A stretch of DNA of 64,000 nt from Thermoplasmata archaeon (GCA_022750195.1 JAKIWE010000002.1:168581-232580); one strand, 5' to 3'. Shown: positions 1 to 64,000, counted from the first letter of the stretch. Numbers and translations are program-made. The notes: generated from the letters alone by a model not told the origin.

Positions 1-366
1 CGGGACGCGATCGCCGAGTGGGACGACATCGCCCGCCACGCCTCGTGGGTCGCGGCCATGGGTGCGTTCCATTCCCTCGAACTGATCGCCCACCGGGACC
101 TGACGCGCGTCGGAGCGACCCTGCACTACTTCGACCCGACGATCCTCTCGGGCTCCGAGATCTCGGACGCCGCCAAGGCGTTCCTCAGGGAGGGGTACGA
201 GGCGGACGTGGGCCACGCCGAGCAGGCGCTCGCCCTCGTCGATAGGTTCGCGGTCTCTCCGGAGTTGCGCTCCGAGGTGCAGTCGACGTTTCTCCGGTCC
301 GTCGACCTGTTCGATGACTACCTGATGGCTCGGCTCGAGCGGGCGGAGCAGTTTGAAGCTGCGTGA
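1..366 (+). CDS. Uncharacterised helical protein, C-terminal fragment (5' end outside window)
   Basis: Frame open from base 1 through the 58..366 ORF (RDAIAEWDDIARHASWVAAMGAFHSLELIAHRDL...), stop at 366; continuous with window edge. Confidence 0.5.
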   Translation, partial: RDAIAEWDDIARHASWVAAMGAFHSLELIAHRDLTRVGATLHYFDPTILSGSEISDAAKAFLREGYEADVGHAEQALALVDRFAVSPELRSEVQSTFLRSVDLFDDYLMARLERAEQFEAA

Positions 367-661
367 GGACGGCTGCGCGCTCTGCGGTTCGACGTGGGGC
401 GACTACTGGACCGAGATCGACGGGGAGCGCCGATTCTTTTGCTGCGAGCTCTGCGCGCTACAGTTCGGCCACCTTCTGGCTTCCATCCGTAACGAACTCG
501 GGGACGGTCGCGTGGACGGCGTCGCGATCGAGGGAGATCGTCGCGGGCGTACCGTCGCGGTCGAGCATCCTGGCGGCCCGAGCCGTTTTTCGTTCTACTT
601 CGGTGGAGAGGGCGAAGTCCGCCGGTTTCGGCGAACTACCCCTTCCCCCCCGCCGAGCTGA
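353..661 (+). CDS. Small Cys-rich zinc-binding protein, Ta0938-like
   Basis: CALCGSTWGDYWTEIDGERRFFCCELCALQF Cys pattern; resembles the archaeal Ta0938 family. Confidence 0.6.
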   Translation: MKLREDGCALCGSTWGDYWTEIDGERRFFCCELCALQFGHLLASIRNELGDGRVDGVAIEGDRRGRTVAVEHPGGPSRFSFYFGGEGEVRRFRRTTPSPPPS

Positions 662-756
662 TCGGCCCCACCGACCCGCCGGGCCGAAAGGCTGGAACTC
701 GTGCAGGTACCGCGGGGCGCCCGCCGTTATCTAGACCCGGTAGCGTCGGTCGCATC

Positions 757-1443
757 GTGATGGGCCGGACGAAAGGGGCCAGGAAACGGTACGACTTTCA
801 CGCGCACACCTTCCTCAGCGATGGTGAGAACTCTCCGACCGACATGTGGAGCGCCGCCGAGCGGGTCGGTCACCGAGTGCTGGCGCTGACCGACCACGTC
901 GCCCTCGAGGACCCTACGCCACTGCTCCGGCGGCTAGCCGAAGAGGCTGGCGCCTACGAGAACGGACCGATGACGACGCTGATCGGTGTGGAGCTGTCGA
1001 AGGTGCCCGCCTCGAAGATCGCGGAGGCAGCCCGGCGCGCCCGCCAAGCGGGGGCGCAGATCGTGATCGTCCACGGAGAAACGCTGATGGAATACGTCCC
1101 GCCCGGGACCAACCATGCCGCGCTCGCGGCCCCGGACGTCGACCTGCTCGCCCACCCCGGACTGTTGACCGAAAAAGACGCCGACCTCGCCCATGCCCAG
1201 GGCAAGGTGCTCGAGCTGAGTGCGCGACGGATGCACGGCCTGACGAACGGTCACGTCGCGTCGCTGGCCGTGGCGAGCGGCGTGGACGTGGTCGTTGATT
1301 CGGACGCGCACCGGTTCGACGAACTGGTCCCCCTCGAGCTGGCCCGACGGATCGCCCAGGGGGCCGGCTTGCAACCCGACCGCGTGGCCGCCGCCCTGGA
1401 AGAGGCGCCACGGCGGCTGGTCAAGCGGTGCGCGAGCTCCTGA
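757..1443 (+). CDS. PHP-domain histidinol-phosphatase-like phosphoesterase
   Basis: YDFHAHTFLSDGENSP...LALTDH...VIVHGETL...DVVVDSDAHRFDEL PHP motifs. Confidence 0.85.
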   Translation: MMGRTKGARKRYDFHAHTFLSDGENSPTDMWSAAERVGHRVLALTDHVALEDPTPLLRRLAEEAGAYENGPMTTLIGVELSKVPASKIAEAARRARQAGAQIVIVHGETLMEYVPPGTNHAALAAPDVDLLAHPGLLTEKDADLAHAQGKVLELSARRMHGLTNGHVASLAVASGVDVVVDSDAHRFDELVPLELARRIAQGAGLQPDRVAAALEEAPRRLVKRCASS

Positions 1444-1492
1444 TCCAGACCGCTCGCGAAAGGGTCAATCGCCCGCGGCTTTCGGCTGATCG

Positions 1493-2665
1493 ATGGCGAC
1501 GGAGGAGCGAGGGATCCTGGTCCTCGGCGCCGGCTACGCCGGTCTGAGCTTCGCCCACGCGGCCCGACGGGCGGGTCGCGGGCGATTCCCCGTGACGGTG
1601 GTCGATCGCCACCCGTTCCACGTGCTACGGACCGAACTCTACGAGGTGGGCGAGATCGCTCGCGATCCGGAGCACCTGGACGCTTGGGCCGTGCCGTTCA
1701 CGCAGGCGCTCGACGACCCCGCGCTCGGGCAGATCGTCGGGGAGGTCGAGTCGATCGACCTGGAACGACATTGCGTCCGCGTCTCGGGGGAGGAGGTCCC
1801 CTACGGCGCGCTGGCGATCTGCCTCGGCAGCGTCCCGGCGTACTACGGCGTCCCCGGCGCGGAGGCCGAGACGCACCAGGTCTACCGGATGGCGGGCGCG
1901 CGGCGGTTGGGGGCCGCGCTGCGCCAGCTCGAGATCGAATCCGCCTCGTGGACCGACCTCCGCCGACCGGAGGTGGTGGTGATCGGGGGCGGCTCGACCG
2001 GTACGGAGGTCGCCGCCGAGATCGCGACCGTCGATTGGCCGACGATCGTCGGCGTCGCCGCCAGGGAGCCGCACGTCCGACTCGTGACCGGCAAGATCCC
2101 GTTCCTCGATGGGATGCCCGAGGGTCTCGTCCGACACGCGCGCCGTCTCCTCGTCAAATCCGGCGTCGAGCTCATCGAGGGACTCAACGTCGAGCGGGTC
2201 GAGCCGAAGGTCGCTCACCTCGAAGGGGGGATGCGCCTGCCGTTCGATCTCGCGATCTGGTGCGCCGGGGTTCAGGTGCCCCCGATCGTGCGGGCCCTCC
2301 CGACCGCCCACGGGCGCGCCGGCCGGCTGGCCGTCGACGAACACCTCGAGCTGCCGCAGTGGCCCGGCGTCTTCGGCGTCGGCGACGTGATCGAGTTCAA
2401 GGACCCCGCCACCGGGATGCTCGTCCCCGCCACCGCCCAGGCGGCGCTGGCCGAGGCGCCGGTCGCCGGGAGGAACGCGGTGGCCCGGCTCCAGCGGAAA
2501 GCCCTCCAGCCGTTCCGCTACCGAGAGAAAGGGGTGATCGTCTCGGTGGGGGTAGGACGCGGGGCTGGGAGGGTGGCCAAGGTGACGGTCTGGGGGAGCC
2601 CGGCGGCGCTCCTCGCGGCGCTCCAGCAGAAGGAGTACGCCCGTCGCGTACGCCACGGGCGCTGA
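1493..2665 (+). CDS. FAD/NAD(P)-dependent oxidoreductase (NDH-2-like)
   Basis: GAGYAGLSFA and GGGSTGTEVAAEIA dinucleotide-binding motifs; GVFGVGDVIEF. Confidence 0.85.
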   Translation: MATEERGILVLGAGYAGLSFAHAARRAGRGRFPVTVVDRHPFHVLRTELYEVGEIARDPEHLDAWAVPFTQALDDPALGQIVGEVESIDLERHCVRVSGEEVPYGALAICLGSVPAYYGVPGAEAETHQVYRMAGARRLGAALRQLEIESASWTDLRRPEVVVIGGGSTGTEVAAEIATVDWPTIVGVAAREPHVRLVTGKIPFLDGMPEGLVRHARRLLVKSGVELIEGLNVERVEPKVAHLEGGMRLPFDLAIWCAGVQVPPIVRALPTAHGRAGRLAVDEHLELPQWPGVFGVGDVIEFKDPATGMLVPATAQAALAEAPVAGRNAVARLQRKALQPFRYREKGVIVSVGVGRGAGRVAKVTVWGSPAALLAALQQKEYARRVRHGR

Positions 2666-2723
2666 CCGCCCGAGAGCCGCTCACGCGGGGTGACGAGGCC
2701 CCGAGCGGCGAGGCGCGCGACCG

Positions 2724-3023
2724 CTACAGCTCCTTGATGATCCGGTCGAGCTCTTTGGCGACCTTGTCGAACTCGTCCGCGACCTTGTGGGCCGCTTTCT
2801 TCGCCGAGCCCGTGGGGTCCTTGACGGCCGTCTCGGCCTTGGCGGCGAGCCGCCGGGACAACGACGCCGCGTTCGACGCGAGCTCCTTCGCCGCCTTCTT
2901 CAGCTCGTCAGCGACCTGCTCCCCGGTGAGGGGGGGCGGAGGCGGAAGGAACACTTTGGCTCCGCAGGCCGGGCAAGAGGCGGCCCCGACCGGCAACTCC
3001 TTTCCACAGTTCTGGCAGTACAT
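2724..3023 (-). CDS. Zinc-ribbon domain protein with helical tail
   Basis: MYCQNCGKELPVGAASCPACGAKVF followed by Lys/Ala-rich helix. Confidence 0.75.
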   Translation of the reverse strand: MYCQNCGKELPVGAASCPACGAKVFLPPPPPLTGEQVADELKKAAKELASNAASLSRRLAAKAETAVKDPTGSAKKAAHKVADEFDKVAKELDRIIKEL

Positions 3024-3198
3024 CGAGCGCTCCTATCCGGTTACTGTGGGACCCTACTTACCGCAGGAGGGTTCGCAAAGTTCGCAGCCTGGAAGGACGT
3101 AACAAGGGTGCTATCGGTCTAGGCTCCGCGCCGTGGCCGCTGTCCTCGGGAGCGGCGGGACGCCCGTCGGGGCGTGGTTCTGCCGACCCTTGCTCCGA

Positions 3199-3558
3199 CT
3201 ACGTCGGGGGTGTAGGGCGGGGGGGCGGCGGGGCGCCCGCGCGGCGTGGCTGGTACCGGTAGAGAAGAAAGACCAAGATGGCGGCGTACAGTAACACGCC
3301 CCCCACGATGGCGACGATCACAGAACCGAGTTGGGTAGGCGGCCCCGGTGGAGAAACATACCCAAGTACGGCCGAGAGCGCAATCGTGGCGGCGAGGCCA
3401 GCGAAGATCTGAGCGCCGGTCGGACGGCGCTTGTAGAACGCCAGCGAGATCAATCCCGGAAGGATCATCCCTTCCGCAATGCCTCGGTCGGGAAAAGGCA
3501 GGCCGCTGCGTCCCACCCGTGGATGCGTGCTATGCGCCTGCATCCACGCTAACCGCAT
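3199..3558 (-). CDS. Small membrane protein
   Basis: Several hydrophobic segments. Confidence 0.5.
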   Translation of the reverse strand: MRLAWMQAHSTHPRVGRSGLPFPDRGIAEGMILPGLISLAFYKRRPTGAQIFAGLAATIALSAVLGYVSPPGPPTQLGSVIVAIVGGVLLYAAILVFLLYRYQPRRAGAPPPPRPTPPT

Positions 3559-3675
3559 CGCGCGACGCGGACCTGGTTCGCCGGGGAGGGCATGAGCGGT
3601 CTCGATAGGGGCGTCGGGGTGGATTCCAACCTGGACCGAGCACGCCGACCGTCGAGCGATGGCCAGGGGGGAGTG

Positions 3676-4197
3676 TCAGGGGATCGACACGGTGAGCAGC
3701 TCTGAAAACGGGCAGCCGTCCGCATAGGAGCCGACGTCGGCGACCCGGAGAGTGTCGTTGCGGAGGTTGGTGGGGATCGTCAGCAAACTGAACGTATCCT
3801 GCGAAGTAAGCGGCAGCGAGCCTCCCGCGCTCCAGTTGCCGGCCGTCGGTCCGTAGATCGTGTAGATGCCGATCGTGGACCCGCCGTGGTCCAACATGTG
3901 GGCCGCCCAATCCGGATCGGCGGAGACCGGCTGTCCGCTCGATGTTTGCACCCCAAACTTCAGGTCCTGGAGAGGCGACGGGGGCGACACACTGGCGATG
4001 GTAAAGTTGTACCAATGGTCCGTGCCGACCGATTGCTCCGTCGGGCTGCTGAAGGCGATTACAGTCCCCAGCGGCGTGTTGCCCGAGTAAGTGGGATTAC
4101 AGTCGACGGGAGTCGGCAACGATTCCCAGGAGATCGCCGCAGCCGCGGCGATTCCGACGACGACGGCCACAGCGGACCACCAGCCCCTGCCTTTCAT
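3676..4197 (-). CDS. Exported or anchored protein of unknown function
   Basis: Likely start MKGRGWWSAVAVVVGIAAAAAISW (N-terminal TM), Ser/Thr-rich ectodomain. Confidence 0.6.
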   Translation of the reverse strand: MKGRGWWSAVAVVVGIAAAAAISWESLPTPVDCNPTYSGNTPLGTVIAFSSPTEQSVGTDHWYNFTIASVSPPSPLQDLKFGVQTSSGQPVSADPDWAAHMLDHGGSTIGIYTIYGPTAGNWSAGGSLPLTSQDTFSLLTIPTNLRNDTLRVADVGSYADGCPFSELLTVSIP

Positions 4198-4404
4198 CTC
4201 GCAGAGTACCATGGGTGGGAGGGCGGTTGAAAGCTTGTCCACCTCGGAGAAGATGAGCGCGCGCCGCCGACTCCCTTGGCGGATCGAGTGCGTTGGGACG
4301 AGGCCCGAAGAGGGAGCTGCGCGGACGACGAGGTCCGCACCAAGTCGAATCCGACCGGCGGGGCCGATGCTCGGCCGACCGGAGGCCCGACGCCGTAGGT
4401 CGCG

Positions 4405-5175
4405 ATGAAGGATGCGGCGGACGTTCCACCCATGGACCGGGGCGCGCCCCCTTGGGGGTCCAACATCCTCGCGCCGGCCCCTCCGGGCCCGAGGCACAGC
4501 CGCTGGGTGCTCGACCTACCGAGCCCCGCCTTCCTCGGCGCTCTTGCGTCCTCGCAGCGTGTCGTTGCCAACGTCCCCGGCGAGCAGTTCGCCCTCGACC
4601 TTCAGGCCCACCTCGTCGCCCGAGATTTCCAGGTCGCCCGATCGACCCGGCTGCACGGTTCCCGGCAGTGGGGTGCCGCCGGATTCGTCGGGTCGGTCGG
4701 GGTCGTCCTCGCTGAGCGGGGGCTCCAGCTCGATCGAACCCTCACGCGACGGCTCCGAGTCCAGACCCTCGCCTTGGCCGCAGGCTTCTTCGCGCTCGTC
4801 GGGCTGACGGTCCTCCTCCGGTACGCGCGGTGGTCGATCCCGTGGTACCTCGCCCTTCCGTTCGCCCTCGCGGTGCCGGTGGTGGGGCTGCTAGCGTTCT
4901 TTCGGCTGGGCACGAACGCGTTCTGGTCCGAAGTGATCTATGTCGCCGTTGGGACCGGTGGACCGGGCGACGGGGGTGCTCCTTCAACGGGAGGCGCCGA
5001 ACCCGGTCTCCTGGTTCGGGGGTGGGCCGGCCTGGTCTGCAGCCAGAACGGAGGCACCCAACGGCTCGTCATCCGCTCTCCAAAGCGCGGTTTTCCGTCC
5101 TCGTCCCTCTCGGAGGTGCTCGACGAACTGCTCGACGAAGGCGTGCGGGCATCCTCCCCGCCTCTGCGAGCCTAG
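4405..5175 (+). CDS. Membrane protein, unknown function
   Basis: 256-aa ORF with two TM segments (TLALAAGFFALVGLTVLL; WYLALPFALAVPVVGLLAFF). Confidence 0.6.
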   Translation: MKDAADVPPMDRGAPPWGSNILAPAPPGPRHSRWVLDLPSPAFLGALASSQRVVANVPGEQFALDLQAHLVARDFQVARSTRLHGSRQWGAAGFVGSVGVVLAERGLQLDRTLTRRLRVQTLALAAGFFALVGLTVLLRYARWSIPWYLALPFALAVPVVGLLAFFRLGTNAFWSEVIYVAVGTGGPGDGGAPSTGGAEPGLLVRGWAGLVCSQNGGTQRLVIRSPKRGFPSSSLSEVLDELLDEGVRASSPPLRA

Positions 5176-5251
5176 GACCGGGACCGGCTTCGTGGCGTTC
5201 GGACGACTGGTTGGAACTCGACCCTTTATTCCCCCCTTCCATCGATGTCCG

Positions 5252-5767
5252 ATGCTCCGCCTCGAACCGATGAGTCGGCCAGAGTTTCAGGCGTCGGTCG
5301 AGCGGGCGATCCCTCGTCATGCGGGCGACAGCGCGCGGCGAGGCCGCTGGACGGAAGCAGCGGCGCTCGAGGCGAGCCAACGCGAGTTCGCCGAGCTGCT
5401 CCCGCAGGGCTTCGATACCCCCGCGTTCCATTTCTGCACCGTCGTGAACGACGCGGACGGCGCAGGCGTCGGCGAGACGTGGTACCGCGTCCAGGAAAAA
5501 GGCGGCAAGCTCCATTTCTGGGTCGATTGGATCTGGATCGATCCACCGTTCCGCCGCCGAGGGTACGCCAGCGAGGTCCTCCTCCTGTTGGCCGGCCGTG
5601 CGGCCTCGCTGGGCGCAGACCGAATCGGTTTGAGCGTCGCCGACGATAACGCCAGTGCGAAGGCGCTGTACGCGAAACTCGGATTCAAGCCGTGGTCCGC
5701 CCAGTTGATGAAAGAGCTTCCACCGGTGGCGGCGAGTTCGACCCGGGCGAACCCGAAGCCCAAATAG
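5252..5767 (+). CDS. GNAT-family N-acetyltransferase
   Basis: WIDPPFRRRGYASEVLLLLAGRAASLGADRIGLSVADDNASAKALYAKLGF. Confidence 0.85.
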   Translation: MLRLEPMSRPEFQASVERAIPRHAGDSARRGRWTEAAALEASQREFAELLPQGFDTPAFHFCTVVNDADGAGVGETWYRVQEKGGKLHFWVDWIWIDPPFRRRGYASEVLLLLAGRAASLGADRIGLSVADDNASAKALYAKLGFKPWSAQLMKELPPVAASSTRANPKPK

Positions 5768-5792
5768 CGCGGCCCGATGGGCCGCGCCGGCT

Positions 5793-6668
5793 ATGGTCGG
5801 CGCGCGAACCCAGACGCCCCGCCAACGCCGCCGGCACGTCCGGCGCTCCTTCGAGGGGCGGGTCGAAGCCGAGTGGGGGCGGTATGCCGGAAACGCTCAA
5901 CGGGTCCTACGGAGGACCCTGCGCGAGCGGTTTCTCACCCGTCACTTGGGCCGGTCCCGGGATATCGTTCTCGAACTGGGACCCGGCCCCGGCCGATTCA
6001 CCTCCGTCATTCGGCGCTCGACACGAACCCGCGTGGCCGCCGTTGACCTCTCCCTGGCGAGCCTGCGCTCCGCCCGGCGACGAACCGGTCGCCAACCGGC
6101 CCGGGCCCCCATCGACTGGATCCAGGGCGCTGGGGAGCTGCTCCCGTTCCGAAACCGGACCGTCGACGCAGCGGTCGTCCTAGGGAACATCGTGAACTTC
6201 GCCGCCGCGGACGGACCGGCACTCCTTCAGGAACTAGGCCGAGTCGTCAAGCGGCAAGGATTGTTCGTCGCCGATTTCGCCTCCCCGGCGGGGGCCACTC
6301 ACGAGTTCTTCCACGTGGCGGCCCAACGACGATTGCTCCGTCGGATTTTGCGGCGTCCCGACTGGTACTTCGTCGATCAAGTGCTCCGCACCGGCTACCA
6401 ACCGTACGCGCCGACCCGCCTCGCACGTTGGGAGTTCCGGTTCTACACCGTCGGCGAGGTCGAGGAGGAGCTCGCTCGCGCTGGGTTCCGTGCGTTCGAT
6501 GCGATGAGCATCGCGCCAGTGGCCGCGTTCGAGGACCGCGTCGCGGCGATCGCCCGCCGAGAGCCGCGGACTTGGGAGAACCTGCTACGGACCGAGGAGA
6601 AGGTGGGCCGGCGGGTCGGCGCGCTCGAGACCGGCCACGGGTTCATGGTCGCCGCGGTACGGCGTTAG
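5793..6668 (+). CDS. Class I SAM-dependent methyltransferase
   Basis: VLELGPGPGRFTSVI motif I; AAVVLGNIVNF. Confidence 0.8.
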   Translation: MVGARTQTPRQRRRHVRRSFEGRVEAEWGRYAGNAQRVLRRTLRERFLTRHLGRSRDIVLELGPGPGRFTSVIRRSTRTRVAAVDLSLASLRSARRRTGRQPARAPIDWIQGAGELLPFRNRTVDAAVVLGNIVNFAAADGPALLQELGRVVKRQGLFVADFASPAGATHEFFHVAAQRRLLRRILRRPDWYFVDQVLRTGYQPYAPTRLARWEFRFYTVGEVEEELARAGFRAFDAMSIAPVAAFEDRVAAIARREPRTWENLLRTEEKVGRRVGALETGHGFMVAAVRR

Positions 6669-6728
6669 GGGGGAGGAAGACCTCGTCGCACCGGCACTTC
6701 CGTCCGCTCGGCACGGGACCCGTTATGG

Positions 6729-7754
6729 GTGAGCACGCTCGTGGGGCAACCGTCCCCTTCCGAACGAATGAAGGCGCTCGTGCTCATCGGAGGCTTCGGG
6801 ACCCGACTCCGGCCGATCACGTACGCCGTCCCCAAGCAGCTGATCCCGATCGCTGGGAAGGCGATGCTCTACCACGTGCTCGACCTGCTACCCCCGGAGG
6901 TGGACGAGGCGGTGCTGGCGACCGGTTACAAGTCGGAGGCGATCGAGGCGTACGTCCGGAGCGAACCCCCCGGGCTCCCGGTGAGGACCGTGAAGGAGAC
7001 GACGCCGCTCGGCACCGGCGGTGGGATGCGCAACGCGGGGGACACGATGACCGACCCGTTCGTACTGCTCAACTCCGACGTCATCGCCGAGGTAAACGTC
7101 GCCGGCATGATCGCCCAGCACCGGGAGCGAAAGGGGGTGGGCACGATGTCCCTCTACGAGGTCGAGGATACCCGCCCGTACGGGGTCGCGGCCCTCGGGG
7201 AGCAGGACCGCATCGTCCGGTTCGTCGAGAAACCCGAACCCGCCAACGCCCCTTCTCATTGGATCAACGCCGGCGTCTCGGTGTGGAACCGCGACGTCAT
7301 CGAGAAGATCCCGACGGGGAGGCCGGTCAGCTTCGAGACCGAGATCCTTCCCGGCCTGCTCTCCGTCGGCGTCTTTGGCTACAAACTCCCCGCGTTCTGG
7401 GAGGATGCGGGGACCCCGGAGCGTCTCCTTCACGCCCAGCGACTTCTCTTCGACGCCGGCCGCGGGGTCGACGTCCACCTTCCTTCCGGGGCCGAGGGGC
7501 AGGGCCCCGTGTCGGCGGGGGAAGGGTCGATCGCCCGGGGAGCCTCCTTCGGCGGCTACGTCACCCTCGGGGCGGACGTTCGGGTCGAGCCGCTCGCGCA
7601 TCTCGAGGACGCCGTCGTAATGGAAGGCGCGGTCATCGGCGCGAACGCGGTCGTCGCCCACGCGCTCGTGGGTCCGAAGGCCGTCGTCCCGCCGGGCCAG
7701 CGGATCGAAGGAACGATCTGGGCCCCGAACGCCGAGCCCCCGAAGGCGACTTAA
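6729..7754 (+). CDS. Sugar nucleotidyltransferase (glucose-1-phosphate thymidylyltransferase/GMP type)
   Basis: MKALVLIGGFGTRLRPITYAVPKQLIPIAGKAM; hexapeptide-like C-terminus. Confidence 0.88.
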   Translation: MSTLVGQPSPSERMKALVLIGGFGTRLRPITYAVPKQLIPIAGKAMLYHVLDLLPPEVDEAVLATGYKSEAIEAYVRSEPPGLPVRTVKETTPLGTGGGMRNAGDTMTDPFVLLNSDVIAEVNVAGMIAQHRERKGVGTMSLYEVEDTRPYGVAALGEQDRIVRFVEKPEPANAPSHWINAGVSVWNRDVIEKIPTGRPVSFETEILPGLLSVGVFGYKLPAFWEDAGTPERLLHAQRLLFDAGRGVDVHLPSGAEGQGPVSAGEGSIARGASFGGYVTLGADVRVEPLAHLEDAVVMEGAVIGANAVVAHALVGPKAVVPPGQRIEGTIWAPNAEPPKAT

Positions 7755-8794
7755 CCGGCGTAGGCCGGTCCGGTCACCACGACCTTCAGCGAGCTTTCCG
7801 CATCGCGGGCCAAATCGAACGCTGCCCGGAGGTCGGCCACCGGGCGACGGTGCGTCACCACGTCGGCGAGGTCGAGCTTGCCCGAGAGCGCGAGCCGCTG
7901 GACCGTCGCCACGTCCTCCTCGGTCGTCGCGTAGGTGGGGACGACGCGCACGCCGCCGAGGTACAGCTGCTGGAGGTCGACATCGAGCCGCCCGTAGGGC
8001 TCCGGCAGGCCGAAAAGATTGAGCGTTCCGCCGCGACGGGTCGCTCGGTAGGCGAGCTGGATGGCCGCCGAGGCGCCCGTCGCGGCGACGCCGAAATCGA
8101 CGAGCTTCCCCCCCGTGGCACTGCGGATCGCTTCGAGAGCCTTCGGTCCGTCCGCCGGATCGACCACCAGGTCGAAGCCGCGGCGCGCCGCGCGTTCTCG
8201 TCGGGCAGCGGAGATCTCCGCACCGCCGACCCAGGAGGCGCCCATCGCGCGCGCCACGCGCCCGTACAGCACTCCGACCGGACCCAGTCCCGTCAGAAAG
8301 ACCCGGTCGCCGGGAGCCAAGCCCACGCGCCGCAACGCCGTCACGGCGCAGCCGGCCGGCTCGAAGAGGGAGCCGCGGTCCCAGTCCACGCCGTCATCGA
8401 GAACGAGGACCGCGCCGCGTTCGACGTTCTCCTTGGGTACCCGGAACTGCTCGGAAAAGCCCCCAGGTTCGATGTTCGTACGAGCGTACTCGGCGCAGAA
8501 GGTCGTGTCGCCCCGAGCACAGACCTCGCACGCGTAGCACGGAACGTGGTGGTGGACGAACACCCGATCGCCGAGGGCGAACTTCGCGACCCCCTCGCCC
8601 ACCTCGGTGACCCGCCCGACCGGCTCGTGCCCGATCTTGCCGGCGGTCTGGTACCGGCCTCGGAGCTTCTCGAGGTCGGTCCCACAGACTCCGCAGGCGG
8701 CGAGCGTCACGACGATCTCGCCGGGGCCCGCGTGAGGGGCCGGGAGATCGTCGACGGCCAGCTGGCCGGTTCCGGCGAGGCGCCCGACCTTCAT
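7751..8794 (-). CDS. Zinc-dependent medium-chain alcohol dehydrogenase
   Basis: GVCGTDLEKLRG, GHEPVGRVTEVGEGV, VFVHHHVPCYACEVCARG. Confidence 0.87.
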   Translation of the reverse strand: MKVGRLAGTGQLAVDDLPAPHAGPGEIVVTLAACGVCGTDLEKLRGRYQTAGKIGHEPVGRVTEVGEGVAKFALGDRVFVHHHVPCYACEVCARGDTTFCAEYARTNIEPGGFSEQFRVPKENVERGAVLVLDDGVDWDRGSLFEPAGCAVTALRRVGLAPGDRVFLTGLGPVGVLYGRVARAMGASWVGGAEISAARRERAARRGFDLVVDPADGPKALEAIRSATGGKLVDFGVAATGASAAIQLAYRATRRGGTLNLFGLPEPYGRLDVDLQQLYLGGVRVVPTYATTEEDVATVQRLALSGKLDLADVVTHRRPVADLRAAFDLARDAESSLKVVVTGPAYAG

Positions 8795-10182
8795 CCGCGG
8801 CGGCGGGCCGCCGTGATCGCGGCGTCGAGGATCTCGACGCCTTCGTCGACCTCCGGTCCGCGGATGACGAGCGGCGGGATGTACCGTATCGACGACTTTC
8901 CGCACGGTAGCAGGACGAGCCCCCGGCGGTACGACTCCTCGATCACCCGGTCACGGAGCGCGACGTCGGGGGTCTTGTCCCTGGCCCCTTTGATGAACTC
9001 GGTCGCGACCATCAGTCCCAACCCGCGGACGTCGCCGATCTCCTCGTGCTTCTGCTGGAGCTCGCGAAGACGCGCGATCAGGTGCTCGCCCTGGACGCGA
9101 GAGTTCTCGATCAGCTTCTCGCGCTCGAGCACATCGAGCGTCGCGAGGGCCCCGGCGACCGCCACGAGGTTTCCGCCGAAGGTGTTGGAATGGGCGCCTT
9201 GGTGCGGGTAGTCGAGCTCCTTGCGGAACACCATCGCGCCGATCGGTAGGCCGCTCCCGAGCGCCTTCGCGGTCGCCACGATGTCGGGCGTGACGCCGTG
9301 GTGCTCGATGCCGAACCATTTGCCGGTGCGGCCGAAGCCGGCCTGGACCTCGTCGTCGATGAACAGGATGCCGTGTTCGTCGAGGATGCTCTTCATCGCG
9401 CGGAACCAGCCCTTCGGTGGAACGACGTAGCCGCCCTCGCCCATCACCGGCTCGGCGATGAACGCCGCGACGTCCTCCGGCGGGATCGACGTCTCGAAGT
9501 AGAGCTCTTTCAGGATCTTGGCGCAGTACAGGTCGCAGCTCGGGAACTCGAGCTGGTAGGGGCACCGGTAGCAGTACGGGGGCGGGATATGGTGACCGCC
9601 GCCGGTGAACGGCTGGAACCGAGCCCGCTGGGTCGGCTTCGAGGCCGTCATCGTAAGCGAGCCCATCGACCGACCGTGGAACGCGCCGAGGAGGCCGATG
9701 GTGATCGGTCGCTGGCGGTTCCACCGGGCGATCTTGAGCGCCGCCTCGACGCTCTCCGTCCCGCTGTTGGTGAAGAAGACCTTCTTCGCGAAGTCGCCGG
9801 GGATGAGGCCGGTGAGCCGCTCGGCGAGCCGGACCTGGTTCTCGTAGTAGTAGTCGGTCCCCGCGAAGTGCATCAGGCGGCCGGCCTGCTCGCGGATCGC
9901 GGCGACCACGTCCGGGTGACAGTGACCGGTGTTGACCACGCCGACGCCGGAGGTGAAATCGAGAAGCCGGTTGCCGTCGACGTCGTTCACCCAGACGCCC
10001 GAGGCGCTTTCGGCGACGACGGGCGAGGTCTTCGTGCTCGTCTGAAGGAATCGTGTGTCGGCCGCGACGATCTTCTTCCCTTTCGGTCCGGGGATCGCGG
10101 TCTTGAGGACCACGCCGCGCGGCGTCTTCGTCTCGTCTCCGGGGGAAATCGGGGTCGAGGAACGTGGAGTGCTCTGGCTCAT
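8791..10182 (-). CDS. Class III aminotransferase (4-aminobutyrate type)
   Basis: LLDFTSGVGVVNTGHCHPDVVAAI; FIDDEVQAGFGRTGKWFGIEHHGVTPDIVATAKALGSGLPIGA. Confidence 0.9.
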   Translation of the reverse strand: MSQSTPRSSTPISPGDETKTPRGVVLKTAIPGPKGKKIVAADTRFLQTSTKTSPVVAESASGVWVNDVDGNRLLDFTSGVGVVNTGHCHPDVVAAIREQAGRLMHFAGTDYYYENQVRLAERLTGLIPGDFAKKVFFTNSGTESVEAALKIARWNRQRPITIGLLGAFHGRSMGSLTMTASKPTQRARFQPFTGGGHHIPPPYCYRCPYQLEFPSCDLYCAKILKELYFETSIPPEDVAAFIAEPVMGEGGYVVPPKGWFRAMKSILDEHGILFIDDEVQAGFGRTGKWFGIEHHGVTPDIVATAKALGSGLPIGAMVFRKELDYPHQGAHSNTFGGNLVAVAGALATLDVLEREKLIENSRVQGEHLIARLRELQQKHEEIGDVRGLGLMVATEFIKGARDKTPDVALRDRVIEESYRRGLVLLPCGKSSIRYIPPLVIRGPEVDEGVEILDAAITAARRRG

Positions 10183-10310
10183 GGTCGGCTCGGACCGAGC
10201 ACCGCCGTGGAGCGGAAAAGCGTTCGCAAGGCGTCCGCGGGCCCGGCGGATTCCGGAACGGCCAGTGGAGCCGTGGGGTTTATTGGGCGTGCAGATTGGA
10301 AAGCCCCCTC

Positions 10311-10577
10311 ATGGGCGACGAGGGGTGGGACCCGCCGTCCACCGCTCGTTCGCCTCCCCAACTGCCGCTCGACAAGGTCGTCCCGGCGCGCGCGGTCCTC
10401 ACGGAGCTCGCTCGGGGGTTTCTCCTCGTGAACGACACCGACCGGCGTCAGGCGGCTCGGTTCGCGGCGACGTTCCTCAAAGAGCGGATCGCCGAGGGGG
10501 AATCGACCAAGGCGTCCCCGCCCCGGCGTGGGCCGACGCGGACCCACGGCGGGCCGGACGCTCCGGCGTTGCGTTAG
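10311..10577 (+). CDS. Short hypothetical protein
   Basis: 88-aa ORF from ATG 10311, fits the gap between divergent neighbours. Confidence 0.4.
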   Translation: MGDEGWDPPSTARSPPQLPLDKVVPARAVLTELARGFLLVNDTDRRQAARFAATFLKERIAEGESTKASPPRRGPTRTHGGPDAPALR

Positions 10578-11662
10578 CTCGCCGGCGCGTTCCGGATCTG
10601 CAGGTACACTGCAAGGTCGTTCGGGAAGCTGCGTTGCGTCAGCGTCAGCCGTACCCCCGAATCGTCGCCGAAGTACGAGCCGGGACAGACGAGGACGCCC
10701 AGCCCGGCCGCTCGGTGGGCCAGCGCATCCCCCGCTCCGGGGGCTCCTCGTCGGTCGAACCAGAGCGGGGCCGCGATCGCTCGGGCCTCCGGCACGGCGC
10801 GCCCCAGGGCGCGCCGATTTCGACGGAAGATCCCCCGGGCCTCCGCGAGGATCTGGGTCCGATGTCGAAGCAGCGACATCGCGCTCCGGATCGAGTGGTC
10901 CGGGACCTCGTCCGTGAGGAGCCCGTGAAATCGAGCGAATTCGGCGGCCGACTCCTCGGGGGCGACGACCCATCCGACGCGGATGTCGTCCCCACCGTAC
11001 GCCTTCGTGAACGTCCCGGTGCACCAGAGCCCGGGTCGGCCCACGCTCCCCCACGAAGGCGAGGGCGTGAACTCTCGGAACGTCTCGTCGATCAGGGTCG
11101 CCCGTCGCGTGGCGAACGCCTCGTCGAGGAACGAGCGGTCGACGCGAAGGCCGGTGGGATTGTTCGGGTCGGAGAGGGCGGTAAAGTCGGGTCGCAGTTC
11201 GGGGTCGGTGCGAAAGCCCGCCACGCGGGTAGCGTCGAGCATCGGCGGGTACTCCGGGATCGAGAACCCGGCATTCGGGACGCGGCCGAGGCTGCGGCTC
11301 AGGTCGCGGGCCAGGAAGAGCAAGGCGAGCGAGTTCGCTTCCGTGGCGCCGTGCGTCAGGGAGATACGCCGGCGATCGACCCCGAGCAGCGAAGCCAAAC
11401 GGCGGACCAACTCACCCGGTTCGGCGTCCGGCACACGGCGCAGCGCGGTGACGGTTCGCCGTAGCTGACCGTACATTCCGCTGCGACCCAGGTTGTGCGG
11501 CAGGCTCGAACGGTCCTCGATCCAACGCGCGAGCGGGAACGGCAACACCGGGTCGCGGGCACGGCCCGAGACGGCGCGAGGTCGTGATGCGGTGGTACGG
11601 ACCGGTCGGCGGGATCTCGGCAAGGGACTCCTGCCAGAGTAGCGAGGTCGCGCCCCCAACAA
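10574..11662 (-). CDS. PLP-dependent class I/II aminotransferase
   Basis: LSDPNNPTGLRVDRSFLDEAF; WCTGTFTKAYGGDDIRVGW. Confidence 0.82.
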   Translation of the reverse strand: MLGARPRYSGRSPLPRSRRPVRTTASRPRAVSGRARDPVLPFPLARWIEDRSSLPHNLGRSGMYGQLRRTVTALRRVPDAEPGELVRRLASLLGVDRRRISLTHGATEANSLALLFLARDLSRSLGRVPNAGFSIPEYPPMLDATRVAGFRTDPELRPDFTALSDPNNPTGLRVDRSFLDEAFATRRATLIDETFREFTPSPSWGSVGRPGLWCTGTFTKAYGGDDIRVGWVVAPEESAAEFARFHGLLTDEVPDHSIRSAMSLLRHRTQILAEARGIFRRNRRALGRAVPEARAIAAPLWFDRRGAPGAGDALAHRAAGLGVLVCPGSYFGDDSGVRLTLTQRSFPNDLAVYLQIRNAPAS

Positions 11663-11668
11663 AGAACT

Positions 11669-12229
11669 ATGCGAGGGTGGCCGTTCGCCGTCCCGATGGT
11701 GACCCCGGACGATGTCCGCAGGCTGTTCGCCTACAATCGGGAAGTCTTCGTGCGCTACCTAACGGCGGTCAGCCGTCTCTCGCCGCGCGCAGCTGCCGTG
11801 GACCGGGGCATCGGACACCTTTCGTTCCAGAACACGCTCGTTCACATTCTCCATGTCCACGAGGCGTGGCTGGTGTACATCTTCCAGGCCCGGCTCCACG
11901 AGCGCTCCGAGCGCGAGTGGGCCTACGACCGGTACCCGACGATGGCGGTGGTCCGGGCCTACTCGAAGAAGGTCTGGGCGGAGATCGACGAGTTCCTCGC
12001 CGGGTTAAGGCCCGCCGACCTTAAGCGGCCGATGAAGGCCCCGTGGATGCCGGGCCGGTACACGTTGGCCGATGTCTGCTTTCAGACGTCGTTCGAGCAG
12101 GCGCACCATCTGGGGGAGATCATCGGCGCCTACTGGCGCATGAATCGTGAGCCGCCCGAGATGACTTGGATCGACCTTCATCGTGACCTCGGTCGACGAC
12201 GCCCCTTGCCTCGAGCCCGTCGCCGTTGA
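11669..12229 (+). CDS. DinB-family protein
   Basis: FAYNREVFVRYLTAVSRL, HILHVHEAWLVYIF, SFEQAHHLGEIIGAYWRM His pattern. Confidence 0.75.
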   Translation: MRGWPFAVPMVTPDDVRRLFAYNREVFVRYLTAVSRLSPRAAAVDRGIGHLSFQNTLVHILHVHEAWLVYIFQARLHERSEREWAYDRYPTMAVVRAYSKKVWAEIDEFLAGLRPADLKRPMKAPWMPGRYTLADVCFQTSFEQAHHLGEIIGAYWRMNREPPEMTWIDLHRDLGRRRPLPRARRR

Positions 12230-12281
12230 CGCATCGCGAGGAGCCGCGGCGCTGGACCAGCGCCTACGGACTCGATCCGGT

Positions 12282-13568
12282 TCAGGGGGCCGTCCCGTGG
12301 AGCTCGGAATCGACCCGCGCGGCGAGCGCCGGATCCTTCGACAGCATTCGCGCGAGCGCGAAGTTCGAACCGTCCGGGTGCCACTGCGCCACCGCGAAGC
12401 AACCGAGCAGGGCTGTCGCCGCGCTCGGCCCCGGCGCGATCGTGACCACCCAATCCCTGTCGTCGTTCGGTCGCGTGCGATGGGCGTCGCCGACCGTCGT
12501 GCCGCCCGCATCGACCAGCCGGAAAGCGCCCTCCTGGTATCCGGGGGCGACCGCGAGGATCGGCGAGGTCGAACTGGAGCGATCGAAACCTCGCAATCCC
12601 TGGAAGGCTTCGAGGAGCTTGGGAACCGTCCGCGGGAAGGTGGCAAATCCTCCCTCCATCCGGACGATCAACGACCCATCCGCGTCGTAGAACCCGAGCC
12701 GGGCCAGCCCACGTTCGGCCCGGTCGTCCACCCTCATCTCGAGGACGAGGCGACCTAGGGCCACCCCCCCCGGGTCGCGGAGCTGCCAAAACTCCCGGAC
12801 GAGCGTCGGATCGTTCACGGTGAACTGGAAGACCCGGTTCATCACTCGGTCGACCTGGACGATCGCCACGAGGCTCCCCCGGGAATCCTGGATCTTCCAG
12901 CGACTTCCCGCTTCCCCCCGGAGCTTCATCTCGCGTCGAAAGCGAAGAGGAGGATTCGGGACGGCGGCGAGTACGCTCGCCCACCGCCCTGGCGCAGCGG
13001 CCGGCTGCCCGGGATTCGCGGAGAGGGCGAGGGGGAGGTCGGGGGCCACGTCGTCCAACGTGAGCGATACGGAGGGGAGGGGACTCGTAGGGCCCACCAA
13101 CGACTGCTGGATCACTCGGCGCTCGGTCGTCTGACGATAGAAAAGCAGGACCTGAACCCGGAGCATCCGGGAGACCCGGCCCTGGTACACCGCGAAGAGC
13201 GCGAAGCCGGCGACCGCGAGCGAGATCGAGGCGAGGACGACGTAGAACCCCGTGGTCAATCCTAGCGCGACGGTTCGCAATACTCCCGTGGCCGCGAAGC
13301 CCGCGAGAAGGAGGCCCAGCCCGAGGTACTGCCGTCGCTGAAAAGTGTCTCGGAGTGCGTAGCTCCGGGCCGAGATCCGCAGGGCGTCGGCCACCGTCAG
13401 CGGAACGGCGCTCGGAAGAGGCTCCGTGCACGTTCGGCATCGGCGCAGGCCCGGCGGGTTCGATGCGCCGCAGGAAAAACACGGATTCCCGGCGCGGTCC
13501 AGGCGCGCCGCGAAGGTCTCGCCCGGTGGGCCTACGAATCTCAGCGGAGGAGGCGTGCGGGCGGCCAC
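12282..13568 (-). CDS. Zinc-ribbon membrane protein with scramblase/LURP-one-like domain
   Basis: CFSCGASNPPGLRRCRTCTEPLP, TM pair, MKLRGEAGSRWKIQDSRGSLVAIVQVDRV...FTVNDP. Confidence 0.6.
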   Translation of the reverse strand: MAARTPPPLRFVGPPGETFAARLDRAGNPCFSCGASNPPGLRRCRTCTEPLPSAVPLTVADALRISARSYALRDTFQRRQYLGLGLLLAGFAATGVLRTVALGLTTGFYVVLASISLAVAGFALFAVYQGRVSRMLRVQVLLFYRQTTERRVIQQSLVGPTSPLPSVSLTLDDVAPDLPLALSANPGQPAAAPGRWASVLAAVPNPPLRFRREMKLRGEAGSRWKIQDSRGSLVAIVQVDRVMNRVFQFTVNDPTLVREFWQLRDPGGVALGRLVLEMRVDDRAERGLARLGFYDADGSLIVRMEGGFATFPRTVPKLLEAFQGLRGFDRSSSTSPILAVAPGYQEGAFRLVDAGGTTVGDAHRTRPNDDRDWVVTIAPGPSAATALLGCFAVAQWHPDGSNFALARMLSKDPALAARVDSELHGTAP

Positions 13569-13695
13569 TCCCCGGCGGAGGCGAGAGGGGACATCAATGC
13601 TGTCCCCGGCCGTCGGCTCGGAGTCGGACGAGGTGGGTCGGCAGGAAACGGTGGGCGAGGCGGGGCGTAGGCGCCCCGCCTCGCTGGGAGCGCCC

Positions 13696-14634
13696 TCAGT
13701 GGATCACGATCGAGTGGAAGAACACTCCGTTAGGGCCGGTCTCGAAGTCGAGGTGGGCCATCGCCGTCGCCGACGGCCAGCCGTACGCTTGAGCGTAGGT
13801 GTCCGTGGTCCCGTACCAGACCAGTTCGTAGCTGTCCGAGGCGTTCAGCGAAGCGTTGAACCAGAACACCGCAGGGATCTTGCCTGTGGTGGGGACCGAG
13901 TAGCTGTTCAGGAGCGAGTAGGTCGACGAGTTGTAGCTGAAGCAGATGCCGCCGTACGAGGGGTTGTAGCAGCCGTAGTAGATGCTCACCGAGTTCTCAG
14001 CGGTAAGGGCGAACGGCGGCAGGTTCTGCGGGCTCGCGAAGGCGCTCCCGTTGGTCGTGTCCATGAGGTAAAACGGCCCATCGAAGCCGGTGGCCGCGTA
14101 GGCGGCGCAGGAGCCGCTCGTGAACGTACCGTAGCTCGTCGTGCTGGTCGTGGTGGGGCACTTGCCTGAGTAGGAGATGTCTACTGAGGTGTTGAACGAG
14201 TACGCCGCGTTGACCTTGATCGAGTGGGCGCCGGTGGTCCCGATGGCGATGGGCCAGGTGATCGTCAGGTAGTTGTAGATCGAACCGTACCCTGATCCCG
14301 CCGCGCAGCTCGTCTTCGCCCACGCCCACTCGCGGGCCTTCGCGACCCCGGTCGAGTCGCTGAACTGGGGGTCGGTCGGCGTTTTCGCCTTCGCGCAACC
14401 GGAGCTGTACACGAAGTTGCCGGTGCTCACGCTCGCGTGGAACGGCGGCAGAAGCTTGACCGGGCCATGGACAATGCCGCCGGCGGCCACGGGGGCCACC
14501 AGCATCAACATCGCGAGCCCGATCACTCCGCCGGCCGAGCCGATCGCGGGAAACCGCAGGGTGCGCCGAAGGTCGGCTTTCAGACGATGCCCACTCTTCC
14601 GTGTCGTCATGGTTCCTTCCCTCCGCCTCCCCAT
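13696..14634 (-). CDS. Secreted protein, unknown function
   Basis: N-terminal hydrophobic segment (GVIGLAMLMLVAPVAAG), Ser/Thr/Tyr-rich remainder. Confidence 0.65.
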   Translation of the reverse strand: MGRRREGTMTTRKSGHRLKADLRRTLRFPAIGSAGGVIGLAMLMLVAPVAAGGIVHGPVKLLPPFHASVSTGNFVYSSGCAKAKTPTDPQFSDSTGVAKAREWAWAKTSCAAGSGYGSIYNYLTITWPIAIGTTGAHSIKVNAAYSFNTSVDISYSGKCPTTTSTTSYGTFTSGSCAAYAATGFDGPFYLMDTTNGSAFASPQNLPPFALTAENSVSIYYGCYNPSYGGICFSYNSSTYSLLNSYSVPTTGKIPAVFWFNASLNASDSYELVWYGTTDTYAQAYGWPSATAMAHLDFETGPNGVFFHSIVIH

Positions 14635-14804
14635 GGAGCGTTGCCCTCTGGCTGGCCCCCTGCGAGGTGGAACGTGAACGATCGGGTCGCCGGTCCGACC
14701 GATCCGGGACGGAGTCTGACCGACGTCACCGTGTCGAGGACCGGCTTCTCCTATCTACAGCTATGCCGCCCGCACGCCCGGACCGCCCAGCGGCCCCTCC
14801 CCGC

Positions 14805-15500
14805 TCAGCGCAGATCGTCTGCGGCCAACTGGGGCCGCCGGGCCTTCGCCGGCGCATGCGCCATCCTCCACGTCAGGACGGCCAGGAGAGCGCCGACAGG
14901 GGCCGACAGCAGGTAGAGCCACAGGTCCGTGAACAGCCCCGTGAGAACAGCCGGGCCCAGCGTTCGAGCCGGGTTCAGCGAGCTTCGGGTCCAGGGCCCG
15001 ATCACGTACGTGGAGGCCGCCACGACCGCTCCCGGGAGAACGAGACGCCAGCGGCCTCGGCCCGCTCCCTCGTCGACGAGGAGGAGCACCACCAGCACGA
15101 GGAGAAAGGTGAACGCCACCTCTCCGAGGAAATCCCAGGCGAGGTTCCCGGAGGGGGTCGTTGCGCCGAGTCGGTCGCCGTTCCCGAGAACCAGCTTGAC
15201 GGTCGCGCTGGCGGCCAACGCCCCCGCCAGCTGGGCCACGACGTTCGCGGCCGCACCGCTGGCGGGGAGCTGGCGGCGAACGGCTAGGGCGAGGGTGACC
15301 ACCGGATTGAGATGCGCCCCAGAGATCGAGGCGAACAGCAAGATGGGGATCGTGACTGCCGCGAACCAAGCGATCGGGAGCAACCACGTCCGCAGTTCGG
15401 ACTGACCGCTCGTCAGGACCATCGCTCCCGTCCCGATGCCGACCAGGAGCGCGGTCCCGGCCGCCTCGGCGAGGAGCCGCCGGCTCAGCGGGGAGCTCAC
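14805..15500 (-). CDS. MIP/aquaporin-family channel
   Basis: Two NPA-type motifs: GAHLNPVVTLALAV and SSLNPARTLGPAV. Confidence 0.88.
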   Translation of the reverse strand: MSSPLSRRLLAEAAGTALLVGIGTGAMVLTSGQSELRTWLLPIAWFAAVTIPILLFASISGAHLNPVVTLALAVRRQLPASGAAANVVAQLAGALAASATVKLVLGNGDRLGATTPSGNLAWDFLGEVAFTFLLVLVVLLLVDEGAGRGRWRLVLPGAVVAASTYVIGPWTRSSLNPARTLGPAVLTGLFTDLWLYLLSAPVGALLAVLTWRMAHAPAKARRPQLAADDLR

Positions 15501-15961
15501 GGAGGGGTCGGGGAAGACCGCGCGGCCGACCGCCGCCGCTCGAGCTCGATCTCGGCGCGAAGTCCCTCGACCCGTTGCCGCAACTGGTCGCGGACCCTGC
15601 GGAACCCGGCGTCGTCGAGCTTCGCGGGGTCCGGAAGTCCCCAGTCCCTGAGTTCGAGCTTCTTCAGCCGAGCGGGGCAGCTGGCGTCATCGAGACAACC
15701 CATCGTCACCCGGAGGCTGGCCCGGTCCATCTGCTCGTTCGTCACCAGCTGCGGGGCATGGTCCGGCAGCGTCAGCCCGATCTCCGCCAGCATCGGACCG
15801 GTGCGCTCGTTGGGGGCCGGCGCAGGCCGAACCCCTCCGGAGATCGCCCGCCATCCGTCCGGCGGCGCAGCGTTGAACATCGCTTCGGCCATCAGCGACC
15901 GACCCGCGTTCCCGATGCAGATGAACAGGACGGTGCGCGGTGGGTCAGGAGGCGGCGCCAC
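15497..15961 (-). CDS. arsC: Low-molecular-weight phosphatase-fold arsenate reductase
   Basis: VLFICIGNAGRSLMAEAMFN (variant of CX5R loop), VTMGCLDDASCPA. Confidence 0.8.
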   Translation of the reverse strand: MAPPPDPPRTVLFICIGNAGRSLMAEAMFNAAPPDGWRAISGGVRPAPAPNERTGPMLAEIGLTLPDHAPQLVTNEQMDRASLRVTMGCLDDASCPARLKKLELRDWGLPDPAKLDDAGFRRVRDQLRQRVEGLRAEIELERRRSAARSSPTPP

Positions 15962-15970
15962 GGGACCCGC

Positions 15971-16327
15971 TCACGCCCGAAGGATCTCGGAGAGCATCGG
16001 CCCGTAGGCGGTGCGGATCGCCTCGGCGAGCGAGTCGACCTTCAGCAGGGAGAGGCAACAGACCTGGTCGTCTTTCTTCCAGGCGACCACGGCGAGTTTG
16101 TCGTTCGCCTTGATGCCGGCCTTCTCCCGGAGCTCCTTCGGGAGGACCATCTGGCCGCGCGCGTCGACCCCGACCACCGCCTCCACCTGGCAGCAGCCCG
16201 ATGCCGGGAAGCCGCAGCAGGAGCTCTCGGCGCCGCAGCAGTCGTCGCCGCAACAGTCGGAGCTAGTCGGCACGCGCTTCTTCGCTGAGGTCCGCTTCGT
16301 GTTCGCCATGGGTATCGTCCCTTCCAC
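15971..16327 (-). CDS. AbrB/MazE-type regulator with Cys-rich N-terminus (HgcAB-associated HgcC-like)
   Basis: CCGDDCCGAESSCCGFPASGCCQVEAVVGVDARGQMVLPKELREKAGIKANDKLAVV. Confidence 0.75.
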   Translation of the reverse strand: MEGTIPMANTKRTSAKKRVPTSSDCCGDDCCGAESSCCGFPASGCCQVEAVVGVDARGQMVLPKELREKAGIKANDKLAVVAWKKDDQVCCLSLLKVDSLAEAIRTAYGPMLSEILRA

Positions 16328-16386
16328 GTCTGCTGAATATTTAGAGTACTCGTACTATTCTGACAAATCAGAGCGCCGCTTTGGCG

Positions 16387-16617
16387 TCACCGGAGGTCCC
16401 CGAAGTCTAGGGTGGCGAGGGCGCACGCGGCGCACCGGAACCCCGGCACGTGCGTGGCACCTGCGAGAGGCATGGGCACCAGGGTCTCTCCCTTGAAGAC
16501 CGAGGCGTCGAAGTAACCGATCGACTCCACCCAGTTCATGCGATTGATCAGCGCGGCGAAACCGGCCCTCATCGGTTGCCCACACCGTGGGCACGCCGGG
16601 GGGAGGGAGGCCGACAT
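16387..16617 (-). CDS. Small zinc-ribbon protein
   Basis: CPRCGQPM...GFRCAACALATLDFGD. Confidence 0.6.
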   Translation of the reverse strand: MSASLPPACPRCGQPMRAGFAALINRMNWVESIGYFDASVFKGETLVPMPLAGATHVPGFRCAACALATLDFGDLR

Positions 16618-16670
16618 GCCCAGCCCACGACGCTGACCATTAAGACGCCAGAGGTGGCGCGTCGGAGGCC

Positions 16671-17579
16671 GTGCCCGCAATCCCGGACGGGGAAATATCT
16701 CGAGGGCGTGCCGGGTCCATGTCGGCTTCCCGCCCCGCGGCAGGTTTCGATCTCTCGGCCGGCCTCGCTTCCACGGTCCGACTGCACGGCGGGGTGCCCA
16801 TGCCGGTCGTCGGCCTCGGAGTGTGGAAGATGCCGGCGGGCAGAACGACGGAGCGGGCGGTCGCGGAGGCGTTGGGCCTCGGCTATCGGCTCATCGACAC
16901 CGCGGCGATGTACGGCAACGAGAAGGACGTGGGCGCGGCGGTCCGCGCTTCCGGGATCCCCCGGGAGGAGATCTTTGTCACAACCAAGGTCTGGAACGAG
17001 GACCACGGCTACGACCGCGCGATGCGGGCCTTCGCGAGGAGCGAACGCCAGCTCGACGTCGGGCCGATCGACCTCTACCTGATCCACTGGCCCGTGCAAG
17101 GTCTGCGCTCCGACACCTGGCGGGCGCTCGAGAAGCTCCAGGCGGAGGGACGGTGCCGTTCGATCGGGGTCAGCAACTACTCGGTCGCCCACCTCGAGGA
17201 GCTTCGACAACAGAGCCCGGGCCTCCCGGCGGCGGACCAGGTCGAATTTAGTCCGTTCCTGTTCCAGCGGGAGCTCCTCACGTACTGTCAAGAGCGAGGG
17301 ATCCAGCTCGAGGCGTACGCCCCCCTCACCCGGGGCCAGCGTCTCGACGACCCCCGGATCGCCCGCCTGGCCACCGCGCACGGCAAGAGCCCGGCCCAGA
17401 TCGTCCTCCGCTGGGCCCTCCAGCACGGGGTCGTCGTCATCCCAAAGACGGTGCACGTAGAGCGGATGCGCGAGAACGCGGGCTTGTTCGACTTCGCTCT
17501 CAGTGCCCCCGAGATCGAGACGCTAGATCGCCTGAACGAGGACCTCCACACCTCGTGGAATCCCGACCGCGCTCCGTAA
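16671..17579 (+). CDS. Aldo/keto reductase
   Basis: VGLGVWKMP, GYRLIDTAAMYGNEKDVGAAV, DLYLIHWPVQ, SIGVSNYSV. Confidence 0.93.
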   Translation: MPAIPDGEISRGRAGSMSASRPAAGFDLSAGLASTVRLHGGVPMPVVGLGVWKMPAGRTTERAVAEALGLGYRLIDTAAMYGNEKDVGAAVRASGIPREEIFVTTKVWNEDHGYDRAMRAFARSERQLDVGPIDLYLIHWPVQGLRSDTWRALEKLQAEGRCRSIGVSNYSVAHLEELRQQSPGLPAADQVEFSPFLFQRELLTYCQERGIQLEAYAPLTRGQRLDDPRIARLATAHGKSPAQIVLRWALQHGVVVIPKTVHVERMRENAGLFDFALSAPEIETLDRLNEDLHTSWNPDRAP

Positions 17580-17671
17580 ACCGGGCCGGCCGACCCGCGC
17601 GAGACGCGCACGGCCAGGCGCGGTCGCGGGTGGGGCAAAGTAGAAGCCCCTCGCAGTAACGAGGTTGCCCC

Positions 17672-18304
17672 ATGCCCCAGCCTGCGCCCCGCGGACTCAA
17701 GCCCCCCGCTCCGTTCCGGATCTCGAAGCGACTCAAGCCCGGCCGCTATCCGCTGCTCAAGGTATTCCCCGGGCTCGACCGGGTCCCTCCGTTCCGGAAG
17801 TACCCGGCCTCCGCCGTCACTCGACGCAAGCTCGTCGAGAACACCGACGTGCACATTCTCAACCGTGCCGGGGAGTGGATGTACGTCGCCCCGCACGAAC
17901 TCCCGCCGGACGCGGACAAGCGGTGGCGCCCGATCGTGACCCCCGACGACTGCATCGTCGTCGGGGGCCCTCACCTGAGAAAGAGCCCCGCGATCACGAT
18001 CTACCTGGACATCCTCCACGAGTTCCTGCACATCTTCCAGCGTCACGCGGGCCGGGAGCTCTGGGACGACAAGTACGACTACGTCGACCGGCCCACGGAA
18101 CTCGAGGCGTACCGCTTTGGCGTGGAGGAAGCGCGCCGGCTCTCGGCCCCGGACTCCTACTTGCGCGAGTACCTCCGGGTGATGTGGGTCTCGGAACGGC
18201 ACCATCGCCGCCTGTTGCGCAATCTGGGTGTGTCCCTCCGCGATCCGTCCGCTACGCCGTCGCACCGGCGGTCGGTGAAGAAGTCCCGAAAACGCCCGAC
18301 CTGA
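17672..18304 (+). CDS. Putative small zincin-like protein (HExxH)
   Basis: IYLDILHEFLHIFQRHAGRELWDDKYDYVDRPTELEAYRFG: HEFLH plus downstream ELEAY. Confidence 0.6.
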   Translation: MPQPAPRGLKPPAPFRISKRLKPGRYPLLKVFPGLDRVPPFRKYPASAVTRRKLVENTDVHILNRAGEWMYVAPHELPPDADKRWRPIVTPDDCIVVGGPHLRKSPAITIYLDILHEFLHIFQRHAGRELWDDKYDYVDRPTELEAYRFGVEEARRLSAPDSYLREYLRVMWVSERHHRRLLRNLGVSLRDPSATPSHRRSVKKSRKRPT

Positions 18305-18416
18305 CCTGGAATCGCTAGGGAGTCCCCTCGGGACCCGCTCTTTGGGGCAGGGAACGAGGCTCGGGTTGATAGGAGAGCTTCGACTGCGGCCCCTCACCTT
18401 CTAGGGGGCCGGTACC

Positions 18417-19157
18417 ATGAGCGCAGCGGAGCCTGACGCGGGCTACATCGCGCGGCTGATCTCGCGCCACGAAGTGGCGGAGCGGACCACCGCCTTCCGC
18501 TTCGAGAAGCCCCGAGGGTTCTCGTACACCGCCGGCCAGTTTGCCGAGTTCATCCTCCCCCCGCAGAAGGGCGAAGGCGCGGGCGAGCAGATGCATCCGT
18601 TCACCCTATCGAGCGCGCCCCACGAGCCGTTCCTCATGGTGACGACTCGGATGCGGGACTCTGAATTCAAGCGCCGCCTCGGCGCCACGCCGATCGGAGC
18701 GGAGCTCACGGTGAAAGGGCCGTTCGGGGAGCTCGTGCTGGACACGGACCCGGGCCGTCCGGCGGTCTTCCTGACCGGTGGCATCGGGGTGACGCCGTTC
18801 CGAAGTATCGTGGTCGACGCGACGGCGCGCAAGTCGCCGCACCGGATCGTGATGTTCTACTCCAACCGACGCCCCGAGGACGCCGCGTTCCTCGACGAGC
18901 TGCAGCGCCTCGAGAAAGAGAACCCGAAGTTCACCCTCGTCGCGACGATGACCCAGATGCCGAAGTCCGACCGCAGCTGGAAGGGCGAGGTAGGCAAGAT
19001 CGACACGGAGATGATCGCCCGTCACCGGAAGGGCGGCGGTACTCCGGTCTACTTTATCGCCGGACCCCCGGGGATGGTCAACGGGCTGCACGAGATGCTA
19101 ACAAAGGGGGGAATCGACGAGCCCTCGATCCGAACGGAGCAGTTCGACGGGTACTAG
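18417..19157 (+). CDS. FAD-dependent ferredoxin-NAD(P)+ reductase-like oxidoreductase
   Basis: FTLSSAPHEP, VFLTGGIGVTPFRSI, YFIAGPPGMVNGL. Confidence 0.87.
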   Translation: MSAAEPDAGYIARLISRHEVAERTTAFRFEKPRGFSYTAGQFAEFILPPQKGEGAGEQMHPFTLSSAPHEPFLMVTTRMRDSEFKRRLGATPIGAELTVKGPFGELVLDTDPGRPAVFLTGGIGVTPFRSIVVDATARKSPHRIVMFYSNRRPEDAAFLDELQRLEKENPKFTLVATMTQMPKSDRSWKGEVGKIDTEMIARHRKGGGTPVYFIAGPPGMVNGLHEMLTKGGIDEPSIRTEQFDGY

Positions 19158-19239
19158 TCCGGCCCAGTCCAACCGGTTGCCTTAGTACTCCGGCGGCCCA
19201 TGAGGATTCCGCGATGGTCCGGCCCGCGATGGTAAGTTC

Positions 19240-20622
19240 ATGGGCGAGAGTCTCAGCCTCTGCATCAACACGCAGACCCCGCTCGTCCAGATCCTCGGGA
19301 AGGACGGCGAGGGGACCAACCGCGCGAGCTCCGGTCCCGCGGTCCGCCTGAGCGACCTGATCGAGGGGACCGACTACCGGCTCTCCCCCGGCGGAGTGAC
19401 CCGGATGGTCGCGCCCCTTGCGCGCCGATTGCGCACCGAGGGAGTCCTCGACGAGGTCGACTGGGTCGCGTTGAACCCGACCGGGCCTCGGACCATCGAG
19501 GTGGAGGGGATGACGCTCCACAACGTCTCGCTCGACGCGGCCCGGATGGCGAGCTACGGGCAGGTGAAGGAGGCGATCTGGGGCGCGGTCCACGGGCTCG
19601 ACGGTCGCATCGGCGACGACGACCTGCTCTGGACAGACCAGTACAGCGAGTACGCCTACTACAACCGGGTCAGCGCGGAGACGATCCAGAAGCTCGACCG
19701 GGAGCTCGACTTCGACGCGTTCTACGTCCACGACTTCCAGCAGCTCGCCGTCGGGAGCATGCTCGACACGCCGAAGCCGAAGATCTTCCGTTGGCACATC
19801 CCGTTCGACGAGACGATGATCCCGGAGGAGTGGCGCCAGTGGCTCGCGAAGTACTTCAACAGCTACGACGTCGTCGTCGTCAGCGCGCGGAAGTACCTCG
19901 CCTCCCTCAAGGCGTTCGGCCACACGGGCAAGGTCAAGCAGCTCTACCCGTACGTCGACCCGGCCGAATTCTCTCGGCCCCCGGCGGAGGAGGTAGCCGC
20001 AACCCTCCGGGCGAAGGGCGCGGACGATGCGGACGAGCTCATCCTCGTCGTCGGCCGCATGGACCCGGTCAAGGGGCAGGACCGGGTGATCACCGCGTTT
20101 GCGGAGGTAGCGAAGGAAGCGCCCGCTTCGCGTTTGATGCTCGTGGGCAACGGGAGTTTCTCAAGCTCCAAGGGCGGGCCCGGGCTCTCTAAAGGTCAGA
20201 AGTGGCGTCACGAGCTCGAAGAGCTGGTGAAGCGCCACGCGCTCGAGGGTCGCGTGATGTTCACCGGCCACGTCACCCAGCGGGAGCTGGACTGCCTCTA
20301 CGAGGCCGCACGGTTCACGGTCCTCCCGTCCATCAAGGAAGGGTTCGGTCTGGTGGTCGTGGAGAGCTGGCTGCACCGCAAGCCGACGATCGTCACCGAC
20401 CGGGCCGGGATCGCCGAGCTCGTGGACGACGGACGGAACGGACTGCTCGTCGACCCCGACGACACGAGCAAACTATCCGACCGGTTACGGACGTTACTAT
20501 TAGACGACGGCGAGATAGGACGACGCCTCGGGCGCGAGGGGTACAAGGCGGCCCAGAAGTGCACGCTGGACGCCGCGGCCCCCGCGGAAGCGAAACTACT
20601 GCGTGAGGTCACCGGAGGCTAA
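19240..20622 (+). CDS. Glycosyltransferase family 4 / starch-synthase-like
   Basis: YVHDFQQLAVGSML, VVGRMDPVKGQDRVI, PSIKEGFGLVVVESWLHRKPTIVTD. Confidence 0.88.
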   Translation: MGESLSLCINTQTPLVQILGKDGEGTNRASSGPAVRLSDLIEGTDYRLSPGGVTRMVAPLARRLRTEGVLDEVDWVALNPTGPRTIEVEGMTLHNVSLDAARMASYGQVKEAIWGAVHGLDGRIGDDDLLWTDQYSEYAYYNRVSAETIQKLDRELDFDAFYVHDFQQLAVGSMLDTPKPKIFRWHIPFDETMIPEEWRQWLAKYFNSYDVVVVSARKYLASLKAFGHTGKVKQLYPYVDPAEFSRPPAEEVAATLRAKGADDADELILVVGRMDPVKGQDRVITAFAEVAKEAPASRLMLVGNGSFSSSKGGPGLSKGQKWRHELEELVKRHALEGRVMFTGHVTQRELDCLYEAARFTVLPSIKEGFGLVVVESWLHRKPTIVTDRAGIAELVDDGRNGLLVDPDDTSKLSDRLRTLLLDDGEIGRRLGREGYKAAQKCTLDAAAPAEAKLLREVTGG

Positions 20623-20625
20623 CCG

Positions 20626-21441
20626 ATGGACCTAAGCTCCGTGCTGCAGAATTCGGTCTTGCAATCGCTGCTCACCTTCGGCGTCCTGGTCGCCCTGACC
20701 GTCCTCGTCGGGCGGCTCGCACGCCTCCTGGCGCTCCAGGCGATGCGCCAGAGCCGTCCGCAGGTCGCCGCGAGCGTCGCGGTGCTCGCCTCGGTCGTCG
20801 TCTACCTGATCGGGGGCGTCATCGCGATCCAGGAGCTCGGCATCTCCCCCGACATCCTCCTCGTCGTCGTGGGCCTGCTCGGGGCGGCCGCCCTGATCGG
20901 TCTACGCGAGCAGTTGGAGAACTTCGGCGGCAAGTACTTCTCCGACGTCTACAGCCCGTTCAAGGTCGGTGACTCGATCAAGATCCGGACTTTCGCCGGG
21001 AAGGTCATCGAGATCAACGCGATGACGACCGTGCTCCTCTCCGACGACGACCAGCTGATCGCCATCCCGAACTCGATGTTCATGAAGGAGGTCGTCGTCA
21101 ACACCACGCCGCAGGCCTGGAAGGAGGTCTCCCTCCCGATCACCGTCGGCGCGAGCGTGGACGTGGCCGCGTTCGAGTCGGCGATCTACCGGAGCCTGGC
21201 CAAGCTCCGGTCGCGCCTCGACCGCCGGTTTCCCCCGGTGATCACTACGCGGTCGCGCACACCGGTGTCGACCGACCTCACCGTGACCGTGATGATCCGG
21301 CGCCCCGAGGATCGGGAGGTCATCATCAACGAGGTGCAGAAGCGGATCACCGAGGCCCGCGGGAAGACCCCGGCCGTCGAGCGCAAGAACGGGACGAAGG
21401 TCGTTCCACCGGGAAGTCAAAACTCGCCCCAGACCGGCTAG
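20626..21441 (+). CDS. MscS-family mechanosensitive channel
   Basis: GLREQLENFGGKYFSDVYSPFKVGDSIKI...LIAIPNSMFMKEVVVNTT. Confidence 0.88.
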   Translation: MDLSSVLQNSVLQSLLTFGVLVALTVLVGRLARLLALQAMRQSRPQVAASVAVLASVVVYLIGGVIAIQELGISPDILLVVVGLLGAAALIGLREQLENFGGKYFSDVYSPFKVGDSIKIRTFAGKVIEINAMTTVLLSDDDQLIAIPNSMFMKEVVVNTTPQAWKEVSLPITVGASVDVAAFESAIYRSLAKLRSRLDRRFPPVITTRSRTPVSTDLTVTVMIRRPEDREVIINEVQKRITEARGKTPAVERKNGTKVVPPGSQNSPQTG

Positions 21442-21568
21442 AAAGTCCGCGGTTACCGGACTCGTTCCGGAAGCCAGTCTCACCGTGCGGCGGATGGCCA
21501 CGAGGTAACCCGGGGTAGCCGCCCCGTGGGAAATCGCCTTACGTCTCTTCACCCTCCCCGCGCCTGCG

Positions 21569-21877
21569 ATGCCGACTCCAGTTGCCACCGAGACGCCACC
21601 ACCACCGGTCGGGAAGGCCGTCCGCGTCACCGTCAACGGCAAGACCGTCGCCGTGTTCAACCTGGACGGGACGCTCCGGGGCATCGATGCGGCGTGCACG
21701 CATGTCGGCGGTCCGCTCGAGCGGGGGCCCGTGGCCGGCGGTGTAGTCACCTGCCCCTGGCACGGCTCCCAGTTCGATCTGGCGACCGGAGCGATGAAGC
21801 GGGGCCCCGCCGCTCGCGGCGTGACTAGCTATCCCGTTCGAGTGGAGAACGGTCACCTCGTCGTGGAGCTGCCGTAA
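21569..21877 (+). CDS. Rieske [2Fe-2S] ferredoxin
   Basis: CTHVGGPLERGPVAGGVVTCPWHGSQFDLATG. Confidence 0.92.
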   Translation: MPTPVATETPPPPVGKAVRVTVNGKTVAVFNLDGTLRGIDAACTHVGGPLERGPVAGGVVTCPWHGSQFDLATGAMKRGPAARGVTSYPVRVENGHLVVELP

Positions 21878-21883
21878 GAACCG

Positions 21884-22690
21884 TCAATCTCCGCCACGTC
21901 GCCCGGCGACCGGGCGCAGCCGGCCCACGAGCACGGGCGGGATCTCCGGAACGCCGATCCACGACGTCGGCCGGGTCGGGACCACCTCCGGGGGGAACCG
22001 GGGCTCTTCCAACGCGTCGAGGGCCAGACCGGCTTCGAAGAAGGGTCGTAGGAGCTCGCTGAGAGGGCGGTCGAAGTAGAGTTGGGGTCGGGGCTGCCCG
22101 GGGATCGCCAATCCGAGCGCGACCTTCGGCGTCAGATACTCGTACACGAACACGCCCCCCCGCTGTACCAGCGTGCCACCGTCATCCTCCTCCTCGAGGA
22201 TGCGACGCATCCCCGTTCCGTTGAAAGCCGGGTGCGTGACCGAGAAGACGAACCGGCCGCCCGGCCCCAGGAGGCGCGGAAGAGCCCGCGCGAGCGGCGG
22301 GAGGTGGCGCAGGTCCATGAGGGACATCGCGCAGACGACCGCCGAGAACCCGCCCGACCGCAGATCTTGGAACGAGGCGGGGTTCGATGCGTCGAGGCGG
22401 CGGTACTCCACGCGGCCTTCGAATTCGGCGCTCCTCGCGCCGGCGTGGGCCAACATCTGCTCGCTGAGGTCGACCGCGAGCACGTGGGCTCCGAGCCCGG
22501 CGAGGCGGCGGGCGAACTGTCCGTTCCCGCAGGCGACGTCGAGCACCTCCTCGCCCTTCCGGAGGTCGAGGAGCCGTTCCATGGCGGGCGCGACGAGATG
22601 CCGGTGCGTGAGGTTCCCCTCGCCCATCTGGGCGTCCCAGAAGTCGGCGTTCGCATCCCAGATCTCGGCGACCTCGTTATCCATCGCCAT
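21884..22690 (-). CDS. Class I SAM-dependent methyltransferase
   Basis: EEVLDVACGNGQFARRLAGLGAHVLAVDLSEQMLAHA. Confidence 0.85.
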   Translation of the reverse strand: MAMDNEVAEIWDANADFWDAQMGEGNLTHRHLVAPAMERLLDLRKGEEVLDVACGNGQFARRLAGLGAHVLAVDLSEQMLAHAGARSAEFEGRVEYRRLDASNPASFQDLRSGGFSAVVCAMSLMDLRHLPPLARALPRLLGPGGRFVFSVTHPAFNGTGMRRILEEEDDGGTLVQRGGVFVYEYLTPKVALGLAIPGQPRPQLYFDRPLSELLRPFFEAGLALDALEEPRFPPEVVPTRPTSWIGVPEIPPVLVGRLRPVAGRRGGD

Positions 22691-22870
22691 CCGCGAAGAC
22701 GTAGAGCCGGCGGGCGAAGACGATCGTGAATTCCGTGGTCCCGTCATGATGCGGCGAAACCTCGCCTCGCGTATCACGATGCCCTGCGAACTGGTCCCGG
22801 GCGCCGGAACGACGTGCCTCGGGCGTGGCGTCCGCGGTCGAAAGGCGAGGTCGAGCCGGGCGGGAGCACC

Positions 22871-23269
22871 CTACTTCTTCAGGGGCGTCGTCAGCTCGAC
22901 GAGGTTCCCATCCGGATCCAACACCTGCAGGTTCCTCAGGCCCATCATCGGCCGGTCGGCCGGGGGCGAGGCGATCACCACGCCTTTGGACTTGAGACGC
23001 TGATACTCCTGGTCGACGTTGGCGACCTTGATCGCAAGGACGACCCCCTCTCGCTTCCCAGCCCGCGGGGTCGGCCCCGCTCGCCCTCCCACGGTCTTCC
23101 AGAATCCATGATCGAGCAGGACCAGACGGCACGAACCCGTTCCGAACTCGGCGTAAGGACTCTCCCCGTCCCCTTCGAGACCGATCAGGTCGCGGTAGAA
23201 CTTGAGGGCCGAATCGAACTCGCGGACGATGAGCATGGGTCCGAAGAGTTGGGGTTTGGGCGACTTCAT
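22871..23269 (-). CDS. VOC/glyoxalase-family protein
   Basis: FDSALKFYRDLIGL...RNLQVLDPDGNLVELTTP. Confidence 0.87.
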   Translation of the reverse strand: MKSPKPQLFGPMLIVREFDSALKFYRDLIGLEGDGESPYAEFGTGSCRLVLLDHGFWKTVGGRAGPTPRAGKREGVVLAIKVANVDQEYQRLKSKGVVIASPPADRPMMGLRNLQVLDPDGNLVELTTPLKK

Positions 23270-23323
23270 CGACCGCCCGACCGCCGCACTGTTATTTCTG
23301 GGCCGCGTTCACCCGATGCGCAC

Positions 23324-23464
23324 GTGGCCGCTGATCCGGACCCCCCGGTACTATGCCCCAGGTGTGACGTGGTCATCCCCGTCGAACCGGGGTGGCGAAT
23401 CGCCCAATGTCCGTCGTGCGGAACTATGGTCACCCGGATGGGACAGGATAGCGCGTTCGACTAG
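23324..23464 (+). CDS. Short zinc-ribbon protein (GTG start)
   Basis: VAADPDPPVLCPRCDVVIPVEPGWRIAQCPSCGTMVTRMGQDSAFD. Confidence 0.4.
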   Translation: MAADPDPPVLCPRCDVVIPVEPGWRIAQCPSCGTMVTRMGQDSAFD

Positions 23465-23650
23465 CCCGCCGGAAGCGCAACCCTGCCCTCCCTGCCCTCA
23501 CGAGTAGAGTACCGGGGAGCTCCGACTACTCCGTCCCCGCGCCGGCCTGGTCGATCGCAGAGCCGAGGTGCTTCCGGCCGGGCCCCCGGTGGACCTCGAG
23601 TGCGGCGCCGGGGTCGTCCCTCCTCGCCCCGCACACCCCGTTCGATGGAC

Positions 23651-25780
23651 CTAGTACAGCCACCCGGCATGCAGGAAGGCGGAGGCGGAGATGGCACCGC
23701 CCCACAGAAACACAGAATTGTCGGGCGTGTCGAACGTCGCCGACCCGAGGTAGTCGAACCCGGGGTTCGACGCAGGGTTGAGCTTGGTCCAAGCGCCGTT
23801 GAGGAACGACCACGTCGCGTTGCTGCCGCCGCCCCCAAAGCCGTGCCCACCGTACAGGACGAGGTAGCCGTCGTAGCTGTCGTCGACGAGGACGCCGAGC
23901 GTCGTGGCGGGCGGGCTCGAGAGGAGCCCCGAGGTAATGTTCGTCCAAGTACCGGCGGAGTAGGTCCACGTATCCGGGTAGGCGTTGAAGCTCTGCTCGC
24001 CCGAGAAGAGGACCACGTACCCGTCCTCGGAGTCGAAGGCCATCTGCGACCAGGACCGGGGGCTCGGGTTCACACTGATGCTCAACGTCAAGCCCGTCCA
24101 CTGGCCGTCCGCGAACGTCCACGTGTTGGAATCAGGGAGGGAGCCGTCGTAGCCCCCAAAGAGGAGGACGTAACTGTCGGCGGCGTCGTAGACCATCGCC
24201 GCCCCCTCCCTCGCCGCCGGGGCCGTCGTCGGGGAGAGCTGGGTCCAGGCCCCGGCGGCGAAGCTCCAGGTGTCGCTGAGAAGCCCCGAGTTGCCCGCGC
24301 CTCCGAACAGCAGGAGGTACCCGTCCGCCTGATCGTACACCATCGACGCGTCCGAGCGGGCGGCGGGGCTCGCGGACGGGTGGAGGACGGTCCAGAGGCC
24401 GTGAACGAACTTCCAGGTGTCCCCGTCGTGGGCGAAGTCCCACCCACCGAACAGCAGCACGTACCCGTCCGCTTCGTCGTACGCCATCGAAGCCTCGTCC
24501 CGGGCGGCCGGGGCGTGGGGGGCCGCATTCGCCCAGACGGCGCCGTGAAAGACCCAGGAGTCGTTACGGACCCCGACCGACCCTGCTCCTCCGAAGACGA
24601 GCACATTCAGGGTCGTGGTCCCGTCCGCCATGCCGAACCCGCTGCGGCTCGCCGGATGGAGCGTCGAACTGACCTTCGCCCACACTCCTCCGACGAAGCT
24701 CCACGTGTCGGAAAGGTCGCCCGCTCCCGTGGTCCCCCCGAAGAGGATCAGCTCGCTGTCCTTCGCGTCGTAGGCCAAACCCCCGTCGGCCCGGGGCGCG
24801 GGGGACTTGACCGGCACCATTTTCGTCCATTGTCCACCGGTAAAGTTCCAAGTGTCGCCCACCACCACGAACGAACCGTTCTCTCCCCCGAAGAGAACGA
24901 GGTAGCTGTCCTTCGCATCGTAGGCGAGGCGGGCCTGGAACCGCGCGGTGGGCGAGGTGGTGGGGGTGAGGTGGGTCCACTGGCCGGCCTTGAACTCCCA
25001 GGTAAGGCCGTTCAGGTTGGGCGCCGCCTTGAGGCCGCCGAACAGGACGACATAGCTGTCCTTGACGTCGTACCCCAGGGACGGGTAGAGGAGGGCTCCG
25101 GGAGTCGACGTGGGGGTCAGGTGGGTCCAGAGCCCCGCCGCGAACTTCCAGGTGTCCGAGAACTCGACCGACCCGTTCGAACCTCCGAACAGGACCACGT
25201 AGTTGTCGACCCCGTCAAAGGCGATGCCGGCTCCGAAGCGGGCGGGAGGGGACGTCGCGGGATGGAGCTGCGTCCAGAGCCCATTGGAGAACGACCAGGT
25301 GTCCCCGTACGTCCCGCTGAGGGAGGTCCCGCCGAATAGGAGCACGTACTTGTCGCGCGCGTCGTACACCATGTTCACCTCTTGCCGGTTGGCGGGGATC
25401 GGCGCCGAGGAGGACCACGAGGGAACGGTGTTCGAGGTGAGGGGTCGGGGCACGCCCGGAGCCGTAGCCACGCCACAGTGCGCCCCGCTCCCTTGAGTTC
25501 CGCCGGAGCAGTCCCAGGCCACGCCACCGGCGGGGCCCCCTCCCCCCGCCAACGAACTCTCCGCGACTGCGACCTGTTGGCCGGGTAGGCGAGCGGAGTT
25601 CCCTACGTGCACGACTGCGGCGGGGGCGAAGCCGGCGGGTCGAGCTGAGTGGGCGAGACCCCCGATCGTAAGAATGCTGAGGAGCTCGATCGCGACCACC
25701 GCGAGCGCCAGTACCGTCCAGCTGCGACCGTGCAACGTTCCGCCCCCGAGTCGTGACGTGATCGACTGTAGATGCGCCAT
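23651..25780 (-). CDS. Exported multi-Kelch-repeat beta-propeller protein
   Basis: N-terminal TM (VLALAVVAIELLSILTI); many ~50-aa repeats of YDAKDSYVVLFGG...DTWSFSGGLWTQLxPxxxPxAR. Confidence 0.88.
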   Translation of the reverse strand: MAHLQSITSRLGGGTLHGRSWTVLALAVVAIELLSILTIGGLAHSARPAGFAPAAVVHVGNSARLPGQQVAVAESSLAGGGGPAGGVAWDCSGGTQGSGAHCGVATAPGVPRPLTSNTVPSWSSSAPIPANRQEVNMVYDARDKYVLLFGGTSLSGTYGDTWSFSNGLWTQLHPATSPPARFGAGIAFDGVDNYVVLFGGSNGSVEFSDTWKFAAGLWTHLTPTSTPGALLYPSLGYDVKDSYVVLFGGLKAAPNLNGLTWEFKAGQWTHLTPTTSPTARFQARLAYDAKDSYLVLFGGENGSFVVVGDTWNFTGGQWTKMVPVKSPAPRADGGLAYDAKDSELILFGGTTGAGDLSDTWSFVGGVWAKVSSTLHPASRSGFGMADGTTTLNVLVFGGAGSVGVRNDSWVFHGAVWANAAPHAPAARDEASMAYDEADGYVLLFGGWDFAHDGDTWKFVHGLWTVLHPSASPAARSDASMVYDQADGYLLLFGGAGNSGLLSDTWSFAAGAWTQLSPTTAPAAREGAAMVYDAADSYVLLFGGYDGSLPDSNTWTFADGQWTGLTLSISVNPSPRSWSQMAFDSEDGYVVLFSGEQSFNAYPDTWTYSAGTWTNITSGLLSSPPATTLGVLVDDSYDGYLVLYGGHGFGGGGSNATWSFLNGAWTKLNPASNPGFDYLGSATFDTPDNSVFLWGGAISASAFLHAGWLY

Positions 25781-26026
25781 GGTCGATTCCCGGAACCCGC
25801 GGTAGTGGAACCCGGGATATCAAACCCTACGGTTTGGGTCCTCACGTATGCGTCCGGATGCGCACGGCCGAACCTTCGAAGGATCGACCGGCACCTTCGG
25901 GCCAAGTTCTCCGACGATCATGCCGGGCGCAGGGGACCCCCCGGTCACGGGCCTCCGACTCGAGTCCCTTAGAATCCGAAGCCCGGAGGGAACTTTCTTC
26001 CGTGGCCGCGATTCTGCCGCGCCCTC

Positions 26027-26734
26027 GTGACCGCTTCGAAATCCCCTTCGAGAGCCCGCCGACGAAGTGCCCCGGCGCGAGGGCTCCCCGACGACCTCCG
26101 CAAGTCGTGGGCCGAGACCTACGCGAAGACGCCGTACCGGGACCTTCCCTGGTTCTCGGAGAAGCCTTTCCCCTCCCTTGTTCGCGCGGTCGAAGAACGC
26201 CAGATCCTCCCGCCGGGTCCGCTCCTGGATGTCGGCTGCGGCGCCGGGACGAACGCCCTCTGGCTGGCGGGCCAGGGGTTCCGTGTGACCGGCGTCGATA
26301 TCTCGCCGGGCGCGGTCGAAGGGGCCCAACGTCGCGCCCAGGCCGCCGGGCTTCCGGCGGAGTTTCGGGTGGCGGATGCGCTGAACCTCCCCTTCCCCCG
26401 GGGCCAGTTCAAGGTCGTCACCGACGTGGGCTGCTTCCACACGCTTCCGATCCCACTTCGGGAGGGGTACGTTCACGAGGTCCATCGAGTGCTGAAACCT
26501 GGGGGGACCTATCTGCCGGCCTGGATCGCGCGGGAAGCGACGCAGCAGTTCGGCCCGCCGCACCGGCTCTCGGTCGGCGACATGGCGACCTACTTCGAGC
26601 ACGAGTTCATCTTTGCCGAGACTGAGTACGGGCCCACCTCGCCCCGAGGCGCGTGGAGGACGCGCCGGGGCCTCCTGCCCTCCTACAGCGCGCGCCTGTT
26701 GCGGCGGTCGAAGCCACAGCCCCCACCGCGCTGA
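26027..26734 (+). CDS. Class I SAM-dependent methyltransferase
   Basis: PGPLLDVGCGAGTNALWLAGQGFRVTGVDISPGAVEGAQ. Confidence 0.87.
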   Translation: MTASKSPSRARRRSAPARGLPDDLRKSWAETYAKTPYRDLPWFSEKPFPSLVRAVEERQILPPGPLLDVGCGAGTNALWLAGQGFRVTGVDISPGAVEGAQRRAQAAGLPAEFRVADALNLPFPRGQFKVVTDVGCFHTLPIPLREGYVHEVHRVLKPGGTYLPAWIAREATQQFGPPHRLSVGDMATYFEHEFIFAETEYGPTSPRGAWRTRRGLLPSYSARLLRRSKPQPPPR

Positions 26735-26746
26735 GGCGCCGGCCGT

Positions 26747-27288
26747 CTACGACGGGCGGGGCCGACGCACGGTGGGCCCGAGCGGGACCCCGAACTGGTC
26801 GGCCCACTTGATCGCCAGCGGATCGCGGCGGGGCTTGTACACGGCTTCGTAGAACTGGGAGCGGGATCCGAGGGTCGCGGCGTCATGCTCCTTCACGATC
26901 TGCAGCGCCTCCTCCCACGCCTCGCGGAAGTTCTTTTCCGAGCCGAATCGGTCGGCGACCTGACGCTGGAACTCCTCCTCGGTCTGGGTCTGATCCCCGA
27001 TCGTGAAGTAGAGCTTCTTCGACGATGGGTCGCGGTACGCCTCGTCCTCGCCAAGTCGGTAGATCGAACGACCGGCAGTGGCCGGAGCCGAGGATTCCCC
27101 GGAGGTGCCCTGGGAGCCCGAGCCGCCCCGGAACCCTCGCTTGGCAGCGGCGTAGAAGATCGCCCGGTTCAGGCCCCAGGAGTACGCGGAATCCCGCTCG
27201 AGGCCGAGGGCCTTGGCCCGGGCCGCCTGCAGCATCGCCATCACCGTGAACCGCGTAATACCTCGCTTCGTCGGCAGGACCACCCCTC
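26747..27288 (-). CDS. Hypothetical protein, probable GTG start
   Basis: VLPTKRGITRFTVMAMLQAARAKALGLERDSAYSWGLNRAIFYAAAKRGF... in the 26747..28210 frame; upstream part of that frame overlaps the permease gene. Confidence 0.55.
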
Positions 27289-27348
27289 CGGGTACCTGCC
27301 GAGAGAGCCCGGCGGGGCGAAGTCGTTTTGCACCGTGTCCGGGCGGGG

Positions 27349-28288
27349 TCACCCGGGTCGGGCCGCGATCACCGGGGTGCCAAGGCCCGGGATACGGCGC
27401 TTTTCTTCGAGGTAGCTCACGACCCGGCTCAAGCTCACGTTGATCACGAGGTAGAAGATCGCGATCATCACGAACGCCTCGCCCGGACGAGAGAGCTGGT
27501 AGGCGACGTAGGTCCGGCTCCAGAAGAACAGCTCCGCGACCGCGATGTAGCTCACGATCGTGCTGGTTTTGAAATTGCTGATCCACTCGTTCGTCAGCGG
27601 GAGCGTCACCAGGCGGATCCCCTGCGGGAAGGTGACGAACCGGAAGGTCTGGAACCGGGTCATGCCGACCGCCCGCGCGGCCTCGATCTGCGCGGCATCG
27701 ACGGACTGGAACCCACCGCGCAGCGCCTCGGCCTGATAGCCGGTCGTGTTGATCGTCAGCGCGATGAGGCCGGCCCAGAAAGGCACGGTGAGCCCGAAGA
27801 GAGTGAGGCGTGGATAGGCGTAGATGATCGCATAGTAGACGATGAACACCTGCACCAGGAACGGCGTCCCCCGGATCACGGCCACGTAGGCGGTGGCGAA
27901 CCCGTACAGCGGCCAGGTCAGAACCTTCCGTGCGAGCGAGGTCGGCGGAGGGAGTGGCGCGCCAGGGGCCCGGTGAGTGCGTCGGGGCGGATACGCCCGA
28001 ATGATGCCCAGGGGCAAGGCGAGGCCGAAGCCGATCAAGAAGGAGATCGTCGTGAGCTCGAGCGATACTTCTGCGGGGCCGATCCCGGTGGGGAGGTACC
28101 GGAGGATGAAGGGGATGCTGTAGAACCCGAGCGCGCCCAAGGCGTAGAACACCATCAAGGCCACCGGGACGGCGATGGCGATCGGCGCTAGGGGCCAACG
28201 AACCCACCATTCGACGCCGCCGTGCCCGGCTCGCGCTGTGGGACCCGACGGTCGGGCGGCCTCCCCGCGAGGTTGGGGCAGCGTCATC
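27349..28288 (-). CDS. Polar amino-acid ABC transporter permease
   Basis: [56 protein letters not shown] (HisMQ signature). Confidence 0.9.
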
Positions 28289-28294
28289 GCTCGC

Positions 28295-29026
28295 TCACCG
28301 CAGGATCTTCCCGACGAACGACTTCGTGCGCTCGTGCCCCGGCCGGTCGAAGATCTCTTCCGGCGTCCCTTGCTCGACGATCTGGCCCTGGTCGAAGAAC
28401 ACGATCCGGTCCGCAACCTCGCGTGCGAAGCTCATCTCGTGGCTGACGACGACCATCGTCATGCCGTCCTGGGCGAGCTGGCCCATCACGTCAAGGACCT
28501 CCCGGATGAACTCGGGGTCCAGGGCGCTCGTCGGTTCGTCGAACAGGAGCACTTTCGGGTCCATCGCCAACGCCCGCGCGATCGCGACGCGCTGCTGCTG
28601 GCCGCCGGAGAGCTGGGCCGGATAGGCGTGGAGCTTGTCCCCGAGCCCGACCCGCTCGAGCTCGCGGACGGCCTTCGACTCGGCGGCCGTGCGCTCCATC
28701 TTCTTGACCCGGAGGAGGCCCAGCGTCACGTTGCGGAGCGCGGTCAGGTGCGTGAACAGGTGGAACGACTGGAAGACCATCCCGACCTGCTGGCGGACCC
28801 ATTCCGGACGGATCGATGGGTCGTTGACCTGGACCCCGTCCAGCAGGACCTTCCCGGCGTCGGGGGCGACGAGGAGGTTCGTGCAGCGGAGAAGGGTCGA
28901 CTTCCCCGAGCCCGAGGGACCGATGATGCAGACCGTCTGGCGCTTCTCGACGTCGAGGTCGACGCCGCGCAGGACGTGGAGCGAGCCGTACCACTTCTCG
29001 AGGGCCTGGACCGAAAGGGCGGTCAC
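28295..29026 (-). CDS. Polar amino-acid ABC transporter ATPase
   Basis: [49 protein letters not shown]. Confidence 0.95.
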
Positions 29027-29910
29027 GGATGCGCCGCCTCCAAGCCGGGAACCTTGAACGAGTTCTCGAGGACCCGAATGCTCGAGTTGAGCGCGAAGGT
29101 GATCGCGAAGTAGAACGCGGCCACCTCGAGCCAGATGACGATCGGGGCCAGCGGATAGACGAGGATGCCGGAGTAGATCTGGACGAGGGCCAGGCCGCTC
29201 AGGTCGAACCAGCCGATGACGCTCAGGAGCGACGTATCCTTGATCACCGAGGAGAACTCGTTGCCGAGCGAGGGCAGCGAGACCCGGAACGCCTGCGGAA
29301 GAACGACCCGGACCATCGTTTGGCCGCGGGTGAGGCCGATCGACTCCGCGGCCTCGGATTGGGCCGTCGGCACCGAGAGGATGCCGGCGCGGACGATCTC
29401 CGCCTGGTAGGCTGCGGTGTGCAAGGCGAGCGCCAGGACCCCGAGCCACAGCACGACCGAGTGCAGGAGGAAGAAGTCCGTGATCGAGGTACGGAGGGCG
29501 GCCAGACCCAGCAGAAAGAAGAAGGCGATCAGGACCAGCGGGGGCATGCTGCGGAAGAAATCGACGTACACCGCCGCCGCTGCGCGAACGACGGGATGCC
29601 GGAGCGTCCTCGCCCATCCGACGAAGAAGCCGATCAGAAAGCCGAGAGGGACCACGGCCGCGACGATGAGCACGCTCACGAGGAAGCCCTGCCACAGCGC
29701 GGGAACGACGTGCTCGGCGTACGGAAGGTCGTAGACCCCGATCGAACCGAGCCAGACGACAACCCCGAAACCGGCCAGGGTCGCGGCGGTCCCGAGGCCC
29801 ACTCGAAGCGCTTTGGCGATGACGGCGGCCCGATGCCAGCGGCTGGGTGGCCGCGCCCGGGTTCGGCCGATCGGAGTCAGGGGCCCCGGAAGGCGGGAGG
29901 GCGTCGACAA
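29023..29910 (-). CDS. Polar amino-acid ABC transporter permease
   Basis: [54 protein letters not shown]. Confidence 0.9.
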
Positions 29911-29958
29911 ACGCCCTCCTTCACCGGCCGAACGACCCCGTCCCGGACCGCGCCGGGC

Positions 29959-30834
29959 TCACTTGAACCATTTGTGGAGCAGGGCGGTGTACGTCCCGTT
30001 CGCCATTGCGGTCGAGAGGACGCTGTTGATGATCGGGATCAGTCCCTCGGGGTCGCCGTGGGCCACGGCGAAGCCGTACAGTTCGCCCGTGATGATCGTG
30101 CCGGCAACCTTGAGCGCCCCGGAGGAAGAAGCGGCGATCGCCGCGGCCGGTCCCTGGTCAATGATCACGGCGTCCAGCGAGCTCGCGCGAAGCGCGGAGA
30201 TCTCGGTATCCACGGTCGTGAACTTTTGGTACTGGGTGCTGGGATTCGACATGTTCGGCGCGAGGTAGGCGTCCGCCCACGACTGGCTGGTGGTCCCAGA
30301 CTGCACGCCGACGGTCAGGGTCTTCAGCTGTTCCTGCGTGCAGACGTTCGACGGGCAGGTAAGGGTGCTCGCCGTCCGGACGAGGACCGCCTGGTTCGCG
30401 TTGTAGTACGGTTCCGAGAAGGCCATCGACGCGTTCCGCGTGACCCCCACGCTGCCGGACTCCGTGATCGCCGAGGCGGCCATATCCACACCCCCGATGC
30501 CGACGGTCTTCAGGAGCACCGAGAAATCCGCGTAGTTCTGGATCACCATCGTTCGATGAGTCGCGTTCGCGATCATGCCGGCGAGGTCGATGTCGAAGCC
30601 GAAGTACGTCCCCGACGTGTAGTTGTAGTCCTCGAACGGCGGGAACGGGATGTTCGTCCCAACCACGAGGTACGTCGGTTTCGCGGAGCTGGCTCCGGCG
30701 TAGTAGGTCTTTCCGGCGTACAGACCGGCTCCCAACATGAGGAGCCCGACGACGACGACGGTGGCGACGAACGTGCCCCGTCCGATGCCGCGGCGCAGGG
30801 CTTCTGGGGGTGGCGCAGTAGCTGGCCCGGACAT
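29959..30834 (-). CDS. Amino-acid ABC transporter substrate-binding protein
   Basis: NIPFPPFEDYNYTSGTYFGFDIDLAGMIAN; LTVGVQSGTTSQSWAD. Confidence 0.9.
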   Translation of the reverse strand: MSGPATAPPPEALRRGIGRGTFVATVVVVGLLMLGAGLYAGKTYYAGASSAKPTYLVVGTNIPFPPFEDYNYTSGTYFGFDIDLAGMIANATHRTMVIQNYADFSVLLKTVGIGGVDMAASAITESGSVGVTRNASMAFSEPYYNANQAVLVRTASTLTCPSNVCTQEQLKTLTVGVQSGTTSQSWADAYLAPNMSNPSTQYQKFTTVDTEISALRASSLDAVIIDQGPAAAIAASSSGALKVAGTIITGELYGFAVAHGDPEGLIPIINSVLSTAMANGTYTALLHKWFK

Positions 30835-30994
30835 GCACGGGCGAACGGGGTCCGCTTATTTGAATCTCCCGAAAAACGGTCGGGCCCGGCAACGATTCTC
30901 CTACTCGTGGACCGGCGTGGGGACCCGGCCCGGGGGCTCCGGACCGGGAAGAGATTGGGAAGGGAGTGGGTCGCGAACGGGTCGAACGGCGGGT

Positions 30995-31432
30995 CTACTT
31001 GGGCGAGGTCGAGAGGCCGAGCTGGTAGTACATCTCGGTCGGGTTCCCGTAGGCGCGGAGCGACTGCACTTTGCCTTTCTCGTTGAGGATCAGGTGCGTC
31101 ATCTGCTCCGAGACGAACTTCTTGTGGGTCGCCGGGATGGTCTTCCCGTCCTTCTCCACGAGCGGTCCGGTGTGGGTGCCGCGAACGGTGTTCACGACGA
31201 CGGTCTCATTCCCGTTGACGAAGACGCGGCGCGCGTCGATCGTCCAGTCGGGGAACGCCGTGTAGCTCCCGCTCAGGAACTGACGGATCGCGTCCTTGCC
31301 CTTGAGGGGCGTCTCGATGCCGGGCACCTGGAAGGACGCATCGTCCGCGTACTGCTCCAAGACCTTGTCGACGTTTCGGCTGTTGACGACCGTGATCATT
31401 TCACGGACTTGGGGTTCGGTCAGCTGTGTCAT
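30995..31432 (-). CDS. SnoaL/NTF2-like (ketosteroid isomerase fold) protein
   Basis: MITVVNSRNVDKVLEQYADDASFQVPGIETPLKGKDAIRQFLSG. Confidence 0.78.
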   Translation of the reverse strand: MTQLTEPQVREMITVVNSRNVDKVLEQYADDASFQVPGIETPLKGKDAIRQFLSGSYTAFPDWTIDARRVFVNGNETVVVNTVRGTHTGPLVEKDGKTIPATHKKFVSEQMTHLILNEKGKVQSLRAYGNPTEMYYQLGLSTSPK

Positions 31433-31578
31433 TTCTGTTCCTCGTATATTTAACGTCTTCCGAAGCATATAAGTAAGGCCTAAGTTGGGGCCTGTCACGG
31501 GGCTCGGGCCACGGACTGGCGCTGAGCGGGGGACAAGGTGCCATCCGCCGCCGCGTGCCGGCGCTCGATGGCGGATGA

Positions 31579-32265
31579 TTGAAGGGGTCCGCGGCGTGGC
31601 TCTTCCGCGTGAGCGATGCCGCCCCGTCGAGGTCCCTCCGGACGGGCCGGGCGTTGAAGATCGTCGGGCTCGGGGACTCCACCACCGCCGGGACTCCGGG
31701 ATTCCTCTCCCCGGTCGAATCTCCCCCGATCGGCCGAGGAAACCCCGAGAGCCAGTACGCGTTCTGGGTGCGGAAGCTCCACCCCGAATGGACCGTGCTG
31801 AACCGAGGGGTCAACCGAGAGCGGACGGACGAGGTGCTCCGGCGCCTGACTCGGGACGCCCTCGACGAGCGCCCGGACTACCTGATCGTACTCGCCGGAG
31901 TGAACGATGTCTACCAGGGACGACCCCTGCCCACGATTCGGTCGAATCTCGACGAGCTCTACCGGTTGGGGGTGGGCACAGGGGCGAACGTGATCGCCGC
32001 TACCGTCCTACCGTTCGACTCGATGACCCGCCGCCAGGCCTCCGCCCTCCACGAGTTGAACGACTGGATCCGAGGGCGTGCGAACGAGCTCGGCTTCCCC
32101 TGCGCCGAGACGGGTCGGTCGGTCTCTGATCCCCACGATCGCGACCGTCTGGCGGGTTCGCCGGACGGCCTTCACCCCGACGTCGCGGGCTACCGGAAGA
32201 TGGGGGAAGCCTTGGCTGCGGTGATCGAGGAGGTCGAGAACCGACGGGCCAAGGGTGGAGGGTGA
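31579..32265 (+). CDS. SGNH/GDSL hydrolase
   Basis: IVGLGDSTTAGTPG, VLAGVNDVYQG, DGLHPDVAGYRKMG. Confidence 0.85.
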   Translation: MKGSAAWLFRVSDAAPSRSLRTGRALKIVGLGDSTTAGTPGFLSPVESPPIGRGNPESQYAFWVRKLHPEWTVLNRGVNRERTDEVLRRLTRDALDERPDYLIVLAGVNDVYQGRPLPTIRSNLDELYRLGVGTGANVIAATVLPFDSMTRRQASALHELNDWIRGRANELGFPCAETGRSVSDPHDRDRLAGSPDGLHPDVAGYRKMGEALAAVIEEVENRRAKGGG

Positions 32266-32288
32266 GTTCAGTACGTGTCCGGCCAGGC

Positions 32289-33290
32289 TCAGCTCACCTT
32301 CACCTGCTTGAAGACGACGATCGCAGCACCCGCGTTGTGGATGTGAACGATGTAGCTACCGGCCGGCAGAGCGGTGCCGTTCGAGTAGTCTAACGGGATC
32401 GACGCGTTGTAGCTCGTCAGTCCTGGCCCGGTGGCCAGGCATACCGAGTCCAACTCGTGGCCCGTGGTGGATTCGGTGAGGATGCGGAAGTAGGTCGAGG
32501 AGACGTTGCCCGAAAGGTTCGCGGTGAACGTCGACCCCGGGGCCGCTCCGGTCAGGGGGGTGGTGGAGAGCACGCCGACGTACGGCGCAGGATAGAATCG
32601 CGTGGGCTGCGCCTTTACGGTGGAGGTGCTGATCGACCCGCTCCAGGGGCTGGTCGTCGTAGCCCCTGAAACGGTCAAGGTCGACCACTGCCAGCGGAAC
32701 TGAACCTGGTAGCTCCCGTAGGACGTGTTCGCCTGAACCGCGAGCCAGGCGGAAGAGAGGGTCGAATTGCCCCCCGCCAGGGCGACGGTCGTCGAGATCT
32801 GGGTCGTCGCGGAGTCTGGAGTCGACCAGTGAGAACCCTTGAGGTGGATCCAAGTGGGGTGCAGGTTGACCAAGATGCGCCCACCCGAGGCGGTGGGGAA
32901 AGAGGCGGTTACGGAGGGCACCGAGAGAGCGGCTCTTTGGCCGGAGGGAGCTGTAACGAGCTGGGCTTCGTATCGTGCGGTCACGGAGCTACCAGGCGCG
33001 AGAGTGGTAGCTGGCCCCGTCGTGGGAATGAGCAGGGAGTCCGGGGAGAGGACTCCTGGCGGCACGCATCCGCCGCTGGTCGAAGGTCCCCGTTGCCCCG
33101 CGGCAGCGTTCTCGGAGGGGAGGGCGGCCCCTAGGGTCAGGCCCGAGAGCAGGAGCAGCCCAGACGTTGCGACGAGCGCGACCCAAAGTGCGGCACGTTG
33201 GGTGGCTCGGGACCGGGGCGTGGCCACCGTGCGCGATCCGGCGGCCCGCGTCTCCCATTGACGGATGAAGTCCGAGCGGGGTCTGGTCAC
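32289..33290 (-). CDS. Secreted protein, unknown function
   Basis: TM near N-terminus (ALWVALVATSGLLLLSGLTLGAAL), Ser/Thr-rich. Confidence 0.6.
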   Translation of the reverse strand: MTRPRSDFIRQWETRAAGSRTVATPRSRATQRAALWVALVATSGLLLLSGLTLGAALPSENAAAGQRGPSTSGGCVPPGVLSPDSLLIPTTGPATTLAPGSSVTARYEAQLVTAPSGQRAALSVPSVTASFPTASGGRILVNLHPTWIHLKGSHWSTPDSATTQISTTVALAGGNSTLSSAWLAVQANTSYGSYQVQFRWQWSTLTVSGATTTSPWSGSISTSTVKAQPTRFYPAPYVGVLSTTPLTGAAPGSTFTANLSGNVSSTYFRILTESTTGHELDSVCLATGPGLTSYNASIPLDYSNGTALPAGSYIVHIHNAGAAIVVFKQVKVS

Positions 33291-33466
33291 GACGAAACAC
33301 TTCCGCCGAGCGGATTAACAGGGGCCGTAACCAACACCTGCAGCCGTTCCCGGAGCGTTTGGTCGTAGCGTCGGGGGCCCTCTCGAGAGCATCGGCGGAG
33401 CCAGAGCCGTGCGGCTCCCCGGCACCTCCCGGGAGGGGCTCCTGAACCTCGACGAGCCGCCGGGCC

Positions 33467-35092
33467 GTGTTCGGCGAAGAGAATCCCTGGTTCGAGCGGA
33501 AGACCTCCGGACAGCAGCGGACGAACGTGGGGGTCCCGAGTCCGATCCATCCGTCGGGTGATCGACTCGCCCTCCGTGCGGGAGAGTTCCCGGACGTGGA
33601 GCACGAAGGGAGAGAGGCGTCCCCCCGGCATGTCCTTCCGGTCGAACTCAGGAATCACTACGCTCGGTTTCCGGTCACGACACTAGCCGCGGCCCCGGCA
33701 GGACCCGTTCGCCGTCGCGGAATCGATCCTTCCCATCATTCACCTCACGGCTTCCTCGTGCAACACCAGTTCCCACCGCACCATCCACCGCATGCGGAGG
33801 GTGTGACTACCGGTGACCGAGTTCCCCCGTACGTGAGAGGACCTCCCCACGAGGATTTCGCCGATATCCACGGCGCCGGCACGTACATTGACCGCCGGCT
33901 CGGCGCTCTCACCTCTCGAGGTCCCGTCGGAAAGGGAGCGATTCAACTTCGCCCCCCGGAGCGAAAGGCGATCCTCGACTTCGTGAAGTCCCGCACGGGC
34001 GAGGTCGGTCGTCTCAGAATCCGGACTCTGCTTGCATGGCTTCCGGTCGCCGCAAGTCGACTGGGCGAACAGTTCCTCGCGCCTGACCGGAGCGCCCCCG
34101 TGGCCTTCCACGAGGCGTTCACTGAGTACTCGCGTTCGACCAAGGAAACCGCCGCGTCCTGCCTGGGGTCCTTCTGGCGGTGGTGGTTCGACCGAAAAGG
34201 GGAGGACATCCCTCGATGGCTTCGGATCCGCCTCGAGAGGTGGCAGCCGACGAATAGCGCCTCGGACATGCTCACCCGGGACGACATCGCTCGAATTGCC
34301 GAGAGCGCTCGGAACTTACGGGACAGCGCTTGGGTCTGGATTCTCTTCAGCTCGGGGTGCCGGCCCGGTGAAATCTATCGCCTAAGGATTGGAGATGTCG
34401 TTCCCCATGCGGAGGGGTTCATTGAGCTGAGAGTGGTTCGAGAGAAAGGATCGGCGCCCGAGCCTGCCCCCGTCTACGAAGACGCGGTCCCCGCACTACT
34501 CGGATGGCTTTCCGTTCATCCGCGCCACGATGCTCCCGACGCGCCGATCTGGGTGAATCGTACAGGTAGCCGGGCCGGTCAATTGGCAACGTACCGGGCC
34601 ATGTGCAAGTCGCTCGAGATGGCAGCCCATCGAGCTGGGGTGAGCAAGCCGGTCACGCCCTACGCTCTGCGGCGTTCGCGACTCACGATGCTGGCCAAGG
34701 ACCCAGCGATCTCGACCTCGATCCTCGAACGCATCGCCGGTTGGGTGCCCGGCAGCAAGGTCGCGCGACATTACATCCACCTGAGTGGCAAGGACGTGAT
34801 CGGCGCGCTCAACGCTCGGTATGGGGTGAACTCCAGCGAAGAGGAGGAGCCCCACGCCGAGGCACGCCCCCGATTGAACTGCGGACAGTGTACTTCAGCG
34901 AATCCGGCGGGCGCGGCGTATTGCATGACCTGCGGCGGTTCCCTGTCACTTCTCGCAGCCGGGCAGAGCGCGAAGGTTCGGGCACTGGACGCGGAGGTCG
35001 CCGAACTCATTCGTCAGCCCGAAGTCGTGGCGTTCCTGGTGCGGTCCCTCACCAGGAGCAGGTCTGGCAGAACGGATGCTCGCCGGGGATGA
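33467..35092 (+). CDS. Tyrosine recombinase/integrase with C-terminal zinc ribbon (true start probably ~33.9 kb)
   Basis: SSGCRPGEIYRLRIGDV; TPYALRRSRLTMLAKDPAISTSILERIAGWVPGSKVARHYIHLSGKD; CGQCTSANPAGAAYCMTCGG. Confidence 0.85.
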   Translation: MFGEENPWFERKTSGQQRTNVGVPSPIHPSGDRLALRAGEFPDVEHEGREASPRHVLPVELRNHYARFPVTTLAAAPAGPVRRRGIDPSHHSPHGFLVQHQFPPHHPPHAEGVTTGDRVPPYVRGPPHEDFADIHGAGTYIDRRLGALTSRGPVGKGAIQLRPPERKAILDFVKSRTGEVGRLRIRTLLAWLPVAASRLGEQFLAPDRSAPVAFHEAFTEYSRSTKETAASCLGSFWRWWFDRKGEDIPRWLRIRLERWQPTNSASDMLTRDDIARIAESARNLRDSAWVWILFSSGCRPGEIYRLRIGDVVPHAEGFIELRVVREKGSAPEPAPVYEDAVPALLGWLSVHPRHDAPDAPIWVNRTGSRAGQLATYRAMCKSLEMAAHRAGVSKPVTPYALRRSRLTMLAKDPAISTSILERIAGWVPGSKVARHYIHLSGKDVIGALNARYGVNSSEEEEPHAEARPRLNCGQCTSANPAGAAYCMTCGGSLSLLAAGQSAKVRALDAEVAELIRQPEVVAFLVRSLTRSRSGRTDARRG

Positions 35093-35212
35093 GCGCCTCG
35101 GCTCAAACGAGGCTTCGGTTGACGTGTGACCCGAAAGGGTCGGCACGAGGCTCAGGGTCGGGCCGCGCCCGTTCAGCGCCCGGGCAAGGAATCTGTACTA
35201 GGAATCGAATGT

Positions 35213-35232
35213 ATGTTCGATACTTCGAACAT
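35213..35232. promoter_or_regulatory. Perfect inverted repeat overlapping the likely start codon of the MNT gene (operator candidate)
   Basis: ATGTTCGA-tact-TCGAACAT, 8-bp arms, 4-nt spacer; ends inside ATG at 35231. Confidence 0.45.
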
Positions 35233-35818
35233 GAACTTCCGCCATCCGCTCAGTCAGGTCCTTGGGAGTACAATCCGAGTAGACCTTCTTCGTGTACTGT
35301 CGCAAGCGCACGGCGCGCCCCTGAGCGGACGGGAGCTAGCCCGTCGAGTCGGGGCGTCCCCCTCTCAGGTCAACGCGCACCTTCGCGCCCTCAGATCCCA
35401 GGGCCTGGCTCGAGTCCAAACGCTTGGACGAGTTCATTCGTGGAGCCTATCACCCGGACACGCCCTCGTAGGCCCTCTCCAACGCCTCTTCGACGGCGAA
35501 CTTAGATTGTTCGATCAGCTGCGGAGGAGGCTGGAGGTGACCGTACGACAACTCCCGGTTGAGCGGGCTGTCCTTTTTGGATCCGTGGCGCGCGGAGAAG
35601 AGCGCCCAGAGAGCGATATCGACCTCTTCATCGAGACCAGAGGTGACGCAGAGAAGGAAACTGTGTCCGACGCGCTGAGCCGCGCCAGTCTTGAGTTTGC
35701 GATCCGTTTTGGCAACCCGCTCTCGAGTCTAATCCTAACCCGGGCCGAGGTCCGGAACCGACGGAATCCTGCCCTGCTCGCATCTATCGAGCGGGAGGGA
35801 CTCCGTCTCGGGGTCTGA
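35231..35818 (+). CDS. wHTH plus minimal nucleotidyltransferase (MNT) protein, antitoxin-like
   Basis: LSGRELARRVGASPSQVNAHLRAL; AVLFGSVARGEERPESDIDLFIETRG. Confidence 0.83.
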   Translation: MNFRHPLSQVLGSTIRVDLLRVLSQAHGAPLSGRELARRVGASPSQVNAHLRALRSQGLARVQTLGRVHSWSLSPGHALVGPLQRLFDGELRLFDQLRRRLEVTVRQLPVERAVLFGSVARGEERPESDIDLFIETRGDAEKETVSDALSRASLEFAIRFGNPLSSLILTRAEVRNRRNPALLASIEREGLRLGV

Positions 35819-35859
35819 CCCGTTGGCGCCGTCCCTAGTCGCGGATGTTCCCCGGAGTC

Positions 35860-36260
35860 GCGATGTTGTCTACCTGCGTCGGGCGAGCGAGCTACTGAGG
35901 GCCGTCGATGGGGGTTGGAAACGGGCTAGCGAACGTGGTCTCAGTAAACGCCGTGCGGGCCGCGATCTTGGCTACCGACGCGTTCCTTGTACACCACTTA
36001 GGGCAGCGATCCGCTGGCTCCGACCATCACGGGGCCCTTACACTCCTCGGCGGCGCAGCGCCTCCCGCACGGTGAGAGATTGGTGAGCATCTTCAGCGTG
36101 TCCTGAACCGGAAGACCGAGGTCGAGTATCAGGACCGAAATATGTCGATGCGCGACGCCCAGGAAATGGCGAAGCCTGCCCGCCGGCTCATCGACATCGT
36201 TCGACGGGAGCTCGAGCTCCAGAAGAGGGCTCTACGAAGACTCAGGGAGCTACCGGGCTT
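35860..36260 (+). pseudogene. Decayed HEPN-like gene (copy 1), downstream of MNT
   Basis: Reads RASELLRAVD|WGLENGLANVVSVNAVRAAILATDAFLVHHLGQRSAGSDHH... only after correcting two 1-nt deletions relative to copy 2; in-frame TGA where copy 2 has CGA. Confidence 0.65.
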
Positions 36261-36344
36261 CGTTCGTCCGGGGGCGAAACGGATCGCCGACCCTCGGGCG
36301 CCGAGGCTCCCGGAACGGGACCGTTACCCTCGTAATCGGGACGG

Positions 36345-36611
36345 TTACGGCTCGACGCCGTGCGCCTTGGCCCACCGCTCGTACTTGGCGGTCGCGGCGT
36401 CGAGGGCGCGGTTGTAGTCGGCTTCGAGTTTGTCGGCCTTCGCCTGCGCCTGCTCGCGCGTCGCCAGCCTCCACGCTCGGATGATCGGGTCTACCGCTCG
36501 ATCCAGCTCGGCGAGCGCCGCCTCCTGCGCGGTCGGTGCAGATTTCGGCGGTTTCGCCGTCACCATCTTGTTCTTCGTCGTCGGGCTCTTTGGGTTCTTG
36601 GTCTTCAGCAT
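36345..36611 (-). CDS. Small Lys/Ala-rich hypothetical protein
   Basis: 88-aa ORF with coding-like composition (AELDRAVDPIIRAWRLATREQAQAKADKLEADY). Confidence 0.45.
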   Translation of the reverse strand: MLKTKNPKSPTTKNKMVTAKPPKSAPTAQEAALAELDRAVDPIIRAWRLATREQAQAKADKLEADYNRALDAATAKYERWAKAHGVEP

Positions 36612-36950
36612 TGGTACATCCTTTCCGCTCAGTGCTCTCTACAGTTCGTGCCGCGACGTGCACATGTCACCGGCCACTTCGTACCGTCTGGACGAGAGTT
36701 CGTGGACAGGTTCGCCTCCATCATCGGTGACGTGATCGTCGGCAGGGGCCCGGCGGACGACGAGAGATGAAGGTTTGGGCTAGGGAGCGGGTCGTCCTGG
36801 GCGCCTTCGGACGAGCGTGGTCGCCTCGTTTGAGCTGAGCGCGACCGAACACCGCGATCCCGTGGCAATTGGGACGGACCCGTCGCGCCCTCGGCACGGC
36901 GCCGCCTTCGGGGGCGTCTCGGATCCAATCCGAAGTGTGAGAAAGTTCCC

Positions 36951-37463
36951 GTGAGGAGCGACCCGGCCCGGCGGTGCGGTATGGTTAAGCTCATCCGACG
37001 CCTCGAAGATTTCCGATTTGACCACGCGAGGGCTCGCAGGTCGTGGTGGGATCGGATTGGACTCCACTTGGTTGCGCACCGACCGCTCCTTCGTCTGATC
37101 CCTTGCACGGGATGCGATCACGTTCGGGCCAGCCACTATCTCCTCTCCCCCTCCGACGGGCTGCGACGGCAACACTTCGGCCGCCCTCGGAACCGAACCA
37201 CGCCGATGCCGTGCCACGTCGTCCGATGTGCGTGCGCCCGATTTACCGGGGCTGCTCAGAACATGCTCTGTCCGGTCTGCTCGCGCGCGTATGCCGGACG
37301 AGGGAGCCTGGAGATTCACATGTACGCCCAACACCCTGGGCTGTCGACCCGAGAGCGCTCGGTTCTACTCAGCGGGGCGGTGTACCCTCCCCCAGAGGGA
37401 GGGAACTCGTGGGAGGAGGCGGCCCCTTCGACTCCCCTCATAGAACCATCGGCGGAGGCGTGA
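36951..37463 (+). CDS. Hypothetical protein with C2H2-like zinc finger
   Basis: CPVCSRAYAGRGSLEIHMYAQHPG. Confidence 0.5.
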   Translation: MRSDPARRCGMVKLIRRLEDFRFDHARARRSWWDRIGLHLVAHRPLLRLIPCTGCDHVRASHYLLSPSDGLRRQHFGRPRNRTTPMPCHVVRCACARFTGAAQNMLCPVCSRAYAGRGSLEIHMYAQHPGLSTRERSVLLSGAVYPPPEGGNSWEEAAPSTPLIEPSAEA

Positions 37464-37685
37464 CGGCGACGGGTCCCACCCCAATTCGAACGTGAACCCC
37501 CGGCCGACGTTCCAGTCATACCGCACGATCGAGACGACGGGTAGAGGAGAAACCCCTCTGGGGTACCGTGGGGGCCCGTGCAACTCTCGACCAACCGCCC
37601 GAGGACGGGCGACCGCTCCTACGGCCGCTATCTTGGCCGACATCTGGCCGAGAGAGATTGGTACGCGCCGCTGAACGTCGACCGG

Positions 37686-38011
37686 GGGCCGTCGATTGGG
37701 GGTTGGAAAACGGGCTCGCCAACGTGGTCTCAGTGAACGCCGTGCAAGCCGCGATCTCGGCCACAGACGCGTTCCTTGTACATCACGTAGGGCGGCGATC
37801 CGCAGGCTCCGACCATCACGAGGCCCTTCGACTACTCGCCGGCGCAGCGCCTCCTGCACGGCGAGAGATTGGTCAGCATCTTCAGCGTGTCCTGAACCGG
37901 AAGACTGAGGTCGAGTATCAGGACCGAACTGTGTCGATGCGTGACGCCCAGGAACTAGCGAAGCACGCTCGCCGGGTCATCGACATCGTTCGACGGGGGC
38001 TCGAGCCCTAG
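37686..38011 (+). pseudogene. HEPN-like copy 2, open but lacking the N-terminal helix of copy 1
   Basis: LENGLANVVSVNAVQAAISATDAFLVHHVGRRSAGSDHHEALRLLAGAAPPARREIGQHLQRVL...; high nucleotide identity to 35905..36215. Confidence 0.5.
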
Positions 38012-38471
38012 AAGCGTATTCTGCGAAGACCCTTTTTAGGCGCAGAATCAGATTGGGGGCCGGGTTCTCGACTTCGTGATTCAATGTCCTGCGGAGGATT
38101 GGAACCAGATCCTCTTCCACCCGCGGCTACTCGGCGTGGTCAGCCGAGCATCTCAGACCCGGTTCGGGCGATACCGCGTGGGGAACGACCTGTTGGACCG
38201 TCTCTGCGAGATCTGGCTCCAAGCAGGCTGGTAAGGGCCGAACCAGCTCGGCGGCTGAAGTTGAACTCAGGCCGCCTGTGCGGCGGGGTCTGCCCTCCTT
38301 CGGGGAGCAGGTAATGCCCGTCCCGGCTCATGCGGGTGGCCCGTGGGCGGATGAATCTCAGAACCGCCCGCGCAGGGCTCATCGCCCTTTGGGTTCGAAC
38401 ACAACGGGACGGTCGACCGCCTCCTTTCTCCGCCTTAGAAAGGTACTTGAGTCTCTGATCCGGGTGTCCTG

Positions 38472-39194
38472 ATGATGCGGCCGGAGGGGAGGACCGTACG
38501 GAGCACCCGCGCCGAAGCGAGTCCCGAGGAGCTCATCGGCCCACTGACCGAGGTAGAGCGTAAGTTCGCCCCTAAGCACATTTACATGGAGGGGACGGCC
38601 AAGCTCCCTCTCGTCCACCCCCGCGTTTCGATTGTAGGCACTCGTACCCCAAGCTCGGCTGGTCGGCAGCTAGCTGGGGAAATCGCTTCTGGCCTCGCCC
38701 AGAGAGGCGTCATAGTAGTCAGCGGTCTGGCACGCGGAGTAGATACGGCGGTACATTCAGCGGTGATCGCGTCCGGGGGTTTCACGATTGCAGTACTAGG
38801 CACCCCACTGAGCCGCGTTTACCCCGCCGAGAACAAGGCTCTGCAAGAAGAAATCTCGCGGGACCACTTGGTCGTAAGCCAATTTCAGGAGGGGGCGTCG
38901 GTCCAACCCTCGAATTTCGTCATCAGAAATCGAACGATGGCCCTCATCTCCGATGCCTCGGTGATTGTCGAAAGCGGAGAGACCGGAGGCTCGTTGAGTC
39001 AAGGCTGGGAGACCCTCCGTCTTGGGCATCCGCTGTTCATTCACGATCGGGAATTCTCGAAGGCGCTGAGGTGGCCCTCCAAGATGGCGGAGTACGGAGC
39101 AATCCGCTTCCGAGACGCTGACGATATCCTCGACTTTCTTCCGACTGACAGCCCGAGGCCAGACCTTGCCATCCTTGCTCTTGAATCGACTTGA
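38472..39194 (+). CDS. DprA/SMF-family Rossmann protein
   Basis: VSIVGTRTPSSAGRQLAGEIASGLAQRGVIVVSGLARGVDTAVHSAVIASGGFTIAVLGTPLSRVYPAENKAL...IRNRTMALISDASVIVESGETGGSLSQG. Confidence 0.9.
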   Translation: MMRPEGRTVRSTRAEASPEELIGPLTEVERKFAPKHIYMEGTAKLPLVHPRVSIVGTRTPSSAGRQLAGEIASGLAQRGVIVVSGLARGVDTAVHSAVIASGGFTIAVLGTPLSRVYPAENKALQEEISRDHLVVSQFQEGASVQPSNFVIRNRTMALISDASVIVESGETGGSLSQGWETLRLGHPLFIHDREFSKALRWPSKMAEYGAIRFRDADDILDFLPTDSPRPDLAILALEST

Positions 39195-39846
39195 GTTTGC
39201 ATCTGTCCTCCAGTATCCTCCCCGGCTTGGAGTTGTCCAGAATGACCTCCTGAGCGAAGCGAGGACTGCCAGGAACCTCGTCCTTCAACTCAAGGGCGCC
39301 CTCGCCGGTTCCGAGTCCACTAGGACGGCGGATGTTCTCGCGAACCATCTGAGGGTGAACGATGCAACCCGGTCCTTTACAACCTCCTACTTTAGAGAAT
39401 CGACGATGCTCGTTCCCGTGCCGCGAAGCACCCTCCTAACGGCCGGGGGCCTCTGGCCCGCCCGCGTTCTCGCGAACAGTCTTAGGGGAGCAGGTCTCGG
39501 CGGGTCGGTCGGCGAGATACTCGAGCGGGCGAAACCGATTCGGAAGTCCGCGACGAGTCTCGGCGTGAACAGACCGGGTGTAGTCGAAAAGTACGAATCG
39601 CTCCGACTCGTTGCCGGGCTTGATATCCCCACCGAAGTGACGCTAATCGACGATGTTGTCACAACGGGAGCTGAATTCTTGGCTGCGGCGAACCGAGTTG
39701 CGGAGGTGTTTCGGAGCTCGCGGATCAAAGCCTTTGCCGCAGCCCGAACTATGAGCGGCCCACCCCGCTGGCCATTCAGTAAGGCAGTGGATCCCATTAG
39801 CGGCATGATCGAGTGCAGTAACAATCAGGCCTGGCGCAGCCCGTAG
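39166..39846 (+). CDS. ComF-like phosphoribosyltransferase (TTG start, overlaps DprA)
   Basis: MLVPVPRSTLLTAGGLWPARVLANSL; EVTLIDDVVTTGAEFLAAANRV PRPP-binding loop. Confidence 0.83.
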   Translation: MPSLLLNRLEFASVLQYPPRLGVVQNDLLSEARTARNLVLQLKGALAGSESTRTADVLANHLRVNDATRSFTTSYFRESTMLVPVPRSTLLTAGGLWPARVLANSLRGAGLGGSVGEILERAKPIRKSATSLGVNRPGVVEKYESLRLVAGLDIPTEVTLIDDVVTTGAEFLAAANRVAEVFRSSRIKAFAAARTMSGPPRWPFSKAVDPISGMIECSNNQAWRSP

Positions 39847-40254
39847 GTAGTCGCGGGTTTCCCGGGCCCAGGATGCCGGCTTCAGCCCTGACCAGATTAG
39901 GCCATCAGGCAATAGAAGGGTGATGCTCTGCGCAGGCATTCCTCCCGATAGCTCTCAAGGATGTCCCGCCATCCTCGGTTGAAGCCAATGTATCAGTGCA
40001 GGCAATCCTCCCGTAACGAGTGGTTAATGGAACCCGCAGCCCGTTCTCTCCCTTGACCCGTTGACCTAACCCATAGACGAACCCGGGGACGCGGACCCCC
40101 AGGGCATCTACCGATAGACCCCCGCGGACCCACACGTCCGGAGCGAGGCCGGCCCTATCCGACCTCGCTCACGCCGTCCGAATTTGGTTACCCGGGGTTC
40201 ACTGCCTGTTCAAATGGCCGATTCCCAGTTGCGCACCTTGGAGCCCTCGGGTCA

Positions 40255-40815
40255 ATGCTGAAAATCGGTATCATCGTGGGAACGACACGGCCGGGACGTC
40301 ACGCGGACGCCGTCGCGAAATGGGTGCACGCACGGGCCGCTCCGCGTACCACCGCGGAATTCCAAATCGTCGACATCGCAGACTTCCATCTTCCGCTCTT
40401 GGACGAGCCGATGCCCCCCTCAATGGGGCAGTACGCGAAGGACCACACAAAGGCTTGGGCGGCGAGAATCGCCACATTCGACGGATTCATCTTCATAACT
40501 CCCGAATACAACCACGGCATCCCCGGCTCACTGAAGAATGCGATCGACTTCCTCTACAAGGAGTGGAACAACAAGGCCGCTGCCATCGTTTCGTACGGGT
40601 CGGTCGGAGGGGTTCGGTCGGCCGAGCAACTTCGACAAGTTCTCGGTGAGCTCCAGATCGCCGACGTCCGTGCTTCGGTAAGTCTTTCGTTGTTCGACGA
40701 TTTCGAGCATTATCAAGCGTTCAAGCCTCGACCGGCCCTGGAGGCCGCGCTGGAGCCACTTTTCGACCAACTGCTCGCTTGGGCGGGGGCGTTGAAACCC
40801 CTCAGGTCCGCTTGA
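40255..40815 (+). CDS. NADPH-dependent FMN reductase
   Basis: IGIIVGTTRPGRHADAVAKWV; FITPEYNHGIPGSLKNAIDFLYKEW. Confidence 0.92.
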   Translation: MLKIGIIVGTTRPGRHADAVAKWVHARAAPRTTAEFQIVDIADFHLPLLDEPMPPSMGQYAKDHTKAWAARIATFDGFIFITPEYNHGIPGSLKNAIDFLYKEWNNKAAAIVSYGSVGGVRSAEQLRQVLGELQIADVRASVSLSLFDDFEHYQAFKPRPALEAALEPLFDQLLAWAGALKPLRSA

Positions 40816-41247
40816 TTGTAAACCCCGGCCGAAGGAAGTCCGCTGCTCCTGAAAAGGGGGGACTCTGCAGGAGGGTCGCGGCCCGTAAACCGAAGTGAGT
40901 GCCTTCTTGCTACCTAGGAAGAGGGGCAGGATTCACTCTACGGGAACATTGATGACGACCAGGGGGTCGCACATGGTCAAGGATCCTTTTGCGGCGTGGG
41001 GGTTGTCTACGCCCCCGCTCCTCCCGGGAATCGATGTCAGTTCCCCTTGCTTCCCGGCCTGTGGCCGGGTTCAAAGCCCTGCACAGGAATCGAACTTGAC
41101 GGGGGATGCTAACGGCATCAAGGAAAAGCCACCTCCCAATACGCAGGAGACGCGCGAGGCTATTGGGATCGGGCCGATTCAAGGATGCCCAACTCGCCAG
41201 TGGCTCTCCACAACTGGTTGTCAGGGCCCACGGGGACCAGCGGTTGA

Positions 41248-42681
41248 TTGACCCATGATGCGTCGTCAGCGTTCGGCGGGACCTCCAAGTTCAAGTGGGA
41301 CGATGGGCTCCGTGCGACGATGACCTCCTCTCAGGCGACACTCGGAGGCCCAGCCGCTACCGGAATGCTCGGGAGCCAAACCAACCTCTCTCACGATAAC
41401 AGGGTGTCGAAGGCCGACCGCGCGGCCCACCAGTGGTATCGATTCGTCCTATCTTTCCCACCGCATCTTGTCCGGCACTACGCTCGGGAATTCGGGTTGG
41501 ATGGTTCCTCTCTCATCCTGGACCCGTTTTGCGGGACTGGCACCACTCTGGTCGAAGCGAAGAAACTGGGCATTGCGAGCGCCGGGATCGAGGCACTACC
41601 CTTTGCTGCGTTCGCATCGTCGGTGAAGGTCGACTGGACGCCTGACCCCGTGGAGCTCTTGGAACACTCGCTCGGCGTTTCGGAGGAGGCTTGTCGCAGA
41701 TTGAGACGGCAAGGTATCTTCGACAGCCCGCTTGAGGGGTCGTCTGCAAGTTCTAGGGTAAGGCGGCCCAAGCTCCGCCAACTGGATCCAACTCTCAACT
41801 CCCTCTTACTAGCTTCGTCCATCAGCCCAAAGCCCTTACATAAAGCGCTGGTTCTCCTAGATGTTCTCCGCGAATACAGGGACGATAGGTACTACTCTCA
41901 CGAATGTCTATCGTTTGCGCAATCAATAGTGCGCGCAAGCAGCAACCTCCACTTCGGCCCAGAAGTTGGCCTTGGCGAGATTAAGTCCGACCCGCCTGTT
42001 GTTGCCCCCTGGCTTAGTGCCATGCGAGTGATCGTCGACGATTTGGAGTTCTTGCGAGCGCGCGCCTCAACGCAGGCGAGAGTTTACAAAGGCGACTCAC
42101 GGCACGTCTCTGGTTTCCTATCCGCGGGTTCCGTAGACGCGGTGTTTACTTCGCCACCCTACCCGAACGAAAAGGATTACACGCGGACCACTAGGCTCGA
42201 ATCCGTGTTGCTGGGCTTTACTTCGGACAAAGCGAGTCTCCGCGCCATTAAGCAGGAGCTAATCAGGTCCAACAGTCGAGGCGTCTTCCGCGCCGACACC
42301 GACGATGTACTTGTGGCAGAGAACGCTGAGATCGGTAAGGTCGCCGATCAGATCGAGGCCCGCCGAATGGAACTTCGCAAGACTTCCGGGTTTGAGCGTC
42401 TCTACGCGCGGGTAACGAAGCTCTACTTTGGGGGAATGCTTCGGCATCTACAGGACCTTCGGACAACTCTCAAACCCGGAGCTCGCCTCGCGTATGTTGT
42501 CGGGGACCAGGCATCTTACCTAAGGGTCATGATTCGCACAGGAAAGATTCTAGCGAGCTTGGCCGAATCCCTCGGCTACCAGCTGGATCGAATCGACCTT
42601 TTCCGCACACGCCACGCTACAGCCACAGGCGAACAACTGCGAGAAGAGGTCGTAGTTCTCAGGTGGCCGGGCGAAGGGTAG
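41248..42681 (+). CDS. DNA methyltransferase (N4/N6 amino-MTase fold)
   Basis: LILDPFCGTGTTLVEAKKLGIASAGIEA; VFTSPPYPNEKDYTR. Confidence 0.87.
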   Translation: MTHDASSAFGGTSKFKWDDGLRATMTSSQATLGGPAATGMLGSQTNLSHDNRVSKADRAAHQWYRFVLSFPPHLVRHYAREFGLDGSSLILDPFCGTGTTLVEAKKLGIASAGIEALPFAAFASSVKVDWTPDPVELLEHSLGVSEEACRRLRRQGIFDSPLEGSSASSRVRRPKLRQLDPTLNSLLLASSISPKPLHKALVLLDVLREYRDDRYYSHECLSFAQSIVRASSNLHFGPEVGLGEIKSDPPVVAPWLSAMRVIVDDLEFLRARASTQARVYKGDSRHVSGFLSAGSVDAVFTSPPYPNEKDYTRTTRLESVLLGFTSDKASLRAIKQELIRSNSRGVFRADTDDVLVAENAEIGKVADQIEARRMELRKTSGFERLYARVTKLYFGGMLRHLQDLRTTLKPGARLAYVVGDQASYLRVMIRTGKILASLAESLGYQLDRIDLFRTRHATATGEQLREEVVVLRWPGEG

Positions 42682-43544
42682 ACATACCTCTAAACCTACC
42701 TGCGAAAGTGGCCGACCAGTCCGGGGATGCGGAGCTGGCGCCAGACTCCGGCCCTACTAATCGGTACAGCAAGATTCTAACGAAGCTATTCGAGGATAGA
42801 TTTCAGCCTGGACGTATTGAAGTCCCATTTTCTCGAGAGAACATCGTCGAGACGGCACGCGACTTGAAGATCAAACTCCCCAAGAATCTTGGCGATGTCA
42901 TCTACAGCTTCCGCTTCAGAACCGAGCTTCCTGTCTCCATTTCGAGCAAGGCACCGACTGGCATGGTCTGGATCATCCGACCGGCAGGACGAGGAAAGTA
43001 CAACTTCTACGCGACGAAAATATCCGCATTTGGGCCCCGGCACGGGTCGAGCGTGACAAAGGTTCCCGACTCGACCCCGGGCCTTATCGATAAGTATTCA
43101 GTCGGTGACGAGCAAGCTCTCCTCGCGAAGATCCGCTACAACCGCCTGGTCGATGTTTTCACCGGCATCACCTGCTACTCCCTACAAAGTCACTTGAGGA
43201 CGTACATCGAAGATCTCGGACAGATCGAAACAGATGAGGTCTACGTGGGACTCGACCGGACCGGAACACAGTATGTACTGCCAATGCAAGCCAAAGGAGG
43301 TAACGACCGGCACAACGTGGTCCAAATAGAATCCGACTTCGCGATGTGCGCGAGTAAGTTTCCGGGTCTAGTCGCAAAACCTGTGGGAGCTCAGTTCATG
43401 GAGGACGATGTGATAGCGATGTTCGAGTTCAGTAGCGATCCCGAGGGAGTACGGGTGGCCCTTGAGCAACACTATCGCTTGGTCCGTCCAAATGAGCTGA
43501 CCTCGGAGGAGCTCGCCTCTTACCGCAGTCGCTTACCAAGATGA
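42663..43544 (+). CDS. Restriction endonuclease of the preceding methyltransferase, PD-(D/E)XK-like
   Basis: Overlaps MTase end; ETDEVYVGLDRTGTQYVLPMQAKGG resembles a D-X(n)-QAK core. Confidence 0.72.
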   Translation: MAGRRVDIPLNLPAKVADQSGDAELAPDSGPTNRYSKILTKLFEDRFQPGRIEVPFSRENIVETARDLKIKLPKNLGDVIYSFRFRTELPVSISSKAPTGMVWIIRPAGRGKYNFYATKISAFGPRHGSSVTKVPDSTPGLIDKYSVGDEQALLAKIRYNRLVDVFTGITCYSLQSHLRTYIEDLGQIETDEVYVGLDRTGTQYVLPMQAKGGNDRHNVVQIESDFAMCASKFPGLVAKPVGAQFMEDDVIAMFEFSSDPEGVRVALEQHYRLVRPNELTSEELASYRSRLPR

Positions 43545-43685
43545 ACTCGGTCGCGAGCCGCCAGCTCATCCTGGGTGAACTGGCAAAGCGTTGCCCCTCG
43601 CGGCTTCGGACCTTCTCCCCCCCGCTTATGCGTGGGCGCTGCTGGGAAGACGTATGATTGGTTCCCACCATGACCTAAGCTGATT

Positions 43686-44228
43686 ATGCCCGATGCTGTT
43701 GCGGAGGAGCCGGGCGATGCGAACGTTGTCGAACGCAAAGGGACTGCCGAGTTTCGACTTTCCGTTTGGAGGCCCGCACGCCTGCCGAGACCACTGTCGT
43801 ACTATCCCCCGTCTTCAAGAACTCGCAAGGCTGAGGGTGACGATCTCGAAGAAGGACCATTAGACCGCGGATTCCTTCAGGAAGAAATCTATAGCTGGGA
43901 TCCGGGCTCCATAGACGTCTGGGCCTCCCTTACACGTACAGAAGGGACGGACAAAGGTTTCCGCGAAGAGCTTTCGAGTAAGTTCTCACCCGCGCTCCCT
44001 CCAGCCTCTCGTTCTCTAAGCTTGTTTCGCGAGGCGGTGACTCGATTCGAAACGAATCTGGATAGGTCGAAGGACACAAAGTGGGCCGCAACCAGTCAAG
44101 AATTCGAGCTTCCCAACGGAGATACTCCGGTCCTTCGGACCGATACGATTCTCGCACTCCTGATGCATCTGCGCTGGATCGCGGACACATTTGAACACGT
44201 GCCGGCCGCGTCGGTTTCCATTAGATGA
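43686..44228 (+). CDS. Unknown 180-aa protein, first gene of PIN-AAA operon
   Basis: Stop overlaps next start (ATGA at 44225-44228). Confidence 0.72.
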   Translation: MPDAVAEEPGDANVVERKGTAEFRLSVWRPARLPRPLSYYPPSSRTRKAEGDDLEEGPLDRGFLQEEIYSWDPGSIDVWASLTRTEGTDKGFREELSSKFSPALPPASRSLSLFREAVTRFETNLDRSKDTKWAATSQEFELPNGDTPVLRTDTILALLMHLRWIADTFEHVPAASVSIR

Positions 44229-46366
44229 CGTCGGATCGGCTTTCCACTCATCCGGAGGTTAACGCCCTCATAGGAAGTGTCTTTTCTGCTCCGGCGTCTC
44301 CATTGGACTCGCTTTTTGAGGGAGGCGTTTCGCTCGATCTCGCGGTAAGAGATGACGTCGCCTTCGGCCAGAGCAAGTGGCTCGAGCTCGGAAAAGTCTC
44401 AATCCACGCGAGCGGCGTTGCCAGTGATGAAAACTCCGCTCAGCCGCTTAGTCGAGCCGCGCTCATGGGGTCCTTCGAATGGGCAATCCCTACACTCACC
44501 TCAGTTACAGATCAACTGGAAGCGCTCACAACCCTAGATTCAGCTGCTCCGGCGGCTGGAGGTCGCAGGGCCTCAGATCCTGCAGTAACTCGGCACAAGC
44601 TAGAGGAGGTTGCAAAATGGATCGCGTGCTCGGCAGTAAGGAGCGGTCTGATCCACCCTGTATTTGACGCCGGCTTGATTGAGGATTTGCCGTTCATCGC
44701 CCCCACGACTATCGTATGCGATACGTCAGCGGTGGCCCATGGCGCGCTGAATTTTGCGGCTCGATTCCTTCCGCCTCACGCCCGTTTCCGAGTACCCGCC
44801 ATAGTTAGCATGGAATTGATTGCCCAGACAGACAACTATCTCTCGGCAAGGAGAGGCGGGGCACTCACTCAGTTGCAAAGAATCGGCGCCCTCGGCCATC
44901 ACGCCATAAGCCAAGCCGGTCTTAGATGTTTGACCAGGCTCGCACTTCAACCCGATGTGGAAGTGGATCGGCCCAGACTCGGGGCCGACCCACTGAGGGG
45001 CATCGCCGAGCAGTCCCCCGATACAGAGGACAAGCTCCTTGGGATCCATCAGCTCGTGAAGAGCTTCGCAGACCGGCTCATTCTTGAGACTGCGATTCAG
45101 CAGAGAGAAAAGCAAACCTCTGATTGCAAGATTGGACTTCTCACCTCCGACCAGGGTCTAGCGCGAGCCGCCCTTGCTGAGGGCGTCCAGCCGTTCTTCT
45201 TCGACTCAGCCGCGAGCAAGAAGGCGTTCGGAACGACCGTTCTTGGAACATGCTTTGCTCCTCTCGTCGACCCTCAGTCGGACGCCCGATTGTACGCAGT
45301 GCCACTGACCGAGGTGCTCTGGGAGCTCGCCGTCTCCTTTGGGTCGGTTAGGCTCCAACAATCGACTCCCACGAAGAGCTTAGAAGTGACTGCAATCGGC
45401 CACAGCCTTTCCTGGCAACCTTTCCATTCACGCAATGATCTGATGTGGGTCAGGACCGAAGGTAGCACGGAAGCTGGGGCGGCCCCTCGAGGGAAGCGGG
45501 GACTCGCCCGCGCTCAAACCATCCTCGATCTCCCATCAGCGAAGGTCAAAGCGGCCCCCAGAGTGCCGCCATCGTCCTCACGTGGGTTGTTGGGTTCCTA
45601 TCGCTTCAGTCCCTCGGCAATGGTCATGTTGATCGATACCATGGCGGACAGGAATCGGCTCGAGGACTCCGAAGCTATGCAGCTTCTCGGGATTGCCAAC
45701 TACCAAGGCTACCTCGACTATCGAAATTTCCTAATCTCAGGAGAAATGGCCGCGGCCCAGGGGAATGGGCTGGCGCCTCTGGCGGCTCTGCGCAATCTTA
45801 GGATCGCAATCCGCCAACAGGATTTCGACGCGGCAGAGGCATTATTCCGACAAGTGCCGTCCTTCGCTCGATTCCTTTCCGAACTCAAGACGGGTTCTCC
45901 AACTGACCCGGGGAGTCTCAAACTTGTTCGACCCGCCGCTGTTAGCTCGTATCTCCCCCTCGCGGATGCCGCAGCGTGCGTGCTGTTTGTTCCCGGCGAG
46001 GGGATCTACGCAACACCGTTAAAACCGGACGCTCGCAGGTTCGCCGCGATGGGGCTTGCGGCGTTCAACGATTTGCGTAAAGGAGAAGAGCTTGTACGCA
46101 CAGGGCAGTGGCTCGAGGAACTTGGGCGGGCGGGTCTTCACCCTCTACGGACGAGGAGCCTCCTCGAACAATCATGGAGGGACAAGCTGCTAGTTCGTTC
46201 GTTCGAGGGGTCCACCCCGGAGACGAGATTCAAGGGACACAACGTCCACGCGTTCTCGACCGTCCAAGGTAGGGCACGTTTGGAGGAGCTCTCCCTGTAC
46301 GATGGACTGTTCCTCATGCCGGGGCGTGCCAGCGTCAGCCTGAGATTGGGTAAGGTCGAGACATGA
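44225..46366 (+). CDS. Large PIN-domain-containing protein (713 aa)
   Basis: TTIVCDTSAVAHGALNF ... VPAIVSMELIAQTDNY ... FADRLILETAIQ ... CKIGLLTSDQGLARAALAEGVQPFFFD: ordered acidic residues of a PIN nuclease. Confidence 0.78.
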   Translation: MTSDRLSTHPEVNALIGSVFSAPASPLDSLFEGGVSLDLAVRDDVAFGQSKWLELGKVSIHASGVASDENSAQPLSRAALMGSFEWAIPTLTSVTDQLEALTTLDSAAPAAGGRRASDPAVTRHKLEEVAKWIACSAVRSGLIHPVFDAGLIEDLPFIAPTTIVCDTSAVAHGALNFAARFLPPHARFRVPAIVSMELIAQTDNYLSARRGGALTQLQRIGALGHHAISQAGLRCLTRLALQPDVEVDRPRLGADPLRGIAEQSPDTEDKLLGIHQLVKSFADRLILETAIQQREKQTSDCKIGLLTSDQGLARAALAEGVQPFFFDSAASKKAFGTTVLGTCFAPLVDPQSDARLYAVPLTEVLWELAVSFGSVRLQQSTPTKSLEVTAIGHSLSWQPFHSRNDLMWVRTEGSTEAGAAPRGKRGLARAQTILDLPSAKVKAAPRVPPSSSRGLLGSYRFSPSAMVMLIDTMADRNRLEDSEAMQLLGIANYQGYLDYRNFLISGEMAAAQGNGLAPLAALRNLRIAIRQQDFDAAEALFRQVPSFARFLSELKTGSPTDPGSLKLVRPAAVSSYLPLADAAACVLFVPGEGIYATPLKPDARRFAAMGLAAFNDLRKGEELVRTGQWLEELGRAGLHPLRTRSLLEQSWRDKLLVRSFEGSTPETRFKGHNVHAFSTVQGRARLEELSLYDGLFLMPGRASVSLRLGKVET

Positions 46367-47520
46367 ACGTTCGATCCCTTCTGGGAACAACGGCAGTCTC
46401 CGAGCAGACGCTTTCGCAAAAGGCATTTCAGAGATACGGTGTCATTAGGAACCCGTTCCCTTCTGCAGCTCAAACCTTCGACCATCCTCGGCTTCCCATT
46501 CAAGGCGTCGATCAACGAATCGTAGACGCCGTGCACGAGTTTGAGGGGGGGGAGAACAAAACGCGCGTGTTTGTAGTCGAGGGCACTCAAGGAGTCGGAA
46601 AGACAAACCTTCTGAACAACTACCAGCGGGATTTGGAGGATTATTTCTCCAAGGAGAAGGGCTTCTACATAATCAAATACTACCCGGACCCCGAGCGAGA
46701 TTTTGACAGAATCGTGCGGCGGATTTTCCAAGATCTAGGTGAGGTTCACCTGCTCAAGCTCGTTTCCGCTTTGTCGGAGATGTCGGATGAGGAAATGGGC
46801 CAGGAGATAAACTCACTTCGCAGCTACGAGGTGCGAGTAATGCTTCGCAAGCTTGTCGAGGCGACCAAGGACCAGAGTCTTGAACGCTCACAAGGGCTTG
46901 CCTTGGCTCTCCAATGGCTGACGGGCTTGAGACTCCTGAATCGGCACCGCGACGCACTTGGCGTCCAATTCAGACTTGATACAGTCGAGTCCCGGACTCA
47001 AGCCCTCCACGACGTCGTCTACCTTGGTGCCAAGTTGGGTGTCCTGAAAGGACTAATCCTCCTCTTGGACGAGCTCGAGAAACAAGGCAGCACGCTTCCT
47101 GAAAAGACTGTAACACTCTACCTTTCCGCCATCCGCGCATTGATCGATTCTCTTCCTCGACATCTGTTCATGATTCTGGCCATCACGCCAGAGGCTCGAA
47201 CGAGGTACTATGGGATGCTCCCTGCTCTTGCGAGCCGATTATCCGACATTCTCGTCCTTAATCCCCTAACTGAGCTTAATCAAGCTCAGGAGTTGTACAA
47301 GGGGTATCTCGGTTGGGCGCGCGATGAGGCGGTAAAGTCGCAGAAATTCCCAGGCGTAACATCGAAGAGCGAGGAGCTCTTTTCCGCAGACGAAATCAAG
47401 AATCTCTACACAGACCTTTACTCAAAGTCTGCTGAGGCAGCCTTCACCGGAGTGACTCAACGAGAGTTCCTTCGACAGCTTAGCAATATGACCAACGAGA
47501 AATTTGAGCACTTGGTGTAG
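46363..47520 (+). CDS. AAA+/STAND-like P-loop ATPase
   Basis: VFVVEGTQGVGKTNLLNNYQ (Walker A), LKGLILLLDELEKQG (Walker B), MILAITPEAR; ATGA overlap with PIN gene. Confidence 0.85.
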   Translation: MNVRSLLGTTAVSEQTLSQKAFQRYGVIRNPFPSAAQTFDHPRLPIQGVDQRIVDAVHEFEGGENKTRVFVVEGTQGVGKTNLLNNYQRDLEDYFSKEKGFYIIKYYPDPERDFDRIVRRIFQDLGEVHLLKLVSALSEMSDEEMGQEINSLRSYEVRVMLRKLVEATKDQSLERSQGLALALQWLTGLRLLNRHRDALGVQFRLDTVESRTQALHDVVYLGAKLGVLKGLILLLDELEKQGSTLPEKTVTLYLSAIRALIDSLPRHLFMILAITPEARTRYYGMLPALASRLSDILVLNPLTELNQAQELYKGYLGWARDEAVKSQKFPGVTSKSEELFSADEIKNLYTDLYSKSAEAAFTGVTQREFLRQLSNMTNEKFEHLV

Positions 47521-47858
47521 CCGACTAAAGAGGGTGATTTTCGGGACGGGAGAGAGGGACTGGTGGGCTGCCGGCCCGGCGCAGTCTGTTTTGGGAGTTG
47601 GGCCTTTTCGGCGAGTAACCGGCGTATGGGGGATCTCCACGACAATGAGCGCGCTCAACCTTCAAGCCAACCAGGTTTTCCAAGACGAATCCCCGGGGAT
47701 TCCATGAGAATCGTTGACTACTAGCAGCTCCGCGGGCTCGGATTCTTGCCTACTCCTCGGAGGCAACCCCTACTGCTATCAGACTCGCACTAGAGCGCTC
47801 AATGCGGCGTTTCCTGGGAACGCCAAGTTTGACCTCTAAGTCGAAACGGTGATGCGGA

Positions 47859-48254
47859 ATGGCGCGTCGGTCAACACGAGCTCACCGGTCGATGGGTGCG
47901 CGTGTGTCGGTTAAGGTCACTCTTCCCGATGGGTCCGCGGCTGGCGGATCGACTATTCAGGCGTTCAATCGGAACGCATGGGGAAAGCACGATCGTCACT
48001 GGGAGGGTACAACGGACTCGAATGGGGAGCATGTTTGGGCTTCGATGGACACGGGCTGGGCAGGTGACCTCTACGATTTCAAAGCGGATTTCGTCGACGC
48101 GGATGGAGTTCGCTGGAGAGGGAAGAGCACCCGACGAGTCAAAGCCCCGACGAGCTTTCTGATTGGACTCGCCCCCTTCGTCCCGCCAGTTGGGGAGTTC
48201 TCGGACGCGTTAATAACGAAGCTCCAAGGTGCTGAAGGGGGTGTGGCCTTGTAG
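47859..48254 (+). CDS. Small protein with Ig-like/carboxypeptidase-regulatory-like sequence
   Basis: VSVKVTLPDGSAAGGSTIQAFNRNAWGKHDRHWEGTTDSNGEHVWASMDTGW. Confidence 0.5.
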   Translation: MARRSTRAHRSMGARVSVKVTLPDGSAAGGSTIQAFNRNAWGKHDRHWEGTTDSNGEHVWASMDTGWAGDLYDFKADFVDADGVRWRGKSTRRVKAPTSFLIGLAPFVPPVGEFSDALITKLQGAEGGVAL

Positions 48255-48296
48255 CAGGCGATTGGTGAACTCGAAATCGCCCGACGTTCCGGCCTG

Positions 48297-48587
48297 GTGC
48301 TAGGTGTCGTATCGATCGGTTCTCATGTTCTGGAGGGCCTCATCCAGGTCAAGTGTCGCCTCGCCGGAAAATGGGACGAAAGGCTCGCGTCAGAACCCCT
48401 CGGGAGTCTTCTGAAGGAGGACGCCGTGAAGGAGGTGTTCCCGGGCGGATGGATCGACAAGCTAGAGGCATTCTCGAGACTCCGCAGGCCGAGTGTTCAC
48501 CCGAAAGGCGCCGTCGGGCAACCGGAGGAGGCTTCCCTCGCAGTTGGGTTGGTCCGGGGGTTGGCCGAGGAACTTCTCGGCCCTTGA
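48297..48587 (+). CDS. Small hypothetical protein
   Basis: 96-aa ORF, LIQVKCRLAGKWDERLASEPLGSLLKEDAVKEVFPGGWIDKLEAFSRLRRPSVHP. Confidence 0.45.
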   Translation: MLGVVSIGSHVLEGLIQVKCRLAGKWDERLASEPLGSLLKEDAVKEVFPGGWIDKLEAFSRLRRPSVHPKGAVGQPEEASLAVGLVRGLAEELLGP

Positions 48588-49105
48588 GGAGCGGGGTAGG
48601 CCGCAGTCGCGGGTTTGGCCGCTCATCGACCACTCCCGACTGGGCGCATCCGGAGTGATACCCCGGAGGAGCCTCCGACGTGGTATTCGAGAGCAGGGCC
48701 TAACGCATCCCAGCACGGGCGACATTGGACTGGATCTAGTCCCCGAAAGAGGCATCCGAAATGTTCTGCGCAGGAGCCATACCGCCCTTCAGTTCCCAGT
48801 CTGGGAGTCGAACCTGCTCTGACCCATGCCGGCGCACCGCGATTCCCTACCTCGACAACGTCTTTGGACGGGATCGCGATGGTCAACAGGGGCCTACCGT
48901 TTCTAGCCGCCAAAACGAGGGGCCGTAAACGGGTTCGATGAGCGCCTCGGGAGGCTCGATCTCTACCGTTCAATTCCCGGCATGTATCATAGAAAGCGCT
49001 GGCGTAATGTATCCGGTTGCTGTTGAAGAATAGGAGTGTCAAGTCATCGTGACTCTTGCGCCCGTAGCGCCCCGTACCCTCTTTCTGAGTTCGTACGGGA
49101 GTTAG

Positions 49106-49696
49106 GTGAACGCTTTCGAGAAGACGGCTGGCGCCGGAGGGGAGGGCGACATATCAAACCGAATCAACATCACGGACGAATGGAAGGAAGCGCGAAACGT
49201 CATCAACAACTGCGATTCCCAGGTCTCGGACATCCGGAAGTACGGGCTCTCCTTTGTTTCCGGATTACTCGCGGCGCAAGGGCTTATTGAGTTCCCGCTG
49301 AAGTCGGCGTCGCAGGTTGTCCCTGATTCCGTCAAACTCTCCATCCTAATCGCGAGTTACCTGCTGATTGTGGGAATCTTCGACCTCGATCGCAAAGCTC
49401 GAAACACTCAACGTGCCGCGGCTCACCGAGCGTGCATGCTCGAGGGGCGGAGTGGACTTCAGCTCGGCTTAACCCAGCTGATTAGCAAGTCCTATGGGTC
49501 GGAGGCCGCCGTCACATCGGCCGATGTCCTGTACTTGGTGTTCGTGGGTGCCACCACCATTCTTGGGCTGGCGGTCCTAGGCATCACTTCCCTCACACCA
49601 AGCTTCGACCTAGTCGTCCTCCTTGTGTTCGCGGGAGGAACCGCGGCCGTAGTCTACTTGTTCGGTCACACCAACCGACTCCGACGGTTCCTGTGA
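49106..49696 (+). CDS. Four-TM membrane protein, unknown function
   Basis: Soluble N-terminus (DEWKEARNVINNCDSQVSDIRKYG) then hydrophobic segments; GTGA overlap with the MBL gene. Confidence 0.75.
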   Translation: MNAFEKTAGAGGEGDISNRINITDEWKEARNVINNCDSQVSDIRKYGLSFVSGLLAAQGLIEFPLKSASQVVPDSVKLSILIASYLLIVGIFDLDRKARNTQRAAAHRACMLEGRSGLQLGLTQLISKSYGSEAAVTSADVLYLVFVGATTILGLAVLGITSLTPSFDLVVLLVFAGGTAAVVYLFGHTNRLRRFL

Positions 49697-50985
49697 CCCG
49701 GCACCTGGCGACCGCCTTCACAACACATGGCGTGGGTCAGGGTCTGTTCTACTCGGGTGTCATCGCCCCAGAGGAAGCGACACGCCCGCTCAATTTCGTT
49801 TACGATTGCGGCGTGAACTACGACGTTCCGGTTCGACCGTTCCTACACCAGAGAGTTGACAGTTACAGGAGCCAGACTCTTGGGGTTCAGAGGGGAACGA
49901 GGACCGAGTTAGATCTTCTGTTCGTCTCGCACTTGCATGGAGATCATGCGTCGGGGCTTCGGCGACTTCTACGCGATGTGTCGACGAAGTACGTCTTTCT
50001 ACCGTACCTGAGCCAAGTCGACCGCACAATCGCAGCGCTCGCTAGCCCGGAGGCCGAAGAGTGGTACTTCGACTTCCTCAGTGACCCGGTCCTGTATCTG
50101 AAGAACGAGCTGGATGTAGGGAAGATCGTACTGATGCTCCGAGGAGGGCCCCCGGAGAATGATGTGCGTATTGAAGATCGCCCAAGGGACCCTTCCGAAG
50201 CTCTCGATGCCGCGGTGCGCGGTCTTAGAGACGCGGAAAGTCCGGATCGCCTTCTCGGATCTGAGCCGAATCGGTCGGAATGGAATCGCCTCCGCGGAAA
50301 TCGCGACCTACTCTTCAAGACGGACACCAGGGCCCTCAACCTTCCTCAGTGGATGTTCCGATTCTATTCCGTGCAATCGAACCCCGACGCGCTGCGAAGC
50401 TTCCACGTCGAGCTACAGCGGTTGACCGCGAAGCTTTCCCTGCGCGACTTGCTAACAGTTGGGAAGAATCGAACGCTACTCCGAGAGACGTACGAGAGAC
50501 TCGCCAATGCGGATGATGTGTTGAAAGGTGAGGTCAACAACACCTCCCTCGTCACTTTCCACGGTCCCACCAAGGGAGCGACGGGAGCTCAACAGTTCGG
50601 ATTCGACGGTGGAGCGGTCTGCTGTTTCGGTCCCCACGCAACTACTCACCCGCCCCGCATGTGGCCGTTCGGAACCTTGCTGACGGGGGACATCAACCTC
50701 CGCCAGGATTCAATTGTAGATACCCTCCGGGATCACTTTATCCACGAGAGAACCGAGGTAGGAACGCTCTTCGTTCCCCATCACGGATCGATCGATTCGT
50801 GGGACGCGACGACGCTCGACGATTACCCCAACGCCGTTCAGGCCATTGTCTCGGCTGGGGTGGATAGCTACTACCGGCATCCGTCACCCACTGTCATCCG
50901 AGACCTCTGCGGTGCCCGTCGAACGTTGCATTGGGCCAATCAATTCTGTCAGGTCACCCAGTCGATGGCACTGGAACTCCCATAG
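49693..50985 (+). CDS. MBL-fold (ComEC-type) metallohydrolase
   Basis: LLFVSHLHGDHASGLRRLL; LLTGDINLRQDSI; VGTLFVPHHGSIDSWD. Confidence 0.87.
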   Translation: MTRHLATAFTTHGVGQGLFYSGVIAPEEATRPLNFVYDCGVNYDVPVRPFLHQRVDSYRSQTLGVQRGTRTELDLLFVSHLHGDHASGLRRLLRDVSTKYVFLPYLSQVDRTIAALASPEAEEWYFDFLSDPVLYLKNELDVGKIVLMLRGGPPENDVRIEDRPRDPSEALDAAVRGLRDAESPDRLLGSEPNRSEWNRLRGNRDLLFKTDTRALNLPQWMFRFYSVQSNPDALRSFHVELQRLTAKLSLRDLLTVGKNRTLLRETYERLANADDVLKGEVNNTSLVTFHGPTKGATGAQQFGFDGGAVCCFGPHATTHPPRMWPFGTLLTGDINLRQDSIVDTLRDHFIHERTEVGTLFVPHHGSIDSWDATTLDDYPNAVQAIVSAGVDSYYRHPSPTVIRDLCGARRTLHWANQFCQVTQSMALELP

Positions 50986-51179
50986 CACACGGTTCTAGAC
51001 GACCGCTACGGGCGGGAAGGAGAGCAGATTGCTGCCCGCCACTGAGTGGGCTCTAGCAAATTGGTGCCTGATCAACTGAGTCTCTCAACCTCCCTGGGCT
51101 CTGGCTCGGCTAGGGATTGGAACTTTTTTGCAATGCCTTCTCCCGGAATTGAATTGGAGAAGAGGAAGTCCGAGGGGAA

Positions 51180-51204
51180 TTCGAATCCTCGTCCAGGATT
51201 CGAA
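51180..51204. repeat. T-arm-like inverted repeat TTCGAATCCT-CGTCC-AGGATTCGAA
   Basis: Perfect 10-bp arms, 5-nt loop; related sequences at 38096, 41068, 48791, 55521, 60033, 63355. Confidence 0.75.
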
Positions 51205-51277
51205 ATGAAGCCCGCTAGGCACCCCGAGCCCACCCACCCGTCCGCGTGTGAGGCGCCCTGGTTAGGGTGCCGCGTGG

Positions 51278-52216
51278 TCAGTGCCAATACTTCTGGAAGG
51301 CGTCGAGCCTCCATCGCAGAGCTTCCACAGCTGGCCGATCCTCGTCTCTCGAGGGGAGATTCAGTAGTCGTTTGCCCTCCCACGAGAGAACGTGATTTTT
51401 TGCAGCGCTTTTCCGGAACTCCGAATCGGCTGTAAGGCCGACTCTCAGATCCTCGTCGACGGTCCAGGCATTCCGATCGAACAGCGCGTGGTGGTTCCTG
51501 CAAAGGAGCAGACCATTTCGGACGTCACCGATCACCCCGTTGGCCTCGACTGGTATGATGTGGGCCGCCTCGACCCCTATCGGTCGGCCGCGGAGCCTGT
51601 ACCCTACGTTGCAGAGCGCACATCGTTCATTGTAGACCCTCCGAACAACTTCGCTGAATCGATGATCCCGCATAGTCCGGAGGGACTGAGCTTGCATCGG
51701 TCCGGAGGACTCGAAAGGGTGGAAGACCGGCTCAACATTCTCCGGCACCGGACTCGTCGTCCAGTCGATTGCTTCACCGCGAATGACGAAATGATCTCCG
51801 TCGAAGGCCTCTACGTAGGCCAGTCCCATTACCTCGTACTCGGAGAGACCCGAGGGGCCCCCCACCTGGCGGAAGACTCCTACAGGTATTCTGTCGTCCC
51901 GACACCTCAGCAGTCCTGCGTTTGTAGGGAGCGATAGGTCCGCCCTTCCATCGCGGGATTCGGGGGAGTAGAAGTAGGTCCAGGACCCGTCTGGCCTCCA
52001 TTCGATTCGCTTGTCCGCGTATGGGCTGGTCAGAGTCTGGCGAATCCAAAGGGCGTAGTTCGACCCCGCCGGCTTGTAGATTCCCCGCTGGCTTTGGAAT
52101 CCCCTAATGGTCGCCTGAAGTTCCTCGCTTGGCAGGATTTGGCCGAATAGCTCTCGGATTTTTGAGAGCTGGGCAGCCAGTTCTGGCACGGCTACATTTT
52201 CGAGGGGGTCGGCCAT
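51278..52216 (-). CDS. HNH restriction endonuclease with SRA/YDG-like N-terminal region (COG3440-like)
   Basis: CALCNVGYRLRGRPIGVEAAHIIPVEANGVIGDVRNGLLLCRNHHALFDRNAWTVDED. Confidence 0.83.
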   Translation of the reverse strand: MADPLENVAVPELAAQLSKIRELFGQILPSEELQATIRGFQSQRGIYKPAGSNYALWIRQTLTSPYADKRIEWRPDGSWTYFYSPESRDGRADLSLPTNAGLLRCRDDRIPVGVFRQVGGPSGLSEYEVMGLAYVEAFDGDHFVIRGEAIDWTTSPVPENVEPVFHPFESSGPMQAQSLRTMRDHRFSEVVRRVYNERCALCNVGYRLRGRPIGVEAAHIIPVEANGVIGDVRNGLLLCRNHHALFDRNAWTVDEDLRVGLTADSEFRKSAAKNHVLSWEGKRLLNLPSRDEDRPAVEALRWRLDAFQKYWH

Positions 52217-52337
52217 CGCGTGACCGCCTGAGGCCTCGATTCTCTTTGAGCGTTCCTTGAACCGATGCGATGCCGCCGACGACGCGTTTCGCCACCTCTC
52301 CGATCGAGCGAAATAGCAGTCTCATGCTCCCTGGGCT

Positions 52338-53225
52338 GTGCCAAGAGTGGGCTGGGGAGATTTTCGTCCCGCTGTCCGGCACGTCGCGGCAAGTCCGTTT
52401 CTCAAGTGGGCTGGAGGAAAGGGTCAGGTCGTCGAGTCTCTGAAACCGTTCCTCGCCCCGCTCGGCCCACAAAACGCGTACTTCGAACCGTTTCTTGGGG
52501 GCGGGGCTGTGTACTTTTCCCTCAGGCCGACTCGGGCAGTCCTCTCGGACATCAATCGACCGCTCATCACGGCATTCCAGGAGGTCAAGGATGATCTTCC
52601 TCGCCTATTGGGGGAACTTGGCGAGTTGCCACCCCCAGCCTCCCAGCGTGACTACTATGAGCGTCGGGAGGAGTTTAACGACTATCTTGGTCAGAAGCAT
52701 GCCTGGGGAAGGAAAGTTCGCCTGCGTGTAGCCGCACTACTGATCTGGCTCAATCACACCTGCTTCAATGGCCTGTATCGTGTAAACAAGAGCGGCGCCT
52801 TCAACGTCCCGATGGGGTCGTATCGAAATCCTAGGATTTTCTCAGCCGACAAGCTTCGAGCAGATAGCGAAGTCCTGAACTCATCGGCGGCAAGAATCTC
52901 CGTCGGCGATTTCGAGGGCGCGCTCAGTGGGGCCGCCCCAGGGGACCTGGTCTACCTCGACCCACCGTACCAGCCGCTGACTGAAACCGCTCGTTTCACG
53001 AGCTACGCTAAGGAGGGCTTCGGGATTGATGAACAGCGACGCCTCTCAGATGTCGTCCACCGGCTGGTTGGCCGGGGGGTTCGCATTGTCTTGAGCAACT
53101 CGGAGACGGAGTTTGTCCGGGGCCTGTACAGCGATCTCAGAGCCGACGTGGTCATGGCGCCTCGGGCGATCAACTGTATCGGATCTAAGCGAGCGTCGGT
53201 GGCGGAGCTCGTGGTAACTGCCTAA
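52338..53225 (+). CDS. D12-class (Dam/DpnM-like) adenine-N6 DNA methyltransferase
   Basis: FLKWAGGKGQVVESL; YFEPFLGGGAVYFSL; NHTCFNGLYRVNKSGAFNVPMG; LVYLDPPYQPL. Confidence 0.92.
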   Translation: MPRVGWGDFRPAVRHVAASPFLKWAGGKGQVVESLKPFLAPLGPQNAYFEPFLGGGAVYFSLRPTRAVLSDINRPLITAFQEVKDDLPRLLGELGELPPPASQRDYYERREEFNDYLGQKHAWGRKVRLRVAALLIWLNHTCFNGLYRVNKSGAFNVPMGSYRNPRIFSADKLRADSEVLNSSAARISVGDFEGALSGAAPGDLVYLDPPYQPLTETARFTSYAKEGFGIDEQRRLSDVVHRLVGRGVRIVLSNSETEFVRGLYSDLRADVVMAPRAINCIGSKRASVAELVVTA

Positions 53226-54283
53226 CCGCGACTCCCCCACCAATTGCTATCTTTGAAGTCCGAACCGCTTTCGGCCTCGCTAAGCTTTCGGAAGACGAAG
53301 AGGTGCTCGTGGGCGAGGAGCAGGAAATCGTACTTCTTCCCGGCCCACGACTCTCGAGTGGATTTCATGTTCCATTGCAACTTGGTAATGTCCTCACGTA
53401 GCACGAAGCCTGCTTCCAGGAATGCCATCATCACGCGAGCAGCGATCGGAACATAGTGTCGGTGCCGTCGAGTGTCCCCCATTAGGATCGCGCAATGACG
53501 GCCAGGCCGCACCACGCGGAAAGCTTCCCTGGCGAAGACCAGCATCTCTCCAACAAACTCATCGATACGTCGAATACTCGATAGGTCTCCTGGCACGCGA
53601 TGATTCGAGTACGAGACGATGCTTGCATACGGAGGGTGAGTCGCGATTAGGTCCACGGAGGAGTCCGGCACTCTATCCAACGTCCGAGCGTCGCCGACGT
53701 AGGTTCGTATCTCGGGCTCGACGAAGTCGGAATCGAGCAGGCCGAGGTCGAAGTTCAGACGATCGCGCGCTACCATTACTGCTTCTGGGTTAATGTCGAC
53801 CCCAATCGCCCTCCTCTTGAGGAGACGACACTCTACGAGCGTCGTCCCGCTCCCCACCATTGGATCGAGAACTAGGTCGCCTTCGGCTGAGTACCGAAGG
53901 ATGAGATTCCGGGGGATGTACGGGGACCAGTTACCACGGTATGACCCAGAATGGGTGGCCCACTCCCCCCGGTCTGGAAAGGACCAAACGGTCGTTCGTT
54001 CTGGTTTGTAGTCCACTGAGGGGCCCGTTGCGGTTATTCGGCAGGAGCCCCTGATGGGAACGTCCACCTCCTGGATCCTAACGGACTTATGGCTGGCCGC
54101 GAACCGGCGATAATCATCGGGCGTGACTTCTATCATCGGCGGAGGAGCGGGCTTCCGAGGAGCGAGCTCCATGTGTCGCCCGTTCGCGCCTCGCTGCTTG
54201 ATTCGTTCCCCAGGCATGAACGATGAAAGGAGGAGCCCGAGCGCCGAGAAAAGGATCTCCGTTAGCCGAATGAGTAGGGCCAC
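53222..54283 (-). CDS. DNA methyltransferase, N4/N6 class (DpnA-like position)
   Basis: DLVLDPMVGSGTTLVECRLLKRRAIGVDINPEAV; LIATHPPYASIVSYSN. Confidence 0.83.
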   Translation of the reverse strand: MALLIRLTEILFSALGLLLSSFMPGERIKQRGANGRHMELAPRKPAPPPMIEVTPDDYRRFAASHKSVRIQEVDVPIRGSCRITATGPSVDYKPERTTVWSFPDRGEWATHSGSYRGNWSPYIPRNLILRYSAEGDLVLDPMVGSGTTLVECRLLKRRAIGVDINPEAVMVARDRLNFDLGLLDSDFVEPEIRTYVGDARTLDRVPDSSVDLIATHPPYASIVSYSNHRVPGDLSSIRRIDEFVGEMLVFAREAFRVVRPGRHCAILMGDTRRHRHYVPIAARVMMAFLEAGFVLREDITKLQWNMKSTRESWAGKKYDFLLLAHEHLFVFRKLSEAESGSDFKDSNWWGSRG

Positions 54284-54309
54284 TTGCCTCTTCTACCGAC
54301 GTTCCCCTG

Positions 54310-55248
54310 GTGAGATGGAAGTGTTGCATGGTCCGACTAGGTTGGTACAAGGGCTTGGGGCTCAGCGTTGCAAGCCAGGACGCGGTCCGTCACGAGTTCT
54401 ATCGAACTCTTCTCCGATCGAACCGGAGTGCTGACTTCTTCGTCAACTGGAAGAAAGTTGAGCGCAACGTTGACGCGCTATCTGAACCGCTCCGTCTTCT
54501 CTCGAGCGTAGGGAGTTCCGAAGATCCGAAGGAAGCATTGTCCAATCTCATTCGGGAAACCCAAGCCGCGGTCCCGATAATTCCACTCCTCATTGCTTGG
54601 CGAAAGCATGAGTGGAGAATGCTTGTAGAAAGCGCGGGCCAAGAAGCGAACACGCTCGAACTGGACTTCTCGGGGAAGGCCCCCCTCTCGGAAGAGGAAA
54701 TCAATCGGGTAACGAATTTCGCAGTGGATTCCGGAGTTGTCGATCTTCTCAGACGGACGAAGGATCTCGAATCCTACCTACGAGGGGTGGAAGTGGGGAT
54801 GGATACGAACGCGAGAAAGAACCGGAGCGGAACCTTCATGGAGGCTCGAGTCACTCCTTTCATCAGGAAAGCCGTTGCCACGGCCCCAGGTTGGACTGAA
54901 GTCAAAAAGCAGCCATTTGCTCGAGTGTGTCCAGAGTCGGGAGCTGAAGGATCCGACGTGGCATCGCGAACTTTTGATTTCATGGCAAAGTCTGAAAAGA
55001 GGCGAATCGCGTTCGAGATGAACTTTTACGACCAGGTCGGTTCCAAGCCACTAGAGATTGTGAGTTCTTACTTGCACCAAGCAGACGAGCTAAAGCGGTA
55101 CGGTTGGGATTTTGTTTGGGTCACGGACGGACCCGCTTGGGAGTCCGAACCGACTCGGCTCCGGGATAGTTTCGAGAAGCTGGATGCCGTACTAAATCTG
55201 TCTTTTTGCCGTCGTGGCGTCCTCGACGCGATACTATCGAGTGAATAG
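54310..55248 (+). CDS. DpnII/MboI-family type II restriction endonuclease
   Basis: ARKNRSGTFMEARVTPFI ... TFDFMAKSEKRRIAFEMNFYDQVGSKPLEIVSSYLHQADELKRYGWDFVWVTDGPAW. Confidence 0.83.
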   Translation: MRWKCCMVRLGWYKGLGLSVASQDAVRHEFYRTLLRSNRSADFFVNWKKVERNVDALSEPLRLLSSVGSSEDPKEALSNLIRETQAAVPIIPLLIAWRKHEWRMLVESAGQEANTLELDFSGKAPLSEEEINRVTNFAVDSGVVDLLRRTKDLESYLRGVEVGMDTNARKNRSGTFMEARVTPFIRKAVATAPGWTEVKKQPFARVCPESGAEGSDVASRTFDFMAKSEKRRIAFEMNFYDQVGSKPLEIVSSYLHQADELKRYGWDFVWVTDGPAWESEPTRLRDSFEKLDAVLNLSFCRRGVLDAILSSE

Positions 55249-55520
55249 GCGTGAATTTCTAAAGCGTCCTGCTGCACGACCACGGCGAAACTTTGGCCCT
55301 CCCTGCCGAGGGATCTCTTCCGGCCGTGTGATGCTGCTGAAGGGAACCGCTGGCCCAGTTGGGGGTGGGGGTCGGCGGATCCTATCGAGGCTTCGATCGG
55401 ACCAAGAGTCGACGACGTCGCGGGCAATAGGTACCCGCTGTGCTCCCCGGCGGTGAGTTCCCGCCTATCGAAAGGGTTCGACCTTTTCGGCGAATCTCGC
55501 TGAACTGAAACCGCGGTGTG

Positions 55521-55546
55521 GTTCGAACCCTCGTCCGGGATTGGAT
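55521..55546 (+). repeat. T-arm-like inverted repeat, diverged copy
   Basis: GTTCGAACCCTCGTCCGGGATTGGAT. Confidence 0.55.
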
Positions 55547-56304
55547 ATACTGCTAGAACTCGCCCTGGACTCCTCCTCGAGGGGGCCTTCGGGCCAGATT
55601 CGGGTACCTTGGCGTTATCGCGCGTGGCAGGTCGGCATCTTGGATTCGCCACGACTCGGAGTGTCGCTGTCAACGGTCGTCTTGCGACGTCGTGCTCGCG
55701 ACAAGCCTGAGACCACGACGTTCTGGATTTACTCAAGGGCGTTGAGGTAGCGATTCCGAGGCCGGGCCTGCGAAGGAAGGTACAGGTCAGCCCGCGAGTT
55801 GTACCCGAATTTGTCTCAGGCGGGCGCCAGCGCCTTCAATTGCCCTAGCCTCGGCTGTCGGGTCTTGAGCAGTGATTACTAGAACGTTGAAAGCGGCATC
55901 AATCTGCTCTTATGCTGTAAACACAAGTTCTCTGGCGAACCCCCTGGCTGGTTCAATCGACGGTGCGCCCTCTTCGACAAGAACCTGATAGAGTGCGATT
56001 GAGAGCATCGAGCTCTCCCAACGATTCCCCTCATCTCTCTTGGCGCCCGCTTAAACTTGTCCCCTTCTCCCCAGGCGTGTTGAGGAATATCGACGGTCGT
56101 GTTCAGTAGCGGCCGGACGATCGGCATTCGACAGTGCCCCGACATCGGCAGGGGGCACATACTCGGCGCCTGCCTAGGAACTCCCACTTGGGGACTGTAG
56201 GTTGACGCCACCGGAAGTCGGTCGAGGGGACCCTCTCCGGCAGCCCGACACTCTACCTCCGGCCCAAACTGTTTTCGCCGCTGCTCGCCTGTAATCTTGC
56301 CCCT

Positions 56305-57498
56305 TTGCCAGTCAATCGATCGGCCGTGGCAAGGTTCGTCACCGCGTATCTCGCAGCTATCGGTCATGAGCTTTCTATTTTCCCATCGGTCGACAGGCAC
56401 CTCTTCCCAAGGTTTACGGGCGCCCCGCAGCGAGTTCAGATTTATCTAGGCCCAAATGACACAGTGGCGATTGCTGCCAGGCGAGGCGCGAAGCGACTGA
56501 CCATCTCGTTCTTCGACACGGCTCGAGCGGTCGAATCAGCGGTTGGATTCCCGACGGGTCGGAGTCCAATGTTCAGTTTCGCGGCAGAGAGCTCCCTGGA
56601 TCCGATGGGGTCGCCGAGCATGATCTACAGAATAAGGGCACGGATCCAGGTCCCAGGGCCGAGCGACCCGTTCGAGCGATGGGGAACAGGGAGCACCCTC
56701 GCCTCAGACAACCTCGATGGACTTTTCGAGATGCGGGGTCGCACGGAGGTCCGATTTGTCGACCTTCTCGTTGCTCACCGGGAGGATAGGCAGACCCGCG
56801 TGGACTTGTTTCCGCTGGTATGGTTCATGCAGGAGCTCCCAGAGACGTTCTTAGACGAACTGAGGGGAGAGCGTATTGCGACAATGGATGCAGCGTCATG
56901 GGTACTCGGCCTCGCCCTTGACCCTCCGTCCAGGGGCTACTCGCTTCCAACTCTCCAGATCTTGCGGACAAAAGTCGAGACCCTCTTGGGTGAGTATTCG
57001 CGATTGATTTCGCTCTCTAATGTTGAAGAGGAGGAGGTCCAACGGTTTCTCCGAGACCACCCCTACATACTCGATCCTTCCGGAAGTGTCAAACCGAAAT
57101 ACTCGTTCGGGGGGGAGCTAGTGTCCGATTTCCTGATCGACTACCCTGATGGCAGTTACCGCTTCGTCGAAATTGAAAGGCCGCACGACTCAGTATCGAC
57201 GTCAGCGGGCCTTAGCGCACGCACGTCCCACGCAGTAGACCAAGTGCGCTCCTGGGCCAGCTGGATTCGGGCCCAATCCGACCCTCTAGCATCCAAGACT
57301 GCCCGCGCCCACTGGGTCATAATCGGACGCCGAGCACTGCAGACGTCGGATCAGGTCCGGGGAGTCCCTATCGAGTCTCTTAGACGCGAAGGCATCGAAA
57401 TCCGCTATTTCGACGACCTCAGTTCCAACCTGGATGCTGCACTCGATCGCCTCCTGCTAAGGGGAGAAGCACTTCGCCGCCGGGGAGTCCTCCCGTAG
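56305..57498 (+). CDS. Shedu-like (DUF4263) nuclease with unassigned N-terminal half
   Basis: VQRFLRDHPYILDPSGSVKPKYSFGGELVSDFLIDYPDGSYRFVEIERPHDSV...SHAVDQVRSWASWI. Confidence 0.78.
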   Translation: MPVNRSAVARFVTAYLAAIGHELSIFPSVDRHLFPRFTGAPQRVQIYLGPNDTVAIAARRGAKRLTISFFDTARAVESAVGFPTGRSPMFSFAAESSLDPMGSPSMIYRIRARIQVPGPSDPFERWGTGSTLASDNLDGLFEMRGRTEVRFVDLLVAHREDRQTRVDLFPLVWFMQELPETFLDELRGERIATMDAASWVLGLALDPPSRGYSLPTLQILRTKVETLLGEYSRLISLSNVEEEEVQRFLRDHPYILDPSGSVKPKYSFGGELVSDFLIDYPDGSYRFVEIERPHDSVSTSAGLSARTSHAVDQVRSWASWIRAQSDPLASKTARAHWVIIGRRALQTSDQVRGVPIESLRREGIEIRYFDDLSSNLDAALDRLLLRGEALRRRGVLP

Positions 57499-57946
57499 TC
57501 CCTACTCGGTGGCGAGATGGCCGTCCCTGTTTGGCCTGATATCGCAGGTCGTCGAGGGACCATCGGACGGTCCGCGAACGCGGGACCATGCTCCTCGTGA
57601 CCCGAGTGAACCTTCCGGGACGAAGAATCGAAGCTTTGAGAGTTGACTTTCGCAGCGAGAATCGTGGTCCCGGAGGCGGAATCAGACCGGGAACGGACTT
57701 CTCCGTGACGGATTCGTCGAATATCGAGTTCTCCAGGCGCGGCCGAATGTTCCCATTGGCGATGGCTAAAACGATGGGGGGGGAGTCTGTAGATGGGGCT
57801 CCCAACCACAACGTGGCGTGGGCAGCGGTCGAGGGAAGGTTCTACTGGAAGGCCGTAGCACTCCGCGAGGCCGTGCTTACAGGGCCTGATTGATTTCTTG
57901 TCGCTAGCCTGGGAGTCGAAATTTGATGCTCGGCTGGCTATCCCCG

Positions 57947-59719
57947 TTACATGGGTCGCAGGACTCCTCGGAAGTAGGTCGAACGAACATACTTCGATTC
58001 AGCAACGCCCAAACCGATTCGGAGCTTCTCCATCGTCGCGGGCGTGGAGGGAGTATCGAACGCTAGGTCACGTTCGATCTCCGCGATGAGCCTCGGAACG
58101 TTCCGAGGGACGTGAGTTCCTCTCTCTTGTATGAAGGCGTCGATGGCAACCCCCATTGGCGGCTGCGAGGTCAGGTACTTGGCAAGGTCGAGCAGCGCCG
58201 AACAGCGTGGCATGAGCTTCGTGAAGCGTGCGTCTCCAGGTCCGACGCATCTTGAGAACATCAGTCCCAACTTCGCAAGTTCAGCAATCTGTGCTCCGGC
58301 ATTCGCGTAATCCAAGCCGCCCTCGTTGCCGGCGGGAAGAATATGCCAATTCGCCCGGAAAGTGACCCGCCGTTGTGGAGAGAGTTCAATCCACGATCTT
58401 ACCCGCTCAACTACCCAGAGCCGGAGCTCGGCGCAGACGTCTCCCCAGTGCTTGGCACCCGCGTCGTTATCCCCTGCCGCAAAGGCATCTAACGCCCGGA
58501 AGCCAGCCTGACGAAGAGCTTGGTCTTGCTGGAGAGGATCGGTCGTTACTGAGCGATCGATAATAGTCGTCCCTTGGGCGTAGGCTCCCGCCCTAAGGTA
58601 CTCTTCAGCTGCTTCTCTCCAGCGCCCCGGCTCGCCGTGCAACTCAGCCCAGATTGAAGTTGCGTGAGCAGTGGTTGCTTTCTGTAGAGCGGGGAAGATG
58701 GACGACACGAAGTCAGAGAAGGAGTCTTCAACGCGGAACGGGAGTCGGATCATTCGGTCCTTGACGACCGTTCCTCGTTGACTCCTATACTCTAACACCT
58801 CCGCCACTTTGAGTCCCAACCCCTGGGCGAAAACGCCCTCAGTACGGCTTCCGCAAATCAACACAACCTTGAGCTGAGGGTTTGATACAGCCGCATCGAG
58901 GATCACGTCGACTAGGATCGGGTCACGGAAACTATACCCCAATACGAGCAGCCACTCCGCATGACGCAAGGTCTCTTGGAAGCGTCTGAAAAGTTCGAGG
59001 AAGGGCCCAGCATAATCTGCCTTTTGCGCCGGATAAAGCATGACGGGCTCGGCCCTCTCGCCTGATAGTAAGTCGATCTGACGAAGGCTTGACCGAATCG
59101 GTAACTTGAGGTAACCACCGGTCTGTGACTTGAACCAAGTTACAGATCCATGCAGCTTGTATAGGAAAACTTCGGCCGATGGGCTCTTGAACCTGTCGGG
59201 GTCGAATCTCAGTTCAAAGCCGTCGACATAGGAAACTCCGTGGCTCTCGAGGAATTGCTCGACCACGACATCATAATTAAGCGTGAAAATCGGAAGAGGG
59301 CGGAAGGCATTTGTCAATTGTATGAGTGGCAGCAAGTAGTCGGTTCTCTCAGGCCCGACTAGGCACTTAGTCCGCATGAACTCCTGGAGCAGGTGGCGTA
59401 TCGCATCGAGGTTTTCCAACCCGCTAGGCGAGTCGAATGTCCCTTCACGGGCGACGGCCCTATCTACGACTGAGGGGTTACGAAAGGTCTCGAGGGCATC
59501 CAGAACAGATTCAACGTCGACCAATTTGGGAGGCTGGGAGTCCTGGGACGACTGGGTGAGTCGACGGACGAGTCGAGCGTAGGCGGCCCTAAGCTTGGGC
59601 TTCCCAGCCAGGGTCAGTTTGAACTCTTCGATAAATTGAACTGTGGTCGGAACTCCGGCCTTTGACGAAGCGCCAGCCCCAAGCAGGACTGCAAGGCGCG
59701 GAGCCGGCTCGGTCGCCAT
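57947..59719 (-). CDS. SIR2-domain protein, probable defence NADase
   Basis: RLAVLLGAGASSKAGVPTTVQFIEEF; PIFTLNYDVVVEQFLESHGVSYVDGF; YKLHGSVTWFK; LLVLGYSFRDPILVDVI. Confidence 0.87.
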   Translation of the reverse strand: MATEPAPRLAVLLGAGASSKAGVPTTVQFIEEFKLTLAGKPKLRAAYARLVRRLTQSSQDSQPPKLVDVESVLDALETFRNPSVVDRAVAREGTFDSPSGLENLDAIRHLLQEFMRTKCLVGPERTDYLLPLIQLTNAFRPLPIFTLNYDVVVEQFLESHGVSYVDGFELRFDPDRFKSPSAEVFLYKLHGSVTWFKSQTGGYLKLPIRSSLRQIDLLSGERAEPVMLYPAQKADYAGPFLELFRRFQETLRHAEWLLVLGYSFRDPILVDVILDAAVSNPQLKVVLICGSRTEGVFAQGLGLKVAEVLEYRSQRGTVVKDRMIRLPFRVEDSFSDFVSSIFPALQKATTAHATSIWAELHGEPGRWREAAEEYLRAGAYAQGTTIIDRSVTTDPLQQDQALRQAGFRALDAFAAGDNDAGAKHWGDVCAELRLWVVERVRSWIELSPQRRVTFRANWHILPAGNEGGLDYANAGAQIAELAKLGLMFSRCVGPGDARFTKLMPRCSALLDLAKYLTSQPPMGVAIDAFIQERGTHVPRNVPRLIAEIERDLAFDTPSTPATMEKLRIGLGVAESKYVRSTYFRGVLRPM

Positions 59720-60519
59720 AGACCAGATTCGAGAACCCGCTCCCGATAGGTATCGAGGGGTTAACGATGACCTCACCGACCTCAGGTTGCTCCATTGGAG
59801 GGACCATCCTTGAGAAATGCGCGCAGCTACGAGGTCACTCTGTTGTCGCCGCTTGAAGGGGTCTCTCGATTCAGCCTCTCTGACAAGCCACGTTTTTTTA
59901 AGCGTGGTACGCGCTCCGGGCCGTCCCGGGGGTAGGTCTTAGCTCCTGAGAAGATAGCTACGCCAAACACCTCACTCTAGTTTGATACCCAGCATTGACG
60001 AGCAGTCGATCCGAAGGCAGAATCGATGGAAGGTTCTATTCCTAGTCCGGGATTCGCCAGGCCTGCCGACCCCTGTATCTGTTCTATGGATTGGTTCGAA
60101 TCCGCTTTCGGGCCCGCTCCGTCACGCCCTGCTGAACTACGACTACGCGATCCTAAAGGTTCGTTGCCTGGATGTGGTCGCGCGGGCGGGATTCGGCCCA
60201 CAATCCGATAGATGCATTCGATAGCCCCGTCGAATCACCCATCGGTCTGTGATTTCCGCGAGCTCGGTACGGCGTTTGTCGATTCAGCGGTCTCGGGGGC
60301 GATCCGAGCGGACGACCGTTCAGATAGCAGGGGGAACTACTACGGACCGCTGACTAGGGGATTCAACTCCTCTCGGGGACCGTGTGGAACCCCGATGACA
60401 GGCTCGCCTACGGGTTCACTCGCAAGGTTCCAGGGAAGGAGCCAATGATTCGAGAACCGGCGCTTCTTCGCGACGCCTAATAATTGCCGAGGAGGTCTCG
60501 ACCGTGAGGAGGGGACCTA

Positions 60520-60539
60520 GGGGTTCGAGTTCGAACCCC
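60520..60539. repeat. Perfect inverted repeat GGGGTTCGA-gt-TCGAACCCC
   Basis: 9-bp arms, 2-nt centre, in a non-coding gap. Confidence 0.65.
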
Positions 60540-60771
60540 CAGTACCGGAGTTTCGGCCTAAGAGTCTTGGGGCACGGCGGCAGGGAAGTGCATTGGGCGC
60601 CTACCCGTCCCCGAGTCACGGAGTCTCGGTACACTGAAGACGACCCTCTCGTATCGGCAGAAGAGGTTGGAGGCCGGGGCGCAAGTGAAGGCGCACCACG
60701 TGACGGCGAGAAAGCCTCCCGTACTCCTCTCGACGACAGCTTGATAGTTCGGTCCTCCTTCCCTCTGCGGA

Positions 60772-61350
60772 ATGGCGGCTAGCTACTGCTCGAAATGCGG
60801 TTCAACGCTGCAACCTGAAGCGCAATTCTGCCCCAAGTGCGGGGCAGCTACTCTCGTCCGGCCCGTGCCACCTCCGACTGCGCCGGCCCCCTCCCCGGCG
60901 TGGGTTCCGCAGGCACCCCCCGCTTACCAACCGATGCCCTCCACGCCGAAGAAGAGAACTTGGCTCATCGTCGTTGTGGTTGTCGTGATCCTGATCGTGG
61001 CGGCCGTCGCGGTGCTCGCCTTCCTCGGTTCAGCCGTGAACGCCGCTTCCATAGAGGTCTCTGCTATCAATTTCACTTCATCCGATAACGCCTGCGGCAC
61101 TAATGGGCACACGACGTCCGGTTTCACCACCGTTAGCGGAGGCTCAATCCAGGACACTCTCTCGATTACAAATTCGAACTTCTTCCTCTCTTGCACCGTT
61201 AATTCAGTGAGCGCGATTACTTCGGGGTTCAGTATCGCTGGGGCGAACACGCCGATAACAATCCCTGCGGGTGGATCTCAGAGTCTATCTTTCACAATCA
61301 CAGCGCCTAATCATTCGTTCAATGGGGCGTTGACCATTGACCTAGAGTGA
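60772..61350 (+). CDS. Zinc-ribbon plus single-TM anchored extracytoplasmic protein
   Basis: YCSKCGSTLQPEAQFCPKCGAA; TWLIVVVVVVILIVAAVAVLAFLG. Confidence 0.82.
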   Translation: MAASYCSKCGSTLQPEAQFCPKCGAATLVRPVPPPTAPAPSPAWVPQAPPAYQPMPSTPKKRTWLIVVVVVVILIVAAVAVLAFLGSAVNAASIEVSAINFTSSDNACGTNGHTTSGFTTVSGGSIQDTLSITNSNFFLSCTVNSVSAITSGFSIAGANTPITIPAGGSQSLSFTITAPNHSFNGALTIDLE

Positions 61351-61456
61351 ACGCATTTCGAGGACGACCACCCTAGTTGGGCTCAGCCAGGGCTCGCTGG
61401 GTTCGCAAGCTTTCCGAGGGAGTCTCTATCAGGTTGAAGCCATCCGGTCAAACGAG

Positions 61457-62272
61457 ATGCGAATCCGGCTATTGGCGGGAGGGGTTCTGGGAATCGCGGC
61501 CGCGGTCGTCCTTATCGTTACACTTTTGGTCGGATGGTACTCGATTTCTGCCGAGGCGGGTAACACCGGCGTAAACGCTTCTGGTCAGGTCGGTTTTTAC
61601 CTTGGCGACAAGTTCGTCACGACGGAATCCTGCTCCGGGTCTAGTTCTTGCCCTATCCCCACTTCGAACACCTCGTCATACGAGTCCCAGGGTCTGCACT
61701 ACGTTGGGCACCTCTACCAATTCCTGCAATACGCCATCCTGGGGGCGATCGGGATTGCCATCGCAGGTGCCGGGATCCTATTCGCTCGTGGGGAGAAGTC
61801 CGCCAGGTTTCGGTCGCTAGGGATCACGTTGCTGACGGTTTGTGTGGCTATCGCGATTGTCGTGCCGGTTGTTTTGGCTGTACTACAGCCGGGGGATTTC
61901 GCCCACGATTCCCCGTCGTCGGCAACGTCGTATCCGGGAAACTCCTTCTTCGGGTCGTGCTCGGGTTCCGCGTGCGGATCCTCATCGGGGTCGACGTCCT
62001 CCACGGCGTCCTGGGGTCCGGGGGCGGGATGGTATCTGGCCTTCGCCGCCGCAGGATTACTCATGGTGGCCATGGCTGTGTCGAGTTTCAAGGACAGCTC
62101 GCCAACCGGCGCTCCGAACGTCTCATTCCAGGCCTCGTCGCCTGCCCAGGCGCAAGTTGAACCAAGTCAGTCAGGCGCGGGAGACAGGTACTGTCCCGCG
62201 TGCGGCAAAGCCAATCTGCGGAGCTCGTCTTTTTGCAAGGCTTGCGGCAAGCCTCTTCCTCCTCCCCCCTAG
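61457..62272 (+). CDS. Multi-TM protein with C-terminal zinc ribbon
   Basis: Four TM segments; YCPACGKANLRSSSFCKACGKPLPPPP. Confidence 0.8.
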   Translation: MRIRLLAGGVLGIAAAVVLIVTLLVGWYSISAEAGNTGVNASGQVGFYLGDKFVTTESCSGSSSCPIPTSNTSSYESQGLHYVGHLYQFLQYAILGAIGIAIAGAGILFARGEKSARFRSLGITLLTVCVAIAIVVPVVLAVLQPGDFAHDSPSSATSYPGNSFFGSCSGSACGSSSGSTSSTASWGPGAGWYLAFAAAGLLMVAMAVSSFKDSSPTGAPNVSFQASSPAQAQVEPSQSGAGDRYCPACGKANLRSSSFCKACGKPLPPPP

Positions 62273-62363
62273 AAAACGCCCCCGGTTCAGCCCTCTATCC
62301 GTGGCCCGCCAACACTACCGGAAGTTCGGTCCGCCCCTGGACGCCCGATGTTTCCGGCGCCTG

Positions 62364-62972
62364 TTACTGGACGGCGATCACGCCACCAAGCCCAAAGTGG
62401 CCGGCGTGATTCGGGGCTTGAATGTTCAGAGCCCAGGTGTAGCTTTGACCCGATTGTAGATAGTAAGGCAAATTATCCGGGGACTGGGATATCAGCGAGT
62501 AAGGAAGGTCGATTCCGATGCTCTCGACGTGGTATCCATTGCAGTAATAGCCGAAGTATGAGTTGTAACAACCACCAGCAGCTACCAGTACCTCGATGTG
62601 AATTGTGAACAAGGTGTCAGTGGTGAGTACGCGTCCACAGTCGCCGCACGCTGCTGAGACTCCGAGAGAGGTTGCCCCGGTGGTGATCCAACCCCCTCCG
62701 CCGGTCTTGACGACTTGCTGGGAGGGCAGGTAAATCCCCAAAACGTAGGTCAGAACTAGAGTTAGGACAACAACAAGGACAGCCGCGGTTGCGACTAGAG
62801 TTCGATGTCGATTCCGGGGCGGGCCCGTCATCAGCGCGTGAGAGGGTGAGGAACCAGAACTAGGCGATTGAGTGTCCGGTGCCGCGGGTGTTACCGGCGC
62901 GGCGCAGCTCGAGCAGAATATGGAATCTGGTGCAAGCGGGGCACCACAACGGGTGCAGAATGAACCGGCCAC
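62364..62972 (-). CDS. Zinc-ribbon plus single-TM anchored extracytoplasmic protein
   Basis: FCTRCGAPLAPDSIFCSSCAAP; TLVATAAVLVVVLTLVLTYVLGIYL. Confidence 0.82.
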   Translation of the reverse strand: MAGSFCTRCGAPLAPDSIFCSSCAAPVTPAAPDTQSPSSGSSPSHALMTGPPRNRHRTLVATAAVLVVVLTLVLTYVLGIYLPSQQVVKTGGGGWITTGATSLGVSAACGDCGRVLTTDTLFTIHIEVLVAAGGCYNSYFGYYCNGYHVESIGIDLPYSLISQSPDNLPYYLQSGQSYTWALNIQAPNHAGHFGLGGVIAVQ

Positions 62973-63354
62973 TATCCCTGGCGATTTGGTACAGGGATTA
63001 GGTTCTTCCGATGCCCTCTCGGCAATGAAATCACGATCCCACCCCCTCGTTTGAGTTATCGATTCCTAGCTCTAAGTGTTGAGTGATGTTTCGATCGGTT
63101 CGACGACGGTCACACTCTCCTGTGGCCGACCCGGAAGCCTAGCGCACTGGAGAGGCAGATTGCAGGAATGATCGAAGGTGGGGACGATTCTCCTACTCCC
63201 CATTCTCCCTACTAAAAGGCCGGGTTCAGCAGGGCGATGCTGCCCACCACCTCGTGGGCCAACTCGAATTGGAACTAACCACGCGACCTCGAAACGCGGT
63301 TTTCGCCGCGAGGGAGAACTGGAGGGTTAGTCCGATGTCGCGCTCCGAAGAGGT

Positions 63355-63381
63355 GTTCGATCCTTAGCCCGGGATTCGAAC
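63355..63381 (+). repeat. T-arm-like inverted repeat
   Basis: GTTCGATCCTTAGCCCGGGATTCGAAC. Confidence 0.6.
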
Positions 63382-63516
63382 TTTTCGTCAATGCCCCCCG
63401 ACACAAATTGGTTGATTATCTGCCGAGAAATCGCTGAGGTTCGCAGTCCGGCGGCCACGGAGATGAACCTTGGGGAAAACGGGTCGACCGCTCGGCCCTC
63501 TTGGTCCCCAAACGCC

Positions 63517-63867
63517 TCAGCGGCGGCGGCTTGGAAACCATCGGTCGTACTTCCGATGGTCGACGAGTTCGAGAATCACGATGATCCTATCCGAGCCTTC
63601 ATGGACAATCGAGTAGAGCATCCGCCAGAAGGACGGCAGGTCCTCGACGAACAGACTCTGTATCCCATACCGTTGGACCAGAACACGGGGTATGGCTTGC
63701 TTCCGAACGACCTCCCGCTGGAGGCAATCGTCGAGCAGGACTTGCCGCAGATCACGAGCTTTGCGGGCGATGCTCTTTGCGGCTTTTTCAGGAGACGCAT
63801 CGAGCGCCCTCAGAGACTCAGCGGCGGCTGGGGAGACCAGAACCTCTTGTGCACGAGGTTTGCTCAA
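63517..63867 (-). CDS. RelE/ParE-like toxin (TTG start)
   Basis: ARDLRQVLLDDCLQ...SFWRMLYSIVHEGSDRIIVILELVDHRKYDRWFP. Confidence 0.68.
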   Translation of the reverse strand: MSKPRAQEVLVSPAAAESLRALDASPEKAAKSIARKARDLRQVLLDDCLQREVVRKQAIPRVLVQRYGIQSLFVEDLPSFWRMLYSIVHEGSDRIIVILELVDHRKYDRWFPSRRR

Positions 63868-64000
63868 AGGCGCACGCCGCTTCGAATGATCTCCCGGAGC
63901 TGAGCGGAGGCCGGAGGAACCCAGAGTATTCCCTTGCTGCCTTCGGCGACGCTTCCATCAGACGCAAGGAAGGCGAGGGCAGCGTTCAAGCTCTGTCGCG
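63865..64000 (-). CDS. C-terminal fragment of putative cognate antitoxin, truncated by window edge
   Basis: Open frame RQSLNAALAFLASDGSVAEGSKGILWVPPASAQLREIIRSGVRL, stop overlapping the toxin TTG start. Confidence 0.4.

Follow-up and report, generated by a model that had tools for sequence, protein, structure and literature searches.

Several described systems share parts of the organisation reported here. In a large comparative study, the BREX protein BrxD was classed as a stand-alone AAA+ ATPase of the ORC-Cdc6 type that is possibly a helicase loader on DNA, and its function was called uncharacterised (PMC12839542). According to the same study, BREX can be accompanied by PIN RNases that act as accessory effectors, and its accessory modules include pairs of an OLD-ABC ATPase and a PIN RNase (PMC12839542). 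PARIS (AriA/AriB) and Septu also combine an ATPase with a nuclease effector. Two further defence systems with PIN domains, DS-3 and DS-5 of DefensePredictor, have been validated, and the PIN catalytic residues were required against phage; according to the available text of that report, DS-3 consists of one protein, in which the PIN domain is split, and DS-5 of two proteins, with a DUF5830/AcrIF4-like partner (PMC13092281). In VapBC modules, a small gene lies upstream of a PIN nuclease gene and is translationally coupled to it.

We analyzed an operon of three genes in a window of 64,000 nucleotides, i.e., the whole stretch of DNA under study, from a Thermoplasmata archaeon. All three genes are encoded on the plus strand. 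Gene 1 (43686..44228) is an ORF of 180 aa for which tblastn relatives and alignments were obtained, gene 2 (44225..46366) encodes a PIN protein of 713 aa, identified by tblastn, Pfam, and AlphaFold, and gene 3 (46363..47520) encodes an AAA+ ATPase of 385 aa that is BrxC/BrxD-like, based on an AAA_22 match and on PF10923 matches in relatives. ATGA stop/start overlaps join gene 1 to gene 2 (44225..44228, plus strand) and gene 2 to gene 3 (46363..46366, plus strand). Three same-strand ORFs of these sizes with four-nucleotide overlaps had been proposed in an earlier sequence-only reading, and the ORF calls agreed with it throughout. Judged by sequence comparison, all three are real genes, because tblastn recovers all of them, in order, in other genomes. 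The operon was also correctly placed behind a restriction-modification (R-M) pair: it starts 141 bp downstream of a type II methyltransferase gene (41248-42681) and restriction endonuclease gene (42663-43544; PADLOC PDLC03404, E 2e-105), both on the same strand as the operon.

The co-occurrence of the genes was analyzed with a DNA pattern that represented only the ATPase (NPF, followed 36-46 residues further on by GxxGxGKTNL), and 84,980 species genomes were scanned. The test was unbiased, because the pattern ignored genes 1 and 2. It matched 27 stretches, of which six encode true relatives of the ATPase, and in all six a PIN gene was located directly upstream of the ATPase gene. The whole operon was found in Albidovulum, Paraburkholderia phenoliruptrix, a gammaproteobacterium, Acetobacter orleanensis, and Neoroseomonas oryzicola; these five proteobacterial loci hold all three genes, gene 1 included, with protein identities of 25-43%. 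In a distant member of the Poribacteria the PIN and ATPase genes are recognisable and the middle gene is split into separate ORFs for the PIN part (375 aa) and the C-terminal half (289 aa, with a weak match to the gene 2 family), which may be due to an assembly frameshift. The poribacterial PIN protein led to one more locus, on plasmid pT173c of Ensifer canadensis, with genes of 126, 662, and 402 aa and four-nucleotide overlaps; profile comparison yielded E 3.9e-12 for its PIN protein and E 7.1e-19 for its ATPase. In both of the latter loci a first gene is present in the same place, and its homology to gene 1 was not demonstrable by sequence comparison.

The tblastn E values in relatives ranged from 1e-105 to 1e-93 for the PIN protein, from 5e-86 to 3e-77 for the ATPase, and from 1e-12 to 1e-7 for the small protein, which was matched in four bacterial loci. 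The overlaps were conserved as well: that between genes 1 and 2 is ATGA in six loci and TAATG in the gammaproteobacterium, and that between genes 2 and 3 is ATGA or GTGA wherever the PIN gene is fused. Pairwise protein distances co-varied over the eight loci (window included), with r values of 0.97 for PIN and ATPase, 0.89 for the small protein and PIN, and 0.91 for the small protein and ATPase (Mantel test, p ~0.001 or less). Thus, the expectation of the sequence-only reading that homologues co-occur and lie near defence genes was borne out, as PIN and ATPase genes are paired and defence neighbours recur. The operon is evidently a unit whose conservation extends over both archaea and bacteria. 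When plasmids, phages, and viral contigs were searched with individual proteins of the core family, no relatives were recovered, and the matches of the DNA motif for YGxxRNPFP in viral contigs were all due to chance.

Of the three components, the ATPase shows the highest conservation on average. Its Walker A motif, GTQGVGKT (residues 74-81; 46582..46605, plus strand), contains five residues that are identical in all eight loci (G74, G77, G79, K80, and T81), and the same is true for NPFP ahead of it (residues 30-33), for the Walker B residues D236-E237 in LLLDELEK (47068..47073, plus strand), and for R292. The window protein matched AAA_22 with an E value of 1.8e-5. PF10923 (BrxC/BrxD) matched five of six members (best 1.5e-8) and also the poribacterial protein, at 23.7 bits versus a cut-off of 22.2; the window ATPase itself is not listed for PF10923 and was assigned through its 39-42% identity to members. 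These results support a BrxC/BrxD-like ATPase of the ORC/Cdc6 class. The earlier designation as an AAA+/STAND ATPase therefore stood in its AAA+ part, narrowed to BrxC/BrxD, and was not supported in its STAND part: NACHT and nSTAND matches of the window protein were below the cut-off, and the protein, with 385 aa, has no repeat domain.

Membership of the ATPase in the BrxC/BrxD superfamily (PF10923) is the likeness to BREX, and the differences are considerable. The best score against the NCBIfam equivalog BREX_BrxD, 21.2 bits for the poribacterial ATPase, was far below the cut-off of 350 bits, and the window ATPase had no BrxD match in NCBIfam at all. In the loci examined, the surroundings of the operon contained neither PglZ nor PglX, nor a BREX gene order, and the partner of the ATPase is a PIN protein. 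PglZ (PF08665) had no match in the archaeal genome or in three genomes of relatives (G391, G394, and G395), and in three others (G390, G392, and G393) the matches lay elsewhere, outside the regions around the operon. BREX was rejected as the identity of the system in the archaeal genome, because PglZ is absent from it.

The nuclease region of gene 2 comprises about residues 160-345 (44702..45259, plus strand) and was delimited by conserved acidic residues and by AlphaFold and Foldseek. Among the candidate catalytic residues, D166 (44720-44722), D283 (45071-45073), and D309 (45149-45151) are identical in all eight loci, while E197 (44813-44815; all plus strand) is found in seven and is absent in Ensifer; E288 and E319 are also identical throughout. 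PF13638 (PIN_4) matched five of six members (best 1.9e-5); the poribacterial PIN protein (1.3e-7) exceeded the cut-off, and the window protein (0.02) stayed below it. The AlphaFold model, built with eight sequences, had a mean pLDDT of 75.9, and Foldseek retrieved the PIN domain of SMG6 (E 3.7e-4, probability 1.00) as well as PIN domains of M. jannaschii and Thermus (3i8o / 3ix7; TM by target up to 0.70). The PIN domain claimed earlier was thus corroborated by Pfam in relatives, by the SMG6 match, and by the conserved acids, and the structure prediction that had been suggested as a check of the PIN site recovered the fold with the acids present. Taken together, sequence and model support a putative metal-dependent PIN nuclease.

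The C-terminal region of the same protein is modelled as two winged-helix-like units (about residues 462-690; 45608..46294, plus strand), mostly with pLDDT values near or above 90 and with a helix-helix-helix-strand-strand pattern. Foldseek matches of these units to winged helices of SelB, UFL1, MarR, and IclR were all weak, none being below E 0.05, and would support the fold class only. The target of the nuclease would most likely be RNA (tRNA, rRNA, or mRNA), with an abortive outcome. The main rival to this RNase reading, which we regard as unlikely, is that the PIN protein cuts DNA: the winged helices and the ORC/Cdc6-type ATPase would load it onto invading DNA, and the system would be restriction-like or replication-blocking, akin to BREX. 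The BrxC/BrxD-like ATPase fits this version, given the possible helicase loading on DNA by BrxD (PMC12839542), as do the predicted winged helices, the archaeal RuvB-like Holliday-junction helicase (5f4h) among the best Foldseek matches, and DNA-modification genes near several loci. However, the unit has no conserved methyltransferase or other mark of self and non-self, the nearest unambiguous PIN matches (SMG6 and PIN_4) either are RNases or have no established substrate, and winged helices bind RNA too, a SelB fragment being among the matches.

The product of gene 1 is the least conserved and fastest-changing of the three proteins, mean identities over the eight loci being 23% for the small protein, 30% for PIN, and 37% for the ATPase. 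Its conserved features are an N-terminal W motif (W28), an LQEE(I/V)(Y/F)SW block, and a C-terminal SVS(V/I)R tail. Searches of Pfam, the PDB, and Foldseek yielded no relative; the structural model was weak (mean pLDDT 71) and without structural match. One of the structure predictions of this analysis was based on an alignment without the Ensifer sequence. The low conservation, together with the position directly upstream of a coupled PIN gene as in VapBC, would be compatible with a toxin-antitoxin-like module in which gene 1 neutralises a PIN toxin, the ATPase is accessory, and defence is secondary or absent. We consider this improbable: the PIN proteins of the operon are large (660-725 aa) and multidomain, unlike the small VapC toxins, the best conserved gene is that for the AAA+ ATPase, which is present in every locus, and neither a recognisable antitoxin fold nor an antitoxin-type DNA-binding fold was found for gene 1.

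Recognised defence genes adjoin the operon in six of the eight loci, including the window. The neighbours are an Abi-alpha gene in Paraburkholderia (3.5e-44), HmaA in the gammaproteobacterium, TmtA and a CAP12/Pycsar-type TIR gene in Acetobacter, a type ISP R-M gene and a DUF6884 gene ahead of the operon in the poribacterium, and HmaA-, HmaB-, and HmaC-like genes in Ensifer. The Hma genes (DUF1156/DUF499/SNF2) form a separate operon in opposite orientation and are absent from the other loci. No recognised multi-gene defence system is annotated beside the operon in Albidovulum and Neoroseomonas; both loci are possibly near toxin- or nuclease-like genes, and in Neoroseomonas a transposase is encoded nearby. 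A fixed partnership with R-M was rejected, as only two loci have R-M genes next to the operon, namely the window and the poribacterium (type ISP in the latter); the type II pair of the window does not belong to what is conserved in the proteobacterial loci. The set of relatives is small (n=7), and a defence-island setting can reflect hitch-hiking.

Comparison with model collections yielded no name for the operon. No system model in Pfam, NCBIfam 20.0 (2026), or PADLOC 2.0.0 (2023) fitted genes 1 and 2, and gene 3 had only generic marginal matches in PADLOC 2.0.0 and NCBIfam 20.0, without a specific system model. The PADLOC profile mad8 is a generic ABC-like profile, and its match is uninformative because it was found in all 14 control genomes. 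The ATPases of PARIS and Septu are of the ABC/OLD class, whereas the ATPase of the operon is ORC/Cdc6-like, and the PtuA profiles of Septu matched marginally (E ~0.002). DS-3 and DS-5 differ from the three-gene operon in their one- and two-protein composition, and no AAA+ ATPase is described for them in the available text (PMC13092281). The literature searched, which excluded bioRxiv and most subscription journals, contained no description of the three-gene unit. Thus, of the interpretation given in the sequence-only reading, the PIN domain, the AAA+ ATPase, and the lack of a named system persisted, the last with respect to Pfam, NCBIfam (2026), and PADLOC (2023), while the STAND class did not; its proposals that the ATPase licenses PIN cleavage and that the gene 1 product is an adaptor are kept here as inferences.

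The recurrence beside anti-virus genes and the lack of a match to a named system therefore indicate that the operon is probably an undescribed virus-defence system. Our main reading, to which we assign a probability of roughly 55%, is that it is a self-contained, horizontally transferred anti-virus system of three components in which the ATPase licenses the PIN nuclease. The AAA+ protein and the winged-helix/PIN protein would form a complex, which the winged helices would probably tether to nucleic acid. When infection is sensed, ATP binding or hydrolysis would release the metal-dependent nuclease, and the product of gene 1 might act as an adaptor for specificity or sensing, or might hold the nuclease back. 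A more specific version is that, in an archaeon and several bacterial lineages, infection is sensed by an ORC/Cdc6-type AAA+ protein, in place of a STAND or ABC ATPase, and that this protein controls a winged-helix PIN nuclease by way of a small variable adaptor. This version, which would tie replication-initiator-like ATPases to abortive immunity by RNA cleavage, is proposed tentatively and falls somewhat short of even odds. If the main reading holds, the operon would be an unnamed addition to the class of ATPase-plus-nuclease systems and would provide a BrxD-like ATPase with a nuclease partner outside BREX. It would be a compact system shared by archaea and bacteria with clear candidate catalytic residues, and therefore the role of ORC/Cdc6-like ATPases in immunity could be tested with two point mutants.

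The distribution of the operon bears on a further alternative, namely a mobile-element or housekeeping module (a TniB/ExeA-like ATPase plus an RNA- or DNA-processing nuclease) that resides in islands by chance. Weak matches of TniB and ORC-type profiles to the ATPase and mobile-element genes nearby, such as the integrase gene in the window (33467-35092), would be in line with it. Yet the unit has no conserved transposase, the defence neighbours vary between loci, and among the 61 genomes analyzed from the genus the ATPase is present in the archaeal genome itself and in none of the other 60, a pattern that, like the decayed traces in the Acetobacter family, does not resemble that of a housekeeping function. 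We regard this alternative as the least probable of those considered. In 16 other genomes of the genus, the ATPase-family profile gave weak partial matches, nearly all within its N-terminal 90 positions. In a sample of 390 genomes of the phylum, the ATPase and the PIN protein occurred in the archaeal genome only, and 385 alphaproteobacterial genomes and 300 of the Paraburkholderia family contained no operon beyond the seed genomes. Among 320 genomes of the Acetobacter family, one further copy was found, which was decayed, and none that was intact; the Albidovulum genome contains a second, decayed PIN fragment. As far as its sequence distribution indicates, the operon is rare, patchy, and prone to loss, and it apparently moves by horizontal transfer.

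The origin of the window itself was also analyzed. The host genome is evidently archaeal, because it contains RNA_pol_N (PF01194; E 1.6e-27), encoded on a contig other than that of the window; among the 14 control genomes, only the four archaea matched this profile. The contig of the window appears native to the host, because a gene in the left part of the window has clear relatives across the genus, in most of 25 other genomes (at most 58% identity, E ~1e-95 or better). To the right of the integrase gene the GC content drops from ~0.68 to ~0.57, and this lower GC content, the adjoining integrase, and the patchy occurrence mark the operon patch as foreign DNA. In agreement with the earlier placement of the operon inside a defence island, it is surrounded by a ShosT-like pair, the R-M genes, an HNH nuclease, a second N6/N4 methyltransferase, Shedu, and SIR2. 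In our own reading, the ShosT-like phosphoribosyltransferase gene sits behind a DprA-like gene. The island also encodes a protein with a metallo-beta-lactamase fold.

In the Poribacteria locus L065 (2669-9946), a type ISP R-M gene, a DUF6884 gene with a match to PDC-M57A (1.1e-6), the small gene, the PIN gene, its C-terminal piece and the ATPase gene all lie on the same strand, and perhaps form a single larger composite operon. Two other genomes contained decayed copies with internal stops, one of the PIN C-terminus (G391:C181:5991-6566) and one of the ATPase (G1249:C23:400879-401419).

In the window, a tyrosine recombinase gene (33467-35092), the product of which has a C-terminal double zinc ribbon match, is located at the GC step where the island begins. 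At 38472-39846, a DprA-like gene is followed by a phosphoribosyltransferase gene matching ShosT (1.3e-14); the two are likely an archaeal ShosTA pair.

At 49106-50985, the gene of a 196-aa protein is coupled to that of a 430-aa metallo-beta-lactamase-fold protein, the GTG start of the latter overlapping the stop of the former. A PADLOC match to PDC-M48B was obtained (3.3e-5), and a separate membrane/MBL defence pair is possible. The HNH protein encoded at 51278-52216 (minus strand) resembles, in its C-terminal half, the phosphorothioate-DNA-binding restriction endonuclease family; against NF045808 it scored 79.7 bits, under the cut-off.
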